Assembly: GCF_014873875.1 (NCBI RefSeq)
Contig: NZ_JADBEM010000001.1
Coordinates: forward strand, 4,774,001 to 4,838,000
From: Actinopolymorpha pittospori
GTDB taxonomy: Bacteria > Actinomycetota > Actinomycetes > Propionibacteriales > Actinopolymorphaceae
DNA: 64,000 nt
Direction of reading: 5' to 3'
Under the pieces are notes generated by a model. It saw only the letters and a list, made by a program, of their open reading frames with translations, did no database searches and was not told the origin of the DNA. The position numbers and the translations under genes were made by a program. Shown one piece after another: positions 1-64,000 of this stretch; within the stretch, counting starts at the first letter, position 1; every line of letters starts with the position of its first letter.

Positions 1-342
1 ACCGCGGTCTCGGTGCGTGACTACGGCATCGGCCTGAAGCCGGGTGAGTCGGCGATGGTCTTCGAACGCTTCTGGCGGGCCGACCCCGCCCGGGCCCGCA
101 CCACCGGCGGGACGGGCCTCGGCCTTGCGATCGCTCTGGAGGACGTCCTCCTGCACGGCGGCTGGCTGCAGGCCTGGGGTGAGCCGGGCCGCGGCGCGCA
201 CTTCCGCCTCACGCTTCCGCGGACCGTGGGGGAGGCGCTCACTCACTCGCCGATTCCGCTGGTCCCGGGTGGGACGACCGAGCAGCGGCTGGAGCGCCCG
301 AGGGTGTCTGCGCCGGGCGCGGCGGCCGGAGGTGTCGGATGA
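1..342 (+). CDS. mtrB: MtrB sensor histidine kinase, C-terminal end (partial at left edge)
   Basis: The reading frame is open from base 1 and ends at 340-342, so only about 113 C-terminal residues are present. They carry the end of a HATPase_c domain: a D-x-G-I-G-L G1-type motif near the start, the F-ERFWR box, and the G2 motif GTGLGLAIA, all involved in ATP binding. The following gene is lpqB, starting inside the stop codon (ATGA overlap at 339-342), which is the conserved mtrA-mtrB-lpqB order of actinobacteria. MtrB is the membrane kinase that phosphorylates MtrA to coordinate cell division and wall metabolism. The identification rests on kinase motifs plus synteny; the H-box is outside the window. 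Confidence 0.9.
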
Positions 343-2108
343 CGCCCACGGAGGAGGCCTCGGCGCGGTGGAGTCGGCGGACGCTGCTGAGGACGGGTGC
401 GCTCGGGGTGTTCGGGCTGGTGACGGGCTGCGCGAGTGTGCCCGTCGACGGCCCGGTGCGGTTCGAGTCGATGGGTACGCACGAGGCCACCCAGACCTCG
501 CTCCCAGTCCTGGTCAACGGACCCGATCCGAGCGACAGCGCGCAGCAGGTGGCGCGCGGGTTCCTCGACGCGATGGCGAGCTACCAGGCCGGGCAACCGG
601 TGGCGCGCAAGTACCTCAGCCCGGCCGTGAGCGAGCGCTGGCAGCCGACGCGCGTCCTCATCTACGACAGCGCCACGCTGCCGCTGGCCGAGCCCAAGCC
701 CGGTCACGTCGTGATCGACGTACCCAAGGTCGGTGACCTCGGCGTCAACGGAGACTGGACGTCGGCCAGGCCGGGACAGAAGCTCGCGATCGACCTCGGC
801 ATGACCAAGGTCGACGGTCAGTGGCGGGTCGGGAAGCCCCCCGACGCTCTGGTGATGTCGATCTACAACTTCCAGCGCGAGTACCAGCGCTACAACCTGT
901 ACTTCTTCGACCCCGAGTTCGAGATCCTCGTGCCGGACCCGATCTACCTGCCGATCCGCGGTCACGTGGAGACGCTGCTCGTCAACGCCCTCCTGCGCGG
1001 TCCGTCGAAGTGGCTGCGGCCGGCGGTGCGCTCGGCGTTCCCCGACGGCACCACACTCGCGGCCCCGTCGGTGTCGGTCGAGCGCCAGGTGGCCACGGTC
1101 GATCTCGATCCGAAGGTGGACGGGCTCTACGACCCCCAACGCCGTTACCTGCTCGCGCAGCTCACCTGGACCCTCGACCAGATCCCCCAGGTCAAACGGG
1201 TTGCGGTCACTGTCGGGCGGGCCCAGTTCAGTGTCTCCGGCGTCGGGTCGACCACCGACCGCGAGCACTGGGCGACCTACGACCCCCAGGTGGCGACCGC
1301 AGCGCAGGGGGCCTACGCGCTCTCAGGCGACCGGGTCGTCATCATCGGGGCCAACTCCCTGGTCCCGGTGAGCAGCCTGGCCGGCCGCAAGATCTCCGCG
1401 CGCTCGATCGCGGTGAGCGTCGTCGGCGAGCGCGGCTCCGCCCAGCCCCTCGACCCCGACACGAAGGGCTCGGCCGACTGGTTGGCCACGGTGTCCGCGG
1501 ACGGGCGTCAGGTGATGGTCTACGGCTCGCAGGCCAACAAGCCGCGGGTGATCTGGCAGGGCGAGAACATCCTCGAGCCCTCCTGGGACCGCTACAGCAA
1601 GGTCTGGCTCGTCGACCGCAACGCCGGCCACGCGCGGATCGTCGCCGTCGACTCCCAGCAGGCCGTACCCGTCGCCGCGCCCGGACTGTCCGGGAACGAC
1701 GTCCGCGCCCTGAAGGTGTCCCGTGAGGGTGCCCGGGTCGCCGCCCTCGTCCAGCGTGGTGGGCGGACGGTGCTGGTGGTCGGTCGGGTCGAGCGCGGTG
1801 AGGGCGTCGCGGTCCGTGGCCTGCGCGAACTCCCACTGCCGATGACGTCGATGACCGACCTCGCGTGGTCCGACCTCGACCGGGTCACGGTGGTGGGTGC
1901 GGACGGGCAGGCGCCACCACGCGCGACGATCGTCAGCGTGGACGGCTACGAGGTCGATCCGCTGACCGGCCCGGACTCCAGTGCGGTCGCCGCGGCGCCG
2001 GGACAGCCGCTGATCCTCGGTGGTACCGACGGTGCGCTCCATCGCGAGGACAAGACCTACATGTGGAGCAGGCGGGGGGAGGGCACGTGTCCGGCCTACC
2101 CGGGCTGA
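339..2108 (+). CDS. lpqB: Lipoprotein LpqB (MtrAB-associated, GerMN domain)
   Basis: 589 residues. The N-terminus has a twin-arginine-like SRR at 12-14, a hydrophobic stretch, and a lipobox ending LVTG-Cys31, so it should be exported and lipid-anchored. A GerMN-type region lies around residues 195-300, and the rest looks like the LpqB beta-propeller domain. In mycobacteria LpqB binds the extracellular part of MtrB and modulates MtrAB signalling. It overlaps the end of mtrB by four bases, pointing to translational coupling, and its own 3' end overlaps comF. Length and position match the family. Confidence 0.93.
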
Positions 2109-2848
2109 CGACGCGTGCGCGCGGCTGGTCGACGCTCGTCGGCCGGCTGGTCCGGGACGACCTCGCCGACCTCGTGCTCGGTAGCCGCTGCGTCGGCTGC
2201 GGAGGGCCCGGCCGGGCGCTGTGCGAGGAATGCGAGCCGCACCTACGCCAGGCGGCGTTTCGGGCCGTCCCCGATCCGGAGCCGTCGGGGTTACCTCCGG
2301 TCTGGGCCATGGCGCCCTACGCCGGTGTCGTCCGTGCCGCCCTGCTCGCGCACAAGGAGCGCGGCCGTACGACGCTGGCGGCGCCACTGGGAGCGGCACT
2401 GGCCCGCGCGGTCGCCGCCGCGACCGGCTCGGAAACCAGACCCGCACCCACCGTCCTCGTCCCGATCCCCTCGACACGGTCCGTGGTCCGTCAGCGTGGT
2501 CACGACCCGCTGCTGCGGATCACGCGCCGGGCGGCCGGGGTGCGTCGGCGACAGGGTCGGGTGGTCGCTGTCGGTGAGGTCCTCGCCGTCGCGCGGCCGG
2601 TCGCCGACCAGGCCGGCCTGGACGCGTCGCGGCGCCGGGCCAACCTCGCCGGCGCCTTCCAGGTGCGGCGACGGGTGGGTGATCGGCTCGCCGGCCGGTC
2701 CGTCGTCCTCGTCGACGACGTGGTGACCACCGGGGCGACACTGGCCGAAGCGGCCCGGGTACTCCGAGCGGCCGGCGTGGAGGTGGCCGCGGCGGCGGTC
2801 GTCGCGGCGACGAGGCGGCATCGCCCGGCTTCTGGCCGGGTCGGGTGA
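2087..2848 (+). CDS. ComF-family phosphoribosyltransferase-like protein
   Basis: 253 residues from a GTG start at 2087 that has a G-rich ribosome site (2075-2083); this start overlaps the end of lpqB by 22 bases. An N-terminal zinc-ribbon has Cys35, Cys38, Cys46 and Cys49. The C-terminal half is a type I phosphoribosyltransferase fold with the PRPP-binding loop VVLVDDVVTTGAT near residues 206-218. ComF proteins act in natural transformation in some bacteria, but the substrate of actinobacterial homologues is not settled. Its position between lpqB and hpf is the conserved actinobacterial arrangement. Confidence 0.9.
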   Translation: MSGLPGLTTRARGWSTLVGRLVRDDLADLVLGSRCVGCGGPGRALCEECEPHLRQAAFRAVPDPEPSGLPPVWAMAPYAGVVRAALLAHKERGRTTLAAPLGAALARAVAAATGSETRPAPTVLVPIPSTRSVVRQRGHDPLLRITRRAAGVRRRQGRVVAVGEVLAVARPVADQAGLDASRRRANLAGAFQVRRRVGDRLAGRSVVLVDDVVTTGATLAEAARVLRAAGVEVAAAAVVAATRRHRPASGRVG

Positions 2849-3324
2849 CGACTCGCCGATCTCCCGGGTTTCGACTTCAGCCGCATGGCGCTAGCGTTTC
2901 GACATGGCACCCGCCCGGGTCCGTGGTTGCGCCGGACGACAGGTCGACCTTTTGGCCGACGTTCGGCAAGCCGACGCCAGCCGCAGGCAAAACGGCCCAC
3001 GTAAGGCGACTTCTTGTCGACCGATCACGGTGCGGCTTAGAAGTAAGCCCTGCCCCGCCGGAGGGTCCGATGCCCTCCGTCCCGGGAGAAGGGGATTAGT
3101 GGCATCCAACGCAAGTGCCGCCGCGAGACCCTCCGCAGGCGGATGTGGGGACGAAGACCAGGTCGGCCGGGCGGGCGCCTCCCATCATGAATTCGCTATA
3201 TCACGCCAGAGACCGTCATATACACACGCAAGAGCGGGTATGACGCAACTGCGCCTGCCGGTCTCTCCCCGCGGTGCCCGGCAGACGTGCAGACCCCGGA
3301 GAGTTCGATATTGGGGAGGTTCAC
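2849..3324 (+). other. Gene-free leader upstream of hpf with two hairpins
   Basis: 476 bases with no convincing coding frame. A perfect 6-base-pair hairpin with a GAAG loop lies at 3034-3049 (GGCTTA/TAAGCC), and a second of 7 pairs lies at 3059-3079 (CGGAGGG/CCCTCCG). A locally AT-rich patch at 3186-3225 and a GGGTAT element at 3236-3241 could be promoter parts; GGGTAT resembles the -10 of SigB/SigF-type stress promoters, but no clear -35 is visible. The stretch does not match any riboswitch consensus I know. Confidence 0.4.
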
Positions 3325-4038
3325 GTGGACGTTGTGGTCGTTGGTCGTCACTGTGCGGTGACTGACCGATTCCGTCGTCATGTCGAGGACAAGCTCACCC
3401 GCCTGGAGCCCTTCACAGCCCGGGCGATCCGAATCGAGATCGAGGTTTCCAAGGAGCACACCCGATCGGCCAGTGAGTCCGAACGCGTCGAGCTGACCGT
3501 CTACTCACGTGGGCCGCTCGTGCGGGCCGAGGCTTCGGCCGAGGACCCGTTCGCCGCGCTCGACCTCGCTCTCGACAAACTGCTCGCGCGACTACGCAAG
3601 GCCGCAGACCGACGACGTGTGCACCACGGCTCCCGAACCCCCATGTCAGTGGCCAGGGCCACCAACGGCCCACTCGACGAGACAACCGCGTCGATGGGCG
3701 CCGTCGAGGCCGCTCGTCCCCGACAGAACGGCGTCACCACCCTCACCACCGAGGAAGGGTCGGAGGACGAGGTCGCGGCTGGCATCGAGGTGACCGGTGA
3801 CGGGCCACTCGTGGTTCGGGTGAAGGCACACGCCGCCACACCCATGACACTCGATCAGGCCCTCTACGAGATGGAGCTCGTGGGGCACGACTTCTACCTC
3901 TTCATGGACGCCGACTGCCACCGTCCGAGCGTCGTCTACCGGCGGCGTGGCTACGACTACGGCGTGATCCGGCTCGAGGAGGAGAGCGCCGCCGCGATGC
4001 TCGGCGGTGCCGAAGGCCAGGCGTACCGACAGCTCTAG
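3325..4038 (+). CDS. hpf: Long-form ribosome hibernation-promoting factor (HPF)
   Basis: 237 residues from GTG at 3325, preceded by a strong ribosome site GGGGAGGT (3313-3320). Residues 1-105 are the HPF/YfiA domain that sits in the 30S decoding region; a variable linker follows; residues about 170-235 form the conserved C-terminal domain (PMTLDQALYEMELVGHDFY) that dimerises ribosomes into 100S particles. The long form is the usual type in actinobacteria. It is monocistronic: a long leader lies before it and a strong hairpin follows the stop. An upstream in-frame ATG at 3274 lacks a ribosome site, so I prefer 3325. Confidence 0.93.
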   Translation: MDVVVVGRHCAVTDRFRRHVEDKLTRLEPFTARAIRIEIEVSKEHTRSASESERVELTVYSRGPLVRAEASAEDPFAALDLALDKLLARLRKAADRRRVHHGSRTPMSVARATNGPLDETTASMGAVEAARPRQNGVTTLTTEEGSEDEVAAGIEVTGDGPLVVRVKAHAATPMTLDQALYEMELVGHDFYLFMDADCHRPSVVYRRRGYDYGVIRLEEESAAAMLGGAEGQAYRQL

Positions 4039-4340
4039 GGCGCTCGCCCACCTCACCGCCCGACTCGCGGCGCCCCCGCGACCTGGGCACCGGAGCCGGT
4101 GTTCGGTCGGGATGCGGGCCTCTCACCTGGCCCGCATCCCGGCTGCCGGCGTCGTCGTCCTAGCATCGGGTGGTCCGCGGCACGTAGGCGGAGGTAGTCA
4201 CGAGTCGGAGTACCGCCCGTCCACGGTGTCGCGCTCTTGGCCCAGACCATGCCGAGACGAAGGTGCGGAGTCCTGTGACGGACGGATTCTTCAGACAAAA
4301 ACGGACTCAAGGTCTGCGGGAGCCGTGTCATCATGCGTCG
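4039..4340. other. Intergenic region after hpf
   Basis: 302 bases with no gene. It holds the hpf terminator hairpin (4108-4141) and then probable control sequence for the following receiver gene; no promoter is clear enough to call. Confidence 0.5.
4108..4141 (+). terminator. hpf terminator hairpin
   Basis: Perfect 13-base-pair stem CGGGATGCGGGCC (4108-4120) with its complement at 4129-4141 and an 8-base loop. It lies 70 bases after the hpf stop. There is no T-run, as is common for high-GC actinobacterial terminators. Confidence 0.7.
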
Positions 4341-4751
4341 ATGACCGAGGCCTCGCACACGTGCGCGGGACCAGGTGCGGCACTTCCCCTCCGGGTCCTT
4401 GTCGTCGACGACCAGGAGCTGTTCAGCAGGGGACTGTGTCTTCTGCTCGACCAGGTGCCCGACATCGACGTCGTGGGCGAGGCCAGTGATGCGGACGCGG
4501 CGGTTCGCCTCGTCGCCGAGCACCTTCCCGACGTCGTGCTCCTCGGCCAGGGTCTGTCCGGCGGCGACGTCTGCCGGCTGATCAAGTCGGCCGCCTCGGC
4601 GACGCGCGTGGTGTTGCTCACCGGTGGCGCGGACGGTCGCGGGCCGGACCCGGTGGGTCGTGCCGGCGCCGACGGACAGGTCGACAAGGACAGCCCGATC
4701 GAGGACGTCGCGGCCGTCGTTCGGCTGGTCGCCCACCGCGCCGCCGCCTGA
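4341..4751 (+). CDS. Stand-alone receiver-like protein lacking the phospho-acceptor Asp
   Basis: 136 residues if translation starts at ATG 4341; an upstream in-frame start at 4263 would add a tail unlike any receiver. From residue 17 it follows a CheY/NarL receiver: acidic pair D23-D24, then the beta-3 strand PDVVLL, but the expected phosphorylated aspartate is Gly69. The later Thr (VVLLTG) and Lys (VDKD) are kept. There is no DNA-binding domain. It may act as a phosphorylation-independent binding module or be decaying. No kinase is adjacent. The ribosome site is weak for the chosen start. Confidence 0.75.
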   Translation: MTEASHTCAGPGAALPLRVLVVDDQELFSRGLCLLLDQVPDIDVVGEASDADAAVRLVAEHLPDVVLLGQGLSGGDVCRLIKSAASATRVVLLTGGADGRGPDPVGRAGADGQVDKDSPIEDVAAVVRLVAHRAAA

Positions 4752-4826
4752 GCGGACAGCTACCGATCCGGGCCGCGCGACGCGGGTCGAGCGCGATGTC
4801 GGTGGGCAGTGCCAGCATGTCCTCCC

Positions 4827-6029
4827 GTGGAGATCCTCAGCGTTGACCAGGCGCGGCGCGTGGCGCTGGCTGCCCAGGGGTTCGCCGATCCGCGGCCCCG
4901 TGGACGCCCCGACGCGCGCTCGCTCGAGCGCGTCCTGCGCCGGGTGGGTCTGCTCCAGATCGACTCGGTCAACGTCCTGAGTCGGGCCCACTATCTCCCG
5001 CTGTGGAGCAGGCTCGGCGCCTATCCGACGAGCCTGCTCGACCGGGCGAGCGGTCGAGCACCGCGCCGGCTGTTCGAATACTGGGCCCACGTCGCGTCCC
5101 TCGTCCCGGTCACGACCCAACCCGCGTTGCGGTTCCGGATGGACCGAGCCTCCCAGCAGGCCTGGGGGTCGATTCGCCGGATCGCTGAGGAGAAGCCCGA
5201 CTTCGTCGAATGGGTCCAGGCCGAGGTCTGTGACAAGGGCCCGCTGACCGCCCGGGAGATCGAGGTCGACGTTCCCCGCCGCCGGGACAACTGGGGCTGG
5301 AACTGGAGCGACGTCAAGACCGCGCTGGAGTTTCTCTTCTACTGCGGCGAGGTCACCTCGGCTCGGCGCAACTCCGCGTTCGAGCGCGTCTACGACCTGC
5401 CCGAGCGGGTGTTTCCAGCCGAGATCGTCGCCGCGCCCACCCCAACGGTCGAGGAAGCGCACCGTGAACTGGTCCGGATCGCGGCCCGAGCGCACGGCGT
5501 GGCCACCCTGCAGTGTCTGCGTGACTACTTCCGGCTCTCCGCGGCCGAGGCCGGACTCGCGGTCACCCAGCTCGTCGAGGCCGGTGAGCTGACCCAGGTC
5601 AAGGTGGCCGGCTGGAACCGCCCGGCCTATCTGCACGCGCAGGCCCGGCTGCCCCGCCGGGTCGACGCCCGCGCGTTGGTCGGCCCCTTCGACTCCCTGG
5701 TCTTCGAACGCACCCGAACCGAGAAGCTGTTCGGTTTCCGCTACCGCATCGAGATCTACGTGCCCGCCGAGCAGCGGATCTTCGGCTACTACGTGCTGCC
5801 GTTCCTGCTCGGCGACCAGCTCGTGGCCCGCGTCGATCTGAAGGCCGACCGGTCCGCCGGAGTTCTGCGCGTGCAGTCCGCGTTCGCCGAGGAGCACGCG
5901 CCGCCGCACACCGCGCAGGAGCTGGCCGCCGAGCTCTCCGCGATGGCCGAATGGCTCGGCCTGTCCGACGTGGAGGTGCGGGAGCGGGGCGATCTCGCCC
6001 GGCCGCTGCGCAAGGCCCTCCTCGCGTGA
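4827..6029 (+). CDS. YcaQ/AlkX-like winged-helix DNA glycosylase (HTH_42 family)
   Basis: 400 residues from GTG 4827, chosen because family members begin around EILSxDQARRxALAAQGF; a GTG at 4809 would add six residues, and neither start has a clear ribosome site. The signature Q-I-D (LLQIDSVNVLSRAHY, about residues 43-57) corresponds to the QxD catalytic motif of YcaQ/AlkX, and the body has the tandem winged-helix pattern of the family. E. coli YcaQ removes N7-alkyl purines and unhooks interstrand crosslinks, so a role in repair of alkylated DNA is likely. The stop overlaps the GTG start of the next (broken) HAD gene. Confidence 0.87.
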   Translation: MEILSVDQARRVALAAQGFADPRPRGRPDARSLERVLRRVGLLQIDSVNVLSRAHYLPLWSRLGAYPTSLLDRASGRAPRRLFEYWAHVASLVPVTTQPALRFRMDRASQQAWGSIRRIAEEKPDFVEWVQAEVCDKGPLTAREIEVDVPRRRDNWGWNWSDVKTALEFLFYCGEVTSARRNSAFERVYDLPERVFPAEIVAAPTPTVEEAHRELVRIAARAHGVATLQCLRDYFRLSAAEAGLAVTQLVEAGELTQVKVAGWNRPAYLHAQARLPRRVDARALVGPFDSLVFERTRTEKLFGFRYRIEIYVPAEQRIFGYYVLPFLLGDQLVARVDLKADRSAGVLRVQSAFAEEHAPPHTAQELAAELSAMAEWLGLSDVEVRERGDLARPLRKALLA

Positions 6030-6761
6030 GCGCCACCCCGTTCCTCTTCTTCGACGGCGACGGCACGTTGTGGGACTTCGAGGGTGTCCTGCGGCATGCG
6101 CTGGGCATCGTGCTGGGCGAGATACGCCGACTCCGGCCGTCGCCAGTCAGCGACGCGCTGAGCGTCGAGACACTGACGGCCGACCGGAACGCCGTCGCCG
6201 CCGAGCGTCGGGGGAGCCGCACCACGTTGGCGGAGATCCGTCGGGCCGGCCTCGACCGGACGCTCGCGAGGTGCGGGGCACCCGACCCTGACCTCGCTGC
6301 CCACCTCTACACGCTGTTCATGCGGCACCGCTTCGACGACATCGAGGTCTATCCCGACGTCCCGCCCTCGACTCCCTCGCGGCGACGTATCGGTTGGGTC
6401 TCCTCACCAACGGCAACACCGATCCGGAGCGCTGCGGACTCGGCGGGCGCTTCGAGGTGGTCCTCTTCGCCGAGGACCACGGCCTCACCAAGCCGGACCG
6501 CCGGCTCTACGACCTGGCCGCGCGGACGGTGGCCGCTCCGAGCGGGTCGTCGTCCAGGTCAGCCGTCCCGATGGTGATGGTGGGTGATTCACTCGAGGCC
6601 GACGTCGTGGGGGCCGAGGACGCAGGCTGGCACGAATCTGGCTGAACCGGGACGGGAAACAGTGTCCCGAGGGGGCCCGCTCGTACGCGCGGATCGCGTC
6701 TCTCGCGGAGCTGCCCGAGGCGCTCGTGGAGCTCTCCGCAGGTCCGGTCGGGCGTTCCTGA
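6026..6761 (+). pseudogene. HAD-family hydrolase disrupted by two frameshifts
   Basis: The gene starts at GTG 6026 (GTGA overlap with the glycosylase) with HAD motif I FDGDGTLWDFEG. The frame is lost near 6363-6366: the next frame carries ALDSLAATYRLGLLTNGNT (motif II) and FAEDHGLTKPDRRLYDLAA (motif III with Lys), then VMVGDSLEADVVGA (motif IV). Near 6630-6633 the frame shifts again, giving IWLNRDGKQCPEGA and a stop at 6759-6761. Each step looks like loss of one base. All four HAD motifs survive when frames are joined, giving a normal length of about 245 residues. This is either recent inactivation or two sequencing errors within 270 bases. Confidence 0.85.
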
Positions 6762-6941
6762 GGCTCTGGTTCGGGCGGCGCGACGGTGGCCAACGGATTA
6801 CATCGCCGCAAATTCTCCCCCGACTTCCCTTGTCGAGGGGACCCGTGGCATGCTCTTACTCGCACTCGGCGGGGCCACGTCGCAGTCGCCAGTCCCCGCG
6901 CACCCGGGGCCGCTCGCGACGAAGGCCACCGGGAACCTTCG

Positions 6942-6977
6942 AGGGGCGGCTGTCCGGCGTGGGAGACAGCCGCCCCT
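6942..6977. terminator. Hairpin terminator between convergent HAD and GNAT genes
   Basis: Perfect 13-base-pair stem AGGGGCGGCTGTC (6942-6954) with its complement at 6965-6977 and a 10-base loop. It lies in the 282-base gap between two converging genes and could serve both directions. The rest of this gap (6762-7043) shows nothing recognisable. Confidence 0.75.
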
Positions 6978-7043
6978 TGTCATGCCTGCCGTCCTCCGCG
7001 AGGCCGCGGAGGACAGCTCCCTACCTCTGTCCCTGTCTCGTCC

Positions 7044-8183
7044 CTATCTCTGGTCCGGGCCGCTCGTGGTCAGGTCGTCGGCGAGCAGGTCGAAGCCGAC
7101 CAGGTCGTCGTAGGTGTCGTCGCAAAGCCGTTCGGCCGAACGCCATACGCCCACCCGCCGAAACCCGGCCCGCTCGGCGACCCGCTGCGACGCGACGTTC
7201 CCGGCGGCGGCGCGCAGGGTGAGGTGGCGCAGGCCGAGGCCGCCGTCGTCGGTCGCGATCATCGCGTGCCGGGCGACCAGCCTGGTCGCCTCGCCGGCGA
7301 CGCCACGGCCCCGAACGGCGGGATGTGTCCAGTACCCGATCTCGGCGGTTCCGGTCATGACGTCGATGTCCATCAGTCCGAACGAGCCGATGCACTCGTC
7401 GGTGACCGGGTCGGCGGCGGCCCAGTAGACACCACGGCCGCCCGCGTGCTCCTCCTCGCGGCTCTGGATGTAGCCGAGCCCGGCGCTGTGTGTGTAAGGA
7501 CGGGGGAGCCCGCCCAGCCAGTGCTGGGTCACCGGATCGGAGCAGGCGGCGACGACGGCGGCCGTGTCGGACTCCCGGAATCCGCGCAGGACACACCGCC
7601 GCCCACGCAGCGTCGGGGCGTCGTACCACCGGGTGTTCGGCCGTCGTGGATCCCCGGAGCGCAGCGAACCGATCCACCCGTCGTAGCGCCGACCGCGGGC
7701 GGCGCACAGCCCCCGCACGGTGCCCTCCACGCGGAAGCCGCACCGCCACGCCACCCGGCGGGAGGGCCAGTTGCCGACGTGGGCCCGCCACTGGAGGACG
7801 TCGAGCGCCAGCCCGTCCGTCGCGAAGGCCCAGTCGACCGCCGCGTGGAGCGCGGCCGTCATCACACCGCGGCCGCGAGCCGCCGCCCGGAGCCCGAAGC
7901 CGACCTCGGCGCCGCGGGAGCCGTCGGGGGTGAGGTCGACGGTCCCGTAGTACTCGTCGGTCTGCGCATCGGCGATTGCCAGAGCGAGGTAGGTGCCGTG
8001 CCGCCAGCCGTCGGGGATGATCTCGCGGACGAACTGCGCCGCGTGAGCACGGTGGTAGGGGACCGGGACGGTCGTGAACGTCTGGGACACGGGGTCGCTG
8101 GACTGGTCGAGGACACCGTCGATGTCCTCGTCCCGGTGGACGCGAAGGACGACCCGGCCGGCAGGGAGGCGCACAGGATCCAT
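7044..8183 (-). CDS. Double-domain GNAT N-acetyltransferase (RimJ/RimL-like fusion)
   Basis: 379 residues from ATG 8183, which has a GAGGA ribosome site eight bases upstream; an in-frame ATG at 8249 has none. Two complete GNAT domains lie in tandem. The first has the acetyl-CoA loop RAAARGRGVMTAA and the second HPAVRGRGVAGEA; both continue with the N-xxS-xRV-xERxGF type C-terminal motif (NWPSRRVAWRCGF, NVASQRVAERAGF). RimJ/RimL-type enzymes acetylate protein N-termini or small molecules, but the target here is unknown. Single-domain forms are about 180 residues, so this is a fusion or internal duplication. Confidence 0.85.
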   Translation of the reverse strand: MDPVRLPAGRVVLRVHRDEDIDGVLDQSSDPVSQTFTTVPVPYHRAHAAQFVREIIPDGWRHGTYLALAIADAQTDEYYGTVDLTPDGSRGAEVGFGLRAAARGRGVMTAALHAAVDWAFATDGLALDVLQWRAHVGNWPSRRVAWRCGFRVEGTVRGLCAARGRRYDGWIGSLRSGDPRRPNTRWYDAPTLRGRRCVLRGFRESDTAAVVAACSDPVTQHWLGGLPRPYTHSAGLGYIQSREEEHAGGRGVYWAAADPVTDECIGSFGLMDIDVMTGTAEIGYWTHPAVRGRGVAGEATRLVARHAMIATDDGGLGLRHLTLRAAAGNVASQRVAERAGFRRVGVWRSAERLCDDTYDDLVGFDLLADDLTTSGPDQR

Positions 8184-8402
8184 GACCGTGATCCTCGTGG
8201 ACGAGCCCGGCTTGGGGCAAAGCCGTCGAAGCCTGGACGAAATCTCCATGGCAGGACGTCTACGCCGTTGCCTGGCGTGTGAGGGTGGTGGTGTACGTCG
8301 CCTACGATGGCTGGAGGCGCGTCACGGGTGTTGAATACACATCAACGACACATCCACTGACGCAATGTAGTCGAGACCTCTACTACGAGGAGCCAAGAGT
8401 CC

Positions 8403-11219
<2,817 letters not shown>

Positions 11220-11252
11220 CGCGGAGCACAGGACACCGAGTACAGAGACACT

Positions 11253-11286
11253 GAGGGCTGACGGCTCGTGGGAGCCGTCAGCCCTC
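11253..11286 (+). terminator. secA terminator
   Basis: Perfect 15-base-pair stem GAGGGCTGACGGCTC (11253-11267) with complement at 11272-11286 and a GTGG tetraloop, 33 bases after the secA stop. The next gene converges on it from the minus strand, so it may work both ways. Confidence 0.88.
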
Positions 11287-11312
11287 TGCGTTGCGCTCCT
11301 ACTGTTTCTGGC

Positions 11313-12347
11313 TCAGGACTCCGCCAGGGCCGCGGCGCGTTGGAGCGCCTGCCGCGCGGCGTCCGTACCGCGCCTGCCCATGCCGCAGGCCGTGGCCACG
11401 TCCACCGAGCGGCCGACGTAGCTCTCCACGATCCGCAGGATCCGGATCTGCTCCTCGAGGCCCTGGTCCTCGTGCACCAGTCCGGCGATGATTCGTAGGT
11501 CGGGTGGGAGCGACGCCAGTCGGCCCATGTCGCGGTAGAACGTCGACTGGGTCGCGGGCACCTGGTCGTCCGCGGCGAGCGGGAGGTGGACGTACTCGAG
11601 GTCCCGGCCCCGCGGCCAGGAGCGGACGAGCGCCCGGGTCAGCGCGACCAGGGGAGCCGTGCTGGTCAGTCGCTTTAGGGCCCTGTGGTTGAGGTCGCCG
11701 AGACACAGGTGGATACCGAACCGGGACCCGGGAGGTGCCGCGGCCACCAGCCGCACCGCGGACGCCGCCAGGAAGTTCGCGGCCAGTCCCCGCAACGGCG
11801 TCGGTGCGGTCGCGACCATGATCAGCTCGACCGGGATCTCCAACTGGAACAGCACGTCCCGTTGGCTCCACGTCGCGATCTCGCCCATCTCCGCGGCGAG
11901 TGCGTCGCGGAAGAGGGTGCGCTTGGTGAAGGCGCCGACGGTGCCGAACGTGAACAGCCCCAGATCGAGGTCGCCGGGGATGCCGACCTGGAACGTGAGC
12001 TGGTCGAGGGCGTTCTGGGTCCGGATCTCGCGGAAGTCCAGGTAGCTCGCCTTGGCCGCGGCCGCGTGGCCCGTGTCGATGGCGGCGCTGGAGAGTCGGC
12101 GACCCGGCTTCACCTTGAACAGCGGGCGATTGTCGTATCCGGACCAGTCGCCGTGCCGGGCGAGCTCGAGGTCGGGGTGGCGGCGAAACGCCTCCACGAT
12201 GTGCACGATCCAGTTTCGCCGGTCACCGACGTCGCCGTCGGGCAGGCTACGCAGGTAGCGACCGCGTTCGTTCGCGGTGGTGGTCATCGCCTGACGGGTG
12301 TCGTCGGCCGGGTAGCTGCCGACGAGATGGACGGAACGACTCGCCAA
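11313..12347 (-). CDS. Conserved hypothetical protein, possibly MetE/UROD-like TIM barrel
   Basis: 344 residues from TTG 12347, which has a GGAGA ribosome site six bases upstream. The opening VHLVGSYPADD resembles the GS-x-PR entry of cobalamin-independent methionine synthase and uroporphyrinogen-decarboxylase-type barrels. The later PVELIMVATAPTPL, FGIHLCLGDLNHRAL and ATACGMGRRG segments fall where those barrels place ligand residues. I cannot see the zinc-binding His/Cys set of true MetE, so no reaction is assigned. It ends 26 bases past the secA terminator, converging with secA. Confidence 0.6.
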   Translation of the reverse strand: MASRSVHLVGSYPADDTRQAMTTTANERGRYLRSLPDGDVGDRRNWIVHIVEAFRRHPDLELARHGDWSGYDNRPLFKVKPGRRLSSAAIDTGHAAAAKASYLDFREIRTQNALDQLTFQVGIPGDLDLGLFTFGTVGAFTKRTLFRDALAAEMGEIATWSQRDVLFQLEIPVELIMVATAPTPLRGLAANFLAASAVRLVAAAPPGSRFGIHLCLGDLNHRALKRLTSTAPLVALTRALVRSWPRGRDLEYVHLPLAADDQVPATQSTFYRDMGRLASLPPDLRIIAGLVHEDQGLEEQIRILRIVESYVGRSVDVATACGMGRRGTDAARQALQRAAALAES

Positions 12348-12653
12348 GGCCGTCTCCTGTGGAGGTGTCGGGCGACGAGTCGAGGACCCGTCGCACTGGG
12401 ACCGCAGCGTACTGAGACAGCATTTCGTGGCCCGGTTAAACGGAGCGAAACGTCAAGAGTCGGACGACATCGAGGTTCGACGAACGCCGGAGGGGCTGGC
12501 GAACCGGTCGGCTCGCCAGCCCCTCCCTGCTTGTCACACGGCCCCGTGTGGTGTGCAACCCCCGTGTGGTGTGCACCCCGTTGGTGCCGCCCGACCCGGT
12601 GCGGATACGTCCCCCGTGCACCGGGCCAGCGGCCGTCTTCGTGTGCGCGGACG
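12348..12653. other. Intergenic region with a hairpin and a short tandem repeat
   Basis: 306 bases without a gene, between two minus-strand genes. It contains the terminator hairpin at 12489-12526 and, at 12542-12576, two tandem copies of CCCCGTGTGGTGTGCA at an 18-base period. The side next to 12347 probably holds the promoter of the downstream minus-strand gene, but no promoter is obvious. Confidence 0.5.
12489..12526 (-). terminator. Terminator downstream of the Rv3235-like gene
   Basis: Perfect 14-base-pair stem GGAGGGGCTGGCGA (12489-12502) with complement at 12513-12526 and a 10-base loop, about 130 bases beyond the stop of the minus-strand gene at 12654. Confidence 0.7.
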
Positions 12654-13265
12654 TCAGCCGAGCTGAAGCGCCGTGCACCGCCAGCGGCCGTCCAGGCCTT
12701 CGAGGCGTACGGCGACTGCGCGGGACCGCCCACCGTGCCTGACATGGATGGCCGCCTCGGCAACGCCGTCGCGTGGTTCGCAGACGTGGACGGAGCGGAC
12801 CATGGCCCGGTCGCGGCCCGGTCGCTGGGACGCGCCGGCGGCCGGGGCGAGCGTGTGTACCCGCGCGAGCACGTCGTTGTAGACCCGGTCGTTGGTCCAC
12901 CGCAGCAGCTGAGCGACCGGCCGGTCACCGGCGAGGACTTCTACCAGCGCCTGGACGAACCGGCCGGACCAGGACCGCGGGTCCGGCAGGGCGACCCGCG
13001 GGGTCTGCTGCGGTGCGAAGAACGGGTCCTCCGACTCGCGGTCGGTCTCTCGGCCGCCGACGACGCTCAGGTGTCGCGCGGCCGGGGCGCGCTCGGCGAC
13101 GGACAGGTCGAGTGCCAGCGATCCGTGCGTCAGCGGCTCGCTGCGTCGGCCGACGCGGGTCTCGTCGTCGTAGGCGGGTTCGGTGGCTGGCGTCGGGAGC
13201 CGGTGGGGAAGCTGCCGCACGGTGCCTCGCTGCCGAGGTCTTGCCGGGCTCTGGGTGACAGTCAT
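12654..13265 (-). CDS. Rv3235-family conserved actinobacterial protein
   Basis: 203 residues, ATG 13265 with a GGGGGATC ribosome site. The first 90 residues are low-complexity and probably disordered. The C-terminal 110 residues form the conserved domain: LPDPRSWSGRFVQALVEVLAGDRPVAQLLRWTNDRVY and a final AVRLEGLDGRWRCTALQLG. Homologues are found next to secA in many actinobacteria (Rv3235 in Mycobacterium tuberculosis). The function is not known. There are no membrane segments, and it lies 43 bases downstream of the LysM gene on the same strand, probably in one operon. Confidence 0.8.
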   Translation of the reverse strand: MTVTQSPARPRQRGTVRQLPHRLPTPATEPAYDDETRVGRRSEPLTHGSLALDLSVAERAPAARHLSVVGGRETDRESEDPFFAPQQTPRVALPDPRSWSGRFVQALVEVLAGDRPVAQLLRWTNDRVYNDVLARVHTLAPAAGASQRPGRDRAMVRSVHVCEPRDGVAEAAIHVRHGGRSRAVAVRLEGLDGRWRCTALQLG

Positions 13266-13308
13266 CGGTGATCCCCCGAATCGATGTGGTCGTGGTCGTG
13301 GAGCACGG

Positions 13309-14127
13309 TCAGGACTGCGGTGGAGTGAGAATCTGACCAGGCAGGATCAGGTCGGGGTTGTCTCCGATGACCTGCCGGTTGGCGTCGTACCACCGGTGCC
13401 ATTCGTGGTTGATGTCGGCGTTGCTCGCTCCCTCGGGGAGGTGCTGCCTGGCGATGTCCCACAGGTTGTCGCCGCGCTTCACGACGATCTGCTGGTGGGA
13501 CTCGGTGTCGCGCGTCGATGGGCGGGTGATCGGATCCTTGGTCACCGGGCGTTCGGGGTTGGGAAGCCCGGCCCGGTCGGCGGCCGGACGGTCGGAGGTC
13601 GGACGGTCGGGCATCGGGAGCTGGCCGCCGAGTACGTCGTTGCCACCGGGCCGATCGAGATCGGGGAGCTGGATGCCGCCGGGCAGTTGGCTGTCGATGC
13701 TCCCCGGACGGTCGAGGCTCGGCAGCAACTGCGCGGAGGCCGCCGTCGCCTGAGTCGGCTGGTCGACCGTCGCCGCGTGGGCGGGGAGTGTGCCGAGGAC
13801 GGGACCGGCCGCGACCGAGAGCCCGAGGGCGAAGCGGGCCGCCCGGCGATAGACGGCGGGCGTCAACCGCTCGGCCATCGCGCCACAGGCCGCACCGACG
13901 GCGCCCGGGATGACGGACAACGCCATGAGCACGGTGCCGAGCGCCAGCCAGGCGAAGCAGGCCCACGCGAGCACGGCGACGAAGAAGATCAGGAGCGCGT
14001 CGAACGTCGGATTGTCGTCGCGTACGGCCGTCCAGCTGCCGGCGGTGAGCCACTGGAGGGCCCAGGCGCCGACCACGAATGCGAGGAGCACACCGATGGG
14101 TGAGACCACTCGGCGGATGATCCTCAT
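13309..14127 (-). CDS. Membrane protein with C-terminal LysM domain
   Basis: 272 residues from ATG 14127, which has a TGGAGG ribosome site seven bases upstream; an ATG at 14160 would lie inside the repeat operator and lacks a site. Two or three hydrophobic segments (residues about 6-30, 45-70 and 95-115) are followed by a Pro/Asp-Arg-rich linker with repeated DRP units. The LysM domain is near residues 213-272 (VVKRGDNLWDIARQHLP to PGQILTPP). LysM binds the GlcNAc-MurNAc chain, so the protein likely tethers membrane and wall. It probably shares a transcript with the Rv3235-like gene. Confidence 0.82.
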   Translation of the reverse strand: MRIIRRVVSPIGVLLAFVVGAWALQWLTAGSWTAVRDDNPTFDALLIFFVAVLAWACFAWLALGTVLMALSVIPGAVGAACGAMAERLTPAVYRRAARFALGLSVAAGPVLGTLPAHAATVDQPTQATAASAQLLPSLDRPGSIDSQLPGGIQLPDLDRPGGNDVLGGQLPMPDRPTSDRPAADRAGLPNPERPVTKDPITRPSTRDTESHQQIVVKRGDNLWDIARQHLPEGASNADINHEWHRWYDANRQVIGDNPDLILPGQILTPPQS

Positions 14128-14148
14128 GGGTTGGCCTCCAAAACGTTC

Positions 14149-14171
14149 GTTTGCTTCCATTTGCTTTCATA
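14149..14171. promoter_or_regulatory. Tandem TTTGCTT operator over the LysM -10 region
   Basis: Two direct 10-base repeats, TTTGCTTCCA (14150-14159) and TTTGCTTTCA (14160-14169), one helical turn apart. They overlap the -10 and the expected start of transcription of the LysM gene, which is a position typical of repression. Confidence 0.55.
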
Positions 14172-14195
14172 CTCTGACGTTGGCTGAACTGTCAA
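14166..14195 (-). promoter_or_regulatory. Vegetative-type promoter of the LysM gene
   Basis: On the minus strand TTGACA (14195-14190) and TATGAA (14171-14166) are separated by 18 bases, close to the -35/-10 consensus of the main sigma factor. The -10 lies 39 bases before the LysM ATG. Confidence 0.65.
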
Positions 14196-14413
14196 CTCAT
14201 CTGTGGGCGGTGGCCGCTACTGAGACCGCTCCGTGATCGTGTCCTGAGCTCCGTGACCTGCGCGTTCGTCCGGATGTGGGGGCGGGCTGAACGTTTGGTG
14301 ACGAGCCGGGTCCAGTCCCGCGGTGCCGTCCGTGAGTCCTCGCAGCCGGTTCCGGAGCCCTCGTGAGCACCCGATCAGAGCCGTTTTGAGACCGACAAGT
14401 CGCCGAATCGTGC

Positions 14414-14434
14414 GTTTGCCTCCATTTGCTTCCG
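14414..14434. promoter_or_regulatory. Second tandem TTTGC(C/T)T site
   Basis: TTTGCCTCCA (14415-14424) and TTTGCTTCCG (14425-14434), again at a 10-base period and nearly identical to the site at 14149. It lies about 100 bases upstream of the plus-strand barrel-repeat gene. Confidence 0.5.
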
Positions 14435-14535
14435 GCTGTCCACGACAACCTTCGCTGCGCTAGGCCGGGGCCGTCGCGGGCGTGTCAGTCACGCCGCGGC
14501 CTCCGGCGTGAGGGAGACCGCGTCAGGGAAGTACC

Positions 14536-15099
14536 GTGTGGCGGGTGCGCTGGGAAAATCTCTTCGCCGACCTCGACGCCCAGATGGAAGAGCTCGAGGC
14601 GGCCGAACTCGCGTCCGAGGTCGCCGACCGCACCCGCCGCGAGATCGCGTTGTTCCGCCTGGTCGACCGGCTCCGTGCCACGCTCGGCCATCCGGTCACC
14701 GTCTTCACCCTCGGCGGGGCCAAGGTCGCCGGACGCGTCGCGGGCGTGGGGGCCGACTGGCTGCTCGTCGCGGAGGACTTCCGCTTCGAGGTGCTACTGC
14801 CTCTGGACGCCCTCACCGGCATCACCGGGCTGGGCGGCATCACAGCTGCCCCCGGAAGTGAGGGAAAGGTCGCCGCGAAGCTGACCCTCGCCTACGCGTT
14901 GCGGGGGATCGCCCGCGACCGCGCGACAGTGGCGGTCGCGCTGCGGGACGCCACGGTGGTCACCGGAACGATCGACCGGGTGGGTGCGGACTTCTTCGAG
15001 ATGGCCGAGCACGGGCCGGCGGAGATCCGTCGGGCGCGTGACATCCGCAGCGTGCGGACGGTGCCGTTCGCGGGTGTCGCGTTCGTACGCCGGTCCTGA
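14536..15099 (+). CDS. Conserved hypothetical protein with two small-barrel repeats
   Basis: 187 residues from GTG 14536 (AGGGAAG ribosome site). After a helical N-terminus (residues 1-50, rich in Glu/Ala) come two similar segments of about 60 residues. Residues about 52-105 contain GHPVTVFTLGGAKVAGRVAGVGADWLL, and residues about 115-185 contain DRATVAVALRDATVVTGTIDRVGADFFEM. The shared pattern V-xx-L-x-G/D-x-x-V-x-G-x-V-x-x-VGAD-W/F looks like duplicated Sm-like or SH3-like small barrels; this is my reading of the repeat, not a database match. Homologues in this position are annotated as hypothetical. No signal peptide or membrane segment. Confidence 0.7.
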   Translation: MWRVRWENLFADLDAQMEELEAAELASEVADRTRREIALFRLVDRLRATLGHPVTVFTLGGAKVAGRVAGVGADWLLVAEDFRFEVLLPLDALTGITGLGGITAAPGSEGKVAAKLTLAYALRGIARDRATVAVALRDATVVTGTIDRVGADFFEMAEHGPAEIRRARDIRSVRTVPFAGVAFVRRS

Positions 15100-15145
15100 G
15101 CCGTCGCTACCGACCCCACATGTTGGAACCCGGGGCGGACTCGCC

Positions 15146-15379
15146 CTAGAACTCCTCGGCCTTGCCGTAGGGATGGGTGGAGATGAAGTCGCGGGTCTCG
15201 GAGTACATCCGCTCGATGTAGGTCTCCAGGGCGGTCGCCTCGACCCGCCACTGGCCGCGTCCACCGATCTTGATCGCCGGGAGCTCACCGCTGCGTACCA
15301 AGGCATAGGCCTGCGCGGCGGAGATGTTGAGGACTTCGGCAACATCGGCCAGCTGCAGGAACCTTGGCATGCCAGGCAA
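15146..15379 (-). CDS. Small excisionase/MerR-type helix-turn-helix DNA-binding protein
   Basis: 77 residues from TTG 15379, chosen because AAGGAG lies six bases upstream; an ATG at 15370 would give 74 residues but sits too far from that site. The core LQLADVAEVLNISAAQAYAL-VRSGELPAIKIGGRGQWRV is the HTH_17 fold of AlpA/excisionase/BldC-like proteins: recognition helix followed by a wing. Such one-domain proteins often bind repeated direct half-sites cooperatively. The tandem TTTGCTT repeats upstream of this gene and of the LysM gene are therefore candidate targets. No mobile-element gene is nearby, so a chromosomal regulator is more likely than a phage excisionase. Confidence 0.8.
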   Translation of the reverse strand: MPGMPRFLQLADVAEVLNISAAQAYALVRSGELPAIKIGGRGQWRVEATALETYIERMYSETRDFISTHPYGKAEEF

Positions 15380-15423
15380 TGGGATCTCCTTCCGGGCGTG
15401 GGTGCTTCGCAAGTCTGCCACGC

Positions 15424-15450
15424 GTTTGCTTGCGGTTGCGTTTGCTTGTC
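15424..15450. promoter_or_regulatory. TTTGCTT repeats upstream of the HTH gene
   Basis: TTTGCTTGCG (15425-15434), an imperfect GTTGCG (15435-15440) and TTTGCTTGTC (15441-15450), 45-70 bases upstream of the HTH start. The same heptamer forms the tandem sites at 14149 and 14414. Confidence 0.5.
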
Positions 15451-15454
15451 CACA
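15446..15454 (+). promoter_or_regulatory. DnaA box TTGTCCACA
   Basis: Exact match to the 9-mer preferred by actinobacterial DnaA, overlapping the last TTTGCTT repeat. Confidence 0.5.
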
Positions 15455-15576
15455 GGTCCGTGGAGCCGTTCCAACCGGTTTGCCCCACCCTCCGGTACCC
15501 CGGTTCGGGCCCAACCGATCATTTCCCTGGGCGTCCATGGTCCAGCCGCCCGGATCAGGCCACCCGCGACGTGGGG

Positions 15577-15585
15577 TTATCCACA
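15577..15585 (+). promoter_or_regulatory. DnaA box TTATCCACA
   Basis: Exact match to the general consensus DnaA box, same orientation as the one 131 bases to its left. Confidence 0.5.
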
Positions 15586-15703
15586 GTCCGCAAATCTTCA
15601 GGAGGTGGACTGGGCGCCCGTAACCATTGGTGTCGTACTGTGTCCGACATCTTGTGACGTATTCCGTGACCCGTGTTGACCCCCAGAACCCGGAGGAGAG
15701 ACC

Positions 15704-16378
15704 TTGTCGGACGCGCCGTCGCCCAAGGCCACGCGGCAGTCGCGGCCCCGGTGGCTCGACCCCAAACTCTTCCTCGGCATCCTGCTGGTGCTCGCCTCGA
15801 TGGCCCTCGGGGCACGGGTCATCGCGCAGTCCGACAAGACCGCCGAGGTCTGGGCGCTCAAGGACGACACGACTCTGGCGCCGAGCGCGACCCTCACGCA
15901 GAGCATGCTCGTGGCGCGCAGCGTCCGGTTCACCAGCCAGGAGGACGCCAACCGCTACGTCTCGGCCTCGGCGAAGATCCCGGACGGCGCCCGGATGGTG
16001 CGCGCGGTCGGCCCGGGTGAGTTCCTTCCGCGTGACTCCTGGACGGCCAAGGCCGACGAGCAGTTGCGTGACGCGCCCATTCCGATCGCCGCTTCGGACA
16101 TGCCGAAGTCGATCCGCCGAGGCGACCGCGTCGACGTCTACGTCGTTCCCGCCAACGACAACAAGTTCCGTCCCTCGCGCGGCATTCTCGCGGCCAGCAA
16201 CGTCATCGTCGTCGACCTTCCCACCGGGGGCGGCCTCAGCAGCGGCGGCGACGCGAGCGCCACGATCCGGGTGGCTCTCGACCAGGTGACCAAGGGGTTC
16301 ACCCTGGAGCAGTTGGTCGGTGACGTCACCAACGGCAAGGCCGTCATCATCAAGCACGTCGCGCCGGAGGTGAGGTGA
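15704..16378 (+). CDS. CpaB/RcpC-like SAF-domain protein (Flp pilus assembly)
   Basis: 224 residues from TTG 15704 with a GGAGGAGAG ribosome site. One N-terminal membrane helix (about residues 22-42) is followed by an extracellular SAF-like region where the repeated LVARSVRFTS, GEFLPRDSW and PKSIRRGDRVDVYVVP segments match the CpaB pattern. CpaB/RcpC proteins belong to the outer part of Tad/Flp pilus systems. It is followed four bases later by a CpaE-like ATPase gene, which supports a pilus or surface-assembly role, although the rest of the tad genes lie 40 kb away. Confidence 0.82.
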   Translation: MSDAPSPKATRQSRPRWLDPKLFLGILLVLASMALGARVIAQSDKTAEVWALKDDTTLAPSATLTQSMLVARSVRFTSQEDANRYVSASAKIPDGARMVRAVGPGEFLPRDSWTAKADEQLRDAPIPIAASDMPKSIRRGDRVDVYVVPANDNKFRPSRGILAASNVIVVDLPTGGGLSSGGDASATIRVALDQVTKGFTLEQLVGDVTNGKAVIIKHVAPEVR

Positions 16379-16382
16379 CGCC

Positions 16383-17687
16383 GTGAGCCTTCCCGTCCTG
16401 ACCGCGGTCACCGGGGCCCAGTGGGAGTCCGACCTGGTCTCCGCGCTGGAACGCAGCCCGCTCGGGCTCGACGTCGTACGTCGTTGTGTCGACCTTCCCG
16501 ACGTCCTCGCCACGGCGCAGTCGGGCCAGGCACGGGCGGTCCTGCTGTCGGCCGACCTGCGCCGGCTGGACCGTGACGCGGTGGGCCGACTGATGGCCGG
16601 CGGGGTGGCCGTCGTCGGTGTGGTGACGCCGGGCGATCTCGCCGGAGAGGACCGGCTCCGCCGGCTCGGCATCACCCAGGTGGTGCCGGCCGACGCGCCC
16701 GCCGACGTGCTCGCCGGCGCGGTTGCGGAGGCGGTGGAGCTCGCGCAGGTCGCTGGCCCGACGCCGATCACCGAGTTCGCGATGTCCAACCCGCGTGGCA
16801 GCATGCCGACGCTGCCGCCGGCCCAGGACGTCCCGGCTTTCGAGACCACCACCGGCACCGGACAGATGGTGGCCGTCTGGGGCCCCACCGGGGCGCCCGG
16901 CCGGACCTCGGTCGCGGTGACACTGGCCGCCGAGCTCTCGCTGTTCGGCGTACCCACGCTGCTCGCCGACGCCGACGTCTACGGCGGGGTGGTGGCGCAG
17001 GCACTCGGCCTGCTCGACGAGGCGCCCGGGCTCGCGGCCGCCTGCCGGTCCGCCAACAACGGCAGCCTCGACCTGCCGGCACTGGCCCGGCACGCCCGCG
17101 AGGTGCTCCCGCGGCTGCGCGTCCTGACCGGGATCCAGCGCGCCGACCGATGGCCGGAGCTTCGGGCGACGGCCCTGGAGCAGGTGTGGGAGCTGTCCCG
17201 GCAGCTCGCGGCGGCGATCGTCGTCGACTGCGGCTTCTGCCTCGAACAGGACGAGGAGATCTCCTTCGACACGGCGGCGCCCCGCCGTAACGGCGCGACG
17301 CTCACCACGATCGAGCTCGCCAACACCGTCGTCGCGGTCGGTGCGGCCGATCCGGTCGGTCTGCAGCGGCTGATCCGGGGCATCGAGGAGTTGCGCGACG
17401 TCGTGCCGGGCGCCGTCATCCGGGTGATCGTCAACGGGGTCCGCAAGGGACCGGTCGGCGGTGACGCGGAGGGCCAGATCCGCGACGCCCTGCGGCGCTA
17501 CGTCGGTATCGACTCCGTGGTGTGCGTTCCCTACGACCGTGCGTCGTTCGACACGGCGCTCGCGCAGGGGCGCACCCTCGCCGAGGTCGCACCCAAGTCG
17601 GCGGCGCGGGCGCCGCTTCGTTCGCTGGCCGCCGAGCTGATGGGGATCGCGCTGCCCAAGCAGCGACGGCGGGCGAAGAAGCGCTGA
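16383..17687 (+). CDS. CpaE/TadZ-like MinD-family ATPase with altered Walker A
   Basis: 434 residues from GTG 16383, ribosome site GGAGGTGAGG overlapping the end of the SAF gene. Residues 1-120 look like the receiver-like (non-phosphorylated) N-terminal domain of CpaE. The MinD/ParA-type domain starts near residue 160. Its Walker A is WGPTGAPGRTS: the GKT lysine is Arg. An ADADVYGG segment matches Walker A-prime/switch positions and VVDCGFCLE the Walker B region. TadZ/CpaE proteins place Tad pilus machinery at a cell pole, and several have deviant P-loops. The C-terminus is basic. It forms an operon with the SAF gene and the sigma factor. Confidence 0.82.
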   Translation: MSLPVLTAVTGAQWESDLVSALERSPLGLDVVRRCVDLPDVLATAQSGQARAVLLSADLRRLDRDAVGRLMAGGVAVVGVVTPGDLAGEDRLRRLGITQVVPADAPADVLAGAVAEAVELAQVAGPTPITEFAMSNPRGSMPTLPPAQDVPAFETTTGTGQMVAVWGPTGAPGRTSVAVTLAAELSLFGVPTLLADADVYGGVVAQALGLLDEAPGLAAACRSANNGSLDLPALARHAREVLPRLRVLTGIQRADRWPELRATALEQVWELSRQLAAAIVVDCGFCLEQDEEISFDTAAPRRNGATLTTIELANTVVAVGAADPVGLQRLIRGIEELRDVVPGAVIRVIVNGVRKGPVGGDAEGQIRDALRRYVGIDSVVCVPYDRASFDTALAQGRTLAEVAPKSAARAPLRSLAAELMGIALPKQRRRAKKR

Positions 17688-17696
17688 GGCACGCCC

Positions 17697-18650
17697 GTGG
17701 GCGCGACGAGCGGCGGGCCTGAGCGGGGTGCGCAGATTCTCCAGGCCGAGCGCCCACGGCTGTTCGGACTCGCCTACCGGCTGCTCGGCTCCGCCGCCGA
17801 GGCCGAGGAGGCCGTACGCGACGCGCTGGCCGCGTGGCACGACGCCGCTCCGGCCGAGAGCGACTCCCCGCGGGACTGGCTGGGGAAGACGGTCACCCAG
17901 CTCTGCCTGCACCGGCGGACGGCGGCCCGCGCGCGCCGGGACGCCTACGTCGGGCCGTGGCTGCCCGAGCCGGTCGCCACCGAGACGGGCGCGCTGGGCT
18001 CGCTGGAGAACGCCGAACAGAAGGGCCTCGTGTCCTTCGCCACGATGACGCTGCTGGAACGCCTCAATCCGATGGAGCGCGCGGTCTTCGTACTCCGCGA
18101 GGCCCTCGGCGCGAGCTACCGCGAGATCGCCCGGATCCTGGACCTGTCCGAACCCAACTGCCGGCAACTGGCGAGCCGGGCCCGCGGTCGGCTCGGGAGT
18201 CACCGCACGCGTCTCGAGGTCGGCGGCGCCGAACGCCGGCGGTTGCTGGAACGCTTTCTCGCCGCGGCCCGCATCGGCGACCTGGCCCGGCTGGAGCAGT
18301 TGCTCGCCGTGGACGTCGTCGCCTGGATCGACGGCGGAGGTCGGGTTCCCGCGGCGCTTCGGCCGATCCTGGGCCGAGCCCAGGTCGCGCGCTACATCAG
18401 CGGGGGATACGCCCGGGTGGGTGCCGTGGCGGTGCGGCCGTTGGAGATCAACGGCCAGACCTCACTCGTGGCGACGGCTCCCAGCGGTGCCCTGGTCGGG
18501 GTGAGCGTGGTCGAGATCGCGGGCAGCCAGATCAGCCAGATCAGGAGCGTGGTCACCCCCGACAAGCTGCGTTACCTCGCCGGCCAGCTCACGCAGGCAC
18601 GTACGCCGCGGGAAGGTCGGGTTCGCGCACGCCTCGACCAGGAACCCTAG
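17697..18650 (+). CDS. ECF41-type sigma factor with C-terminal SnoaL-like domain
   Basis: 317 residues from GTG 17697, nine bases after the CpaE-like gene. Residues 1-75 are sigma region 2, and 100-165 region 4 (LNPMERAVFVLREALGASYREIA). The three ECF41 hallmarks are visible: WLPEP at 88-92 in the linker, DGGGR at 212-216, and a variant TPDKL at 287-291 (usually NPDKL). ECF41 factors use a fused SnoaL-like tail to modulate their own activity in place of a separate anti-sigma factor. Their usual neighbour is a carboxymuconolactone-decarboxylase, oxidoreductase or epimerase gene; none is here. Confidence 0.87.
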   Translation: MGATSGGPERGAQILQAERPRLFGLAYRLLGSAAEAEEAVRDALAAWHDAAPAESDSPRDWLGKTVTQLCLHRRTAARARRDAYVGPWLPEPVATETGALGSLENAEQKGLVSFATMTLLERLNPMERAVFVLREALGASYREIARILDLSEPNCRQLASRARGRLGSHRTRLEVGGAERRRLLERFLAAARIGDLARLEQLLAVDVVAWIDGGGRVPAALRPILGRAQVARYISGGYARVGAVAVRPLEINGQTSLVATAPSGALVGVSVVEIAGSQISQIRSVVTPDKLRYLAGQLTQARTPREGRVRARLDQEP

Positions 18651-18690
18651 GTCTGTTCGCTGTCCACTGGGGTCGCGTACGGAGCAGACG

Positions 18691-20067
18691 CTAGGTGGCG
18701 AACAGCAGGGTGAGTCCACCGAGGGTGTAGCCGACCATCACGACCAGCAGGGGCAGTTGCCCGAGCAGCGCCGTACGCCGGGGGAAGAGCGCGACGGCAC
18801 GGTCGTGCGCGGCGACCACTCCGATGACGTGCCCGAGGACGACGGCGCCGGCCTTGATCGCCGCGACAGCCGGTGGCGAGTCGGCGATCCACGGGTCGAC
18901 CGCGCGGCCGGACAGGCCGAGCAGGTTGGCGCCGTTGGCGAGCGGATCCGACAGCAGGATGAACGTGTTCTGCCCCTCCAGCACCAGCAGCGTGAAGTAG
19001 TGGGCGATCAGGTAACCCAGCACGATCGGCACGACGGAGGCCGCGAGACGACGCGGTAGTTCTCGGGTACCGGGCCCGCCCGCGAGGCCGCCGGAGAGCA
19101 CCGAGGCGAGGGTGAACGAGCCCGCGACCACGAGGACGAAGCCGGTCAGGGCCGCCGTCCCGAGGAGCACCTCGGGCAGTCCGGAGCCCTGCACGAAGCC
19201 GACCCAGCCGACGCTCTGGGAGAAGCCGTCGAACGCGGTAGATCCGAGCAGGACGGCGACGACGGCGACGAAGCCCGGTCCGGGTCGCAAGCTCGCCAGG
19301 TGCCGGAGTGGGCTACGCAGGACCAGCCGGCCGTCGGACGGGCGCCGGGCGAGGGGGGACAGGTGCCCGAAGACCTGGGAGTAGACCTCGAACGGATCGC
19401 CGCGGTCGAAGAACCTGGACCCGTAGACCAGCGCCCCCATCAGCATGACGACGGCGTACACCGCGAACCACACCCGGATGATGGGCAGGGTGGTGTTCTC
19501 GGGCGCGACGAGCTCCAGCCAGACGAAGGCGAACAGCCCGAGCGCGGCGGGCCAGTACCCAAGCCCCGGAGGAAGTGGAAGCAGCCCTTCCTCGGGTCGG
19601 GTTCGTAGCGCTCTGGTGAGCAGGAGGTGCAGGGTGCGCAGCGGGTTGAGCAGCGGCCAGATCGGCCCGAGGACCGCCGAGACCAGCGGCATCCCGACCC
19701 AGAACAACACGTAGACGACGCCGAACGTGGGGTTGACCAGCAGGTCGGGGCCGAGGACGGCGCTCACCAGCACGTACGCCGTGGCGGCCAGGCCGAGCAG
19801 CCGCAGCCCGATCCGGGTCGCCCTCGCGTCCACGACGCGGGTCACACCCGCGGGCAACGCGACGCCGCGCTCCTGGTCCTTGAGGTGCGGCGTCCGCCAG
19901 GCCCAGGCGAGGATCGCGAAGGACACGAGGAGCGCGACGACGGCGCCCACCAGGGCCAGGGAGAACGGCACCGGCAGGTCGCCGCGCCCGCCGATACCGT
20001 GCGCGAGAACGACCACGTCCGTTGGCGGCGTGACTCCGGTGGTAGCGGCGGACGCGCGGACGCTCAC
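18691..20067 (-). CDS. Polytopic membrane protein of unknown function
   Basis: 458 residues from GTG 20067, which overlaps the stop of the lipoprotein gene (GTGA). About ten to eleven hydrophobic helices are visible from residue 35 to the end. The N-terminus has AHGIGGRGDLPVP before the first helix, and a charged cytoplasmic loop (SRFFDRGDPFEVYSQVFG) lies in the middle. I recognise it as a conserved actinobacterial membrane protein but not a named transporter. Coupling to a cupredoxin-like lipoprotein suggests a redox or metal-related partner role, which is inference. Confidence 0.75.
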   Translation of the reverse strand: MSVRASAATTGVTPPTDVVVLAHGIGGRGDLPVPFSLALVGAVVALLVSFAILAWAWRTPHLKDQERGVALPAGVTRVVDARATRIGLRLLGLAATAYVLVSAVLGPDLLVNPTFGVVYVLFWVGMPLVSAVLGPIWPLLNPLRTLHLLLTRALRTRPEEGLLPLPPGLGYWPAALGLFAFVWLELVAPENTTLPIIRVWFAVYAVVMLMGALVYGSRFFDRGDPFEVYSQVFGHLSPLARRPSDGRLVLRSPLRHLASLRPGPGFVAVVAVLLGSTAFDGFSQSVGWVGFVQGSGLPEVLLGTAALTGFVLVVAGSFTLASVLSGGLAGGPGTRELPRRLAASVVPIVLGYLIAHYFTLLVLEGQNTFILLSDPLANGANLLGLSGRAVDPWIADSPPAVAAIKAGAVVLGHVIGVVAAHDRAVALFPRRTALLGQLPLLVVMVGYTLGGLTLLFAT

Positions 20068-20543
20068 GGCTGGACGACGAGTTCGTAGACCAACTTGTCG
20101 GTCTCGTGGGTCTCGATCTCGAAGCGGCCGGTGGTGTCGGCGACGAACTCCAGGCTGGCCGGGGTTCCGGCGCTGACCTCGACCTCCTTGTCGTACCCGT
20201 GCACGTGGATGGCGTCGGCGGCGTCACTGGTGACCTGGATCCGGACCGTGCTGCCGCGCGGGACGACGGCGCGCTCGGCGTTCGGGGACACCTTTCCGTC
20301 GGCGATGGTCACGCTGAGCACCGTGGCGGCCGGTGACGCGGCGCTCTCCTCGGCGTCCGGGGACCCGGTTGGTGTGTCGGCCGGTCCAGGGCTCGCCGGC
20401 CCCGTTGTCCCGGTCGCGGTGGCGTCCGCGCGGTCGGTGCCGGGGCCGGTCCCGTCTCCGCTCGCACAGCCGGCGAGCAGGCCGGCGGTGAGCAGGATGG
20501 AACCGACGGCGACCGAGAGGGCACGACGGCTGGAGGCGGGCAT
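20064..20543 (-). CDS. Lipoprotein with cupredoxin-like domain
   Basis: 159 residues from ATG 20543 (GGAGG ribosome site eleven bases upstream); an in-frame ATG at 20657 would precede the signal peptide with 38 unrelated residues. The signal ends in a lipobox LLAG-Cys26. A Gly/Thr/Pro-rich linker runs to about residue 70, then a cupredoxin-like fold: VVPRGSTVRIQVTSDAADAIHVHGYD, and a C-terminal GRFEIETHETDKLVYELVV. The two His residues at IHVHGY and one at ETHE sit where copper ligands occur, but a Cys ligand is absent, so metal binding is uncertain. It is the first gene of a two-gene operon. Confidence 0.8.
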   Translation of the reverse strand: MPASSRRALSVAVGSILLTAGLLAGCASGDGTGPGTDRADATATGTTGPASPGPADTPTGSPDAEESAASPAATVLSVTIADGKVSPNAERAVVPRGSTVRIQVTSDAADAIHVHGYDKEVEVSAGTPASLEFVADTTGRFEIETHETDKLVYELVVQP

Positions 20544-20698
20544 GAGGGACGGACCTCCGCGGGGAATGTACGAAGTGTCGGAGCGATTACGGTACGCGGA
20601 GTCCTTCCCGCCTTCGACGACTGCCCCGGCGAGTGCCCGGGTCTCGGGCCCGGCCACGTGTCACGATGAAGGGCGTTTCACTATGCGGAGGTGGGCCC

Positions 20699-22132
20699 AT
20701 GCCGGACCGGCTGAACGCGCTGGACCTTTCGTTCCTCTACCTGGAGGAGCCGACGACCCCGATGCACGTGGGCAGCGTCGGTGTCTTCGAGACGCCCGAC
20801 GGAGGATTCGGGTTCGACGCGCTGCTCACGCTCGTCCGCGAACGCCTGGCCTACGTCCCCCGCTACCGCCAGCGCATCCGCTGGGTGCCGGGCAACCTCG
20901 CCAGCCCGGTCTGGGTGGACGACGAGGACTTCGACATCACCTACCACGTACGCCGGTCCGCGGTGCCGCGGCCGGGGACGCCCGACCAGTTGCGCGAGTT
21001 GGTGGCCCGCCTGATGAGCCGACCGTTGGACCGCGAGCGGCCGCTGTGGGAGATGTACCTCGTCGAGGGTCTGGAAGGTAACCGCTTCGCCCTGGTGTCC
21101 AAGACCCACCAGGCCGTCATCGACGGCATCTCCGCCGTCGACATCGGCCAGGTGGTGCTCGACCCGTCGCCGAAGCCGCCGGAGGCGCCGGCGGACAACT
21201 GGGTGCCGGCACCGGAGCCGACCTCCCTCGAACTGCTCGCGGGCGCGGTCGCCTCGGCGGTGTCCCGACCGAGCTACCTGGTCGACGCGGCCCGCCGGAC
21301 CGTCGCCGACCTGCCGCTGGCCGGCGGCCGGCTCGTCCGCGCCGTGGGCACCGCCACCGGCAGCCTCGTGACGGCCCTCAGCACCGCCGCCTGGCCGGCG
21401 CCCGGCAGCCCGCTCAACGTGCCGATCGGGGCCCAGCGCAGGTTCGCCACCGTCGTCACCTCGCTGGAGGACTACCGCGAGGTGCGGGCGCGCCACGGAG
21501 GTGACGTGAACGACGTCGTCCTCGCGACGATCGCCGGGGCCCTGCGCGCCTGGCTGTTCACGCGGGGAGCGCGGGTAACCGCGACCACGTCGGTGCGGGC
21601 ACTGGTCCCGGTGAGCGTCCTGACCGGCGAGGGGGAGAGCCGGGTCGCCGAGTACATCGTGGACCTTCCAGTCGGCGAGGGCAGTCCGGCCATGCGGCTC
21701 CATCAGGTGTCCTACGCCATGAAAGCCCACCAGGAAACCGGCCGTGCGGTCCGCGCCCGCGCGCTCGCGGGCATGGCGGGATTCGCGCCGCCCACTCTGC
21801 ACGCCATGGGCGCCCGGGTCGCGAGCTCGCTGTCCCGGCGTATCTTCAACCTGGTGGTCACGAATGTCCCAGGTCCCCAGAGCCCGCTCTACGTCGCGGG
21901 TAACCCGATGGTGGAGACCTATCCGGTCGTTCCGCTCGCGAAGGGGCAGGCCCTCGCCATCGGGCTCACTTCCTACAACGGCACGGTGTGCTTCGGCTTG
22001 AACGCGGATCGTGACGCGATGTCCGACCTCGACGTTCTCGCGCAGTGCGTTCCGGATGCCCTGGCTGAGCTGGTCGACACGGTTGAGCCCGCGCCAATGC
22101 GGCCCGAGCGTCGTCGGGGAGGGGCACACTGA
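20699..22132 (+). CDS. WS/DGAT-family acyltransferase with altered catalytic motif
   Basis: 477 residues from ATG 20699 with GGAGGTGG upstream. The opening MPDRLNALDLSFLYLEEPTTPMHVG and the PLDRERPLWEMYLVEGL segment are typical of wax-ester synthase/diacylglycerol acyltransferases. The active-site motif HHxxxDG appears as HQAVIDG (His137 to Gly143): the second His, the usual catalytic base, is Gln138. The second family block NDVVLATIAGALRAWL and the final VVTNVPGPQSPLYVAG are intact. Activity with fatty alcohol or diacylglycerol is therefore uncertain. The gene precedes a patatin lipase by 35 bases, which suggests lipid turnover. Confidence 0.87.
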   Translation: MPDRLNALDLSFLYLEEPTTPMHVGSVGVFETPDGGFGFDALLTLVRERLAYVPRYRQRIRWVPGNLASPVWVDDEDFDITYHVRRSAVPRPGTPDQLRELVARLMSRPLDRERPLWEMYLVEGLEGNRFALVSKTHQAVIDGISAVDIGQVVLDPSPKPPEAPADNWVPAPEPTSLELLAGAVASAVSRPSYLVDAARRTVADLPLAGGRLVRAVGTATGSLVTALSTAAWPAPGSPLNVPIGAQRRFATVVTSLEDYREVRARHGGDVNDVVLATIAGALRAWLFTRGARVTATTSVRALVPVSVLTGEGESRVAEYIVDLPVGEGSPAMRLHQVSYAMKAHQETGRAVRARALAGMAGFAPPTLHAMGARVASSLSRRIFNLVVTNVPGPQSPLYVAGNPMVETYPVVPLAKGQALAIGLTSYNGTVCFGLNADRDAMSDLDVLAQCVPDALAELVDTVEPAPMRPERRRGGAH

Positions 22133-22167
22133 GATGAGGACTCTGAGCCAATGGTGAGGAGGACGCC

Positions 22168-23202
22168 ATGAGTGGCCCACGACGCGGCTTGGTACTCGGT
22201 GCCGGCGGTGTCCTGGGAGCGGCCTGGACGGTTGGCGCGCTGTGCGCACTCGAAGACGAAATCGGCCTGGATGCCACGAAGGTGGATCTCCTCCTCGGCA
22301 CATCGGCCGGCTCGGTGGTGGCCGCGCTTCTGGCCGCGGGTGTCACTCCGGACGAACAACGAGCCCACCAGCGGGGCGAGGTGCTCGATGGGAGCATTCT
22401 CGCCGACATCCACTTCGACTACGCCCTGGGCGGCCGTCCGCCCGCCCCATGGCCAGGTGTCGGCTCCGCTCGGCTGCTCGCCGCCGTGGTGCGTGACCGC
22501 CGGCTCCTGAGCGCTCCGGTGGTGCTCGCGGGCCTCGTCCCCCGCGGCCGCGGATCGGTGAACGCCCTCGTGGAGCTGATCAACGCGATCGTCCCGCAAT
22601 GGCCCAAACGTCCCGATCTGCACGCGGTCGCGATGGACTACCACGCCGGTCAGCGGGTGAGCCTGAACGCTGGGGCAGGGTCTCCGTCCCTTCCGGCGGT
22701 GGCGGTCGCCGCGTCCTGCGCCATTCCGGGCTGGTTCGCGCCGGTGGAGATCGACGGTCGCGTCTACGTCGACGGTGGCACCTCCTCGATCGCCTCCGCC
22801 GACCTGGCGGCCGGGCACCACCTCGACGAGGTCTACGTCCTCGCGCCGCTCGCGTGGATGGCCACCCCCCAATCGATGAGCCCGTCGCTGTGGATGCTGC
22901 AGCACTGGCGCCGTTCGTTGACGCGCCAGCTCAACCGCGAGGTCGAGCAGTTGCGGGCCGACGGCACCAAGGTCACGGTGATCGCGCCCTCGGGCGAGGA
23001 CCTCGTGGCGCTCGGCACCAACCCGATGGACGAACACCGTCGGCTCGAAGTCCTCGAGACCTCGCTGCGGACCAGTCGCGCCACGATGCGGGGGATGCGT
23101 CGCAAGCGGGTCGGTCACGGAGGTAACCGCGCCGTCCGGAATCATCAGGCCGTGCCGCGCCATGCCGGGGTGTCCGAAAGTCGCCGGCGGGGTCGTGGCT
23201 AG
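22168..23202 (+). CDS. Patatin-like phospholipase
   Basis: 344 residues, ATG 22168 after GAGGAGG. The oxyanion loop GAGGVLG is at 11-17, the nucleophile elbow G44-T-Ser46-A-G48, and the catalytic Asp lies in VYVDGGTSS, giving the Ser-Asp dyad of patatins. Bacterial patatins hydrolyse phospholipids or acylglycerols. There is no signal peptide, so it should be cytoplasmic or membrane-peripheral. The C-terminal tail is basic. It lies 35 bases downstream of the acyltransferase, probably in one transcript. Confidence 0.9.
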   Translation: MSGPRRGLVLGAGGVLGAAWTVGALCALEDEIGLDATKVDLLLGTSAGSVVAALLAAGVTPDEQRAHQRGEVLDGSILADIHFDYALGGRPPAPWPGVGSARLLAAVVRDRRLLSAPVVLAGLVPRGRGSVNALVELINAIVPQWPKRPDLHAVAMDYHAGQRVSLNAGAGSPSLPAVAVAASCAIPGWFAPVEIDGRVYVDGGTSSIASADLAAGHHLDEVYVLAPLAWMATPQSMSPSLWMLQHWRRSLTRQLNREVEQLRADGTKVTVIAPSGEDLVALGTNPMDEHRRLEVLETSLRTSRATMRGMRRKRVGHGGNRAVRNHQAVPRHAGVSESRRRGRG

Positions 23203-23252
23203 GTTCTGATCAGACAGGACCCGACAGCCGCTCATGCGACGAAGGGCACGGA

Positions 23253-23744
23253 ATGCGGGTATATCTCGGGATCACACTGACCGAGTTGGCGAGTGCGGTC
23301 GCACAGGGCGGCTTCGGTCCGCCGCCGCTCCTCGCGTACGCGGTCACGCCGTCGTTGCGTGAGTGGTACGCCGAGGGCGACCAGGAGGAGCTCGAGTACG
23401 CCGCCACCTCCGATGCGTCCCGGGAGTCCCTGCGGCACCTGTCCTTCGACACCAACGCTCCGCGCCGCCGGGTCGTGGTGGCCGCCGACGCACCCGATGG
23501 TCTGGTCCTCCCCGACGCGTCCGTCGGCCGCTCCGTCGTCGTGGTCCAGGCCGCGCTGCCGATGGACAAGGTGGCCGCCGTGCACGTCGACGAACCCGAG
23601 GCCGCGCAGGTCGTGGCCGCCGCCGCCGACGTCGTCGGCAAGGCCGACGCGGGCGAGGACGACGCGGAGTTCACCGTCGACGAGGCATTGGGACACGAAC
23701 TGCTGTGGTACGCCCGGCAGGAGATTCCCGACCTGTTCGCCTAG
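23253..23744 (+). CDS. Conserved actinobacterial hypothetical protein (DUF6912-like)
   Basis: 163 residues, ATG 23253 with AAGGG upstream. The opening MRVYLGITLTELASAVAQGG and the central RRVVVAADAP and VQAALPMDKVAAVHVDEPEA segments match a small actinobacterial family annotated DUF6912. The C-terminus ends GHELLWYARQEIPDLF. No signal, membrane segment or catalytic motif can be seen. It is 50 bases downstream of the patatin gene on the same strand. Confidence 0.75.
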   Translation: MRVYLGITLTELASAVAQGGFGPPPLLAYAVTPSLREWYAEGDQEELEYAATSDASRESLRHLSFDTNAPRRRVVVAADAPDGLVLPDASVGRSVVVVQAALPMDKVAAVHVDEPEAAQVVAAAADVVGKADAGEDDAEFTVDEALGHELLWYARQEIPDLFA

Positions 23745-23806
23745 GCCGCCTCGCGCGGGAGAGCTCGGCTGGCGTGGGGGAGTGGTGCCAGAGCGGTGCG
23801 CGAACC

Positions 23807-24508
23807 TCAGTCCTCGGTCGGAGGGCTGGTGTCGCTGGAGTCGGTGTCGGCGGCCGCCGCGGCCTTGACCACGGCCTCCAGCTTCGACCGGGCGCCGAGC
23901 TTTTCCAGGACCTTCCGGACATGGCTGCGGACAGTCGGATAAGCGATGTTCAACCGGGAGGAGATCTCCCGGTTGTCCAGCCCCTTCGACATCATGTCGA
24001 GGATCTCGCGTTCGCGCGTGGTCAGACTCTCCAGCGCCTGTGCGCGGTCGGAGCGTTGGCGGGTGACCTCCCGGCTCCTGGACAGCAGCTCGTGCAGCCT
24101 CGACGCCGGGATGAGCATCTCGCCGGCCGCCGCCCGGACGACGGCCTCGACGATCTCCTGGCCGGTGGCCGTCTTGATGAGGTAGCCGGAGGCACCGGCC
24201 TCGATGGCCGCGATCATCGCCTGGTCACTGTCGTCGGCACTGACGAACACCACGGCGACCTCTGGTTGGATCTCGCGGATTCCGGCGGCCACGTCGACGC
24301 CGTTGCCGTCGGGCAGCCAGAAGTCGAGCACCGCGACGTCGATCTGCTGCTCGCCCGCGGCGCGGACCGCGTCCGCGACCGTGGCCGCCCAGCCCTGTAC
24401 CTCGAGGTCTGGATGTTCGTTGAGGAGTGCGCTCAGCCCTTCCGCCACCACCGCGTGGTCCTCGACGACGAGAACCCGGATCGTGCCGGAGCCCGGCTCT
24501 GTGCTCAC
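23807..24508 (-). CDS. NarL/FixJ-family response regulator
   Basis: 233 residues from GTG 24508, overlapping the kinase stop (GTGA). The receiver domain has the acidic pair E16-D17, phospho-acceptor Asp62 (VAVLDFWLPDGNG), a Ser at the switch position (VFVSADDSD) and Lys in YLIKTA. The LuxR-type helix-turn-helix (residues about 165-225) begins LTTREREILDMMSKGLDNREISSRL. Direct overlap with the REC-PAS-PAS kinase gene marks the pair as cognate. It is the last gene of the long minus-strand run that starts with gtrA, so it may control that run or another surface function. Confidence 0.93.
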   Translation of the reverse strand: MSTEPGSGTIRVLVVEDHAVVAEGLSALLNEHPDLEVQGWAATVADAVRAAGEQQIDVAVLDFWLPDGNGVDVAAGIREIQPEVAVVFVSADDSDQAMIAAIEAGASGYLIKTATGQEIVEAVVRAAAGEMLIPASRLHELLSRSREVTRQRSDRAQALESLTTREREILDMMSKGLDNREISSRLNIAYPTVRSHVRKVLEKLGARSKLEAVVKAAAAADTDSSDTSPPTED

Positions 24509-26415
24509 TGATTCCCTCCGGTCAGGCCCGCCTCGCGCGGGACCCAGAACTCCACGGTAGTCCCGGCTCCGGGGGCACTTTCCACTCGGCACCACCCGCC
24601 GGCGATCTCCGCCCGGTCGCGCATGAGGGTTAGTCCGAGATGCCCCGCTCTGGCCTCGGCCTCGAGCGGGTTGTAGCCCACACCGTTGTCGTTGATCTCC
24701 ACCAGCACCCCGTCGTCGACCCCGCTGAACCGCACCCGCAGATCCGTCGCCTGCGCGTGTTTGCGTACGTTCATCAACGCCTCCTGGGTGATCCGGTAGA
24801 TGAGTACGCGCGCCTCCGGCGGGGGCTCCTCCTCCAGCTGGTTGTCCAGGTACGACACGAGGCGTGTGTCCGCCCGCAACTGTTCGATGTAGACGTTCAC
24901 GGCCGCGACCAGGCCCTCGTTCTCCAACGCCGGTGGGCGGAAGTCGAAGATCATCCGGCGGAGCCGATCCGCGGCGAGCCGGACGGTTTCCTCCAGCTTG
25001 TCCAGGACCCGCAGGTCGTCGGGGTCTCGTAGCCTGCGTCGCAGTTGTTGCAGTCGCAGGGCCGCCGCGGTGATGACCTGCAGGCTGTCGTCGTGGATGC
25101 CGGCGGCGATCCGGAGCCGTTCCCGCTCCTGGGCGCCCACCAGGTCGACCAGAACGTGCCGACGCTCCTGGCCGGCGGCCCGGAGCGCCTCGACGCTGCG
25201 TTCGAGGACCGCGCGTGAACCGACGGACTCGGTCATGTCGCGGATCGAGAGGATGACCCGCGGTCCCTCCTCGGTCCGGATCCAGCCGATGCTCACGTCC
25301 ACCGGGAAGTCGGTGCCGTCGCGTCTCCGGCCGGTGAGTTCCATGCCCTCAGGGGTGGGAGCACCGGGAGCCTCCGGAACCTCGTCGCTCTCGCGTCGGT
25401 AGATCGTGACCGGATGGTCGGGCAGCAGCGTGTCGACCGACTGGTCGAGCAGATCCTCGCGCGGGAACCCGAAGATCTGCTCCGCCGCCCCGTTGACCAG
25501 CCGGATCACGCCGCTGCTGTCGACGATGACCGTGGCGTCCGGCGACGACTCGAACAGCTGCTGGAAGCGGGCCTCGGCGAGGCTGAGGTCGCTGATGTCC
25601 CGTAGGAAGACCGCGACTCCCCGTTGCCCGTGCGACATCGGGCTGGCGGACACCTCGACGGGGAAGGTGCTTCCGTCCTTCCGCCGTCCGGACGCCGTGA
25701 AGTGCGCCTCGGGCTGGTCCTCGTCGGCCTCCCGGCTGAGCAGCCGATGGATCAGCTCGTCCGCGGGTTCGCCGTAGCGAGACGCCGGGACGAGCCGCGT
25801 GATCGGCTCGCCGACGAGCTCCATCCGGCGGTAGCCGAACAGCTGTTGCACGCGGGCGTTGACGGTCTCGATCGTCCCGTCCGGGCCCACGAGGACCGCG
25901 GCCGCGCCCACCCGGTCCAACAACTGGCGGAGCGTGTTGGCGTTCTGCAGGGTTGTCGCGCCGGTCCGCCGCTCGTTCTCCAGGTTGCGGCGCAGCACCT
26001 GGATGCAGTCCCGCGCCAGCGCGACCGAGATGCTGAGCTGCCCCCGCGCGGCCCGGACGATGGCGTCCAGGATCTCCCCGTCCGGAATGCCCTTGACGAG
26101 GTAGCCGGTGGCGCCGGCGGCCAGGACGTCGACCGCGCTGCCCGGATCCTCGTAGGCGGACAGGACGAGGACGGCGGTGTTGGGGCTGCCGTCCTGGATC
26201 GCCCGGATGGTGGCCGGCGCGGTGCCGCCGGGCATCCGCACGTCGAGCACCACGACGTGCGGATGGTCACGCAGAGCGAGGCGTACCGCGTCCGGGTGGC
26301 TGACCGCCTGGCCGGCCAGCTCCAGGTGTGGCTGGCTCGCGATGAGGTCGGCCAGGGCGTCACGGAGCGCGCGGTCGTCGTCGGCGATCACGACACGGAT
26401 CGTCGCGTCAGTCAT
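24505..26415 (-). CDS. Hybrid sensor kinase: receiver-PAS-PAS-HisKA_3-HATPase
   Basis: 636 residues, ATG 26415. Order: a complete receiver at 5-125 (Asp12-14, phospho-acceptor Asp58, Lys108), PAS at about 165-280, PAS at about 282-400, HisKA_3 with His441 (RIAAGIHDDSLQV), and a HATPase with NDNGVGYNP and GHLGLTLMRDRAE. There is no membrane segment, so it senses a cytoplasmic signal. The receiver sits at the N-terminus of a NarX-type kinase, so the protein can both be a phosphorylation target and drive its own NarL-type partner encoded next to it. The start overlaps the previous small gene by eight bases. Confidence 0.92.
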   Translation of the reverse strand: MTDATIRVVIADDDRALRDALADLIASQPHLELAGQAVSHPDAVRLALRDHPHVVVLDVRMPGGTAPATIRAIQDGSPNTAVLVLSAYEDPGSAVDVLAAGATGYLVKGIPDGEILDAIVRAARGQLSISVALARDCIQVLRRNLENERRTGATTLQNANTLRQLLDRVGAAAVLVGPDGTIETVNARVQQLFGYRRMELVGEPITRLVPASRYGEPADELIHRLLSREADEDQPEAHFTASGRRKDGSTFPVEVSASPMSHGQRGVAVFLRDISDLSLAEARFQQLFESSPDATVIVDSSGVIRLVNGAAEQIFGFPREDLLDQSVDTLLPDHPVTIYRRESDEVPEAPGAPTPEGMELTGRRRDGTDFPVDVSIGWIRTEEGPRVILSIRDMTESVGSRAVLERSVEALRAAGQERRHVLVDLVGAQERERLRIAAGIHDDSLQVITAAALRLQQLRRRLRDPDDLRVLDKLEETVRLAADRLRRMIFDFRPPALENEGLVAAVNVYIEQLRADTRLVSYLDNQLEEEPPPEARVLIYRITQEALMNVRKHAQATDLRVRFSGVDDGVLVEINDNGVGYNPLEAEARAGHLGLTLMRDRAEIAGGWCRVESAPGAGTTVEFWVPREAGLTGGNQ

Positions 26416-26851
26416 CGCGCCCTCCGTACTCTGCGATCGCGGCTTGCAGGCCCGAGCTGCCCACCTCCTCGGACAGCCGCCCGGTTACCCACGGTAGTGC
26501 GGCCGAGATCGGCTCGACGAGCAGCCGGTGGTGGCGCTCGTCGAGCCGGTCGCCGGCGGCGACCGCGGCGGCCGCGTCCCACGCGGCTGCCCAGAACGCC
26601 CAGTCGCTGCGGTCGTGGCGGCGGGCGACATCCATGGCGTCCCGGCGGGCCTGCACGGCGGCGTCGAGGACCGCGCGGCGCTCCGTGGATGTCGTCGCCG
26701 CTCCGATGGCGTTCCAGGCTCGCGCCCGGACCTGGCCCGACTGCTGCCTCCACCTCGCGACCACGGTGTCGATCTGCGCCCCGTCGAGGCGGTTGAGGTG
26801 GGAGATCAGGTGAAGAACACCGCGTGTGTTGGGTCCGAAGACGTCGGTCAT
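26408..26851 (-). CDS. Small hypothetical protein upstream of the hybrid kinase
   Basis: 147 residues, ATG 26851. It is mostly helical by composition (Ala 20 percent or more) with repeated Trp-Ala segments (WAFWAAAWDAAAAVAAGD); no signal or membrane segment. I do not recognise the family. It overlaps the kinase start by eight bases and is 26 bases downstream of the Ig-like repeat gene, so it is probably co-expressed with both and may be a kinase accessory protein, which is a guess from position. Confidence 0.7.
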   Translation of the reverse strand: MTDVFGPNTRGVLHLISHLNRLDGAQIDTVVARWRQQSGQVRARAWNAIGAATTSTERRAVLDAAVQARRDAMDVARRHDRSDWAFWAAAWDAAAAVAAGDRLDERHHRLLVEPISAALPWVTGRLSEEVGSSGLQAAIAEYGGRDD

Positions 26852-26877
26852 GCCGACGCACCCCCTCTGCGCACGGC

Positions 26878-28278
26878 TTAGTTCTTCAGATCCGGAGGAA
26901 GTTTGTACTTCTTCTGTGGTGGTAGATGCACCTTGCCTTCCGACTTGTCCACCGTGACGGTCGCCGTTCCGACGCCCTTGCTTTTCGCACCCCTGAGCTT
27001 GAACACCACCTTCCCGTAGGCGTCGGCGGGAATGGTGTAGGTGCCGGCCGCGAGCGCCGACCCGGCGGAGTTGACGCGGAACGCCGCCACCAGCTCATCC
27101 TGGACGTAGACGTGCACGGCCTCGTTGGGGGCGAAGCCCTTCGCGTAGAAGTTGAGCATCGTCCCGGGCAGGCCGCCCCAGGTGCTGGTCCGCACGGTCG
27201 GGTTGAAGGGCATCGCCGCGAAGCCCGCCTTGGTCGAGGCCCGGCTCTGCTCGCCGACGAAGATCAGCGAGTAGCGGCCGAAGAGACCGTAGGGCACCTT
27301 GAACGCCACGCCGCCGATGGTCCCCTGTTCGCTCGCGCGCATCGTCATCACCGGTGTGCCGGTGGCCTTGCCGAAGTACCCGAGCACCCGCTCGTTCGGG
27401 GCGAAGCCACGGCCGACGATTTTGATCGTGCTGTTCCCCCGCGCGGCGAACGGCTTCGTCAGCACCATGGGGTACTGCCGGAGCAGCTGGAACGGTGCCA
27501 TCGCGGTCGTCTTGCTCTTCGTGCCGATCAGGATGATCGTGTTGTCCCCGATCGCACCGACACCGACCCGCAGCGAGGCGTGCTGGATCTTGCCTGCCGA
27601 GTCGGCGCGCAGCGTCGTCGTCGGCGTGCCGGTGATCCGGCCCCAGTAGACCTTGATCGCCTCGTTGGGCGAGAACCCCTCGGCGTCGATCGTCAGCGGC
27701 GTACCGGGCTGCCCGACCTCATCGCTCAACGTCACCAGACCGACACCGGACTGGGCGCTGAGGTCGGCCTTGGCGACCTTGGACGTGCTGCCGTCCTGGA
27801 CCACCGTGACCGTCTGCCGCCCCGCGGAGTTGGCCACGCCGACCGGGTAGGTGAAGTTGGCGTTGATCACTCCGTCGCGGTTTACCTTGGCCGTCGCCAC
27901 GACCCTCGCCGTCTTCTTCTTCCCGGTCGAGAGCAGGACCCGGACCCGGGCGCCCTTGTCGAAGCCGGACGCGTTGACACCGACCTGTCCGCCCGGCTTC
28001 GCGAGCGCCGGGTTGAGGATGGCTACCGGTCCGGCGCCGACGGGCACCTTTCGCCCGTTGAACTGGACGATCTTCGTCGGTTTCTTGACCTCGGGTACCT
28101 CGACCTGCGCTCCCTTCTCCGAAGAGGAGGAGTTCGAGCCCGGGCCCCCACGGCCTGTGAGGTCGACACTGCCCTTGCCTCCACCGCCTGGGAGCACGGA
28201 CCGCCCCACCGAGATCAGAGCCAACGCGACGACCGTCACGATCAGGACCTGTTTCCAGCTCCACTTCGACATGTTCAT
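26878..28278 (-). CDS. Exported protein with four Ig-like repeats
   Basis: 466 residues, ATG 28278 after AGGGAG. One N-terminal hydrophobic helix (residues 10-30) acts as signal or anchor, then a Gly/Ser-rich linker. Four repeats of about 90 residues follow from about residue 75. Their shared core is PG-x-x-L-x-I-x-A-x-GF-x-PNE-x-V-x-VY-x-G-x-x-xGTP, clearest as GFSPNEAIKVYWGRITGTP, GFAPNERVLGYFGKATGTP and GFAPNEAVHVYV. They resemble IPT/Ig-like beta-sandwiches used for adhesion or polysaccharide binding. The tail is Lys-rich. Position just after the GT-C gene suggests a surface partner in polymer export or attachment. Confidence 0.8.
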   Translation of the reverse strand: MNMSKWSWKQVLIVTVVALALISVGRSVLPGGGGKGSVDLTGRGGPGSNSSSSEKGAQVEVPEVKKPTKIVQFNGRKVPVGAGPVAILNPALAKPGGQVGVNASGFDKGARVRVLLSTGKKKTARVVATAKVNRDGVINANFTYPVGVANSAGRQTVTVVQDGSTSKVAKADLSAQSGVGLVTLSDEVGQPGTPLTIDAEGFSPNEAIKVYWGRITGTPTTTLRADSAGKIQHASLRVGVGAIGDNTIILIGTKSKTTAMAPFQLLRQYPMVLTKPFAARGNSTIKIVGRGFAPNERVLGYFGKATGTPVMTMRASEQGTIGGVAFKVPYGLFGRYSLIFVGEQSRASTKAGFAAMPFNPTVRTSTWGGLPGTMLNFYAKGFAPNEAVHVYVQDELVAAFRVNSAGSALAAGTYTIPADAYGKVVFKLRGAKSKGVGTATVTVDKSEGKVHLPPQKKYKLPPDLKN

Positions 28279-28322
28279 CGTTCACTCCCTGCCAACCTCA
28301 GCGCCCGCGCGGGGCGGCGTGG

Positions 28323-29906
28323 CTAGTTCACGATCCGGTAAACCGAGAGATGGATGTTTCCTCTGTTCAGGTCCCATACACGCTCGCTGTGCTGATCGAT
28401 TGCCTGGAGCATCCATTCCTCCGCTCCGGCGGTGTTGTTGCGCTCCATCGCCTGGCGCATCTTGTTGGACATCACGACGTAGTCGATGTTCTGCCAGTTC
28501 TTCCGGAACAGTTTGTCGCGGACGGCAGGGTCAGATGCCGCCTTGAAGTGTGAGTGGGCGCGTGGGAAATACGGCTTCTGGTCGTGCAGCGACGTCCAGA
28601 TGTCGTCGTCGATGATGATTCTGGAGTTCGCTGGAATGTTCTCCCGCACCCAATCGATCTGTTGCACCTGCAGCGGCGTCACCTGCAGGTGGTAGAGGTC
28701 ATGAACCTGAACCTCGTTCTGGGTGTTGTAGGCGAGGAAGTACGCGCCGGGAACCACCAGGGCCGCACCGACGATCGCGGTGGTCACCGCGACCTGCAGG
28801 GTCCGCGGAACCAGCTTCGCCATGGTGCCGTAGACCAGGCCGACGTTCATCGCGAGCACCGGCAACAGCGGCACGATGTAGAAGTCGAGCAGCACGCTCC
28901 CGCGGGCCATGTAGATGCCGTAGCCGAGCGCCATCAGCGCGGCGATCAGGTAGCCGGTTCGCGACCGGTCGTTCCACCACAACATCAAGACGATGCCGAC
29001 CGCGATCACTCCGCCGATGAGGATCAGGGGGTCGCGTGACATCCAGGAGTTCTCCAGCAGCCGGATGAACAACTCCCGTCCGGACACGCCGGTTCGGTTG
29101 GACTGCCACCAGATCGTGTAGAGCAGCGACACGTGGTTCCGCTGCGGAGCGTTGAGGTCGAAGTTCAGACCGCTCGGCAACAGCTCGTTGCGTAGCTGTG
29201 CGAAGAGCACGTAGAAGGCCACCGGGATGGTGAGCCCGAACCACCAGAAGCTGGTCTGGAACCTCCGGCTCGGGCCCGTCGAGTACCGGTGCGCCATGTA
29301 GGCGACGGCCGGCACGAAGAACACCGCGTTCTCCTTGGTGACCAGCGCCAGGCCGAACGCGAGTCCCGACCCGATCGCCGTGACCACCCGGTCGCTGTTA
29401 CGGGCGACGAGATACACCGCCAGCAGCAGCCACACGACCATCAGGTTGTCCAGCAGGACCTGGCGCTGGTAGTAGACCGCCAGCGGGGAGAAGTTGAAGA
29501 TGAAGCAGGCGAGGAACGCGCCGGCCGAACTGCCGCAGAACCGCCGGACGATCGCGAACAGCAGGCCCGTACTGATCACGTGTGCCACGACCATCAGCGC
29601 GCGCACCGTGTTGATGGGGTTGCCGAACGCCTCGAACTGCCCAGGCAGGATGTTCGCCCAGGCCGCCATCACCAGCCAGCCGAACGGGGCGTGGTCGTAG
29701 AAGTAGGTGTATGGCGAGAGCGAGCCCTCCCGGAGCACCGCCCAGGCCTGCTGGACGTAGATGCCCTCGTCGGTGATGTACAGCGGATACTTGAACACGT
29801 GGTATCCGTGGGTCGCCGCACCGCTGATCAGCGACACGATCAGCAGAATGTTCGATCGTGTGCGCAGCCGCTCCGACAGCGGTGCCTTCGTCGTCACCTC
29901 AGCCAC
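28323..29906 (-). CDS. GT-C family (GT39/ArnT-like) integral membrane glycosyltransferase
   Basis: 527 residues from GTG 29906, overlapping the GT2 gene by eight bases. About ten to eleven membrane helices; the first outer loop carries ITDEGIYVQQAW, where the Asp-Glu pair is the conserved acidic site of PMT/ArnT-type enzymes that use polyprenyl-phosphate sugars. A C-terminal outer domain of about 110 residues follows (NIPANSRIIIDDDIW). It should transfer a lipid-linked sugar on the outer face of the membrane. The acceptor is not known. Overlap with the processive GT2 indicates a shared pathway. Confidence 0.87.
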   Translation of the reverse strand: MAEVTTKAPLSERLRTRSNILLIVSLISGAATHGYHVFKYPLYITDEGIYVQQAWAVLREGSLSPYTYFYDHAPFGWLVMAAWANILPGQFEAFGNPINTVRALMVVAHVISTGLLFAIVRRFCGSSAGAFLACFIFNFSPLAVYYQRQVLLDNLMVVWLLLAVYLVARNSDRVVTAIGSGLAFGLALVTKENAVFFVPAVAYMAHRYSTGPSRRFQTSFWWFGLTIPVAFYVLFAQLRNELLPSGLNFDLNAPQRNHVSLLYTIWWQSNRTGVSGRELFIRLLENSWMSRDPLILIGGVIAVGIVLMLWWNDRSRTGYLIAALMALGYGIYMARGSVLLDFYIVPLLPVLAMNVGLVYGTMAKLVPRTLQVAVTTAIVGAALVVPGAYFLAYNTQNEVQVHDLYHLQVTPLQVQQIDWVRENIPANSRIIIDDDIWTSLHDQKPYFPRAHSHFKAASDPAVRDKLFRKNWQNIDYVVMSNKMRQAMERNNTAGAEEWMLQAIDQHSERVWDLNRGNIHLSVYRIVN

Positions 29907-31215
29907 TTCGCATCGCCTTCTCTGCGGTCACGGCGGACTTCGGGGCCGACACGGTCGGGCGGTGCGCACCGACGTGCTCGGTCTTCTCCCAGTTCCGTTG
30001 TCCGGCCATCTGCCGGCGCAGGGCCCGGATGGCCGCGTACGCCATCACGAGCTGGTACGGAACCCAGGTGAAGGCCATCTTCACGGCGATGCCCGGGCTG
30101 GGCTTCATCCCGTGCGCCTCGGTGAACTCGTGCAGTCCGACGACGGCGGTCAGGAAGTGGGCGATCAGCAACAGCACCGGCAGGAACGACACCAGCGCGA
30201 CCGTGACCGGTGCGTGCAGCACGACCATCATCAGCAGGGCCATCGGCGTGTAGATACCGAAGACCGCCTGCGCGTACGGGAAGGCGAGGGTGTAGCAGGC
30301 CAGCCAACGCTGCCGCCGCGTCGGCATCTGTTTCCAGCTGCCCTTCCCGAGCGTCTGCATGAACCCCTGGTTCCAGCGGGTGCGCTGCTTGATGAAGCTC
30401 GTGAGCGTCGGCGGCGTCTCCTCCTTGGTGACGTACCGGTCGTCGTAGATCACCCGGATCCGCTCACCCATCGCACACATGCGCAGCCCAATCTCGGCGT
30501 CCTCGGTGAGGTTCGTCTCGTCCCAGCCGTCAAGATGCAGGAGCAGCTTGCGGTTGAAGAAGCAGGTGTTGCCCCCGAGCGGGATCGATCCGTGCTTGGC
30601 GTGGTGGTGCAGCCGGCTCTTGAACCAGAAGAAGTACTCGAGGACGTTGAAGGTGGAGTACCAGTTCGTGGTGTAGTTCATCAGCTGGACGCCGGCCTGG
30701 ACGATGTTGACCCGCTCGCCCACCATCACGGTGTTGACCACCCGCAGGATGTCCGGGTGCATCTCGTCCTCGGCGTCGAAGATCGTCACCACGTCGCCCT
30801 GGGCACGTCGCAGTCCGCAGTTCAGCCCGTGTGGCTTGTTGACAGGCTGGTCGTCGAAGACCACGAGGTCGGCGTTGTTGATGCCCTCGTAGCGCAGGTC
30901 CTCGAGCTTGTCCCGTACGCGGGCGATGGTCCCCGTGTCGTCCGCGGAGCAGATGACCAGCACCTGCAGAAGATGTGGGGGGTAGTTACTGTGCACGATC
31001 CGGTCGATCGTCCTCGCGATGACCTCCTGCTCGTGGCGAGCCGGCAGGAGGGCGGTGAACGAAAGGGCCGGAGCCGCGAAGTGGTCCGGAGCCTTCGTCC
31101 GTCCGTCGACGTCCGGCTGGTCCCAGGTGTAGATCATCAGGTACAAGGTGTGCGCCGCCTGGATGGTCAACAGCAGCGAGATCACCACCAGACCCCCGAA
31201 GATGAACGACTCCAT
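29899..31215 (-). CDS. Processive family 2 glycosyltransferase (cellulose-synthase-like)
   Basis: 438 residues if started at ATG 31215; an in-frame ATG at 31245 adds ten residues. An N-terminal helix precedes the GT2 domain, followed by three or four helices from about residue 330. The processive-enzyme motifs are present: an early Asp (FDDQPVN), FDAEDE as the metal-binding DxD, TEDAEIG, and QRTRWNQG as Q-x-x-RW. These define enzymes of the cellulose/hyaluronan/chitin type that extrude polymer. It lacks the PilZ tail and gating loop of BcsA, so the product cannot be named. It overlaps GT-C downstream and GtrA upstream. Confidence 0.9.
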   Translation of the reverse strand: MESFIFGGLVVISLLLTIQAAHTLYLMIYTWDQPDVDGRTKAPDHFAAPALSFTALLPARHEQEVIARTIDRIVHSNYPPHLLQVLVICSADDTGTIARVRDKLEDLRYEGINNADLVVFDDQPVNKPHGLNCGLRRAQGDVVTIFDAEDEMHPDILRVVNTVMVGERVNIVQAGVQLMNYTTNWYSTFNVLEYFFWFKSRLHHHAKHGSIPLGGNTCFFNRKLLLHLDGWDETNLTEDAEIGLRMCAMGERIRVIYDDRYVTKEETPPTLTSFIKQRTRWNQGFMQTLGKGSWKQMPTRRQRWLACYTLAFPYAQAVFGIYTPMALLMMVVLHAPVTVALVSFLPVLLLIAHFLTAVVGLHEFTEAHGMKPSPGIAVKMAFTWVPYQLVMAYAAIRALRRQMAGQRNWEKTEHVGAHRPTVSAPKSAVTAEKAMRSG

Positions 31216-31657
31216 CCTTCTTGCCACCCCATATCCATGTCGCACTGACGGCGAGATTGATGCTCATCGCGGCGGCGATGCCGAACAGGTTCCCCACCAG
31301 ATAGAAAACCCCGGAACTCGCCAGAGCCCAGACGACCGCGACATTCACGGCCAGGGCGACCAGCGCGGTGCCGTTGAACTTGGCGAATCGGAGGAAGGAC
31401 ACCCGGCGGGAGCCGAAGGTCCAGATCTCGTTGAGCACGTAGTTGTTGGCGATGGCGATCTCGGCCGCCGTGGCCGAGGCGAACACCAGCGGAACCCGCG
31501 CCATCCCGTGCAGCAGATGGAGCGCCAACGTGTTGAGAGCCACCCCGATCAGGCCCACCAATGAAAACCGCCAAACCCGGCGGTCCAGCAGGAGCCTGAT
31601 CGAGCGTCGCCAACATCGTTGGTACGTACGCGATAGCTTTTGCGCGTAGGCGCACAT
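30986..31657 (-). CDS. GtrA-family membrane protein with overlapping C-terminal extension
   Basis: 223 residues from ATG 31657 (G-rich ribosome site nine bases upstream). Residues 25-145 form the four-helix GtrA domain: FSLVGLIGVALNTLALHLLH, FASATAAEIAIANNYVLNEIWTF with the family Asn/Trp pattern, and ending SATWIWGGKK. GtrA proteins are thought to move polyprenyl-linked sugars across the membrane, which fits a partner of the GT-C enzyme. After residue 148 the frame stays open for about 76 more codons inside the GT2 gene, in another frame and with Arg/Gly/Pro-rich composition. A lost stop codon or a base error near 31216 would explain this. Confidence 0.8.
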   Translation of the reverse strand: MCAYAQKLSRTYQRCWRRSIRLLLDRRVWRFSLVGLIGVALNTLALHLLHGMARVPLVFASATAAEIAIANNYVLNEIWTFGSRRVSFLRFAKFNGTALVALAVNVAVVWALASSGVFYLVGNLFGIAAAMSINLAVSATWIWGGKKDGVVHLRGSGGDLAAVDHPGGAHLVPDDLHLGPAGRRRTDEGSGPLRGSGPFVHRPPAGSPRAGGHREDDRPDRAQ

Positions 31658-32112
31658 GCGGCGCCGCCCCCCATAGACGGATCGCTTCGTTCGTCCACCG
31701 CAATCCTCCGTTGACGGGGTGCCGCCGCGCCTCCCCCTCGCATCCGTGATCGCTCCCCTCCTTCGGGGGAGTCCCCGCCCCCTACCTCGCGGGGGCTTCG
31801 CCGGCGGAGTCGGCACCAGTCGGGCAGGAACCACGTCAAAGAGGATCCGAGCGGGCATTCGGTGGTGGGGGCCAGCCGCACTTCTGCAAGCCGGCCCTGA
31901 CAGGGTGGGGACATGGTCGCGGTACGCAGCCGGCCGCTCGCCTGAGGTCGCGACTTCCTGGGCTGAACCCGCGAAACCCCCTCGGGCCTCGTCGTACGCT
32001 GTTGATCTAGAACGCGGGCGAGATGGGGGACTACCTGAGCGGGAAATTCGCCCCCGCGACCCGTACGGCGTGAAGTACGGCCGACCGGTCGGTACGGCGC
32101 GGGAGGGGGCCA
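31658..32112. other. Divergent control region between gtrA and the NarL regulator
   Basis: 455 bases without a gene. At 32061-32097 there are three GTACGG copies, the first two forming the inverted repeat CCGTAC-N8-GTACGG (32062-32081) in the likely leader of the plus-strand regulator gene. No confident -35/-10 pair is visible in either direction. Confidence 0.5.
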
Positions 32113-32760
32113 ATGACTGTCCGCCTGTTGATTGCCGAGGACCATGCCGTGGTCCGGCAGGGGCTCATGATGTTCCTCAAGCTGGACGACGGTGTCGAAG
32201 TGGTCGGCGAGGCGCGAAACGGACGTGAGGCGGTGGAACTCGCCCACCAGCTCACACCCGACGTCGTGCTGATGGACCTGCTGATGCCCGTCATGGACGG
32301 CATCAGCGCCATCGCGGCCATCCGGCGTGAGCTTCCGGACGTGGAGGTCGTTGCGCTCACCAGCTTCCTCGAGGACCACCTCGTGGTCGACGCGCTGCGG
32401 GCCGGCGCGATCGGCTACCTCCTGAAGGACACCGACGCCGACGGCCTGCGCAAGGCGGTCCGGGCGGCGGCGTCCGGCCAGGTGCACCTGTCGCCCGCGG
32501 CGGCCGCCAGGCTGGTCCGGGACATGCGAGTGACCAACAGCCCGGGCCCACTGACCCGGCGCGAGGTCGAGGTGTTGATCCTGCTGGCTCGCGGGCGGTC
32601 GAACAAGGAGGTCGCCCGGGAACTGTCGATCGGTCAGCAGACCGTGAAGACCTACGTCAGCAGCATCCTGCGCAAGCTCGACGTGCAGAGCCGGACGCAG
32701 GCGGCGCTGTACGCCGTGCAGACCGGACTGGTCTCCACCCACGAGTTGGCGCAGGCGTGA
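32113..32760 (+). CDS. NarL/LiaR-family response regulator
   Basis: 215 residues, ATG 32113 with GGGAGGGGG upstream. The receiver has E9-D10, phospho-acceptor Asp55 (VVLMDLLMPVMDG), Thr in VALTSF and Lys in YLLKDT. The LuxR-type helix-turn-helix starts LTRREVEVLILLARGRSNKEVA. The next gene, a GAF kinase, starts inside its stop (GTGA), so the two are translationally coupled as a cognate pair. It is divergent from the exopolysaccharide-type genes, so they are candidate targets. Confidence 0.94.
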   Translation: MTVRLLIAEDHAVVRQGLMMFLKLDDGVEVVGEARNGREAVELAHQLTPDVVLMDLLMPVMDGISAIAAIRRELPDVEVVALTSFLEDHLVVDALRAGAIGYLLKDTDADGLRKAVRAAASGQVHLSPAAAARLVRDMRVTNSPGPLTRREVEVLILLARGRSNKEVARELSIGQQTVKTYVSSILRKLDVQSRTQAALYAVQTGLVSTHELAQA

Positions 32761-34421
32761 CCAGCCGCGGCACGTTCCACGACACCGCCGACGCGCCGGG
32801 AGCTCGTCAGGCGGCCCAGTCGCGGGCCGTGGCCGATGTCAACGCGGCCTTGCACGACGGCGTGGACCGCGACGGCGTCCTCGGTCTCGTCGCGCGGGGG
32901 GTGCGACAGGTGCTCGGCGCCTCGGCGTGCACGGTGATGACCCTGGAGCCGAACGAGACCCTGCTGGTCCGCGCGGCCGACGGCCGGGTCAGGCCGGACC
33001 TGCCCGGCAGTCACGTCCCCGTGGACGACACGCCGGAGGGCGAGGTCGTCCGTAGCCAGGCCCCGGTGATGAGCGCTGACGGGCAGGATCCGCGCTGGCG
33101 TGAGACGTCCCTCTCGGGGCCCGGGCTCGGGTCGGTCCTGCTGGTCCCCGTGCCCGGATACGACCGTCCCGGCGGTGTCATCGAGGTCGCCGACGCCGAA
33201 GGCCGTCACTTCGGTACCGACGACGCGCGCACGGTCGGCCTGTTCGCGGCCCAGGTGGGCATGGCGGTGGAGCACGACCGCGCGGGCGCCGACCTGGAGT
33301 TGCTCGCGGCAGTCCTCGGTCAGCCGGACACCGAGCCACTGCCGCGGACGCTGGAGGCGTTGACCACCGGTGTCCTCTCCGGCACCGAGGCGCTCGCCTG
33401 CGCGATCTACCTGCTCGACGACAACCTGTCCTTGCGGAGGGTCGCCGGTGACGGTCCGCGCGAGCTGATCGAGGCCGGAATGACCGGATCGGGTCCGAAC
33501 GTCGCCCATGCGGCGATCGCGTCGAGAGCTCCGATCGTTCACCAGCACGTCCTTCCCGGTGACCTGCCGGGCTCGGGCCGCCGTTCGCCGCGCTGGTCCG
33601 AGGGGTCCGAGACGTCCGGGCTTGCGGCGTCCTTGGTGTGCGTTCCGCTGATGTCGCGAAGCGTCGTGCTGGGCGTGCTGTGCTGCCACTGCCCACCCGG
33701 TCGATACCCCAGCAAGCTCGAGCTCGCCTACCTGTCCGTGGTGGCCGGCAAGGCGGCGATGGCCGTGGACAGCTCCCATCTCGTCGCCTCGGCGCAGGAG
33801 AAGGCGGCCCAGGAGGAACGGCAGCGGCTCGCGCGTGAGCTGCACGACTCGGTCTCCCAGGCCCTGTACGGCATCGCCCTGGGCGCGCGGACGGCCAGAG
33901 AGTCCCTCGGCGAGGAGCCGGAGGAGCAGGTCGACCAGCCGCTTGGCTACGTCCTGGCGCTGGCCGAGGCCGGCCTGGCCGACATGCGCGCGCTGATCTT
34001 CGAGCTGCGACCGCAGGCGCTCGCCGAGGAAGGGCTGGTCGCCGCGCTCCACAAGCAGCTGGCGGCGTTCCGCGCCCGGCACGGCGTGGACACCCATGCC
34101 GAGCTCGGACCCGAACCCGCGGGGGCGTTCAAGGTGAAGCAGGCGTTGTACCGGACCGCGCAGGAAGCGTTGCAGAACACCGCGAAGCACGCCCAGGCTC
34201 GCCGGATCGTCGTGCGCCTCGAGACCAGTCCTACCGCACTCGCCCTGGAGATCGCCGACGACGGGGACGGCTTCGACCCGAGCGCGTCCTTCCCGGGACA
34301 CCTCGGACTCCGGTCGATGCGGGAGCGGATCACCGAGGTCGGCGGCGTGCTCGATCTCGCCAGCGCTCCCGGTGAGGGCACCCAGATCCGGGCCAGGGTG
34401 CCGACCGGGCTGTGGCCGTGA
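32757..34421 (+). CDS. GAF-domain sensor histidine kinase (NarX/LiaS type)
   Basis: 554 residues from GTG 32757. Two GAF domains occupy about residues 25-175 and 185-340; no membrane helix, so the signal is intracellular (a small ligand, redox or gas is possible for GAF domains). HisKA_3 follows with His363 in RLARELHDSVSQAL, and the HATPase has the N-box RTAQEALQNTAKHAQ, then ADDGDGFDP and GHLGLRSMRERI. It pairs with the regulator overlapped at its 5' end. A strong hairpin follows the stop. Confidence 0.93.
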   Translation: MTSRGTFHDTADAPGARQAAQSRAVADVNAALHDGVDRDGVLGLVARGVRQVLGASACTVMTLEPNETLLVRAADGRVRPDLPGSHVPVDDTPEGEVVRSQAPVMSADGQDPRWRETSLSGPGLGSVLLVPVPGYDRPGGVIEVADAEGRHFGTDDARTVGLFAAQVGMAVEHDRAGADLELLAAVLGQPDTEPLPRTLEALTTGVLSGTEALACAIYLLDDNLSLRRVAGDGPRELIEAGMTGSGPNVAHAAIASRAPIVHQHVLPGDLPGSGRRSPRWSEGSETSGLAASLVCVPLMSRSVVLGVLCCHCPPGRYPSKLELAYLSVVAGKAAMAVDSSHLVASAQEKAAQEERQRLARELHDSVSQALYGIALGARTARESLGEEPEEQVDQPLGYVLALAEAGLADMRALIFELRPQALAEEGLVAALHKQLAAFRARHGVDTHAELGPEPAGAFKVKQALYRTAQEALQNTAKHAQARRIVVRLETSPTALALEIADDGDGFDPSASFPGHLGLRSMRERITEVGGVLDLASAPGEGTQIRARVPTGLWP

Positions 34422-34450
34422 GGTCGTCCGCGACCGCGCCGCGCCGCGGA

Positions 34451-34493
34451 CAGCAACAAGCCCCGGACCTGTGGAATCCGGGGCTCGTTGCTG
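34451..34493. terminator. Bidirectional terminator between the GAF kinase and GH5 genes
   Basis: 17-position stem CAGCAACAAGCCCCGGA (34451-34467) against 34477-34493 with a single A-C mismatch and a 9-base loop. It sits between two converging genes. Confidence 0.8.
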
Positions 34494-34526
34494 TGCGGTT
34501 GGGTGGTGGTCTGGTCGACCTCCAGG

Positions 34527-35828
34527 CTAGCTCTTGTCGGCCTTGCTCTCGTCGCTGGCGCCGCTCTTCTTGGTCGGCTCGGCGAACGGGGCCTGGTACT
34601 GCTTGAGCATGGCGACCTTCGCCTTGTTGACCGTCTTCCAGTCGTTGTTCAGAACGCCGCCGGTGTCACCGGAGTTGGCGTTCCACGACCAGTAGGTGTA
34701 GTTCAGGCTGTTCTTCTTCGCGAAGGCCACCGTGGCGTGCTGCCACTTACCCTCGACGGTCGAAGGACTCACGGACTTCCCGCCGAACTCACCCAGCAGC
34801 AACGGTGCGGTGTTGTCGTGCTTGAGGTAGGCCCAGTGCTTGTTCCACACGGACTCGAGGTTGTTCGGGTAGTTCGGAGCCTGGAACCAGGACTGCTGGT
34901 AGACGCCCGGACCGTAGTCGTGCGGGGAGTAGACGAGCTTGTCGCTCACCGACAGACGCACGGGGTTGTCGTGCGCACCCATCAGGTTCCCGCCCCACCA
35001 GTAGTAGTCGTTCTTGTAGGACTCGATGCCCTCGACGACCACCAGCCAGTTGGGGTTCTCCTTCAGGATGGCGTCGCCGGCACGCTCGGCGGCGAGACGC
35101 CAGTCGGTGCTCTTGTCGCCGCTGCCCCAGGTGGCCTTGCCGCGAGGCTCGTTGTGCAGGTCGCCGCCGATCACCAGCGGGTCATCCTTGAAGTGCTTGG
35201 CGAGCATCGTCCAGTCGTCGATCCAACGCTGCTCACTGACCGTACTGGTGTACCAGAGCTCACTTTGGGCCTGGGAGTCCGGACGGTGCCGGTCGAGCAG
35301 GACCATGATGCCGCGGTCGGTCGCGCCACGGACGATCTTGTCCATCAGCTGCATGCTGGTGAGGCCCTTGAGGTCCGGGTTCAGGTGGTAGTTGATCCCG
35401 TTGGGCTTGCTGGCCTGATCGAAGAGCTGGTTCGAGTACGGGAGCCGGATCGTGTTGAACCCGGTGGACTTGATCTGGTCAAGCATGCTCTTCCAGTTAC
35501 GTGCCCACAGGCCGTGCGGCGCGTACGTGTTGGTCTCGAAACCGAACCAGTTGACACCAGTGAGGTTCACCTTCTTGCCGGCCGAGTCGATCAGGTCGGA
35601 GCCGGAGGTGTGCAGGGGTGGCTGGATGAGCTTGTCGTTCGTCTTGACAGCGTCGCCGGCGGCACTACCCACGTCGGCGGAGATCCCCTTACCAGCGGGG
35701 TTTCCGCCGCCCGGCAGGAATGCCGCGACCAGACCAATCGCCAGGCATGCGATCACAGGAACCAACAGGATTGCGATCCGGCCACCCTTGGTGGCCTCTC
35801 GGTAACGAGAACTAACCCAGGTTAGCAT
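34527..35828 (-). CDS. Membrane-anchored GH5 cellulase (endoglucanase-like)
   Basis: 433 residues, ATG 35828. A short cytoplasmic N-terminus and a membrane helix (about residues 18-40) are followed by a linker and a GH5 barrel from about residue 75 (VNLTGVNWFGFET). The acid/base Glu lies in GGDLHNEPRG (about residue 226) and the nucleophile Glu in LLLGEFGG (about residue 346). His residues in LLDRHRP and YSPHDYGP match the GH5 pattern. It should hydrolyse a beta-1,4-glucan outside the cell while tethered to it. The gene start overlaps the end of an orphan receiver gene by 17 bases, and a cellulose-synthase-like GT2 lies nearby. Confidence 0.9.
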   Translation of the reverse strand: MLTWVSSRYREATKGGRIAILLVPVIACLAIGLVAAFLPGGGNPAGKGISADVGSAAGDAVKTNDKLIQPPLHTSGSDLIDSAGKKVNLTGVNWFGFETNTYAPHGLWARNWKSMLDQIKSTGFNTIRLPYSNQLFDQASKPNGINYHLNPDLKGLTSMQLMDKIVRGATDRGIMVLLDRHRPDSQAQSELWYTSTVSEQRWIDDWTMLAKHFKDDPLVIGGDLHNEPRGKATWGSGDKSTDWRLAAERAGDAILKENPNWLVVVEGIESYKNDYYWWGGNLMGAHDNPVRLSVSDKLVYSPHDYGPGVYQQSWFQAPNYPNNLESVWNKHWAYLKHDNTAPLLLGEFGGKSVSPSTVEGKWQHATVAFAKKNSLNYTYWSWNANSGDTGGVLNNDWKTVNKAKVAMLKQYQAPFAEPTKKSGASDESKADKS

Positions 35829-36189
35829 GCTCCTCCAATAGGATCTTCACCAGATCCGCCCCGCCAAGAATCTTGCTGACGTGACGGTGATATCCGGCGT
35901 CGAAACTTCGTCGTACAGCAGCGATGTCGTCGTAACTCGACAGCGCAACTAATCGGGCATTCGGTAGTTGGTGACTAACTTCGTAGGTGCGGTGCGCGTC
36001 GTCATCGCCAACCGCTTCCAGGTCGAAAAGAAGTACGTCCGGCTCACTGGTGCGAGCGACCGAAATTACTTCCTCCACGTTCTGGGCGACCCCGAGTAGT
36101 TCGAGGTCTGGCTCATCGGCAACCAAATCGGTTAGCGCCTCGACCAGTTGCGGATGGTCACCGACGACGACGACACGTGTTTTCCGAAT
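35812..36189 (-). CDS. Orphan receiver-domain protein with non-standard start
   Basis: About 125 residues: a full receiver with VVVVGDHP (one of the two acidic residues is Gly), phospho-acceptor in PDVLLFDLEAVG, Ser at VALSSYDD and Lys in VSKILGG. There is no output domain. In-frame ATG, GTG or TTG is absent upstream of the first strand; the only candidate near the Shine-Dalgarno sequence GGGGAGGAG is ATT at 36189, two bases beyond it. The first TTG (36126) would delete the first strand and helix. The 3' end overlaps the cellulase start by 17 bases. It could be a real protein with a rare start or a remnant. Confidence 0.6.
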   Translation of the reverse strand: MRKTRVVVVGDHPQLVEALTDLVADEPDLELLGVAQNVEEVISVARTSEPDVLLFDLEAVGDDDAHRTYEVSHQLPNARLVALSSYDDIAAVRRSFDAGYHRHVSKILGGADLVKILLEEHANLG

Positions 36190-36540
36190 TTCTCCTCCCC
36201 GGCAATCGCGATCGCAACTCGGTCAACTTAGGCAGCCAAAGTCGACTGGGTCGCCGTACGAGGGATCGAACTTTCGCTCGGTCAATTGCGCGCACGACAT
36301 AGTTCAGTTGGATGTCATCCAATTGGATGAGCGGGCGAAACCGTGGCGGAGAAGTGTCCCGGTCGGCGACATCTCGTCCCGCGTACCCGGCTTGGACATT
36401 TGCCCCTCGGGGGAACGTTGCGGACAGGATGCGGACGCGGGTCCGGGAGGCCGATCCGGTGCCGCGAGCACCGTTGACCCGGGCAGGGTGCGTAGGTAGG
36501 TTCCAGTGACGGGGGTAGGTGACGTAGGAAGTTTTCACTG
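36190..36540. other. Divergent control region between the orphan receiver and nagZ
   Basis: 351 bases with no gene. It holds the overlapping palindromes at 36308-36330. GGTCAA occurs at 36221-36226 and again at 36280-36285 (TTGACC on the minus strand), possible -35 parts for the receiver/cellulase side. Confidence 0.55.
36308..36330. promoter_or_regulatory. Overlapping palindromic operator (TTGGATG/CATCCAA)
   Basis: Three alternating copies of one heptamer: TTGGATG (36308-36314), CATCCAA (36316-36322), TTGGATG (36323-36329). They form a 7-1-7 inverted repeat and a 16-base perfect palindrome TCATCCAATTGGATGA (36315-36330). The layout suggests a dimeric regulator with two overlapping sites. 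It lies about 119 bases from the receiver start and 211 from the nagZ start. Confidence 0.55.
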
Positions 36541-38394
36541 ATGCATCGGGGAGGATCCGTGCAAATCGTCCCGTCAGGTCCCCGTCGGCGTTCCGTCGTT
36601 TTGGGCGCCGCGGGTGCCGTCGCGGCCTTCGGCGCGTCGAGCACGGCCCCGGCCTGGGCCGACGAACGCCGGCCGCCCCGGCCCACCGCCACCCACGGCC
36701 CCCGTGCCGAGGCCTGGATCAGGCGCGTCCTGCGACAGATGTCGGTCGAGGAGAAGGTCGGCCAACTCCTCGTCACCCACGTCTACGGCGCCCGCGCCGA
36801 CAGTGTCGACGCCAGAAACACCTCGGAGTACGGCGTGGCCACCCCGGCGGAGGTCGTCACGAAGTACCACCTCGGCGGAGTCTGCTACTTCACCTGGTCG
36901 GGCAACGTCGTCTCGCCCCGACAGGTCGCCGCGCTCTCCAACGGGCTCCAGGGCGCCGCGACGGGAGCCGACCCCGGACTGCCGCTGCTGATCTCCACCG
37001 ACCAGGAGCAGGGGACGATCGTGCGGGTCGGACCGCCCGCGACGCAGTTTCCCGGCAACATGGCGCTCGGCGCCGGCCGGGACGCGCGGGCGGCACGTGA
37101 CTCGGCCGCCATCACCGGCCGGGAACTCGCCGCACTCGGGATCAACCAGGACTACGCACCCGACGCCGACGTCAACGTCGATCCGGGCAACCCGGTCATC
37201 GGCGTCCGTTCCTTCGGCTCCGATCCCGCACTGGTCGCCGAACTCGCCGTCGCCCAGGTCGAGGGCTACCAGGACGAGGGCCGGATCGCCGCAACCGCCA
37301 AGCACTTCCCCGGGCACGGCGACACCTCGGTGGACAGCCACACCGGCATCCCGGAGATCACCCACACCCGGGAGGAGTGGGAGCGCATCGACGCGCCGCC
37401 GTTCCGGGCGGTCATCGAGGCCGGTGTCGACTCGATCATGACCGGGCACCTGGTCTTTCCCGAGCTGGATCCCTCCGGTGATCCCGCGACGCTGTCCCAC
37501 CCGATCGTGACCGGCCTGTTACGCGAGGCGCTGGGCTTCCAGGGTGTGGTCGTGACGGACGCACTCGACATGCAGGGCGTACGGGACAAGTACGGCGACG
37601 ACCGCGTGATCGTCCTCGCCGTCAACGCCGGTGTCGACATGTTGCTGCGCCCGCCCCGCTTCGATCTCGCCCACCAGGCGCTGCTCGCCGCGGTCCGCTC
37701 GGGTGAGATCAGCGCCGAGCGACTCGACGAGGCGGTGAGCCGGATCCTGCGCCTGAAGCTGGGCAACCACGTCGTCCACCAGCCCCTCGTGGACGAGGCC
37801 GCGGTCGACGCCACGGTCGGTACGCCCGCGCACCTGTCCCGCGCCGACCGGATCACCGAGGCGACCACCACCGTGGTGAAGAACGACGCCGGCCTCCTTC
37901 CGCTCCCACCGGGGGAGCGGCGCGTCCTCGTCGCCGGTGCTGGTGGCGCCGCGGTCACGACTCTCGCGCAGGCCGTCGGCGAACGCGGGGCGAGCACCCA
38001 GGCCCTCGCGACGGGCACCCGGCCAAGCGACGCGTCCATCGCGAGCGCGGTGGCGGGCGCCCGCGAGAACGACCTGACCGTCGTGCTCACCCAGAAGGCG
38101 TGGGACACCAGGGTCACCGACCCGGAGGGACGCCAGCGACGGCTGGTGGCCGGCCTCCTGGCCACCGGGGCGCAGATGATCGTCGTCGCGGTCCAGGACC
38201 CCTACGACATCGCCTACTTCGCGGAAGCGCCGACCTACGCCGTCACCTACGCGCCGACCACGGTGGCGGTGCGCGCCCTCGCGCGGGTGCTGTTCGGCGA
38301 GGTCAGCCCCAGCGGCCGGCTCCCGGTCGAGATCCCGAGCGCGACCGACCCCGACCAACCGCTCTACTCCTACGGCCACGGCCTGTCCTGGTGA
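36541..38394 (+). CDS. nagZ: GH3 beta-N-acetylglucosaminidase (NagZ-type), Tat-exported
   Basis: 617 residues from ATG 36541; a GTG at 36559 with GGAGGATCC upstream is an equally good start. A Tat signal RRRSVVLGAAGAVAAFG is followed by a GH3 barrel with KHFPGHGDTSVDSH (about 253-267), which holds the His-Asp acid/base dyad specific to NagZ-type enzymes, and nucleophile Asp340 in VVTDALDM. A C-terminal alpha/beta-sandwich domain is present, as in Bacillus NagZ (YbbD). It removes GlcNAc from muropeptides outside the membrane. It opens a muropeptide-recycling operon. Confidence 0.9.
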   Translation: MHRGGSVQIVPSGPRRRSVVLGAAGAVAAFGASSTAPAWADERRPPRPTATHGPRAEAWIRRVLRQMSVEEKVGQLLVTHVYGARADSVDARNTSEYGVATPAEVVTKYHLGGVCYFTWSGNVVSPRQVAALSNGLQGAATGADPGLPLLISTDQEQGTIVRVGPPATQFPGNMALGAGRDARAARDSAAITGRELAALGINQDYAPDADVNVDPGNPVIGVRSFGSDPALVAELAVAQVEGYQDEGRIAATAKHFPGHGDTSVDSHTGIPEITHTREEWERIDAPPFRAVIEAGVDSIMTGHLVFPELDPSGDPATLSHPIVTGLLREALGFQGVVVTDALDMQGVRDKYGDDRVIVLAVNAGVDMLLRPPRFDLAHQALLAAVRSGEISAERLDEAVSRILRLKLGNHVVHQPLVDEAAVDATVGTPAHLSRADRITEATTTVVKNDAGLLPLPPGERRVLVAGAGGAAVTTLAQAVGERGASTQALATGTRPSDASIASAVAGARENDLTVVLTQKAWDTRVTDPEGRQRRLVAGLLATGAQMIVVAVQDPYDIAYFAEAPTYAVTYAPTTVAVRALARVLFGEVSPSGRLPVEIPSATDPDQPLYSYGHGLSW

Positions 38395-38444
38395 GATCCC
38401 CGTCTCGGGGTGAGAACACTCGTGCTGAGAAAACGGAGGAGCAC

Positions 38445-39812
38445 ATGACCCGACTGCCCACAGGACCGCCGACGCGGCGTACGGTCCTCGGCTCGGCGCT
38501 GGCTTCCGGCGCGGCGGTGACGGCAGGGCTGACCCTGGGCGGGGAAACGGCGGTCGCGGCGCCCGCCGCAGACTCCGACCTGGACACCGACGTGGACTCC
38601 GCGGCACCCGCCGCCGGCCCGGGCGGCCGGGTGCGTACCGGAGCCGAGGTCGCCGCCGCCGGAGGCTGGTCCGGACTCCGCGGTACCCGACTCGGCATCT
38701 TCAGCAACCCGACCGGCATCCTCCCCGACGCGCGGCACATCGTGGACGACCTGGCCCTGCACGACGAGTTGGAGATCGTCGGCGTGTTCGGTCCGGAGCA
38801 CGGGTTCCGCGGCAGCGCCCAGGCCGGCGGCTCCGAAGGCGACACCACCGACCCGCGGACCGGCCTACCGGTCTTCGACGCGTACGGCGCCAACCAGACC
38901 AAACTCGCCGAACTGTTCACGAAGTCGGGCGCCCAGACGATGGTCTTCGACATCCAGGACGTCGGCGCGCGCTTCTACACCTATATATGGACGCTGTACA
39001 ACTCCATGGTCGCCGCCGCGCGCCTCGGACTGAACTACGTCGTGCTCGACCGGCCCAACCCCGTCGGCGGCCGGGTCGACGGCGCCATGATGACGCCCGG
39101 CTACACCTCCGGTGTCGGCGCCAAGGAGATCGTCCAGCAGCACGGCATGACCGTGGGCGAGCTGGCCCGCTTCTTCAACGGCGAGTTCCTCCCCGCCGAG
39201 GCCGGCCGGTCCGTCGACCTCGAGGTCGTGCGGGTCAAGGGGTGGCGACCGGACTCCAGGGCACAGGAGTACACCCCGCTGTGGCCGCCGCCCTCGCCGA
39301 ACATGCCGACGGCCGACACCGCGCTCGTCTACGTCGGCACCTGCTTCTTCGAGGGCACGAACCTCTCCGAGGGACGCGGGACCACCCGGCCGTTCGAGAT
39401 GATCGGCGCGCCGTACCTCGACTACCACTGGGGCGACCGGCTGGGCGCCCGCGGGCTGCCCGGGGTGGAGTTCCGCGAGGCCTACTTCGTGCCGACGTTC
39501 AACAAGTACGTCGACGAGGCCTGCGCCGGCGTGCAGATGCACGTGACCGACGCCCGGGCGTTCGAGCCCGTGCCGACCGCGGTGGCGATGCTGGTCGAGG
39601 CCAGGAAGTACGCGGAGTTCGAGTGGCGCTACGACAGCTACGACCCCGTGCGGCCGTACTGGATCGACAAGCTGTCCGGCTCGCCCCGGATGCGCACGAT
39701 GATCGACTCCGGCGCCGACGTCGCGGAGGTCGTCGGTGCGTGGCAGGAGGAGGTGCGGGCGTTCGACGCGCGTCGGCAGCGGTATCTGCTCTACTCCGGA
39801 CGGCGGGCCTGA
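38445..39812 (+). CDS. namZ: Exo-beta-N-acetylmuramidase NamZ (DUF1343), Tat-exported
   Basis: 455 residues from ATG 38445 with GGAGGAG upstream. A Tat signal TRRTVLGSALASGAAVTAG opens the protein. The DUF1343 core follows: GTRLGIFSNPTG, the VFGPEHGFRG motif with the His and Glu proposed for catalysis, VFDIQDVGARFYTY and LDRPNPVGG. NamZ cleaves terminal MurNAc from peptide-free glycan, complementing NagZ. In Bacillus subtilis namZ (ybbC) is part of the same recycling cluster as nagZ, amiE, murR and murQ, and the gene order here matches that function set. Confidence 0.9.
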   Translation: MTRLPTGPPTRRTVLGSALASGAAVTAGLTLGGETAVAAPAADSDLDTDVDSAAPAAGPGGRVRTGAEVAAAGGWSGLRGTRLGIFSNPTGILPDARHIVDDLALHDELEIVGVFGPEHGFRGSAQAGGSEGDTTDPRTGLPVFDAYGANQTKLAELFTKSGAQTMVFDIQDVGARFYTYIWTLYNSMVAAARLGLNYVVLDRPNPVGGRVDGAMMTPGYTSGVGAKEIVQQHGMTVGELARFFNGEFLPAEAGRSVDLEVVRVKGWRPDSRAQEYTPLWPPPSPNMPTADTALVYVGTCFFEGTNLSEGRGTTRPFEMIGAPYLDYHWGDRLGARGLPGVEFREAYFVPTFNKYVDEACAGVQMHVTDARAFEPVPTAVAMLVEARKYAEFEWRYDSYDPVRPYWIDKLSGSPRMRTMIDSGADVAEVVGAWQEEVRAFDARRQRYLLYSGRRA

Positions 39813-39813
39813 C

Positions 39814-41595
39814 GTGCCCGCGCGGGGGAGGCGGGCTAGCGTACGGCTGGTCGCCTGCGTGATCGCGTTCGTCGCCGCTGTCACCGTCACGACGACGAGC
39901 GTCGTCTCCACGGCGGTGACACCCGCGCAGGCCGGCGTACGTCATCGGGGCTTCGACCATCCCTACGCCGGTTTCGCCCCGCCCATCACCCGGCTACACG
40001 CCGGGTCTTCGAAGGAGGCAGGTCTGGACACCGCCGAGATCGACGCGATGGTGGAGGACCTGCGCGGTTACCTCCAGCCCCAGGGCGCGGGGCGCCCGCT
40101 GTTCCCGGGCGCCGTCGTCCTCGCCGCCCGCGAGGGCAAGGTCGTGTTGCACGAGGCGACCGGGCAGGCGGTGAAGTACGCCGACGCCGCCGGCACCGAA
40201 CTCCCCGTGGACCAGCAGGTGCCGATGGCCCCGGACACGATCTTCGACCTCGCCAGCATCTCCAAGCTGTTCACCTCGATCGTGGTGATGCAGCAGGTCG
40301 AGGACGGCCGGGTCGACCTCGACGCCACGGTGGCGTCCTACCTCCCGGAGTTCGCCTCCGGCGGCAAGGAGACCATCACCGTCAGGCAGTTGTTGACGCA
40401 CACGTCCGGGCTGCCGTCCTGGATCAGGCTGTGGCGGCCCTATCCGGACCGGGCGGCGCGGATCCAGGCGGTGTTGACGGTCACGCCGACGGCGCCACCG
40501 CAGACGAGGTACGAGTACTCCGACCTCAACCTCATCACCCTCGGCGTCCTGGTCGAGCGGGTCAGCAGGAAGCCTCTGGACGTCCTCGTCCGGGACGGCG
40601 TCACCAGGCCGCTGCGGATGGTCGACACCGGTTACAACCCGCCGGCCGACAAGCTCGACCGGATCGCGGCGACGGAGTTCGAGAGCGACCCCGCCCGAGG
40701 CATGGTGCGCGGCAGCGTGCACGACGAGAACGCCTGGTCGCTCGGCGGTGTCGCGGGGCATGCCGGGGTGTTCTCCACCGCGAACGACCTCGCGATCCTC
40801 GCGCAGACGATGCTGAACGGCGGTGCCTACGACGGTCGGCGCATCATGGCCGAGAGCACGGTCACCGCGATGCTCACCGACTTCAACGCGGGCTTCCCCG
40901 GACACGCCCACGGGCTCGGGTTCGAACTCGACCAGCGCTTCTACATGGGGGCGCTCGCCTCCCCGAGCACCGCCGGGCACACCGGATTCACCGGAACGTC
41001 CATCGTCATCGACCCGCTCTCGCGTTCGGTCGCGATCCTGCTGACCAACCGGGTGCACCCACGCCGGGAGTGGAGCAGTGTCAATCCTGCCCGGCGCGCG
41101 GTGACGGGTCGGCTCGCCCAGGCGCTCTCGGTCACGCCGCGACGGGGCCGTACCGCGTGGTACGCCGGCCGGCAGGACTCGACCACCTCGACGCTCACCC
41201 TGCCGGTGTCCCTGCGGCACGAGCGCACCCGACTCGGCTTCGAGCTCTTCGTCGACACCGAGACGACGGACATCCTCACCCTGGAACTGTCCCGCGACGG
41301 TGGCTCAACGTGGTCGGCGCAGCCGTTCGTGGTGTCGAGCCGGGGAAGGATCAGTCACCATGACGGCACGATCTCCGGATTCGCCGGACGGCACTGGCAG
41401 CAGGCGTACGCTGAGATCGACGAACCGCCAGGTCAGGTCCAGATTCGCTGGCGGTACGTCACGGACCCGCTCTACCAGGGCCGCGGTGTCTACGTCGACG
41501 AGGTCCGGTTGGGTGACGCGGAGGGCATGCTGGTCGACGGCGAGCGGGACTCCAGCCGCTTCCTCGCGGACGGCTGGACCGAGGCGGAGCACTGA
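39814..41595 (+). CDS. Exported serine hydrolase (beta-lactamase family, AmiE-like) with C-terminal beta domain
   Basis: 593 residues from GTG 39814, one base after the namZ stop. A signal segment (residues about 8-35) is followed by a class C beta-lactamase-like domain. Ser148-x-x-Lys151 lies in DLASISKLF, the YxN-like site is YSD in YEYSDLNLI, and HTG appears in GHTGFTGTS. In Bacillus the homologous YbbE (AmiE) is an N-acetylmuramyl-L-alanine amidase that strips peptide from MurNAc-peptide. From about residue 450 a separate beta-sandwich-like domain of 140 residues follows (TLELSRDGGSTWS), possibly for wall or glycan binding. Amidase activity is inferred from the neighbours. Confidence 0.82.
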   Translation: MPARGRRASVRLVACVIAFVAAVTVTTTSVVSTAVTPAQAGVRHRGFDHPYAGFAPPITRLHAGSSKEAGLDTAEIDAMVEDLRGYLQPQGAGRPLFPGAVVLAAREGKVVLHEATGQAVKYADAAGTELPVDQQVPMAPDTIFDLASISKLFTSIVVMQQVEDGRVDLDATVASYLPEFASGGKETITVRQLLTHTSGLPSWIRLWRPYPDRAARIQAVLTVTPTAPPQTRYEYSDLNLITLGVLVERVSRKPLDVLVRDGVTRPLRMVDTGYNPPADKLDRIAATEFESDPARGMVRGSVHDENAWSLGGVAGHAGVFSTANDLAILAQTMLNGGAYDGRRIMAESTVTAMLTDFNAGFPGHAHGLGFELDQRFYMGALASPSTAGHTGFTGTSIVIDPLSRSVAILLTNRVHPRREWSSVNPARRAVTGRLAQALSVTPRRGRTAWYAGRQDSTTSTLTLPVSLRHERTRLGFELFVDTETTDILTLELSRDGGSTWSAQPFVVSSRGRISHHDGTISGFAGRHWQQAYAEIDEPPGQVQIRWRYVTDPLYQGRGVYVDEVRLGDAEGMLVDGERDSSRFLADGWTEAEH

Positions 41596-41709
41596 CCGTC
41601 TCGTCACCGACTGTGCGCGGCGCTGCCGCCCCAGGTTCGCGGAACCGGGCGGATCCGATGGCCTGCAGTCCTCCGAGCGTGGCTGGATACGCGCTCCCAG
41701 TTTGCGAGG

Positions 41710-41718
41710 GTAAGTTAC
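41710..41718. promoter_or_regulatory. Candidate MurR operator
   Basis: Inverted repeat GTAA-G-TTAC nine bases before the murR ATG, in an AT-rich island. It resembles half-sites used by RpiR-family regulators (HexR type). Autoregulation is plausible but not shown. Confidence 0.35.
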
Positions 41719-41726
41719 TTTCCACT

Positions 41727-42650
41727 ATGGCCAAGAGTTCGAAGGTTCCTGAAGTCGATCCAGTGACTGAAGGCGTGGTGATCCGGATCCGGGCACTCGC
41801 CCCCTCCCTGTCGCCGGCCGAACGCCGCGTCGCGAGCCTCGTGCTCGAGGACCCCTCACGGGCCTCCGCCCGGACGATCACCGAGCTGGCTCGCGCGGCC
41901 GGTACGTCGGAGACGACGGTGATCAGGTTCTGCAAGGTGCTCGGCCTGCCCGGCTATCCCGAACTCCGGCTGCGCCTCGCCGCCGAGTCGGCCCGTGAGT
42001 CGGCCCGCGAGGGTGACCGCGGCCGCGTGGTCGGCAGCGACATCGGGCCGGAGGACTCCATGGGCCAGATCGTGGAGAAGGTCGCCTTCGCCGACGCCCG
42101 CGCGGTCGAGGAGACCGCCCGCCAACTCGACGTCGACGTACTCGAGGAGGTCTCGGAGGCCCTCGCCGACGCCCGCCGGATCGAGCTGTTCGGTGTCGGG
42201 GCCAGCGCGTTCGTCGCCCTCGACTTCCAGCAGAAGCTGCACCGGATCGGGCGACTCGCCTTCGCCTGGGTCGACACGCACGCGGCGCTGGCGAGCTCCG
42301 CGCTGCTCGGCCCTGGTGACGTCGCGGTCGGTATCTCCCACACCGGCACCACCGGCGACACGATCGAGGTCCTGTCCCAGGCCCGCGGCCGGGGCGCGAC
42401 CACGGTCGCGCTGACCAACTTCCCGCGCTCGCCGATCTCCACGGTCGCCGACCACGTCCTCACGACCGCCGCCCGCGAGACGACGTTCCGCTCCGGGGCG
42501 ACGGCGAGCCGGATCGCCCAGCTCACGGTCGTCGACTGCCTGTTCGTCGCGGTGGCCCGGCGGCACTACGGCGAGACCATGGAGGCGCTCGAGGTGACCT
42601 ACGACGCGATCAGCGGGCGGCGCGTGCAGACCTCCCGCGGGCGGCGCTGA
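41727..42650 (+). CDS. murR: MurR/RpiR-family transcriptional regulator
   Basis: 307 residues from ATG 41727. An N-terminal RpiR helix-turn-helix (LSPAERRVASLVLEDPSRASARTITELARAAGTSETTVIRFCK) is followed by an SIS sugar-phosphate-binding domain (IELFGVGASAFVALDFQQKL, GISHTGTTGDTIEVL). In E. coli and Bacillus MurR senses MurNAc-6-phosphate and controls its own cluster. Here the murQ ATG overlaps its stop (TGATG), so the pair is coupled, which supports the MurR assignment over other RpiR members. Confidence 0.9.
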   Translation: MAKSSKVPEVDPVTEGVVIRIRALAPSLSPAERRVASLVLEDPSRASARTITELARAAGTSETTVIRFCKVLGLPGYPELRLRLAAESARESAREGDRGRVVGSDIGPEDSMGQIVEKVAFADARAVEETARQLDVDVLEEVSEALADARRIELFGVGASAFVALDFQQKLHRIGRLAFAWVDTHAALASSALLGPGDVAVGISHTGTTGDTIEVLSQARGRGATTVALTNFPRSPISTVADHVLTTAARETTFRSGATASRIAQLTVVDCLFVAVARRHYGETMEALEVTYDAISGRRVQTSRGRR

Positions 42651-43681
42651 TGCCGGCCTCGCGCGCGGGGGTTCCCGACGAACCCGAGGCGGGCAGCGAC
42701 GGCCATGACGGCACGGCACCGGTCCCGAACGCCGCGGCCGGTGGAGTCGCCGGTACCCCACGCCGGGTGACGCCGCCGTTCATCCGGGTGGACTCGCCCA
42801 CCGAGGCACGCAACCCACGCACCGTCGAGATCGACCGGCTGCCCACGCTGGAGGTCCTGCACCTCATCAACGACGAGGACCAGCAGGTGGCACGGGCCGT
42901 GTGGGCAGCCCTGCCCAAGGTGGCCGCCGCGGTCGACCTGGCCGTGCGGGCGCTGCAGGAGGGCCGCCGGATCCACTACGTCGGGGCGGGTACGTCCGGG
43001 CGCCTCGCCGTTCTGGACGCGGCCGAGCTGCCCCCGACGTTCGCCGTACCCCACGAGTGGTTCGTCACCCACGCCGCCGGCGGACCGGCCGCGTTCCTGC
43101 GGGCGATCGAGGGGGCCGAGGACGACGAGGACGCCGGCGCCCGGGAGATGATCGAGTCGGTGCAGGCGGGTGACGTCGTCATGGGGCTCGCCGCGAGCGG
43201 CCGAACGCCTTACGTCGTGGGCGCTCTGCGCGCCTCACGCGCCCGTGGTGCCGCGACGGTCTTCGTCACCGCCAACCCGGCCGCCTCGTTGGGGACGGAG
43301 GTCGACGTCTTCGTACCCGTCGACACCGGTCCCGAGGTGGTCGCCGGATCGACCCGGATGAAGGCGGGCACGGCGCAGAAGCTCGTGCTCAACGCCTTCT
43401 CGACCGCGGTCATGGTCCGGATCGGTCGCACCTACTCCAACCTGATGGTCGACCTGATGGCCACCAACGCCAAGCTGCGCGGGCGGATGCTGGAGATCCT
43501 GGCCGAGGCGACCGGCAAGGACGAGCACACCTGCGCGCAGGCGCTCCGCGAGGCCGACGGCGAGCTCAAGACCGCACTGGTCGCGGTGCTCGGGCAGGTC
43601 AGCTCCGAACGCGCGCGCCGCGCCCTGCGGCACGCTCACGGACACGTACACGTCGCGCTGGCCGAGGTGGGCCGCGCCTGA
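42650..43681 (+). CDS. murQ: N-acetylmuramic acid 6-phosphate etherase MurQ
   Basis: 343 residues, ATG 42650. The first 60 residues are a variable tail. The core begins IDRLPTLEVLHLINDEDQQVARAV, then an SIS fold with VGAGTSGRLAVLDAAELPPTF (holding the catalytic Glu region) and GLAASGRTPYVVGAL, VAGSTRMKAGTAQKLVLN, and a C-terminal helical end. MurQ cleaves the lactyl ether of MurNAc-6-P to GlcNAc-6-P and D-lactate in the cytoplasm. It is last in the recycling run; no MurP transporter or MurNAc kinase gene is in the window, so the source of MurNAc-6-P must be encoded elsewhere. Confidence 0.95.
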   Translation: MPASRAGVPDEPEAGSDGHDGTAPVPNAAAGGVAGTPRRVTPPFIRVDSPTEARNPRTVEIDRLPTLEVLHLINDEDQQVARAVWAALPKVAAAVDLAVRALQEGRRIHYVGAGTSGRLAVLDAAELPPTFAVPHEWFVTHAAGGPAAFLRAIEGAEDDEDAGAREMIESVQAGDVVMGLAASGRTPYVVGALRASRARGAATVFVTANPAASLGTEVDVFVPVDTGPEVVAGSTRMKAGTAQKLVLNAFSTAVMVRIGRTYSNLMVDLMATNAKLRGRMLEILAEATGKDEHTCAQALREADGELKTALVAVLGQVSSERARRALRHAHGHVHVALAEVGRA

Positions 43682-43795
43682 AACGTCCTTGTCCGATTGT
43701 GGCCTTGCACCGGGGGTAGGGAACCACGCAGTGTGGAGGTTCCAGGTGCGTCATTTTCTTCCGTCCGACGTGCCCAGAGGTGTCGGAGGTCCCCC

Positions 43796-44758
43796 ATGCA
43801 GGCGATATGGAAGGGTTCGGTCTCTTTCGGCCTGGTGACGATCCCCGTCAAGGTCTACGCCGCCACCCAGGAGAAGGACGTCGCGTTCCGTCAGGTCCAC
43901 GCCACCGACGGCGGGCGCATCCGCTACCGCCGGATCTGTGAGATCGAGGGCGAGGAAGTGCCCTACTCCGACATCGCCAAGGGCTACGAGCTCCCCGACG
44001 GGGAGATGGTCGTCCTGACGTCGGATGAGCTGTCGGAGCTGCCCCTGCCCACCCGGCACATCGTCGAGGTGCTGGAGTTCGTGCCCGCCGAGGAGATCGA
44101 CCCGATCTACGTCTCCCGGAGCTATTACCTGCAGGCCGACGGTCCCGCCGCGAAGCCGTACGTGCTGCTGCGCGACGCCCTGCGGCGTACCGGCCAGACC
44201 GCCCTCGTCAAGGTGGCCTTGCGCAATCGTGAGGCCCTGGCGATGCTGCGGCCGAAGGACGACGTCCTCGTCCTGCAGACGATGCTGTGGCCCGACGAGG
44301 TGCGCGACGGGTCGTTCGCGGCGCCCGCCGCGGACGTCGAGGTACGCCCGCAGGAGGTCGCGATGGCCGAGTCCTACATCCAGACCCTCGAGACCACCTT
44401 CGACCCCGACCGCTACCACGACGAGTACCGCGCTGCGCTCGAGCAGGTGATCGAGGCGAAGACCGCCGGCCGCGAGGTCGAGGTCCCCAAGGCCGCCCCG
44501 GCCAAGGGGGAGGTCGTCGACCTGATGGCGGCCCTGCAGGCAAGCGTCGACGAGGCCCGCCGCCAGCGCGGGGAGGCCCCGGCCGAGTCGGGTGGCCGCG
44601 CCACCCGCCAGCCCGCCGCGAAGAAGGCGGCGACCAAGAAGGCTCCGGCGAAGAAGACGGCCGCCAAGAAGACAGCGGCGAAGAAGGCCACCACGAAGAC
44701 CACCAAGAAGGCGCCCGCGAAGAAGGCGCAGAAGGCACCCGCCCGCAAGTCCGCCTAA
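43796..44758 (+). CDS. ku: Non-homologous end-joining protein Ku with Lys/Ala-rich tail
   Basis: 320 residues from ATG 43796 after CGGAGGT. The start MQAIWKGSVSFGLVTIPVKVYAAT and the segments ICEIEGEEVPYSDIAKGYE, VSRSYYLQADG and ALRNREALAMLRPKDD are typical of bacterial Ku. Ku homodimers ring DNA ends and recruit LigD. The last 50 residues are a run of AKK/TKK repeats like the extended tails of some actinobacterial Ku proteins, which bind DNA non-specifically. No ligD is in the window. It converges with an APC transporter nine bases away. Confidence 0.95.
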   Translation: MQAIWKGSVSFGLVTIPVKVYAATQEKDVAFRQVHATDGGRIRYRRICEIEGEEVPYSDIAKGYELPDGEMVVLTSDELSELPLPTRHIVEVLEFVPAEEIDPIYVSRSYYLQADGPAAKPYVLLRDALRRTGQTALVKVALRNREALAMLRPKDDVLVLQTMLWPDEVRDGSFAAPAADVEVRPQEVAMAESYIQTLETTFDPDRYHDEYRAALEQVIEAKTAGREVEVPKAAPAKGEVVDLMAALQASVDEARRQRGEAPAESGGRATRQPAAKKAATKKAPAKKTAAKKTAAKKATTKTTKKAPAKKAQKAPARKSA

Positions 44759-44766
44759 GTCGCGTC

Positions 44767-46050
44767 CTAGCTTCTCGCGGAGGTGTCGCCGCGGCGCCAC
44801 AGCACGACCGCGCGGCCGAGAACGCCAACGGCGAACATCACCAGTCCGGCGATCACCGATGCCGGCGGCAGCGTCCCGACCAGGGTGAGACATCCGAGGG
44901 CGCCGAGCACGTTGAGCGCACGTGGCCACCGCCGCCGCGCCGCCGGTTGGGTGAACGCCGAGACGTTGGCGACCGCGTAGTAGACCAGCACACCGAACGA
45001 CGAGAAGCCGATCACGCCGCGCAGGTCCGTGGTGAGGACCAGCGCGCTGACCACTACCGCCAGCGCGAGCTCCGCGTGGTGGGGGACCTGGTAGCGCGGA
45101 TGGACGGCGGCGAGCCAGCCGGGCAGGTCGCGGTTTCGTGCCATCGCGAGGCCGGTCCGCCCGATACCGGCGATCAGGGCCAGCAGCGCTCCGAGGCTCG
45201 CCAGCGTGCCGCCGATCCGCACCACCGGGGCCACCGCGTCCGCCCCGGCGGAGCCGACCGCCGCCTGGAGGGGAGCGGCCGCGTCGGCGAGCCGCTCCGG
45301 CCCGGCCGCGAGGAGGACGGAGACCGCCACCACCAGATAGACGGCGACGGTGATCCCGAGCGCGAGCGGGATCGCCCGCGGGATCGTCCGCTCGGGGTCG
45401 CGCACCTCCTCACCGAGGGTGGCCACCCGGGCGTAGCCGGCGAAGGCGAAGAACAGCAGGCCGGCCGCCTGCAGGATCGCGTACCACCCGGACCCGACCA
45501 GGCTGTCCCAGCCGCCCAGCCGGTCGGTGCCGCCGGCGCCGAGCAGGGTCGCCACCACGACGACCGCCAGCGTGACGAACGTGCAGGTCACCAGGATCCG
45601 GGTGAGTTGTGCCGTCCGGGTGATGCCGCGGTAGTTGAGCGCCGCGAGGGCGAGGACGCCCACCACGGCGACACCGCGCTGGAGCCACCAGGGACCGGGT
45701 ACGGCGTACGACGCGAAGGTGAGAGCCATCGCCGCGCAGGACGCCGTCTTGCCGACCACGAATCCCCAGCCGGCGACGAACCCCCACCAGGGCCCGAGCC
45801 GCTCCCGGCCGTAGACGTAGGTGCCGCCCGAGGTGGGGTAGGTGGCGGCGAGCTGGGCCGAGGCGGCGGCGTTGCAGTAGGCGACCACGGCCGCGATCAC
45901 CAGGCCGAGCAGCAGGCCGGTGCCGGCGACGGCAGCGGCGGGGCCGAACGCGGAGAAGACGCCGGCCCCCAGCATGGAGCCGAGCCCGATGACCACCGCG
46001 TCGCCGAGGCCCAGGCGCCGGGCCAGACCCGTGGGCGGTGTACCGCTCAT
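44767..46050 (-). CDS. APC-superfamily amino acid permease
   Basis: 427 residues from ATG 46050 (GAGGAG upstream). About twelve membrane helices. The first carries the family motif GLGSMLGAGVFSAFG, with the unwound Gly stretch for substrate carboxylate binding, and helix 6 region FFAFAGYARVATLGEEVRDP matches the APC signature. The substrate is probably an amino acid or amine. It is divergent from pruA (194 bases apart), so transport of a proline- or glutamate-related compound is possible but unproven. Confidence 0.88.
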   Translation of the reverse strand: MSGTPPTGLARRLGLGDAVVIGLGSMLGAGVFSAFGPAAAVAGTGLLLGLVIAAVVAYCNAAASAQLAATYPTSGGTYVYGRERLGPWWGFVAGWGFVVGKTASCAAMALTFASYAVPGPWWLQRGVAVVGVLALAALNYRGITRTAQLTRILVTCTFVTLAVVVVATLLGAGGTDRLGGWDSLVGSGWYAILQAAGLLFFAFAGYARVATLGEEVRDPERTIPRAIPLALGITVAVYLVVAVSVLLAAGPERLADAAAPLQAAVGSAGADAVAPVVRIGGTLASLGALLALIAGIGRTGLAMARNRDLPGWLAAVHPRYQVPHHAELALAVVVSALVLTTDLRGVIGFSSFGVLVYYAVANVSAFTQPAARRRWPRALNVLGALGCLTLVGTLPPASVIAGLVMFAVGVLGRAVVLWRRGDTSARS

Positions 46051-46243
46051 GTCGTCTCCTCTGGATGTGCCGGTCCCGCTCCGGTCTGAGCGGTCTGACG
46101 ATATCGATCGTCCTGGGCGATTCGCCCGGTCCTCCGCACCGTCCGCCCACAGGGGGCCCTCGAGGTGGGACGATGGCGATGGGAGCTCCCTGACCGGGAG
46201 TCCCGACACATGGTCCAGGCCCACAAAGTCGCGGGAGCCATCG

Positions 46244-47869
46244 ATGGATGCCGTCACACAGGTGCCCTCGCCGGCCAACGAGCCGGTCAAGTCCTACGCA
46301 CCGGGGAGCCCCGAGCGCGAGAGCCTCACCCGCCGGCTGGCCGAGCTGGCCGGTGAGCAGGTCGAGCTGACCGCCACCATCGGCGGGCTGAGCCGCCCCG
46401 GCGGCGGCGAACCCGTCCAGGTCGTCATGCCGCACGACCGCCGGCACGTCCTCGGAACGCTGTACAACTCCACCGAACAGGACGCCGAGGACGCGGTGAA
46501 GGCGGCCCACGACGCGGCCGCGGGCTGGCGGGCGATGCCCTTCGAGGACCGCGCGGCGATCTTCCTCAAGGCCGCCGACCTCGCCTCCGGACCCTGGCGC
46601 GACACTCTCAACGCCGCCACCATGCTCGGCCAGAGCAAGACGGTCCAGCAGGCCGAGATCGACTCCGCGTGCGAGCTGATCGACTTCCTGCGGTTCAACG
46701 TCCACTTCGCTCGCCAGATCCACGAGCAGCAGCCCATGTCGTCGCCCGGGGTGTGGAACAAACTCGAGTACCGGCCGCTGGAGGGGTTCGTCTACGCGAT
46801 CACGCCGTTCAACTTCACGGCGATCGCCGCCAACCTTCCGACCGCGCCGGCCATCCTCGGCAACGTCGTGCTCTGGAAGCCGTCTCCCACCCAGACCCTC
46901 GCCGCCCACTTCACGATGCGGATGCTCGAGGCGGCCGGCCTGCCGCCCGGGGTGATCAACCTGCTGCCCGGTGACGGCCTCGCCGTCTCCAACGTCGCGC
47001 TCGCCCATCCGGGGCTCGCGGGGATCCACTTCACCGGATCCACCGCGACGTTCCGGCACCTGTGGCACCAGGTGGGGGAGCACCTGTCGAGCTACGACAA
47101 CTACCCCCGGATCGTGGGGGAGACCGGCGGCAAGGACTTCATCCTCGCCCACTCCTCGGCCGACCTCGACGTGTTGCGGACGGCGCTGATCCGGGGCGCG
47201 TTCGAGTACCAGGGCCAGAAGTGCTCCGCCGCGTCCCGTGCCTACATCCCGCGAAGCGTCTGGAACCAGCTCGCCGACGATCTCGCCGCCCAGACCGAGG
47301 CCCTCACGATGGGCGACGTCGCCGATCTGTCCAACTTCATGGGCGCGGTCATCGACGAGCGCGCGTTCGCCAAGCACGCGACGGCGCTGGAACGCGCCAA
47401 GGCGACCGACTCGGTCCACATCGTGGCCGGCGGCGCCCTCGACGACAGCGTGGGCTACTTCGTCCGGCCGACCATTCTGACCTGTGACGACCCCACCGAC
47501 GAGATCTTCACGACGGAGTACTTCGGGCCGATCCTCGGCGTCCACGTCTACGACGACCGCGCCTACGACCAGGTCACCCGCCAGCTGGAGTCGGTGGCGC
47601 CGTACGCCCTCACCGGTTCGGTCATCGCGCAGGACCGTTCGGCGATCGTGGCGGCCGCGGAGCGGCTGCGCTACGCCGCCGGCAACTTCTACGTCAACGA
47701 CAAGCCGACCGGCGCGGTGGTGGGCCAGCAGCCCTTCGGCGGTGCCCGCGCGAGCGGCACCAACGACAAGGCGGGTTCGGTCTGGAACCTCATCCGCTGG
47801 GTGAGCCCGCGCACCCTGAAGGAGACGTTCGTCCCTCCGACCGACCACCGCTATCCCCACATGGGGTGA
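46244..47869 (+). CDS. pruA: L-glutamate gamma-semialdehyde (1-pyrroline-5-carboxylate) dehydrogenase
   Basis: 541 residues from ATG 46244. This is the single-function PruA/ALDH4 form: NFTAIAANLPTAPAILGN, catalytic Glu293 (IVGETGGKDF), catalytic Cys327 (YQGQKCSAASRAYIP), and the C-terminal QQPFGGARASGTNDKAG signature. It oxidises glutamate semialdehyde, the second step of proline breakdown, to glutamate with NAD. No proline dehydrogenase is adjacent. The NAD-glutamate dehydrogenase at 52137 could take the next step. A 14-base tandem duplication spans the stop codon. Confidence 0.95.
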   Translation: MDAVTQVPSPANEPVKSYAPGSPERESLTRRLAELAGEQVELTATIGGLSRPGGGEPVQVVMPHDRRHVLGTLYNSTEQDAEDAVKAAHDAAAGWRAMPFEDRAAIFLKAADLASGPWRDTLNAATMLGQSKTVQQAEIDSACELIDFLRFNVHFARQIHEQQPMSSPGVWNKLEYRPLEGFVYAITPFNFTAIAANLPTAPAILGNVVLWKPSPTQTLAAHFTMRMLEAAGLPPGVINLLPGDGLAVSNVALAHPGLAGIHFTGSTATFRHLWHQVGEHLSSYDNYPRIVGETGGKDFILAHSSADLDVLRTALIRGAFEYQGQKCSAASRAYIPRSVWNQLADDLAAQTEALTMGDVADLSNFMGAVIDERAFAKHATALERAKATDSVHIVAGGALDDSVGYFVRPTILTCDDPTDEIFTTEYFGPILGVHVYDDRAYDQVTRQLESVAPYALTGSVIAQDRSAIVAAAERLRYAAGNFYVNDKPTGAVVGQQPFGGARASGTNDKAGSVWNLIRWVSPRTLKETFVPPTDHRYPHMG

Positions 47870-48007
47870 GGCACGTGGGGTGAGGCACCGACGCCACGAG
47901 TGGGCCAGGTCGTTCGCCCGGCCCGCTCGCGGCGTCACGTGGGATGGTCAGCCCGGATACTCAGCCGTGGTTGGTCAGCCCCGGTTGGTCAGGTCGGTCC
48001 GGCCGGC

Positions 48008-49144
48008 TCAGCCGCCGCCGTCGAGGTCGACGCGTTGCCGGACCACCCGCAGTTCGCTGCCGGTGAGCTCCATCTCGTAGAGCTTCCCGCGGGCGTTGTC
48101 GAAGGGCCGGTGCAGCACCATCATCAACTGGCCGTCGAAACTCTCGAAGAGCATGCCGTGGCCGCTGTCGTCCCGGACCAACGGACGCTGCTGCTCCCAG
48201 GGGCCCTCTAGGGTCCCCGAACGAGACACCGCGTAGGTCTGGACGTAGTTTCCGCTGATCGTCCCGCTGTCCTCGGCGACGTTCTTCTCATACGTCGACC
48301 ACATCATCACGAGGGCGCCGCTCGGGGCCTGGTACACCTGCGGGCCGTCGGTGACGTACGGCGTGATCTGGTGTGCCGTGGCGCCGGGGATCTGCTCGGT
48401 GGTCCAGAACGCGTCGGAGGCCTTGAACAGGTAGATCGGGTCCTCGGCCGCGCCGGACAGGTCGTGCTCGAGCCGGACGGCCTCGATCGTCCCGTCGATC
48501 TTCTGCAGCCACTCGTGCGCGTAGACCATCCATGGTTGGCCCCGCCGGTCGACCCACAGGGTCCCGTCCAGGGTCATGAAGTTGGTCGGCGCGACCGGGC
48601 GCGAGGGGTCGATCACCTTGAAGGGGCCGAGCGGGGAGTTGGCGACGGCGATGATCGTGCCGCGCATGTAGTTGGGGATCTGGAACGGCGTGCCGTACCG
48701 GTTCGGTGGCGGGATCGGCAGCGGCTTGTTCTCGTCGTGCAGCGTGGTGAACAGGTAGTACCTGCCGCGGTACTTGTGCACCTCGGGTGCCCAACCGCCC
48801 CTGGTGGCCCAGATTCCTTCCTGGTCGGCCGTCAGGAAGACGACCTCGGGCTTCTGCCAGTCCCGCAGGTTCTCGCTGCGGTAGACCATCGTGCCGGTGC
48901 CCTGCACGCCCGAGACGGAGCTGACGTTGGACGTGTAGAGGTAGTAGGTGCGCGTTTGCTTGTCGGCGACGATGTAGGGATCGTGCAGCGGCATGTCGGG
49001 CAGCCGCATCAGCTCCGCGGCCTCCGCGCGGGCCGGAGCCGCCGCGGCGCCCGCGCCGAGCGCGGTGGCCGCCGCGACGGAGCCGGTCGCCTTCACGAAG
49101 GTGCGACGGGAGTAGACCACAGCATCAACCTTCCGGTCATACAT
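48008..49144 (-). CDS. Tat-exported GH43-like five-bladed propeller glycosidase
   Basis: 378 residues, ATG 49144. The Tat signal YSRRTFVKATGSVAAATALG ends near residue 40. The propeller begins PLHDPYIVADKQTRTYYLY, where the Asp is the GH43 catalytic base, and WAPEVHKYRGRYYLF carries the next conserved acid. GH43 enzymes act on arabinans, xylans and related polymers; substrate here is unknown. It lies 12 bases downstream of another exported glycosidase-like gene on the same strand, so the two form an operon. Confidence 0.85.
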   Translation of the reverse strand: MYDRKVDAVVYSRRTFVKATGSVAAATALGAGAAAAPARAEAAELMRLPDMPLHDPYIVADKQTRTYYLYTSNVSSVSGVQGTGTMVYRSENLRDWQKPEVVFLTADQEGIWATRGGWAPEVHKYRGRYYLFTTLHDENKPLPIPPPNRYGTPFQIPNYMRGTIIAVANSPLGPFKVIDPSRPVAPTNFMTLDGTLWVDRRGQPWMVYAHEWLQKIDGTIEAVRLEHDLSGAAEDPIYLFKASDAFWTTEQIPGATAHQITPYVTDGPQVYQAPSGALVMMWSTYEKNVAEDSGTISGNYVQTYAVSRSGTLEGPWEQQRPLVRDDSGHGMLFESFDGQLMMVLHRPFDNARGKLYEMELTGSELRVVRQRVDLDGGG

Positions 49145-49156
49145 GGAACGAAACGA

Positions 49157-50374
49157 TCAGTGGTGCGCGTGCACCACCTGATAGATGTGGACGTCGTACG
49201 GCGCGAACACGTCGGCGAACCCTCGGCCGACGGTCGTGATCGTGCGTTCCTCGTCCACCACGACGACCCGGGATCTCCCGTCCAGGCCGGCGCGGAACTC
49301 GAAGGTCGCCGTGGTCGGTGCGTCGCGCATCGACACGGCGAACACGTAGGTGACCCGGCCACGACGCTTCACCATCACGTCGACCGGCACCTGCGGATCC
49401 GAACTGCGCACGAGCACGGCGTCCGGATCGGAACGGGTGTTGAGGATCGGGGCCAGCCGCTGGATCTGCCGGTTGGTCGCGGTGACCGCCGCGAGCATCT
49501 CCGGATCGTGCAGGAGCTTCGCGGCGTCGAAGGTGGGCGCGAAGCTGTGGACGAAGTAGAGGATGCCGCGGGAGCCGTGCACGAGCGACATCCACACTTC
49601 GGCGCGGAACTCGTGCGGTGAGACCCTGCGGTCGGAGGAGATGTTCGTCGTCTCGACGAAGTTCCACAGGACGCGGTCCTCGTCGCACCATTCGCGCAGC
49701 CGGTCCAGCCCCTTGGCGACGTACCACAAGGGCAGGTTGTCGGCGACGGGGTAGACGTCGAAGCTGATGATGTCGGCGCCCTTGGCGTACTTCGGATAGT
49801 CCTCGAGGGAGGCGTCCGGTCCGCGGCCGATCCAGTCGTCGTTGGCGACGCCCTGCCCGAGGTTGAGGAACACCGGACGCGTCGGGTCGGCGGCCACCAT
49901 CTGCTCGTACCGGTCGACGATGACGGCCGGGTCCACCGGCGGCCCGTACCCACCCTCGGGAAGGGGCTGCGCGTTGTCGGGCTCGTCCTGGTGGCTCCAT
50001 CCCACCAGCGGGTTGTGCTCACCGGTGCCGAGTCCGACGGCGTTCTGGGTGGCGATCACCGGCATGCCGTACCGCTCGAGGGTCGCCAGCTGTTCGGCGG
50101 TCGGTCCCTCCCACAGCCCGACGTAAAGGTTGATGCCGGCCTGCTGGTACTGCGGGGCGAGGTCGGGTTCCTGCAACCAGACACCGATGGGGAAGTACGC
50201 CGGATCAGGGCGCGGGCAGGGCCCGTTCGCCCAGCGGGCGTAGGGATTGGGGAGTCGCTGGGTGGCGGGCGGGGCGGCCAGCGCGCTCGCCGCCGGTGTG
50301 CCGGCCAGAGCAAGGGTGGTGCCGGCCGCGAGGTGGAGGAATCGTCGCCGGTTCGTCGTAGGAGCGGCGTCCAC
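49157..50374 (-). CDS. Tat-exported glycoside-hydrolase-like TIM-barrel protein
   Basis: 405 residues from GTG 50374, chosen for GAAGGAGG nine bases upstream. A Tat signal (TNRRRFLHLAAGTTLALAG) ends near residue 35. The body looks like a (beta/alpha)8 barrel: PIGVWLQEP, GINLYVGLWEG, WSHQDEPDNAQP with a possible acid/base Glu, ISFDVYPV, WNFVETTN with a possible nucleophile, and a C-terminal beta domain (RVTYVFAVSMRDAPTTATFEF). I cannot name the family. The gene starts a two-gene operon with the GH43-like enzyme. Confidence 0.75.
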   Translation of the reverse strand: MDAAPTTNRRRFLHLAAGTTLALAGTPAASALAAPPATQRLPNPYARWANGPCPRPDPAYFPIGVWLQEPDLAPQYQQAGINLYVGLWEGPTAEQLATLERYGMPVIATQNAVGLGTGEHNPLVGWSHQDEPDNAQPLPEGGYGPPVDPAVIVDRYEQMVAADPTRPVFLNLGQGVANDDWIGRGPDASLEDYPKYAKGADIISFDVYPVADNLPLWYVAKGLDRLREWCDEDRVLWNFVETTNISSDRRVSPHEFRAEVWMSLVHGSRGILYFVHSFAPTFDAAKLLHDPEMLAAVTATNRQIQRLAPILNTRSDPDAVLVRSSDPQVPVDVMVKRRGRVTYVFAVSMRDAPTTATFEFRAGLDGRSRVVVVDEERTITTVGRGFADVFAPYDVHIYQVVHAHH

Positions 50375-50391
50375 TGTCGTTCCCCTCCTTC

Positions 50392-50407
50392 GGTTGCTGT
50401 TGCAACC
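50392..50407. promoter_or_regulatory. Candidate LacI-type operator upstream of the glycosidase operon
   Basis: Inverted repeat GGTTGC-TGTT-GCAACC just upstream of the ribosome site of the minus-strand glycosidase gene. Sugar-responsive LacI-family regulators favour GGTTGCAACC-like sites, though usually with a tighter centre. Confidence 0.4.
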
Positions 50408-50561
50408 ATGGCCCGGATGATCACGAGGGGATGCTGTCCGACCGCAACCGGTCGAGGATTGTCCGGCGTTTGCCGTGTGGGCGGGAGGAACCGCGTGACG
50501 CAACCTGCTCGAAAGGTTCCGCCGGTAACGTGATCGTTCCGTTATGACGGGAGGGGACACG

Positions 50562-50951
50562 ATGGATGGAGCGAGACGGCGGCGGGTCACGCGTCGGGCG
50601 ATCGGCGTCCTCAGCGCGGGGGCGGTCTTCGTGGCAGGCGGCGCGCTGGGCGCCCTGCTTCTTCGTCCCTGGCGGGGCCCGATGACCTCGGCGGAGTGGT
50701 ACTCCCGCACGCCCGAGGACCGGGTCATCGACGTCGGCGTCCGGACCGGGCCGGAGCAGCCCGTGCAGGCCTACGACGTCGAGGAGGACGCCGGGCGGGT
50801 GAAGGTCACGGTGTGGATGAAGCCCTACCAAGGTGCCCAGGACGCCACGGGGCGCGCCACCACGGTGACGGTGCGGCTCACGGATCCGCTCGGCGAGCGC
50901 CAGGTGGTCGACCAGGCCGGGATCCCGCTCGCTGCGGAACGCCGGTGGTAG
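50562..50951 (+). CDS. Small secreted or membrane-anchored hypothetical protein
   Basis: 129 residues from ATG 50562 (GGGAGGGGA five bases upstream); ATG 50544 is an alternative without a site. An Arg-rich N-terminus and one hydrophobic helix (residues 12-36) come first, then an extracellular region with VIDVGVRTGPEQPVQAYDVEEDAGRV and ATTVTVRLTDPLG, a beta-rich pattern. I do not recognise the family. It stands alone, divergent from the glycosidase operon. Confidence 0.65.
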   Translation: MDGARRRRVTRRAIGVLSAGAVFVAGGALGALLLRPWRGPMTSAEWYSRTPEDRVIDVGVRTGPEQPVQAYDVEEDAGRVKVTVWMKPYQGAQDATGRATTVTVRLTDPLGERQVVDQAGIPLAAERRW

Positions 50952-50969
50952 GTCGGCGCGACGACTGGT

Positions 50970-51158
50970 TCAGGCGACGTGCGCCGTCACGATCTCGACG
51001 TCGGGCCCGAGCACGAACGCCGGATCCACGAACAGGGCGGTGCCGCACACCACGCACATCCAGTCGGGACAGTCGGCACCGTGCCCGTCGGGGCACACGG
51101 GCTGCTCGAAGAGCTCCAGCCGCCGGCATGTCGGGCATTGGAACGTCGTCTCGGTCAC
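50970..51158 (-). CDS. Small zinc-ribbon-like protein
   Basis: 62 residues from GTG 51158 with GGAGG seven bases upstream. Three Cys clusters (CPTC, CPDGHGADC, CVVC) could ligate one or two zinc ions. The C-terminus FVDPAFVLGPDVEIVTAHVA is hydrophobic but short. Function unknown. An upstream in-frame start at 51224 lacks a ribosome site. Confidence 0.65.
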   Translation of the reverse strand: MTETTFQCPTCRRLELFEQPVCPDGHGADCPDWMCVVCGTALFVDPAFVLGPDVEIVTAHVA

Positions 51159-51397
51159 GACAGCGCCTCCCCACGTGAGTGAATCGCGCCTATGTGCGCC
51201 CACGTTCGCAGGAAGCACCGTCAAATCGGCGCCGACACGCCGGGCGGGGTGGGTTCAGGGGCGTGACCCCGGGATGACGGAAAGGCCGACGGGGCCGACG
51301 GGGCACACCGTCGACCTTCACCCTGTCGCGTCGACACCCGTCTCAGGTCGACGGGACGCTTCCCGGCCTCCCCCGACGACGGGTGCGGGACGTCGTG

Positions 51398-51415
51398 GAC
51401 CCGCTTCGGTGGGTC
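51398..51415 (-). terminator. UUCG hairpin after the DUF2505 gene
   Basis: Seven-pair stem GACCCGC/GTGGGTC (one G-U pair) closed by a TTCG tetraloop, immediately downstream of the minus-strand DUF2505 stop at 51419. Confidence 0.6.
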
Positions 51416-51418
51416 GGG

Positions 51419-51919
51419 TCACCTGTCGCCGGCGAGCCAGGACCGGCCGATTTCCTCCATACCGTCCAGCCCGGCGACGACGGCCGGTGCCGCCGCCTCC
51501 TCGATCTTCCGGCCGATGAGGGGGACGGACGCCTTGAGCTCCGCGTCGACGATCTGCCGGGTGGCGCTGCCACCGGACTCGGGAACCAGCTGGATGGTCC
51601 CGCGCATCGACACCGGCGCGTTGGTGACGGTGAGACGTAGCTCACCGCTGCGGGAGTTGTCCGGCCCGGGCGGCCCCCAGTCGATCACCTCTTCGAGGTC
51701 GATGTGTTCGCCGACGAGCTTGCGGACGAAGTCGGGCACGTCGGCGGGCAGGCTCTGTCGGGTGGTCGTGCGGGCGCCGGCACCCCGTGGCTCGACGGTG
51801 ACGTCGTAGCGCACAGCGTGTGCAGCCTTCGCTCGATAGCGGATGAAGCCCTCGTTTGTCAGCATCGCGAACACCGCGGCAGGGTCGGCGGCGTACGTGG
51901 TTTCCCGATGAAGGTCCAT
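51419..51919 (-). CDS. DUF2505 (SRPBCC-like) protein
   Basis: 166 residues from ATG 51919; the longer frame upstream has no family match. It starts MDLHRETTYAADPAAVFAMLTNEGF and ends with KASVPLIGRKIEEAAAPAVVAGLDGMEEIGRSWL, which fits the DUF2505 family of START/SRPBCC-type hydrophobic-ligand-binding folds common in actinobacteria. No signal peptide. No partner is evident; the gene is divergent from the large glutamate dehydrogenase. Confidence 0.83.
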   Translation of the reverse strand: MDLHRETTYAADPAAVFAMLTNEGFIRYRAKAAHAVRYDVTVEPRGAGARTTTRQSLPADVPDFVRKLVGEHIDLEEVIDWGPPGPDNSRSGELRLTVTNAPVSMRGTIQLVPESGGSATRQIVDAELKASVPLIGRKIEEAAAPAVVAGLDGMEEIGRSWLAGDR

Positions 51920-52068
51920 GGGGAGATCCAACACGATGATCCGCGCAGATGCCGGTAACGGTGCGGGATGGCCGCGCCCCGGTGGACGCGCACCCGCCCG
52001 GGTGGGCAGGAAATGTCCCACCCCACGCCTCGTCGGGTGAACCGTGAAGGGATTAGGGTCGGATAGGC

Positions 52069-52086
52069 CCGTACGACGAAGTACGG
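52069..52086 (+). repeat. Inverted repeat in the gdh leader
   Basis: CCGTAC-GACGAA-GTACGG, 50 bases before the gdh start. The same hexamer pair occurs with an 8-base spacer at 32062-32081, upstream of a response regulator gene. Confidence 0.4.
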
Positions 52087-52136
52087 CCCCGACACCTCCG
52101 TGGCGTCGGCGTACGACGATTCGCAAGGGCGTGTTG

Positions 52137-55100
52137 ATGACCGTCACTGGCAGCAAGTGGGACGACGCGAAAGACGCGATCCTCGCCGATGCAGCCAAAG
52201 TGGCCGAACACAGTCGCTCGGCCGGGGCGCTTCCGGTGGATCAGGTCGAGAAGCTTCTCCGCGCCTACTACCGGCACGTGTCCGCCGAGGACCTCCTCCA
52301 CCGGGATCCCGTCGACGTCTACGGCGCCGCTCGCAGCCAGTACCGCCTCGCCCTCAACCGGCTACCGGGCACCGCCTCGGTCAACGTCTTCACCCCGACG
52401 GTGGAGGAGCACGGCTGGTCCTGCAGTCACACCATCGTCGAGGTCGTCACCGACGACATGCCCTTCCTCGTCGACTCGGTGACGATGGAGCTCTCCCGGC
52501 AGGATCGGGGCATCCACCTCGTCGTCCACCCGCAGTTGACGGTGCGGCGCGACATCACGGGCGCACTCCTCGCCGTCGAGGGGGCCTACGACGGTCGTCC
52601 GGTGGCCTCGCCCGACCGCAGGCCCGCGCCGGACACGCTCCAGGAGTCCTGGATTCACGTCGAGATCGACCGGGAGACCGACCCCGACGACCTCGTCCAG
52701 ATCGAGGCCGACCTGCGGCGGGTCCTGAGCGACGTCCGGGAGTCGGTGGAGGACTACGAGAAGCTGCGCGCCCGCGCCCGCGAGGTTGTGGACGAGCTCG
52801 CCAGCGCACCGCCGCCACTCACCGAGCAGGAGATCTCCGACGCCCGCGAGCTCCTGAGCTGGTTGGCCGACGACCACTTCACCTTCCTCGGCTACCGCGA
52901 GTACACCCTGCACGACACCTCCGACGGTGACTCCGAGTTGCGGGCCGTGCCGGGCAGGGGGCTCGGCATCCTGCGGTCGGACCCCCGGTCCTCCCGGTCC
53001 TTCCGCCAGATGCCGCCGGAGGTGCGACAGAAGGCGCGTGAGGAGAAGCTGCTGATCCTCACCAAGGCCAACTCCCGATCCACGGTGCACCGGCCCGCCT
53101 ACCTCGACTACATCGGCATCAAGATGTTCGACGAGGCGGGCAGGGTGGCCGGCGAACGCCGCTTCCTCGGGCTGTTCACCTCCGCCGCCTACACCCAGAG
53201 CATCCGCAACATCCCGGTGCTGCGGGCCAAGTCGGAGGAGGTGCTCGCGCGCTCGGGCTTCTCGCCCGACTCCCACTCGGGCAAGGTCCTCTTCGACATC
53301 ATGGAGACCTACCCGCGCGACGAGCTGTTCCAGGTCTCCGCGGAGGAGCTGCTGCCGACCCTGATGGCGGTGCTCTACCTGCAGGAGCGGCGCCAACTGC
53401 GCCTGTTCGTACGCCGGGACGACTACGGCCGCTACCTGTCCTGCCTCGTCTACCTGCCGCGAGACCGCTTCTCGACCGACATCCGGCTGAAGATCCAGGA
53501 CATCCTGATGGCGGCCTACGGCGGGGAGACGATCGACTTCACCCTCCGGCTCTCGGAGTCGGTGCTCGCGCGACTGCACTTCGTGGTCCGGATGCCGCGC
53601 CGCGCGTCCATCCCGGACGTCGACGTCGCCGAACTCGAACAACAGTTGGCGCAGGCCACCCGCACCTGGTCCGACGAGTTCGCCGACGCCCTCGGCGAGC
53701 AGGTCGGTGAGGCGGAGGCGGCGCGGCTCTTCCACCGCTACGCCGAGGCGTTCCCCGCCGCCTACCGCGACGACTTCCCCGCCCGGGTCGGAGTCGCCGA
53801 CCTGCTCCGCCTGGAGGAGCTCCCGGGCGAGGGTGGTCTCGGCCTGTCGCTCTACGAGCCCGTCGACGCCGCGCCGGACGAGCGCCGGTTCAAGATCTAC
53901 CGGACGGGCTCGAGCCTGTCGCTGTCCGACGTCCTTCCCCGGCTCAGCCGGATGGGCGTCGAGGTGACCGACGAGCGGCCCTACGAGATCGAGGCCGCCG
54001 ACCACACCCGCGCCTGGATCTACGACTTCGGGCTCGTCTACGGAGGGTCGGTCGGCGCGCCGCAGGCCTCCATCCGGCAGCTGTTCCAGGACGGCTTCGC
54101 CGCCGTCTGGTCGGGCCGGGCCGAAAGCGACGGCTTCAACGCGTTGATGCTGCGCGCCGGGCTCGACTGGCGGCAGGCGAGCGTGCTGCGGGCCTACGCG
54201 AAGTACATGCGCCAGTCGGGTTCGACGTTCAGCCAGAACTACATCGAGGACGCCCTCACCGCCAACGTCGACCTCGCCCGGCTGCTCGTGCACCTGTTCG
54301 AGACGAGGTTCGACCCGCGCTCCGGATACGATCCGGCGACCAGGGAACGCCGATCCGCCGACGTGATCCGGCAGATCGAGACCGCTCTGGACGACGTGGT
54401 CAGCCTCGACCACGACCGCATCCTCCGGTCCCTGCTCAACCTCGTCCGGACCACGCTGCGCACCAACTACTTCCAGCACGACTCCGACGGCGAGCCGAAG
54501 TCCTACATCTCCTTCAAGCTCGATCCACGCTCCAACCCGGAGCTGCCCGAGCCACGGCCGCAGTACGAGATCTGGGTCTACTCACCGCGGGTGGAGGGCG
54601 TGCACCTGCGCTTCGGGCCGGTCGCGCGCGGCGGGTTGCGCTGGTCGGACCGGCGGGAGGACTTCCGGACCGAGGTGCTCGGCCTCGCGAAGGCGCAGAT
54701 GGTGAAGAACACCGTGATCGTGCCGGTCGGCGCCAAGGGCGGGTTCTTCTGCAAGCAACTGCCCGACCCGGGTGACCGGGAGGCCTGGATGGCCGAGGGG
54801 AAGGCCTCCTACCGCGTCTTCATCAGCGGGCTTCTCGACGTCACCGACAACCTCCGCCGCGGCGAGATCGTCCCGCCGCCCGACGTCGTACGCCACGACG
54901 GCGACGACGCCTACCTCGTGGTCGCGGCGGACAAGGGCACGGCGTCCTTCTCCGACATCGCCAACGACGTGGCGAAGTCCTACGGCTTCTGGCTCGGCGA
55001 CGCGTTCGCCTCCGGCGGCTCCGACGGCTACGACCACAAGGCGATGGGCATCACCGCCCGGGGTGCCTGGGAGACGATCAAGCGGCACTTCCGCGAGATG

Positions 55101-57035
55101 GGCCGGGACTGCCTCAACGACGACTTCACCTGCGTGGGCATCGGCGACATGTCCGGCGACGTGTTCGGCAACGGCATGCTCGTGTCGCGGCGTACCCGCC
55201 TGGTCGCCGCCTTCGACCACCGGCACATCTTCCTCGACCCCGACCCCGACCCGGAGACCTCCTACGCCGAGCGTGCCCGGCTGTTCGAGCTCCCGCGCTC
55301 CAGCTGGGCCGACTACAAGCGCGAGCTGATCAGCTCCGGCGGCGGTGTCTACCGGCGTACGGCGAAGTCGATCCCGCTCAGCGACGAGGTGCGCTCCGCG
55401 CTCGGCATCGCGCGCAACGTCACCGCGCTCACCCCGAACGAGCTGATCAAGGCGATCCTCACCGCGCCGGTCGACCTGCTCTGGAACGGCGGTATCGGCA
55501 CCTACGTCAAGGCGTCCAGTGAGTCCCAGGCCGAGGTCGGCGACAAGGCCAACGACGGCGTACGCGTCAACGGCCGGCAACTGCGCGCCGCCTCGGTGGG
55601 GGAGGGCGGCAACCTCGGCCTGACCCAGCTGGGCCGGATCGAGTACGCCCAGCAGGGCGGGCGGATCACCACCGACTTCATCGACAACTCCGCCGGCGTC
55701 GACACCTCCGACCACGAGGTCAACATCAAGATCCTGCTCGACCGGCTGGTGCAGGAAGGTGACCTGACCGGCAAGCAGCGCAACGAGCTGTTGATCGGGA
55801 TGACCGACGAGGTGGCCCAGCTCGTCCTCGACGACAACTACCAGCAGAACGTCGCGCTGCAGAACGCCGAGGCGGGCGCGCCCGCCCTGATGCACGTGCA
55901 CGCCGACTGGGTACGCCGGTTGGAGCGGCTCGGCCTGATCGACCGGGGCCTTGAGTTCCTGCCCAGCCCGAAGCAGTTCCGCGATCGCCAGGCCCAGGGT
56001 GCCGGGCTCACCGCACCCGAGCTCGCCGTGTTGTTCGCCTACACCAAGATCGTGCTGGCCAAGGAGCTGCTCGGCACCTCGCTGCCGGACGACCCCTACC
56101 TCGACGCCGAGCTGGTCGCCTACTTCCCGACGCCGATGCGGGAGCGCTACCAGGCGCAGATGCGCAACCACCCGCTCCGCCGGGAGATCATCACGACCCA
56201 GGTGGTCAACCGGATGGTCAACATGGCCGGGATGACCTTCTACCCGCGCCTCTCCCTCGAGACCGGAGCGCCCGCGGAGGAGCTCACCCGGGCGCACGTG
56301 GCCGCCCGCGCCGTCTTCGGCGTCGACGAGGTGTTCGCCATGGTCGAGCGGCTCGACCACTCGATCGACGCGGGTGTGCAGGTCCGGATGCGCCTCGAGG
56401 CGCGGACGATCGCCGAGCGGGCGAGTCGGTGGTTCGTCCAGAACCGCCGGGCCCCGATCGATGTCGCCGCCACCATCGACTTCTTCGCGGGCGGGATGCA
56501 CCAGTTGATGGAGGCGCTGCCCGACGTTCTCACCGGCCGCGAACAGACCCTCTTCGAGGGACGCCTGAACGCCATCCAGGACGCCGGTGTACCCGAGGAG
56601 CTCGCCACCAGGGTCGCCGCGCTGGCCCCCGCCTACGCCGGGCTCGGCATCGTGGAGACGGCCCAGCGCACCGGTGTCGACCTGATCGAGGTCGCCCGCG
56701 TCCACTTCACCCTGGGTGAACGCCTCGAACTCGGCCGACTGCTCGAACGAATCCTCGCGCTCCCGCGTCAGGACCGGTGGCAGACCACGGCCCGGGCCAC
56801 GCTGCGCGACGACCTGCACAACGTGCACGCACAGCTCACCCTCGACGCCCTGACGACCAGCCCGAAGGACGCCTCCGCGGCCGAGCGGGTGGCCGCCTGG
56901 GAGGAGCGGGACAGCGCGCTGGTGAGCCGGACCCGCGCCACCCTCGGCGAGATCGTCGAAGGTGAGGTGGCCGACCTCGCGCGGCTGTCGGTGGGGCTGC
57001 GGGTCGTACGCCGGTTGCTGCCCACCGCCAGCTGA
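52137..57035 (+). CDS. gdh: NAD-specific glutamate dehydrogenase, large (180 kDa) type
   Basis: 1632 residues from ATG 52137 (AAGGG seven bases upstream). The N-terminal half (about 1-750) holds ACT-like regulatory segments (IVEVVTDDMPFLVDSVTMELS). The catalytic domain follows, with GPVARGGLRWSDRREDFRTEV, NTVIVPVGAKGGFFCKQLPD (about 858) and GIGDMSGDVFGNGML. The C-terminal 500 residues form the helical domain of this class. It converts glutamate to 2-oxoglutarate and ammonia with NAD. Length matches the Streptomyces/Mycobacterium enzyme (about 1620-1650). It is monocistronic. Confidence 0.97.
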   Translation: MTVTGSKWDDAKDAILADAAKVAEHSRSAGALPVDQVEKLLRAYYRHVSAEDLLHRDPVDVYGAARSQYRLALNRLPGTASVNVFTPTVEEHGWSCSHTIVEVVTDDMPFLVDSVTMELSRQDRGIHLVVHPQLTVRRDITGALLAVEGAYDGRPVASPDRRPAPDTLQESWIHVEIDRETDPDDLVQIEADLRRVLSDVRESVEDYEKLRARAREVVDELASAPPPLTEQEISDARELLSWLADDHFTFLGYREYTLHDTSDGDSELRAVPGRGLGILRSDPRSSRSFRQMPPEVRQKAREEKLLILTKANSRSTVHRPAYLDYIGIKMFDEAGRVAGERRFLGLFTSAAYTQSIRNIPVLRAKSEEVLARSGFSPDSHSGKVLFDIMETYPRDELFQVSAEELLPTLMAVLYLQERRQLRLFVRRDDYGRYLSCLVYLPRDRFSTDIRLKIQDILMAAYGGETIDFTLRLSESVLARLHFVVRMPRRASIPDVDVAELEQQLAQATRTWSDEFADALGEQVGEAEAARLFHRYAEAFPAAYRDDFPARVGVADLLRLEELPGEGGLGLSLYEPVDAAPDERRFKIYRTGSSLSLSDVLPRLSRMGVEVTDERPYEIEAADHTRAWIYDFGLVYGGSVGAPQASIRQLFQDGFAAVWSGRAESDGFNALMLRAGLDWRQASVLRAYAKYMRQSGSTFSQNYIEDALTANVDLARLLVHLFETRFDPRSGYDPATRERRSADVIRQIETALDDVVSLDHDRILRSLLNLVRTTLRTNYFQHDSDGEPKSYISFKLDPRSNPELPEPRPQYEIWVYSPRVEGVHLRFGPVARGGLRWSDRREDFRTEVLGLAKAQMVKNTVIVPVGAKGGFFCKQLPDPGDREAWMAEGKASYRVFISGLLDVTDNLRRGEIVPPPDVVRHDGDDAYLVVAADKGTASFSDIANDVAKSYGFWLGDAFASGGSDGYDHKAMGITARGAWETIKRHFREMGRDCLNDDFTCVGIGDMSGDVFGNGMLVSRRTRLVAAFDHRHIFLDPDPDPETSYAERARLFELPRSSWADYKRELISSGGGVYRRTAKSIPLSDEVRSALGIARNVTALTPNELIKAILTAPVDLLWNGGIGTYVKASSESQAEVGDKANDGVRVNGRQLRAASVGEGGNLGLTQLGRIEYAQQGGRITTDFIDNSAGVDTSDHEVNIKILLDRLVQEGDLTGKQRNELLIGMTDEVAQLVLDDNYQQNVALQNAEAGAPALMHVHADWVRRLERLGLIDRGLEFLPSPKQFRDRQAQGAGLTAPELAVLFAYTKIVLAKELLGTSLPDDPYLDAELVAYFPTPMRERYQAQMRNHPLRREIITTQVVNRMVNMAGMTFYPRLSLETGAPAEELTRAHVAARAVFGVDEVFAMVERLDHSIDAGVQVRMRLEARTIAERASRWFVQNRRAPIDVAATIDFFAGGMHQLMEALPDVLTGREQTLFEGRLNAIQDAGVPEELATRVAALAPAYAGLGIVETAQRTGVDLIEVARVHFTLGERLELGRLLERILALPRQDRWQTTARATLRDDLHNVHAQLTLDALTTSPKDASAAERVAAWEERDSALVSRTRATLGEIVEGEVADLARLSVGLRVVRRLLPTAS

Positions 57036-57088
57036 CCTCGCACCACCTGACACCGGCCCTCGAGGACCACCGGAGGTGCCGCCTCGTC

Positions 57089-57103
57089 GGCCCGCCTCGG
57101 GCC
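57089..57103 (+). terminator. Weak hairpin after gdh
   Basis: GGCCCG-CCT-CGGGCC, 54 bases after the gdh stop; a short GC-only stem, so termination is uncertain. The rest of 57036-57219 should hold the tad promoter, which I cannot define. Confidence 0.35.
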
Positions 57104-57219
57104 TGTGGACAGCCGCTCGCGGGTTCTGGGCAGCCATGCAACAATCCACGGGCGACATGTGGTGAAAAGGGTCCGATAGAGGGTGCCGAGGTGCGAGCTC
57201 CGCGGGGTGCAGGGAAGAC

Positions 57220-58458
57220 ATGAGTGCGGTCGACATCATCGACTCCGAGGTCCGCGAGACCGTCCGTCGCGAAGGGCTCGACCCGCTCAAGGAGCCGAGC
57301 GCCATTCGGCGCATCATCGACCAGGTCATCCTCCGCTACGACGAACGCACGCTTGTCGCGACGCTGCCTCCACTCGGTGACCAACGCGAGGTGGCTCGCG
57401 AGGTCTTCAACGCGATCGCGGGGTTCGGCCCCCTGCAGAAATACCTCGACGACCCCACGATCGAGGAGATCTGGATCAACGAGCCGTCCAAGGTGTTCAT
57501 CGCCCGCAACGGCCGCAGTGAGCTCACCACCACCGTCCTGACCGGCGACGAGGTGCGCGACCTCGTCGAACGCATGCTCAAGACCACCGGCCGCCGGATC
57601 GACTTCTCCACGCCGTTCGTCGACGCGATGTTGCCCGACGGGAGCCGGTTGCACGTCGTCATCCCCGACATCACCCGCACCCACTGGGCCGTCAACATCC
57701 GTAAGTTCGTCGTCCGCGCCACCCACCTCGAGGACCTCGTGGCACTGGGGACGATCAGCACGCAGGGTGCCCACTTCCTCGAGGCGTGCATCGTGGCCGG
57801 TCTCAACGTCCTGGTCGCGGGCGGCACGCAGGCGGGCAAGACCACGTTGCTCAACTGTCTCGCGGCCGCCGTCCCCCCGCGGGAGCGCATCATCAGCTGC
57901 GAGGAGGTCTTCGAGCTGAAGGTCCCGCTGCCTGACTGGGTGCCGTTGCAGACTCGGCAGTCCAACCTCGAGGGCACCGGCGAGATCCGGCTCCGCAACC
58001 TCGTCAAGGAGGCCCTGCGGATGCGGCCGAGCCGCATCATCGTCGGTGAGGTCCGGGCCGAGGAGTGTCTCGACCTGCTCATCGCCCTCAACTCCGGACT
58101 CCCGGGGATGTGCACGATCCACGCCAACTCCGCCCGCGAGGCGATCACCAAGATGTGCACCCTGCCGCTGCTCGCGGGTGAGAACATCGGCTCCCGGTTC
58201 GTCGTACCGACCGTGGCGGGAGCGGTCGACATCGTGGTCCACACCCAGCTCATCGAGAGCGGTCGACGTCGCGTCCGGGAGATCTGCGCCGTGCCCGGCC
58301 GGGTCGAGGGCGACGTCGTCGAGCTGGAGCCGATCTTCGTGCTCCGCGGCGACCGCCTCGTCCGCGCCGACGGCTACCCGCCGCACCCGGACCGCTTCGA
58401 GCGGATCGGCTACGACCTCGCCCGCCTGCTCGCTCCGCGGTTCGAAGGGGTCGCCTGA
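57220..58458 (+). CDS. cpaF: Tad pilus secretion ATPase CpaF/TadA
   Basis: 412 residues, ATG 57220 with AGGGAAG upstream. An N-terminal helical domain precedes the GSPII_E ATPase: IAGFGPLQKYLDDPTIEEIWIN, Walker A GGTQAGKTTLLN near residues 200-212, the Asp-box region, EALRMRPSRIIVGEVRAEE with Walker B, and the His box GMCTIHANSAREAITKMC. It powers assembly of Flp-type pili or a Tad secretion machine at the inner membrane. It starts a run of seven overlapping or closely spaced genes. Confidence 0.95.
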   Translation: MSAVDIIDSEVRETVRREGLDPLKEPSAIRRIIDQVILRYDERTLVATLPPLGDQREVAREVFNAIAGFGPLQKYLDDPTIEEIWINEPSKVFIARNGRSELTTTVLTGDEVRDLVERMLKTTGRRIDFSTPFVDAMLPDGSRLHVVIPDITRTHWAVNIRKFVVRATHLEDLVALGTISTQGAHFLEACIVAGLNVLVAGGTQAGKTTLLNCLAAAVPPRERIISCEEVFELKVPLPDWVPLQTRQSNLEGTGEIRLRNLVKEALRMRPSRIIVGEVRAEECLDLLIALNSGLPGMCTIHANSAREAITKMCTLPLLAGENIGSRFVVPTVAGAVDIVVHTQLIESGRRRVREICAVPGRVEGDVVELEPIFVLRGDRLVRADGYPPHPDRFERIGYDLARLLAPRFEGVA

Positions 58459-59321
58459 TGGGAATCCTCCTCGGCCTGATGCTGGGCCTCGGCCTGGTCC
58501 TCATCATCAGGTCGTTCATGAAGCCCACGCCGAAGAAGACGACCCGGTCCGGGCCGACGCTTCGGGAGCGCCTCGAGGACCTGCTCGCGCAGGCCGGCAT
58601 CGAGGCGGTGACTCCGGGTCAGCTCCTCGGTGCCTGTGTCGGCGTCGGTGTGTTCGTGTTCCTCGTGATGTTCGTCATCTCCGGCGCCGGACCGGTCGCC
58701 CTGGCCTTCGGGGCGTTCGCCGCCTACGCTCCGCTCGCGTTGGTTCGCTACCGCGCGAGGTCTCGTCGCCAGGAGTTGCGGGAGCTGTGGCCGGACGTCG
58801 TCGACAACCTCGCCTCCAGCGTCCGGGCTGGTCTGTCCCTGCCGGAGGCGCTCACCCAGATCGGGGTCCGTGGCCCGGAGGCGCTGCGCCGGCCGTTCCA
58901 GCGCTTCGCCGAGGACTACCGTGCGACCGGCCGCTTCAACGAGTGCCTCGACCGACTCAAGCGCAACCTGGCCGACCCGGTGGGCGACCGCATCGTGGAG
59001 TCGCTGCGGATCGCCCGCGAGGTGGGTGGAAGCGACCTGGGCCGGCTGCTGCGCACGCTGTCCTCGTTCCTGCGTGACGACGTGCGCACCCGCTCGGAGC
59101 TGGAGGCCCGGCAGTCCTGGACCGTCAACGGCGCCCGGCTGGGCGTGGCGGCGCCGTGGATGGTGCTCGGCCTGATGTCGTTCCAGCGCGACATCATCGC
59201 GCGTTACAACACTCCGCTCGGGTTCGTCGTCCTGCTCATCGGCGCGGGCCTGTGCGTCGTCGCCTACCGCCTGATGCTGCGCATCGGTCGGCTTCCCGAG
59301 GAGCAGAGAGTGCTGCGATGA
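58458..59321 (+). CDS. tadB: Tad inner-membrane protein TadB (type II secretion F family)
   Basis: 287 residues, ATG 58458 overlapping the cpaF stop (TGATG). Two N-terminal helices, a cytoplasmic T2SSF domain (LWPDVVDNLASSVRAGLSLPEALTQIG to LSSFLRDDVRTRSELEARQSW), and two C-terminal helices. It forms the membrane platform for the CpaF ATPase together with TadC. Confidence 0.93.
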   Translation: MGILLGLMLGLGLVLIIRSFMKPTPKKTTRSGPTLRERLEDLLAQAGIEAVTPGQLLGACVGVGVFVFLVMFVISGAGPVALAFGAFAAYAPLALVRYRARSRRQELRELWPDVVDNLASSVRAGLSLPEALTQIGVRGPEALRRPFQRFAEDYRATGRFNECLDRLKRNLADPVGDRIVESLRIAREVGGSDLGRLLRTLSSFLRDDVRTRSELEARQSWTVNGARLGVAAPWMVLGLMSFQRDIIARYNTPLGFVVLLIGAGLCVVAYRLMLRIGRLPEEQRVLR

Positions 59322-60256
59322 CCTTCAGCTGGTACGGCGCGCTGCTCGGACTCCTCGTCGGGCTCGGGCTGACCATGGCGATCTTCCGGCTGCCGGTGCT
59401 CCGGCGTCCGAAGCTCGACGACCGGCTCGCGCCCTACATTCGAGAGGCCTCCGACCGGCGGGTCTACGACCTGTCCGACCGAACCTTCACGCCGTTCCCC
59501 ACCCTCGAACGCATTCTGCGGCCCTACCTCCGCAGCGGCGGGAGCATGCTCGAGCGGGTCCTCGGCGGCGGTGTGGTGATCCGGCGGCGACTCCAGCAGG
59601 CCGGTCTCGACATGGCCGTCGAGGAGTTCCGGGTCGAGCAGCTCATCTGGGGTGCGATCGGTTTCGCCGGTGCGCTCGCGGCCTCGCTGCTGCTCCTGGT
59701 GAGCCGTGGCACCAACCCGATCCCGTTGCTGATCCTGTGCGTCGCGGCGTTCGTCATCGGGGTCCTGTTGCGTGATCGCCGCCTCGTCGAGCAGGTCAAG
59801 AAGCGCGAGGTCCGGATGATGGCCGAGTTCCCGACGGTGGCCGACATGCTCGCGCTGTCGGTGACCGCGGGGGAGGGCCCGGTCGCGGCACTCGAGCGGG
59901 TCGCCAACGTCAGCAAGGGCGAGCTCGCGCGGGAGTTCCGGTTCGCGCTGTCGGAGGCGCGCACCGGCATGACCCTGGTTCAGGCGCTGGAGAGCGTGGG
60001 CGACCGGACCAACGTCGCGATCCTCGCCCGGTTCGTGGACGGAATCGCGATCGCGGTCGAGCGTGGAACCCCCCTGGCCGACGTCCTCCGGGCCCAGGCG
60101 GCCGACGTGCGGGAGGCTGGCAAGCGCGAGTTGATCGAAGCTGGTGGCAAGAAGGAGATCGGGATGATGGTCCCGATTGTGTTTCTTGTCCTACCTGTGA
60201 CCGTATTGTTTGCATTCTTCCCGGGTGCCATCGGGCTGCAGATGATCTCGCCGTGA
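59318..60256 (+). CDS. tadC: Tad inner-membrane protein TadC (type II secretion F family)
   Basis: 312 residues from ATG 59318, overlapping the tadB stop (ATGA). Same layout as TadB: an N-terminal helix, a pair of helices near residues 110-150, the T2SSF domain MMAEFPTVADMLALSVTAGEGPVAALERVA, and a C-terminal helix ending MVPIVFLVLPVTVLFAFFPG. It pairs with TadB. Confidence 0.93.
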   Translation: MTFSWYGALLGLLVGLGLTMAIFRLPVLRRPKLDDRLAPYIREASDRRVYDLSDRTFTPFPTLERILRPYLRSGGSMLERVLGGGVVIRRRLQQAGLDMAVEEFRVEQLIWGAIGFAGALAASLLLLVSRGTNPIPLLILCVAAFVIGVLLRDRRLVEQVKKREVRMMAEFPTVADMLALSVTAGEGPVAALERVANVSKGELAREFRFALSEARTGMTLVQALESVGDRTNVAILARFVDGIAIAVERGTPLADVLRAQAADVREAGKRELIEAGGKKEIGMMVPIVFLVLPVTVLFAFFPGAIGLQMISP

Positions 60257-60266
60257 GAGAGGACCA

Positions 60267-60485
60267 ATGATGAACGCCGTAACGAGGGACTTGTCCGAGG
60301 CGGTCGCGCGGCTCCACGTCCGGTTGCTCACCGGCGGCCGGGACCGCGGCGACATGGTGGGCTGGATCCTCATCACCGTGATGACCGCCGCCCTGATCGC
60401 CGTCCTGTGGGCGGTCCTCGGGCCGCAGCTGCAGGACCTGCTCGAGGAAGCTCTGAACAAGGCCAAGGGGAGCGTTCCCGGCTGA
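60267..60485 (+). CDS. Flp-like small pilin
   Basis: 72 residues from ATG 60267, or 71 from the next codon. A basic N-terminus ends at GRDRGDMVGWILITV, and one hydrophobic helix (about residues 31-52) follows, then a short amphipathic end. Position directly after tadC and before the TadE-like genes is that of the major Flp pilin, though the classical Gly/Glu-Tyr processing site is replaced by a Gly-Asp-Met context. No prepilin peptidase gene is in the window. Confidence 0.75.
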   Translation: MMNAVTRDLSEAVARLHVRLLTGGRDRGDMVGWILITVMTAALIAVLWAVLGPQLQDLLEEALNKAKGSVPG

Positions 60486-60892
60486 TGAGCGGGCGGGGCG
60501 ACGGCGCACGAGATCGCGAACGAGGCTCGGCACCGGTCGAGTTCGTTCTTGTCCTGATCGTCCTGTTGCCGCTCTTCCTGGGGGTCCTGCAGGTCGGGCT
60601 CTTCCTTCACGTCCGCAACACACTCACGGCGTGCGCACATGAAGGGGCCCGGCAGGCCGCCAACTACGACGGCACCCCTGACGAGGGGGTCGCGGTGACG
60701 AAGGACTGCATCACCGGCTCGTTGTCCGCCGGCATGGCCGGCGGAGTCGCACCGGGCGCGGCAAGTGCGGGAGGACAGGAGTTGGTGGTGATGCGGGTCC
60801 AGGCGAAGATGCCGGCCATGGGCCTGTGGGGCCCGACCTTCGACTTCACGGTGTCAGGTCACGCCGTGAAGGAACCCGACCCGGTGCCATGA
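60485..60892 (+). CDS. TadE-like minor pilin (first)
   Basis: 135 residues from ATG 60485, overlapping the pilin stop (TGATG). The TadE motif ERGSAPVEFVLVLIVLLPLFLGVLQVGLF at the N-terminus contains the Glu and hydrophobic helix of pseudopilins, followed by LHVRNTLTACAHEGARQAA. A small extracellular domain follows. TadE-type minor pilins prime or cap Flp pilus assembly. Confidence 0.88.
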   Translation: MSGRGDGARDRERGSAPVEFVLVLIVLLPLFLGVLQVGLFLHVRNTLTACAHEGARQAANYDGTPDEGVAVTKDCITGSLSAGMAGGVAPGAASAGGQELVVMRVQAKMPAMGLWGPTFDFTVSGHAVKEPDPVP

Positions 60893-61362
60893 TCCGCGCC
60901 GTACGGTCGTGGTCGACCCTCCTGCGCCAGCGTCTGACCGGTGGAGGCGAGGAGGGCAACGCCATCGTGGAGTTCTGCACGATGGGCATCCTCTTCCTGA
61001 TCCCGCTGGTCTACATCATGCTCGCAGTCTTCGACGTCCAACGGGCCGCGTACGGCGTCTCCGCGGCCGCCCGCGACGCCGGGCGCGCCTTCGTGCTGGC
61101 ACCCAGCGTCGGTGACGCGGAGGTCCGGGCCCGCGAGGCGGCGACGATCGCGCTCGCCGACCAGGGGCTGGAGCTGCAGGGATTCACCGTCGCCTGTGAG
61201 AACGGCGGCTGCCTGCAGGCCGGCTCCTCCGTCGTCGTGACGGTCGCCTACACCGTCCCGCTGCCGTTCGTCCCCGACGCCATCGGCGGACCACTGGCCT
61301 CCGTCCCGGTCAGCAGCACCCATCGCACCCCCTACGGCGACTACCGAGAGTCGAAGGGGTGA
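60889..61362 (+). CDS. TadE/TadF-like minor pilin (second)
   Basis: 157 residues from ATG 60889, overlapping the previous stop (ATGA). A basic start leads to GNAIVEFCTMGILFLIPLVYIMLAVFDVQRAAYGVSAAARDAGRA, the same E-plus-helix pattern. Two Cys (CENGGC) in the outer part could form a disulfide. It is a second TadE/F-type protein of the pilus. Confidence 0.87.
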   Translation: MIRAVRSWSTLLRQRLTGGGEEGNAIVEFCTMGILFLIPLVYIMLAVFDVQRAAYGVSAAARDAGRAFVLAPSVGDAEVRAREAATIALADQGLELQGFTVACENGGCLQAGSSVVVTVAYTVPLPFVPDAIGGPLASVPVSSTHRTPYGDYRESKG

Positions 61363-61369
61363 CGAGACG

Positions 61370-61939
61370 ATGCGCGAGCTGAGCGACCCGACGGCGGTCG
61401 AGGGTATGGCGGGCGTGCGACCGGACCCGACGGCACCGGCAAGCCCGATGGCACCGGCAAGCCCGATGGCACCGGCGAACCCGAAGGCACCGCCGCGTAG
61501 GGCCCGGCGTCGTCCCGACGAGAGCGGCACGATCCTGCCGCTGATCATCGGCTTCGGCATCATCGTCATGCTGCTGTGCGCGGTCGTGTTCGACTCGGCC
61601 CAGGCCTTCGTCTACCGCCGCGGGCTCAGCGCCATCGCCGACGGCGCCGCCCTCGCGGCGACCAACGGCATCGACAAGGCGGCGATCTACTCCGGAGGGG
61701 TCGAGGACCACGTCCTGCTGAGTCAGGAAATGGCCCAGGAGGAGGTCGCCAACTACGTCGCCCAGGGCGGATACGACTCGGTCCAGTGTGGCGTGACCGC
61801 GCTGAACGCCGCCGAGGTCACCGTGACCTGCGACGGCGAGGTGGTGCTCCCGATCGCCAACGCGATCTCCGGCGGCCAGGCCTCCCTCGGGATCAGGGTC
61901 CAGGCCAACGCCGAGACGTTCGCCGTCCAGGGGCCCTGA
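61370..61939 (+). CDS. TadG-like pilus-associated protein with Pro/Ala repeat
   Basis: 189 residues from ATG 61370. The cytoplasmic N-terminus holds a hexapeptide repeat (APASPM twice, then APANPK), then DESGTILPLIIGFGIIVMLLCAVVFDSAQAFVYRRGLSAIADGAALAA, the pattern of TadG/DUF2134-type proteins. It lacks the long von Willebrand domain of classical TadG. It is the last gene of the tad run, and a hairpin follows. Confidence 0.8.
   Translation: MRELSDPTAVEGMAGVRPDPTAPASPMAPASPMAPANPKAPPRRARRRPDESGTILPLIIGFGIIVMLLCAVVFDSAQAFVYRRGLSAIADGAALAATNGIDKAAIYSGGVEDHVLLSQEMAQEEVANYVAQGGYDSVQCGVTALNAAEVTVTCDGEVVLPIANAISGGQASLGIRVQANAETFAVQGP
61432..61485 (+). repeat. 18-base tandem repeat inside the TadG-like gene
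   Basis: Three copies of GGCACCGGCAAGCCCGAT (61432, 61450, 61468; the third diverged) plus a partial fourth. Because 18 is a multiple of three, copy-number change would keep the frame and alter only the length of the Pro/Ala tail. Confidence 0.8.
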
Positions 61940-61941
61940 GC

Positions 61942-61960
61942 GCCGGCCCGCCGGGCCGGC
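61942..61960 (+). terminator. Hairpin closing the tad operon
   Basis: GCCGGCCC-GCC-GGGCCGGC, a perfect 8-pair stem three bases after the TadG-like stop. Confidence 0.55.
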
Positions 61961-62050
61961 TGGCAGGAATGTCTGTTCCGTACCATCTGAATCCGCAAGG
62001 AGACAGTCCGCGAAATATCTGATGGCGCGACCCGCGTAGGCTTGGGCACC

Positions 62051-63160
62051 GTGGCTGGACCCGACTTCGACGCAGAACTCAAGGCTCTCGACTCGACGCT
62101 GCGCAGCATCGAGACGGTGCTCGACCTCGACCGACTCCGCAAGGAGATCGCCGAGCTGAGCGAGCAGGCGGCTGCGCCCAACCTGTGGGACGACCAGGCC
62201 AACGCGCAGCGGATCACGAGCCGGCTCAGCGGGCGCCAGGCTGACCTGGACCGGGTGACCAGCCTGCGGTCGCGGCTCGACGACCTCGGGGTGCTGGTCG
62301 AGCTGGCGGAGGCGGAGAACGACGCGGCCACCCTCGCCGAGGCCGAACGCGAGCTCACGGACGTGCGCAGGTCGATCGAGGCGCTCGAGGTGCGCACGCT
62401 GCTCTCCGGCGACTACGACGCCCGGGAGGCGCTGGTCACCATCCGCGCCGGCGCGGGCGGGGTCGACGCGGCCGACTTCGCCGACATGCTGATGCGGATG
62501 TACCTCCGCTGGGCGGAGCGGCACAAGTACTCCAGCGAGGTCTACGACACCTCCTACGCCGAGGAGGCCGGCATCAAGTCGGCGACCTTCGCGGTGAAGG
62601 CTCCCTACGCCTACGGCACCCTCTCCGTCGAACAGGGCACCCACCGGCTGGTGCGGATCTCGCCGTTCGACAACCAGGGCCGCCGGCAGACCTCGTTCGC
62701 CGGCGTCGAGGTGGTTCCGGTCGTCGAGCAGTCCGACGACGTGGACATCCCCGAGGACGAGCTCCGCATCGACGTCTACCGCTCCTCCGGCCCGGGTGGC
62801 CAGGGCGTCAACACGACCGACTCGGCGGTCCGCATCACCCACCTGCCGACCGGAGTCGTCGTCGCCTGCCAGAACGAACGCAGCCAGCTGCAGAACCGCG
62901 CCACCGCCATGGGCATCCTCAAGGCGAAGCTGCTGGTCCTGCGCCAGGCGGAGGAGCAGGCGAAGATCGACGACCTGCGCGGCAACGTCACGAGCTCCTG
63001 GGGCGACCAGATGCGCTCCTACGTCCTGCACCCCTACCAGATGGTCAAGGACCTGCGTACCGAGCAGGAGACCGGCAACCCGCAGGCGGTGTTCGACGGC
63101 GAGATCGACGACTTCATCGAGGCCGGCATCCGCTGGCGGCGCACCCACGCCAGCCAGTAG
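62051..63160 (+). CDS. prfB: Peptide chain release factor 2
   Basis: 369 residues from GTG 62051. The helical N-terminal domain is followed by the stop-recognition SPF motif ([11 protein letters not shown]) and the GGQ hydrolysis motif at 249-251 ([12 protein letters not shown]). It ends translation at UGA and UAA. Unlike the E. coli gene there is no in-frame TGA frameshift site. No Shine-Dalgarno sequence precedes the GTG, and TAGGCT lies only nine bases before it, so the message may be leaderless. The order prfB-ftsE is conserved in actinobacteria. Confidence 0.96.
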
Positions 63161-63259
63161 CGACCCGCGGGCACCCCGCCGCCCTGGCGACGCCATAGGT
63201 GCAGAGGGTGATATTTACGCTCTCATGGGGAGTCGGGCGCTTGGCGTGGATTGGCGTCG

Positions 63260-63265
63260 TACACT
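63260..63265 (+). promoter_or_regulatory. Possible -10 element before ftsE
   Basis: TACACT about 72 bases before the ftsE start fits the -10 consensus, but the -35 region is poor. The prfB-ftsE gap is 177 bases. Confidence 0.3.
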
Positions 63266-63337
63266 CAACGACTGGCCGATCCATGCCGGCGTCCGCGCAA
63301 GATGCCCGGTGCCCCGACCGAGGTCAGGAAGCATGCC

Positions 63338-64000
63338 GTGATCCGCTTCGAGAACGTCAGCAAGGTCTACGACGGACAGACCCGGCCCGCGCTCGCCGAG
63401 CTGTCCATCGAGGTCGACAAGGGCGAGTTCGTGTTCCTGGTGGGCACCTCGGGCTCGGGCAAGTCGACCTTCCTCAAGCTCGCGCTGCGTGAGCTGCAGC
63501 CCTCGCGAGGCCGGGTGTTCGTGGCCGGTAGGGAGCTCAACCGGCTGTCCTCCTGGAAGGTGCCCCGGCTGCGCCGTCAGATCGGCACGGTCTTCCAGGA
63601 CTTCCGGTTGCTGCCCAACAAGACGATCTTCGAGAACGTCGCGTTCGCGCTGCAGGTCATCGGCCGGCCCCGGACCCTGATCGCCAAGGAGGTCCCGGCC
63701 GTGCTCGAGCTGGTCGGCCTCGACGGCAAGGAGGGCCGGATGCCAGACGAGCTCTCAGGTGGCGAGCAGCAGCGGGTCGCGATCGCCCGCGCGTTCGTCA
63801 ACCGCCCGAAGATCCTGATCGCCGACGAGCCGACCGGAAACCTCGACCCGTCGACCTCGGTCGGGATCATGAAGCTGCTGGACCGGATCAACCGCACCGG
63901 CACCACCGTCATCATGGCCACCCACGACGCCAACATCGTCGACCAGATGCGCAAGCGGGTCATCGAGCTCGAGGGCGGCAAGCTCGTCCGTGACCAGTCC
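63338..64000 (+). CDS. ftsE: Cell division ATP-binding protein FtsE (partial at right edge)
   Basis: GTG 63338 with AGGAAG six bases upstream; 221 codons are present, nearly the full length of about 229. Walker [10 protein letters not shown] at residues 36-44, Q-loop [15 protein letters not shown] signature LSGGEQQR, Walker [13 protein letters not shown] and the His switch MATHD are intact. FtsE with FtsX forms a complex that activates peptidoglycan hydrolases at the division septum. FtsX should follow just outside the window. Confidence 0.97.

Follow-up and report, generated by a model that had tools for sequence, protein, structure and literature searches.

The window that we analysed is a stretch of 64,000 nucleotides from the 10.56 Mb genome of the soil actinobacterium Actinopolymorpha pittospori, to which A. 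rutila and A. alba are the closest relatives with a name. On the minus strand of the window, between 31657 and 23807 and read in that direction, seven genes overlap or stand no more than 44 nt apart, in the order GtrA, GT2, GT-C, IgL, ORF147, a kinase of the REC-PAS-PAS-HisKA_3 type and a NarL regulator, and this run is apparently an operon. A second NarL regulator and a GAF-GAF-HisKA_3 kinase diverge from GtrA, while a GH5 glucanase and an orphan receiver lie downstream, on the minus strand. All the parts named in the first-pass annotation of this DNA (GtrA, GT2, GT-C, IgL, both kinase/NarL pairs, the GH5 and the receiver) were found where it had placed them (Table 1). ORF147 was missing from that listing.

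Table 1. Features of the locus, in window coordinates.
Feature	Position	Strand	Basis
GtrA-family small membrane protein, by family a flippase of polyprenyl-phosphate sugars	30986..31657	-	PF04138, 66.8 bits
GT2 membrane glycosyltransferase, synthase-like	29899..31245	-	PF13641, 113.3 bits; FDAED, LTED, QRTRW
GT-C (PMT_2) glycosyltransferase	28323..29906	-	PF13231, 52 bits
IgL, N-terminal hydrophobic anchor and four Ig-like domains	26878..28278	-	AlphaFold2 model
ORF147, small conserved protein	26408..26851	-	homologues in related loci
REC-PAS-PAS-HisKA_3-HATPase kinase	24505..26415	-	domain search
NarL-family response regulator	23807..24508	-	PF00072 and PF00196; start overlaps kinase stop by 4 nt
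Conserved leader element CTCCCCCGAAGGAGGGG upstream of GtrA	31755..31771	-	pattern drawn from these same regions
NarL-family regulator, divergent	32113..32760	+	PF00072 and PF00196, 94.2 and 70.4 bits
GAF-GAF-HisKA_3 kinase	32757..34421	+	domain search
GH5, Acidothermus endocellulase E1 type	34527..35828	-	PF00150, 192.2 bits; N-terminal hydrophobic segment
Orphan receiver domain	35812..36189	-	PF00072, 37.8 bits; overlaps GH5 start by 17 nt

GtrA, for which we selected an ATG as start, has three hydrophobic segments in a simple scan, and the last 260 nt of its gene overlap the GT2 gene. The GtrA frame extends about 250 nt or more into GT2 in 16 examined loci, and this extension is similar within a genus and, by eye, dissimilar between genera. 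For codons 13-86 of GT2, synonymous change is 0.129 among five Actinopolymorpha, at the low end of the other parts of the gene (0.130-0.219), 0.191 in Dactylosporangium (other parts 0.121-0.305) and 0.196 in Planosporangium (0.153-0.339), and the sub-stretches where it is low differ, being codons 13-50 in Actinopolymorpha (0.057) and codons 51-86 in Dactylosporangium (0.106). A selected overlapping gene was rejected, and in our view the overlap arose incidentally when GtrA lost its stop, though a weak local constraint may act on it. The GT-C carries a conserved DEG near its N-terminus (D46, E47 and G48, kept in 95% or more of the 25 rows aligned). As for IgL, its AlphaFold2 model (mean pLDDT 82.9, pTM 0.56) reads as an N-terminal helix followed by four Ig-like beta domains, and the protein is presumably exported. 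It has no Pfam match, it scores 38.9 bits against NF058592, under the cut-off of 45, and a PDB sequence search gave nothing credible (best E 0.4). Among 394 genomes of the class, IgL was found at full length in the window's own genome alone, and as partial domains in ten others.

At E <= 1e-30, the GT2 is matched in 12 of 57 genomes, its own included, namely all six of the genus, one of two other family members and five of the order, the latter at 30-47% identity. At E <= 1e-80 it is matched in 24 of the 394 genomes of the class, and in 2 of the 197 genomes of the class of a Chloroflexota MAG, with the query genome counted each time; of the 24 class genomes, a figure that counts the window's own, 10 were examined for their wider surroundings. 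A GT2 scan of a species-genome collection gave 41 loci, and a plasmid search gave 146 records, each below 60% identity. We call near-clade those loci, found by their GT2 and freed of duplicates, in which GT2 identity is at least 56%. There are 25 distinct ones, in Actinomycetota and Chloroflexota: seven in Actinopolymorphaceae (window included), seven in Dactylosporangium, three in Planosporangium, one each in a Micromonosporaceae MAG (L043, truncated), a Streptosporangiaceae MAG (L046) and Streptomyces echinoruber (L050), and five in Chloroflexota, four of which were identified in the species-genome scan and one (L103) in the class of the Chloroflexota MAG. The AT-richer loci L048, L053, L054, L059, L061 and L072 were read by ORF list or tblastn, and the domain scan was run without the Patescibacteria L054 and L072. 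GT2, GT-C and IgL are together in 25 of 25 near-clade loci, so that their grouping is not due to chance, and the recurrence by which the first-pass annotation had proposed to check its gene set is thus found. ORF147 has homologues in 9 of the 24 near-clade loci searched (the seven of Actinopolymorphaceae, window counted, L046 and L050).

A glucanase goes with this core. GH5 is present in 23 of the 25 near-clade loci; L046 carries a GH8 in its place, in a genome with no GH5 match at E <= 1e-40, and the contig of L043 ends too soon. The co-occurrence of GT2 and GH5 that had been supposed from the window is therefore seen in 23 of 24 assessable loci, with a GH8 in the remaining one. S. echinoruber has a GH6 besides its GH5. 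The window GH5 aligns with endocellulase E1 (1ece) at E 3.4e-123 and 415 bits, including HNEP and GEFG, and NEP and GEFG are kept in all 19 locus copies examined, out of 23. From its one hydrophobic segment (residues 20-38), the enzyme is predicted to be membrane-tethered.

The signalling genes follow another distribution. A kinase and a NarL regulator lie downstream of IgL in 20 of 20 actinobacterial loci, being partly seen in L043, and neither had a match at any of the five Chloroflexota loci, which makes these pairs a lineage wiring and not part of the core. The divergent NarL is 88-96% identical within Actinopolymorphaceae. Since the REC-PAS-PAS kinase has no hydrophobic segment and the GAF kinase only one weak peak (1.93), between the first GAF and HisKA_3, it is plausible that both sense intracellular signals. 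The orphan receiver probably begins at an ATT behind GGAGGAG; this ATT was read by eye in all seven Actinopolymorphaceae. For the leader of GtrA, a riboswitch was considered and dropped, as no Rfam match was obtained at E up to 1 between positions 22000 and 37500.

Beyond the near clade, we gathered a wider clade of 28 gene-called GT2-GT-C loci in which GT2 identity is 40-47% (16 from Frigoribacterium/Frondihabitans, together with L033, L034, L070, L096-L102, L104 and L105). According to cluster assignments, 21 of these 28 carry a GH8, six a GlxA-like oxidase (L070, L096-L099 and L105) and one, L034, another GH5, which is 24% identical to the window GH5 over 160 residues. Pfam confirmed the GH8 in L055, L056, L057, L033, L100 and L104, as well as in L046, and the oxidase in L096, L098 and L070. 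In a GH8 (PF01270) search of 18 genomes, the enzyme was present in eight (that of L046 included), as a single copy that lay in the locus in 8/8. The FCxGH, WYP, RxYHS and TH positions of the oxidase, which we take to be the copper-radical residues, are kept in all ten sequences aligned, which include four of GlxA. Clustering places a separate PF00535 GT2, presumably of the kind that makes polyprenyl-phosphate sugars, in 23 of the 28 loci. In L096 it forms one protein with GtrA, as it does, to judge by length, in four similar loci, and in the Patescibacteria L053 and L059 its fusion partner is the synthase-like GT2. It is mainly on account of this separate enzyme that we attribute the supply of the donor to one protein and the synthesis of the polymer to another. 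At the window locus, no such PF00535 enzyme was found among the proteins scanned, so the donor would there come from elsewhere in the genome.

By its family and its fold, the GT2 would be a putatively processive polymerase of the synthase-dependent exopolysaccharide type. FDAED, the ED pair and QRTRW are invariant in an alignment of 23 GT2 rows, in several of which the T of the TED motif is an A. In a tree for which GtrB was the chosen outgroup and from which own_L004, own_L006 and own_L007 were left out, the locus family (95/99) falls on the side of BcsA, CslA and XagB-like enzymes, and splits of 97/95 and 99/98 part the locus GT2 from GtrB, ArnC and the PF00535 enzymes. The clustering with non-processive transferases that the first-pass annotation had named as the contrary outcome is not observed: the GT2 stands apart from GtrB, ArnC and its PF00535 neighbours, and its fold matches BcsA and HAS, BcsA coming first in Foldseek (E 1.0e-15). 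Two observations count against our preferred reading, namely that the model has about four TM helices and that one aligner puts a mannosyltransferase first, PcManGT being the closest fold by Z. These same two features would suit a cassette in which the GT2 loads one sugar on polyprenyl phosphate, GtrA flips it and the GT-C hands it to a wall polymer or to IgL itself, and in which the locus would make no polymer of its own; GtrA and GT-C do adjoin the GT2, in a trio like the one in the accessible text of PMC13390465. We consider this reading unlikely, if worth keeping in sight: it is opposed by the position of the GT2 in the tree and by the QxxRW motif, which GtrB, ArnC and the two PF00535 enzymes compared do not have; the separate PF00535 GT2 of related loci (as in the fusions L096, L053 and L059) could do the loading, and the glucanases would be left unexplained.

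If the GT2 is a synthase, its product could still be another beta-linked polymer (chitosan-like, mannan, xylan or mixed-linkage) and not a beta-1,4-glucan, which seems to us distinctly improbable. Some members of the GH8 and GH5 families act on such polymers. The accessible part of PMC9040799 includes enzymes for such non-beta-1,4-glucan substrates in GH6, and the NCBIfam model PgaC_IcaA scores above CelA on the GT2 (61.9 against 39.7 bits, the latter far under the curated CelA cut-off of 699.1 bits). Against this stand the closeness of the GH5 to endocellulase E1, the recurrence of GlxA-like partners and the lack of any deacetylase domain in the Pfam matches of ten scanned proteins. The GH5 might finally be an ordinary degrader of plant cellulose that lies by chance beside a glycosylation operon, since the window genome has three further GH5 copies, and three Chloroflexota genomes have five or six, among which the locus copy ranks second or third. 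In a tree of 39 GH5 rows, which included 19 of the 23 locus copies, three Actinopolymorpha locus copies group at 100/100 with the three extra copies of the window genome. The Chloroflexota locus copies fall in three places and not in one clade, and one of them (L047) has a CBM_3; both observations count against our preferred reading, and the CBM_3 is as compatible with a cellulose degrader as with an enzyme that trims. We nevertheless give chance proximity very little credence: GH5 shares the locus with the GT2 in 23 cases that span two phyla, a GH8 replaces the missing GH5 in L046, and the four non-locus copies of Dactylosporangium and Planosporangium (Micromonosporaceae) form a branch of their own at 100/100. 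Nine other actinobacterial genomes that have a GH5 in the locus were searched, and in all nine the top GH5 match of the genome is the locus copy.

We thus favor, with somewhat better than even confidence, a synthase-dependent exopolysaccharide locus in which the GT2 makes a chain, GtrA and GT-C decorate it, IgL serves as partner and the GH5 trims. Judging from family and fold, the GT2 would use a cytosolic sugar nucleotide to lengthen a beta-linked chain, most likely one like a beta-1,4-glucan, and would pass this chain outward. GtrA would present a polyprenyl-phosphate sugar at the outer face, and the GT-C would transfer it to the emerging chain, as their families and the separate PF00535 GT2 of related loci suggest. 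IgL, anchored and exported, may act as the outer-face partner in place of BcsB, CcsB or GlxA, and the anchored GH5, by analogy with CslZ, CcsZ and BcsZ, may trim or release the chain or clear its path through the wall. The kinase/NarL pairs and the receiver would tune expression, in Actinobacteria only. More tentatively, and with the balance tilting against it for now, GT2 and GT-C might be the common core of a separate class of synthases for decorated beta-glucans, found in Actinomycetota, Chloroflexota and Patescibacteria. From lineage to lineage, this class would have exchanged both its outer-face partner (IgL, DUF4397/sortase or GlxA-like oxidase) and its glucanase (GH5, GH8 or GH6), and a side sugar from a polyprenyl-phosphate donor would be delivered during chain extrusion.

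As an exopolysaccharide locus, the one in the window is real, conserved and apparently without a name, and it most likely encodes a synthase of a cellulose-like glucan together with a step that decorates the product. Few Gram-positive cellulose-like systems have been worked out, CslA-GlxA and Ccs being those that the accessible parts of PMC11022532, PMC9040799 and PMC7710045 describe. No description of the gene set was found among the literature matches listed, nor any work on a Dactylosporangium cellulose synthase, in a search that mostly lay outside subscription papers; a systematic survey of exopolysaccharide operons (PMC7112194) mentions neither GtrA nor Chloroflexi in its main text. On Actinopolymorpha exopolysaccharide, there was one listing, which concerns, in its accessible part, marine isolates. 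The locus family would add a recurring Gram-positive cellulose-like system, with cultured hosts in Actinopolymorpha, Dactylosporangium, Planosporangium and Frigoribacterium. If our reading is true, the GT-C beside a synthase-like GT2 joins synthase-dependent extrusion and lipid-linked decoration in one machine, and a core common to another phylum may point to a new type of bacterial polysaccharide machine. Moreover, since the glucanase family has been swapped repeatedly at the same place, what the hydrolase does in synthase-dependent export can be tested directly.

The first-pass view that this is no standard cellulose cluster holds: it is not a Bcs, CslA/GlxA or Ccs one. Our model is patterned on published systems. 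In BcsA/B/Z, a synthase, a non-homologous partner and a glucanase, which is there a GH8, act together, and the accessible texts on CslA/GlxA/CslZ (PMC11022532, PMC9040799) and on CcsA/CcsB/CcsZ (PMC7710045) present the same association. GtrA/GtrB/GT-C systems and the gsf cluster of Actinoplanes missouriensis resemble the window in having GtrA, a GT2 and a membrane glycosyltransferase (PMC13390465, in its accessible part), but the window GT2 is not of the GtrB/DPMS type by tree and motifs. The gsf cluster was rejected as the same system, because its other genes differ, its transferase is not a GT-C according to the authors and the main text of PMC13390465 never uses the terms GH5, GH8 or cellulase. 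The Actinoplanes GimA/GimB and imp cluster, which pairs GH5 with polysaccharide genes, was likewise set aside, its enzymes being near beta-mannosidases and the cluster Wzx/Wzy-like in the accessible part of PMC12691653, as was the L. johnsonii GtrA/GtrB glucan, which involves a GtrB-type enzyme in that of PMC7117936. Like the window, the Streptomyces CslA-GlxA-CslZ system has a membrane GT2 clustered with a non-homologous partner and with a glucanase associated with the membrane, and relatives of the window GT2 adjoin a GlxA-like oxidase. However, CslA pairs with BcsA at 100/97 on another branch of the GT2 tree, CslZ is a GH6 and the window glucanase a GH5, no PF09118 (GO-like E-set) match was found in the window genome, and no GT-C or GtrA is named in the accessible parts of PMC11022532 and PMC9040799, whereas the window has both. 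The clostridial CcsZABHI system is, as far as the accessible part of PMC7710045 goes, likewise Gram-positive, and it combines a GT2 synthase with a hydrolase of family GH5 and with CcsB, a partner that is anchored and beta-rich; CcsB has two TM helices and a CBM11-like domain, whereas IgL has one anchor and four Ig-like domains, and the ten scanned window proteins have no MBOAT or DHHW O-acetyltransferase match. Those ten proteins also have no PilZ, BcsB or BcsC match (for PilZ, the GT2 itself gave none in Pfam), which distinguishes the window from BcsABCZ, with which it nevertheless shares the GT2 fold, TED and QxxRW, as well as the GH8 carried by many of its relatives.

The apparent operon that opens with GtrA is preceded by a G-rich leader element. 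Six of the seven Actinopolymorphaceae have, upstream of GtrA, either CTCCCCCGAAGGNGGGG or a sequence that differs from it at one position, the pattern having been taken from these same regions. A related form, GGGGGAGNCCGAAGG, occurs once in each of the nine Dactylosporangium and Planosporangium loci scanned, from which this second pattern was itself derived. The GtrA frame then overlaps that of the synthase-like glycosyltransferase GT2 by 260 nt (30986-31245), and an overlap of comparable length was present in all 16 loci examined, among which no consistent sign of selection on it was found.

Features upstream of GtrA and at the start of the orphan receiver (window numbering)
Feature	Position	Strand	Remarks
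G-rich leader element	31755-31771	-	upstream of GtrA; pattern matches across related loci
Apparent orphan receiver start codon	36187-36189	-	ATT behind a GGAGGAG-like site, read by eye

Inspection by eye gave the same apparent ATT start for the orphan receiver, with its upstream site, in 7/7 Actinopolymorphaceae; an in-frame GTG lies five codons further on in four of them and is absent from the window, and the Streptomyces echinoruber homologue starts with ATG.

The window genome carries three further GH5 copies (at 1272863, 1625166 and 4996095), which cluster with the GH5 of the Actinopolymorpha loci. A GH3 gene adjoins GH5 in L025/L035 and L024. Since the A. rutila match to it is split in two and genome G002 matches only in fragments, GH3 may be dispensable for the system.

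Among more distant loci, the Patescibacteria L053 (9179-11347) and L059 (9089-11248) encode a PF00535 GT2 and a synthase-like GT2 as one protein, adjoined by a flavin amine-oxidase-like gene. In L055 (domain-scanned) and 15 similar Frigoribacterium/Frondihabitans loci, the gene order is GT2-GTC-DUF4397-GH8-sortase (GTC, the GT-C transferase), which suggests that a partner anchored to the wall substitutes for the Ig-like protein IgL. In L096-L099, L105 and L070, GT2-GTC is adjoined by an oxidase that resembles GlxA, the copper-radical partner of Streptomyces CslA, and that retains the aligned active-site positions; a second, shorter homologue of GlxA size lies outside the locus in all five genomes searched (those of the same loci except L070).
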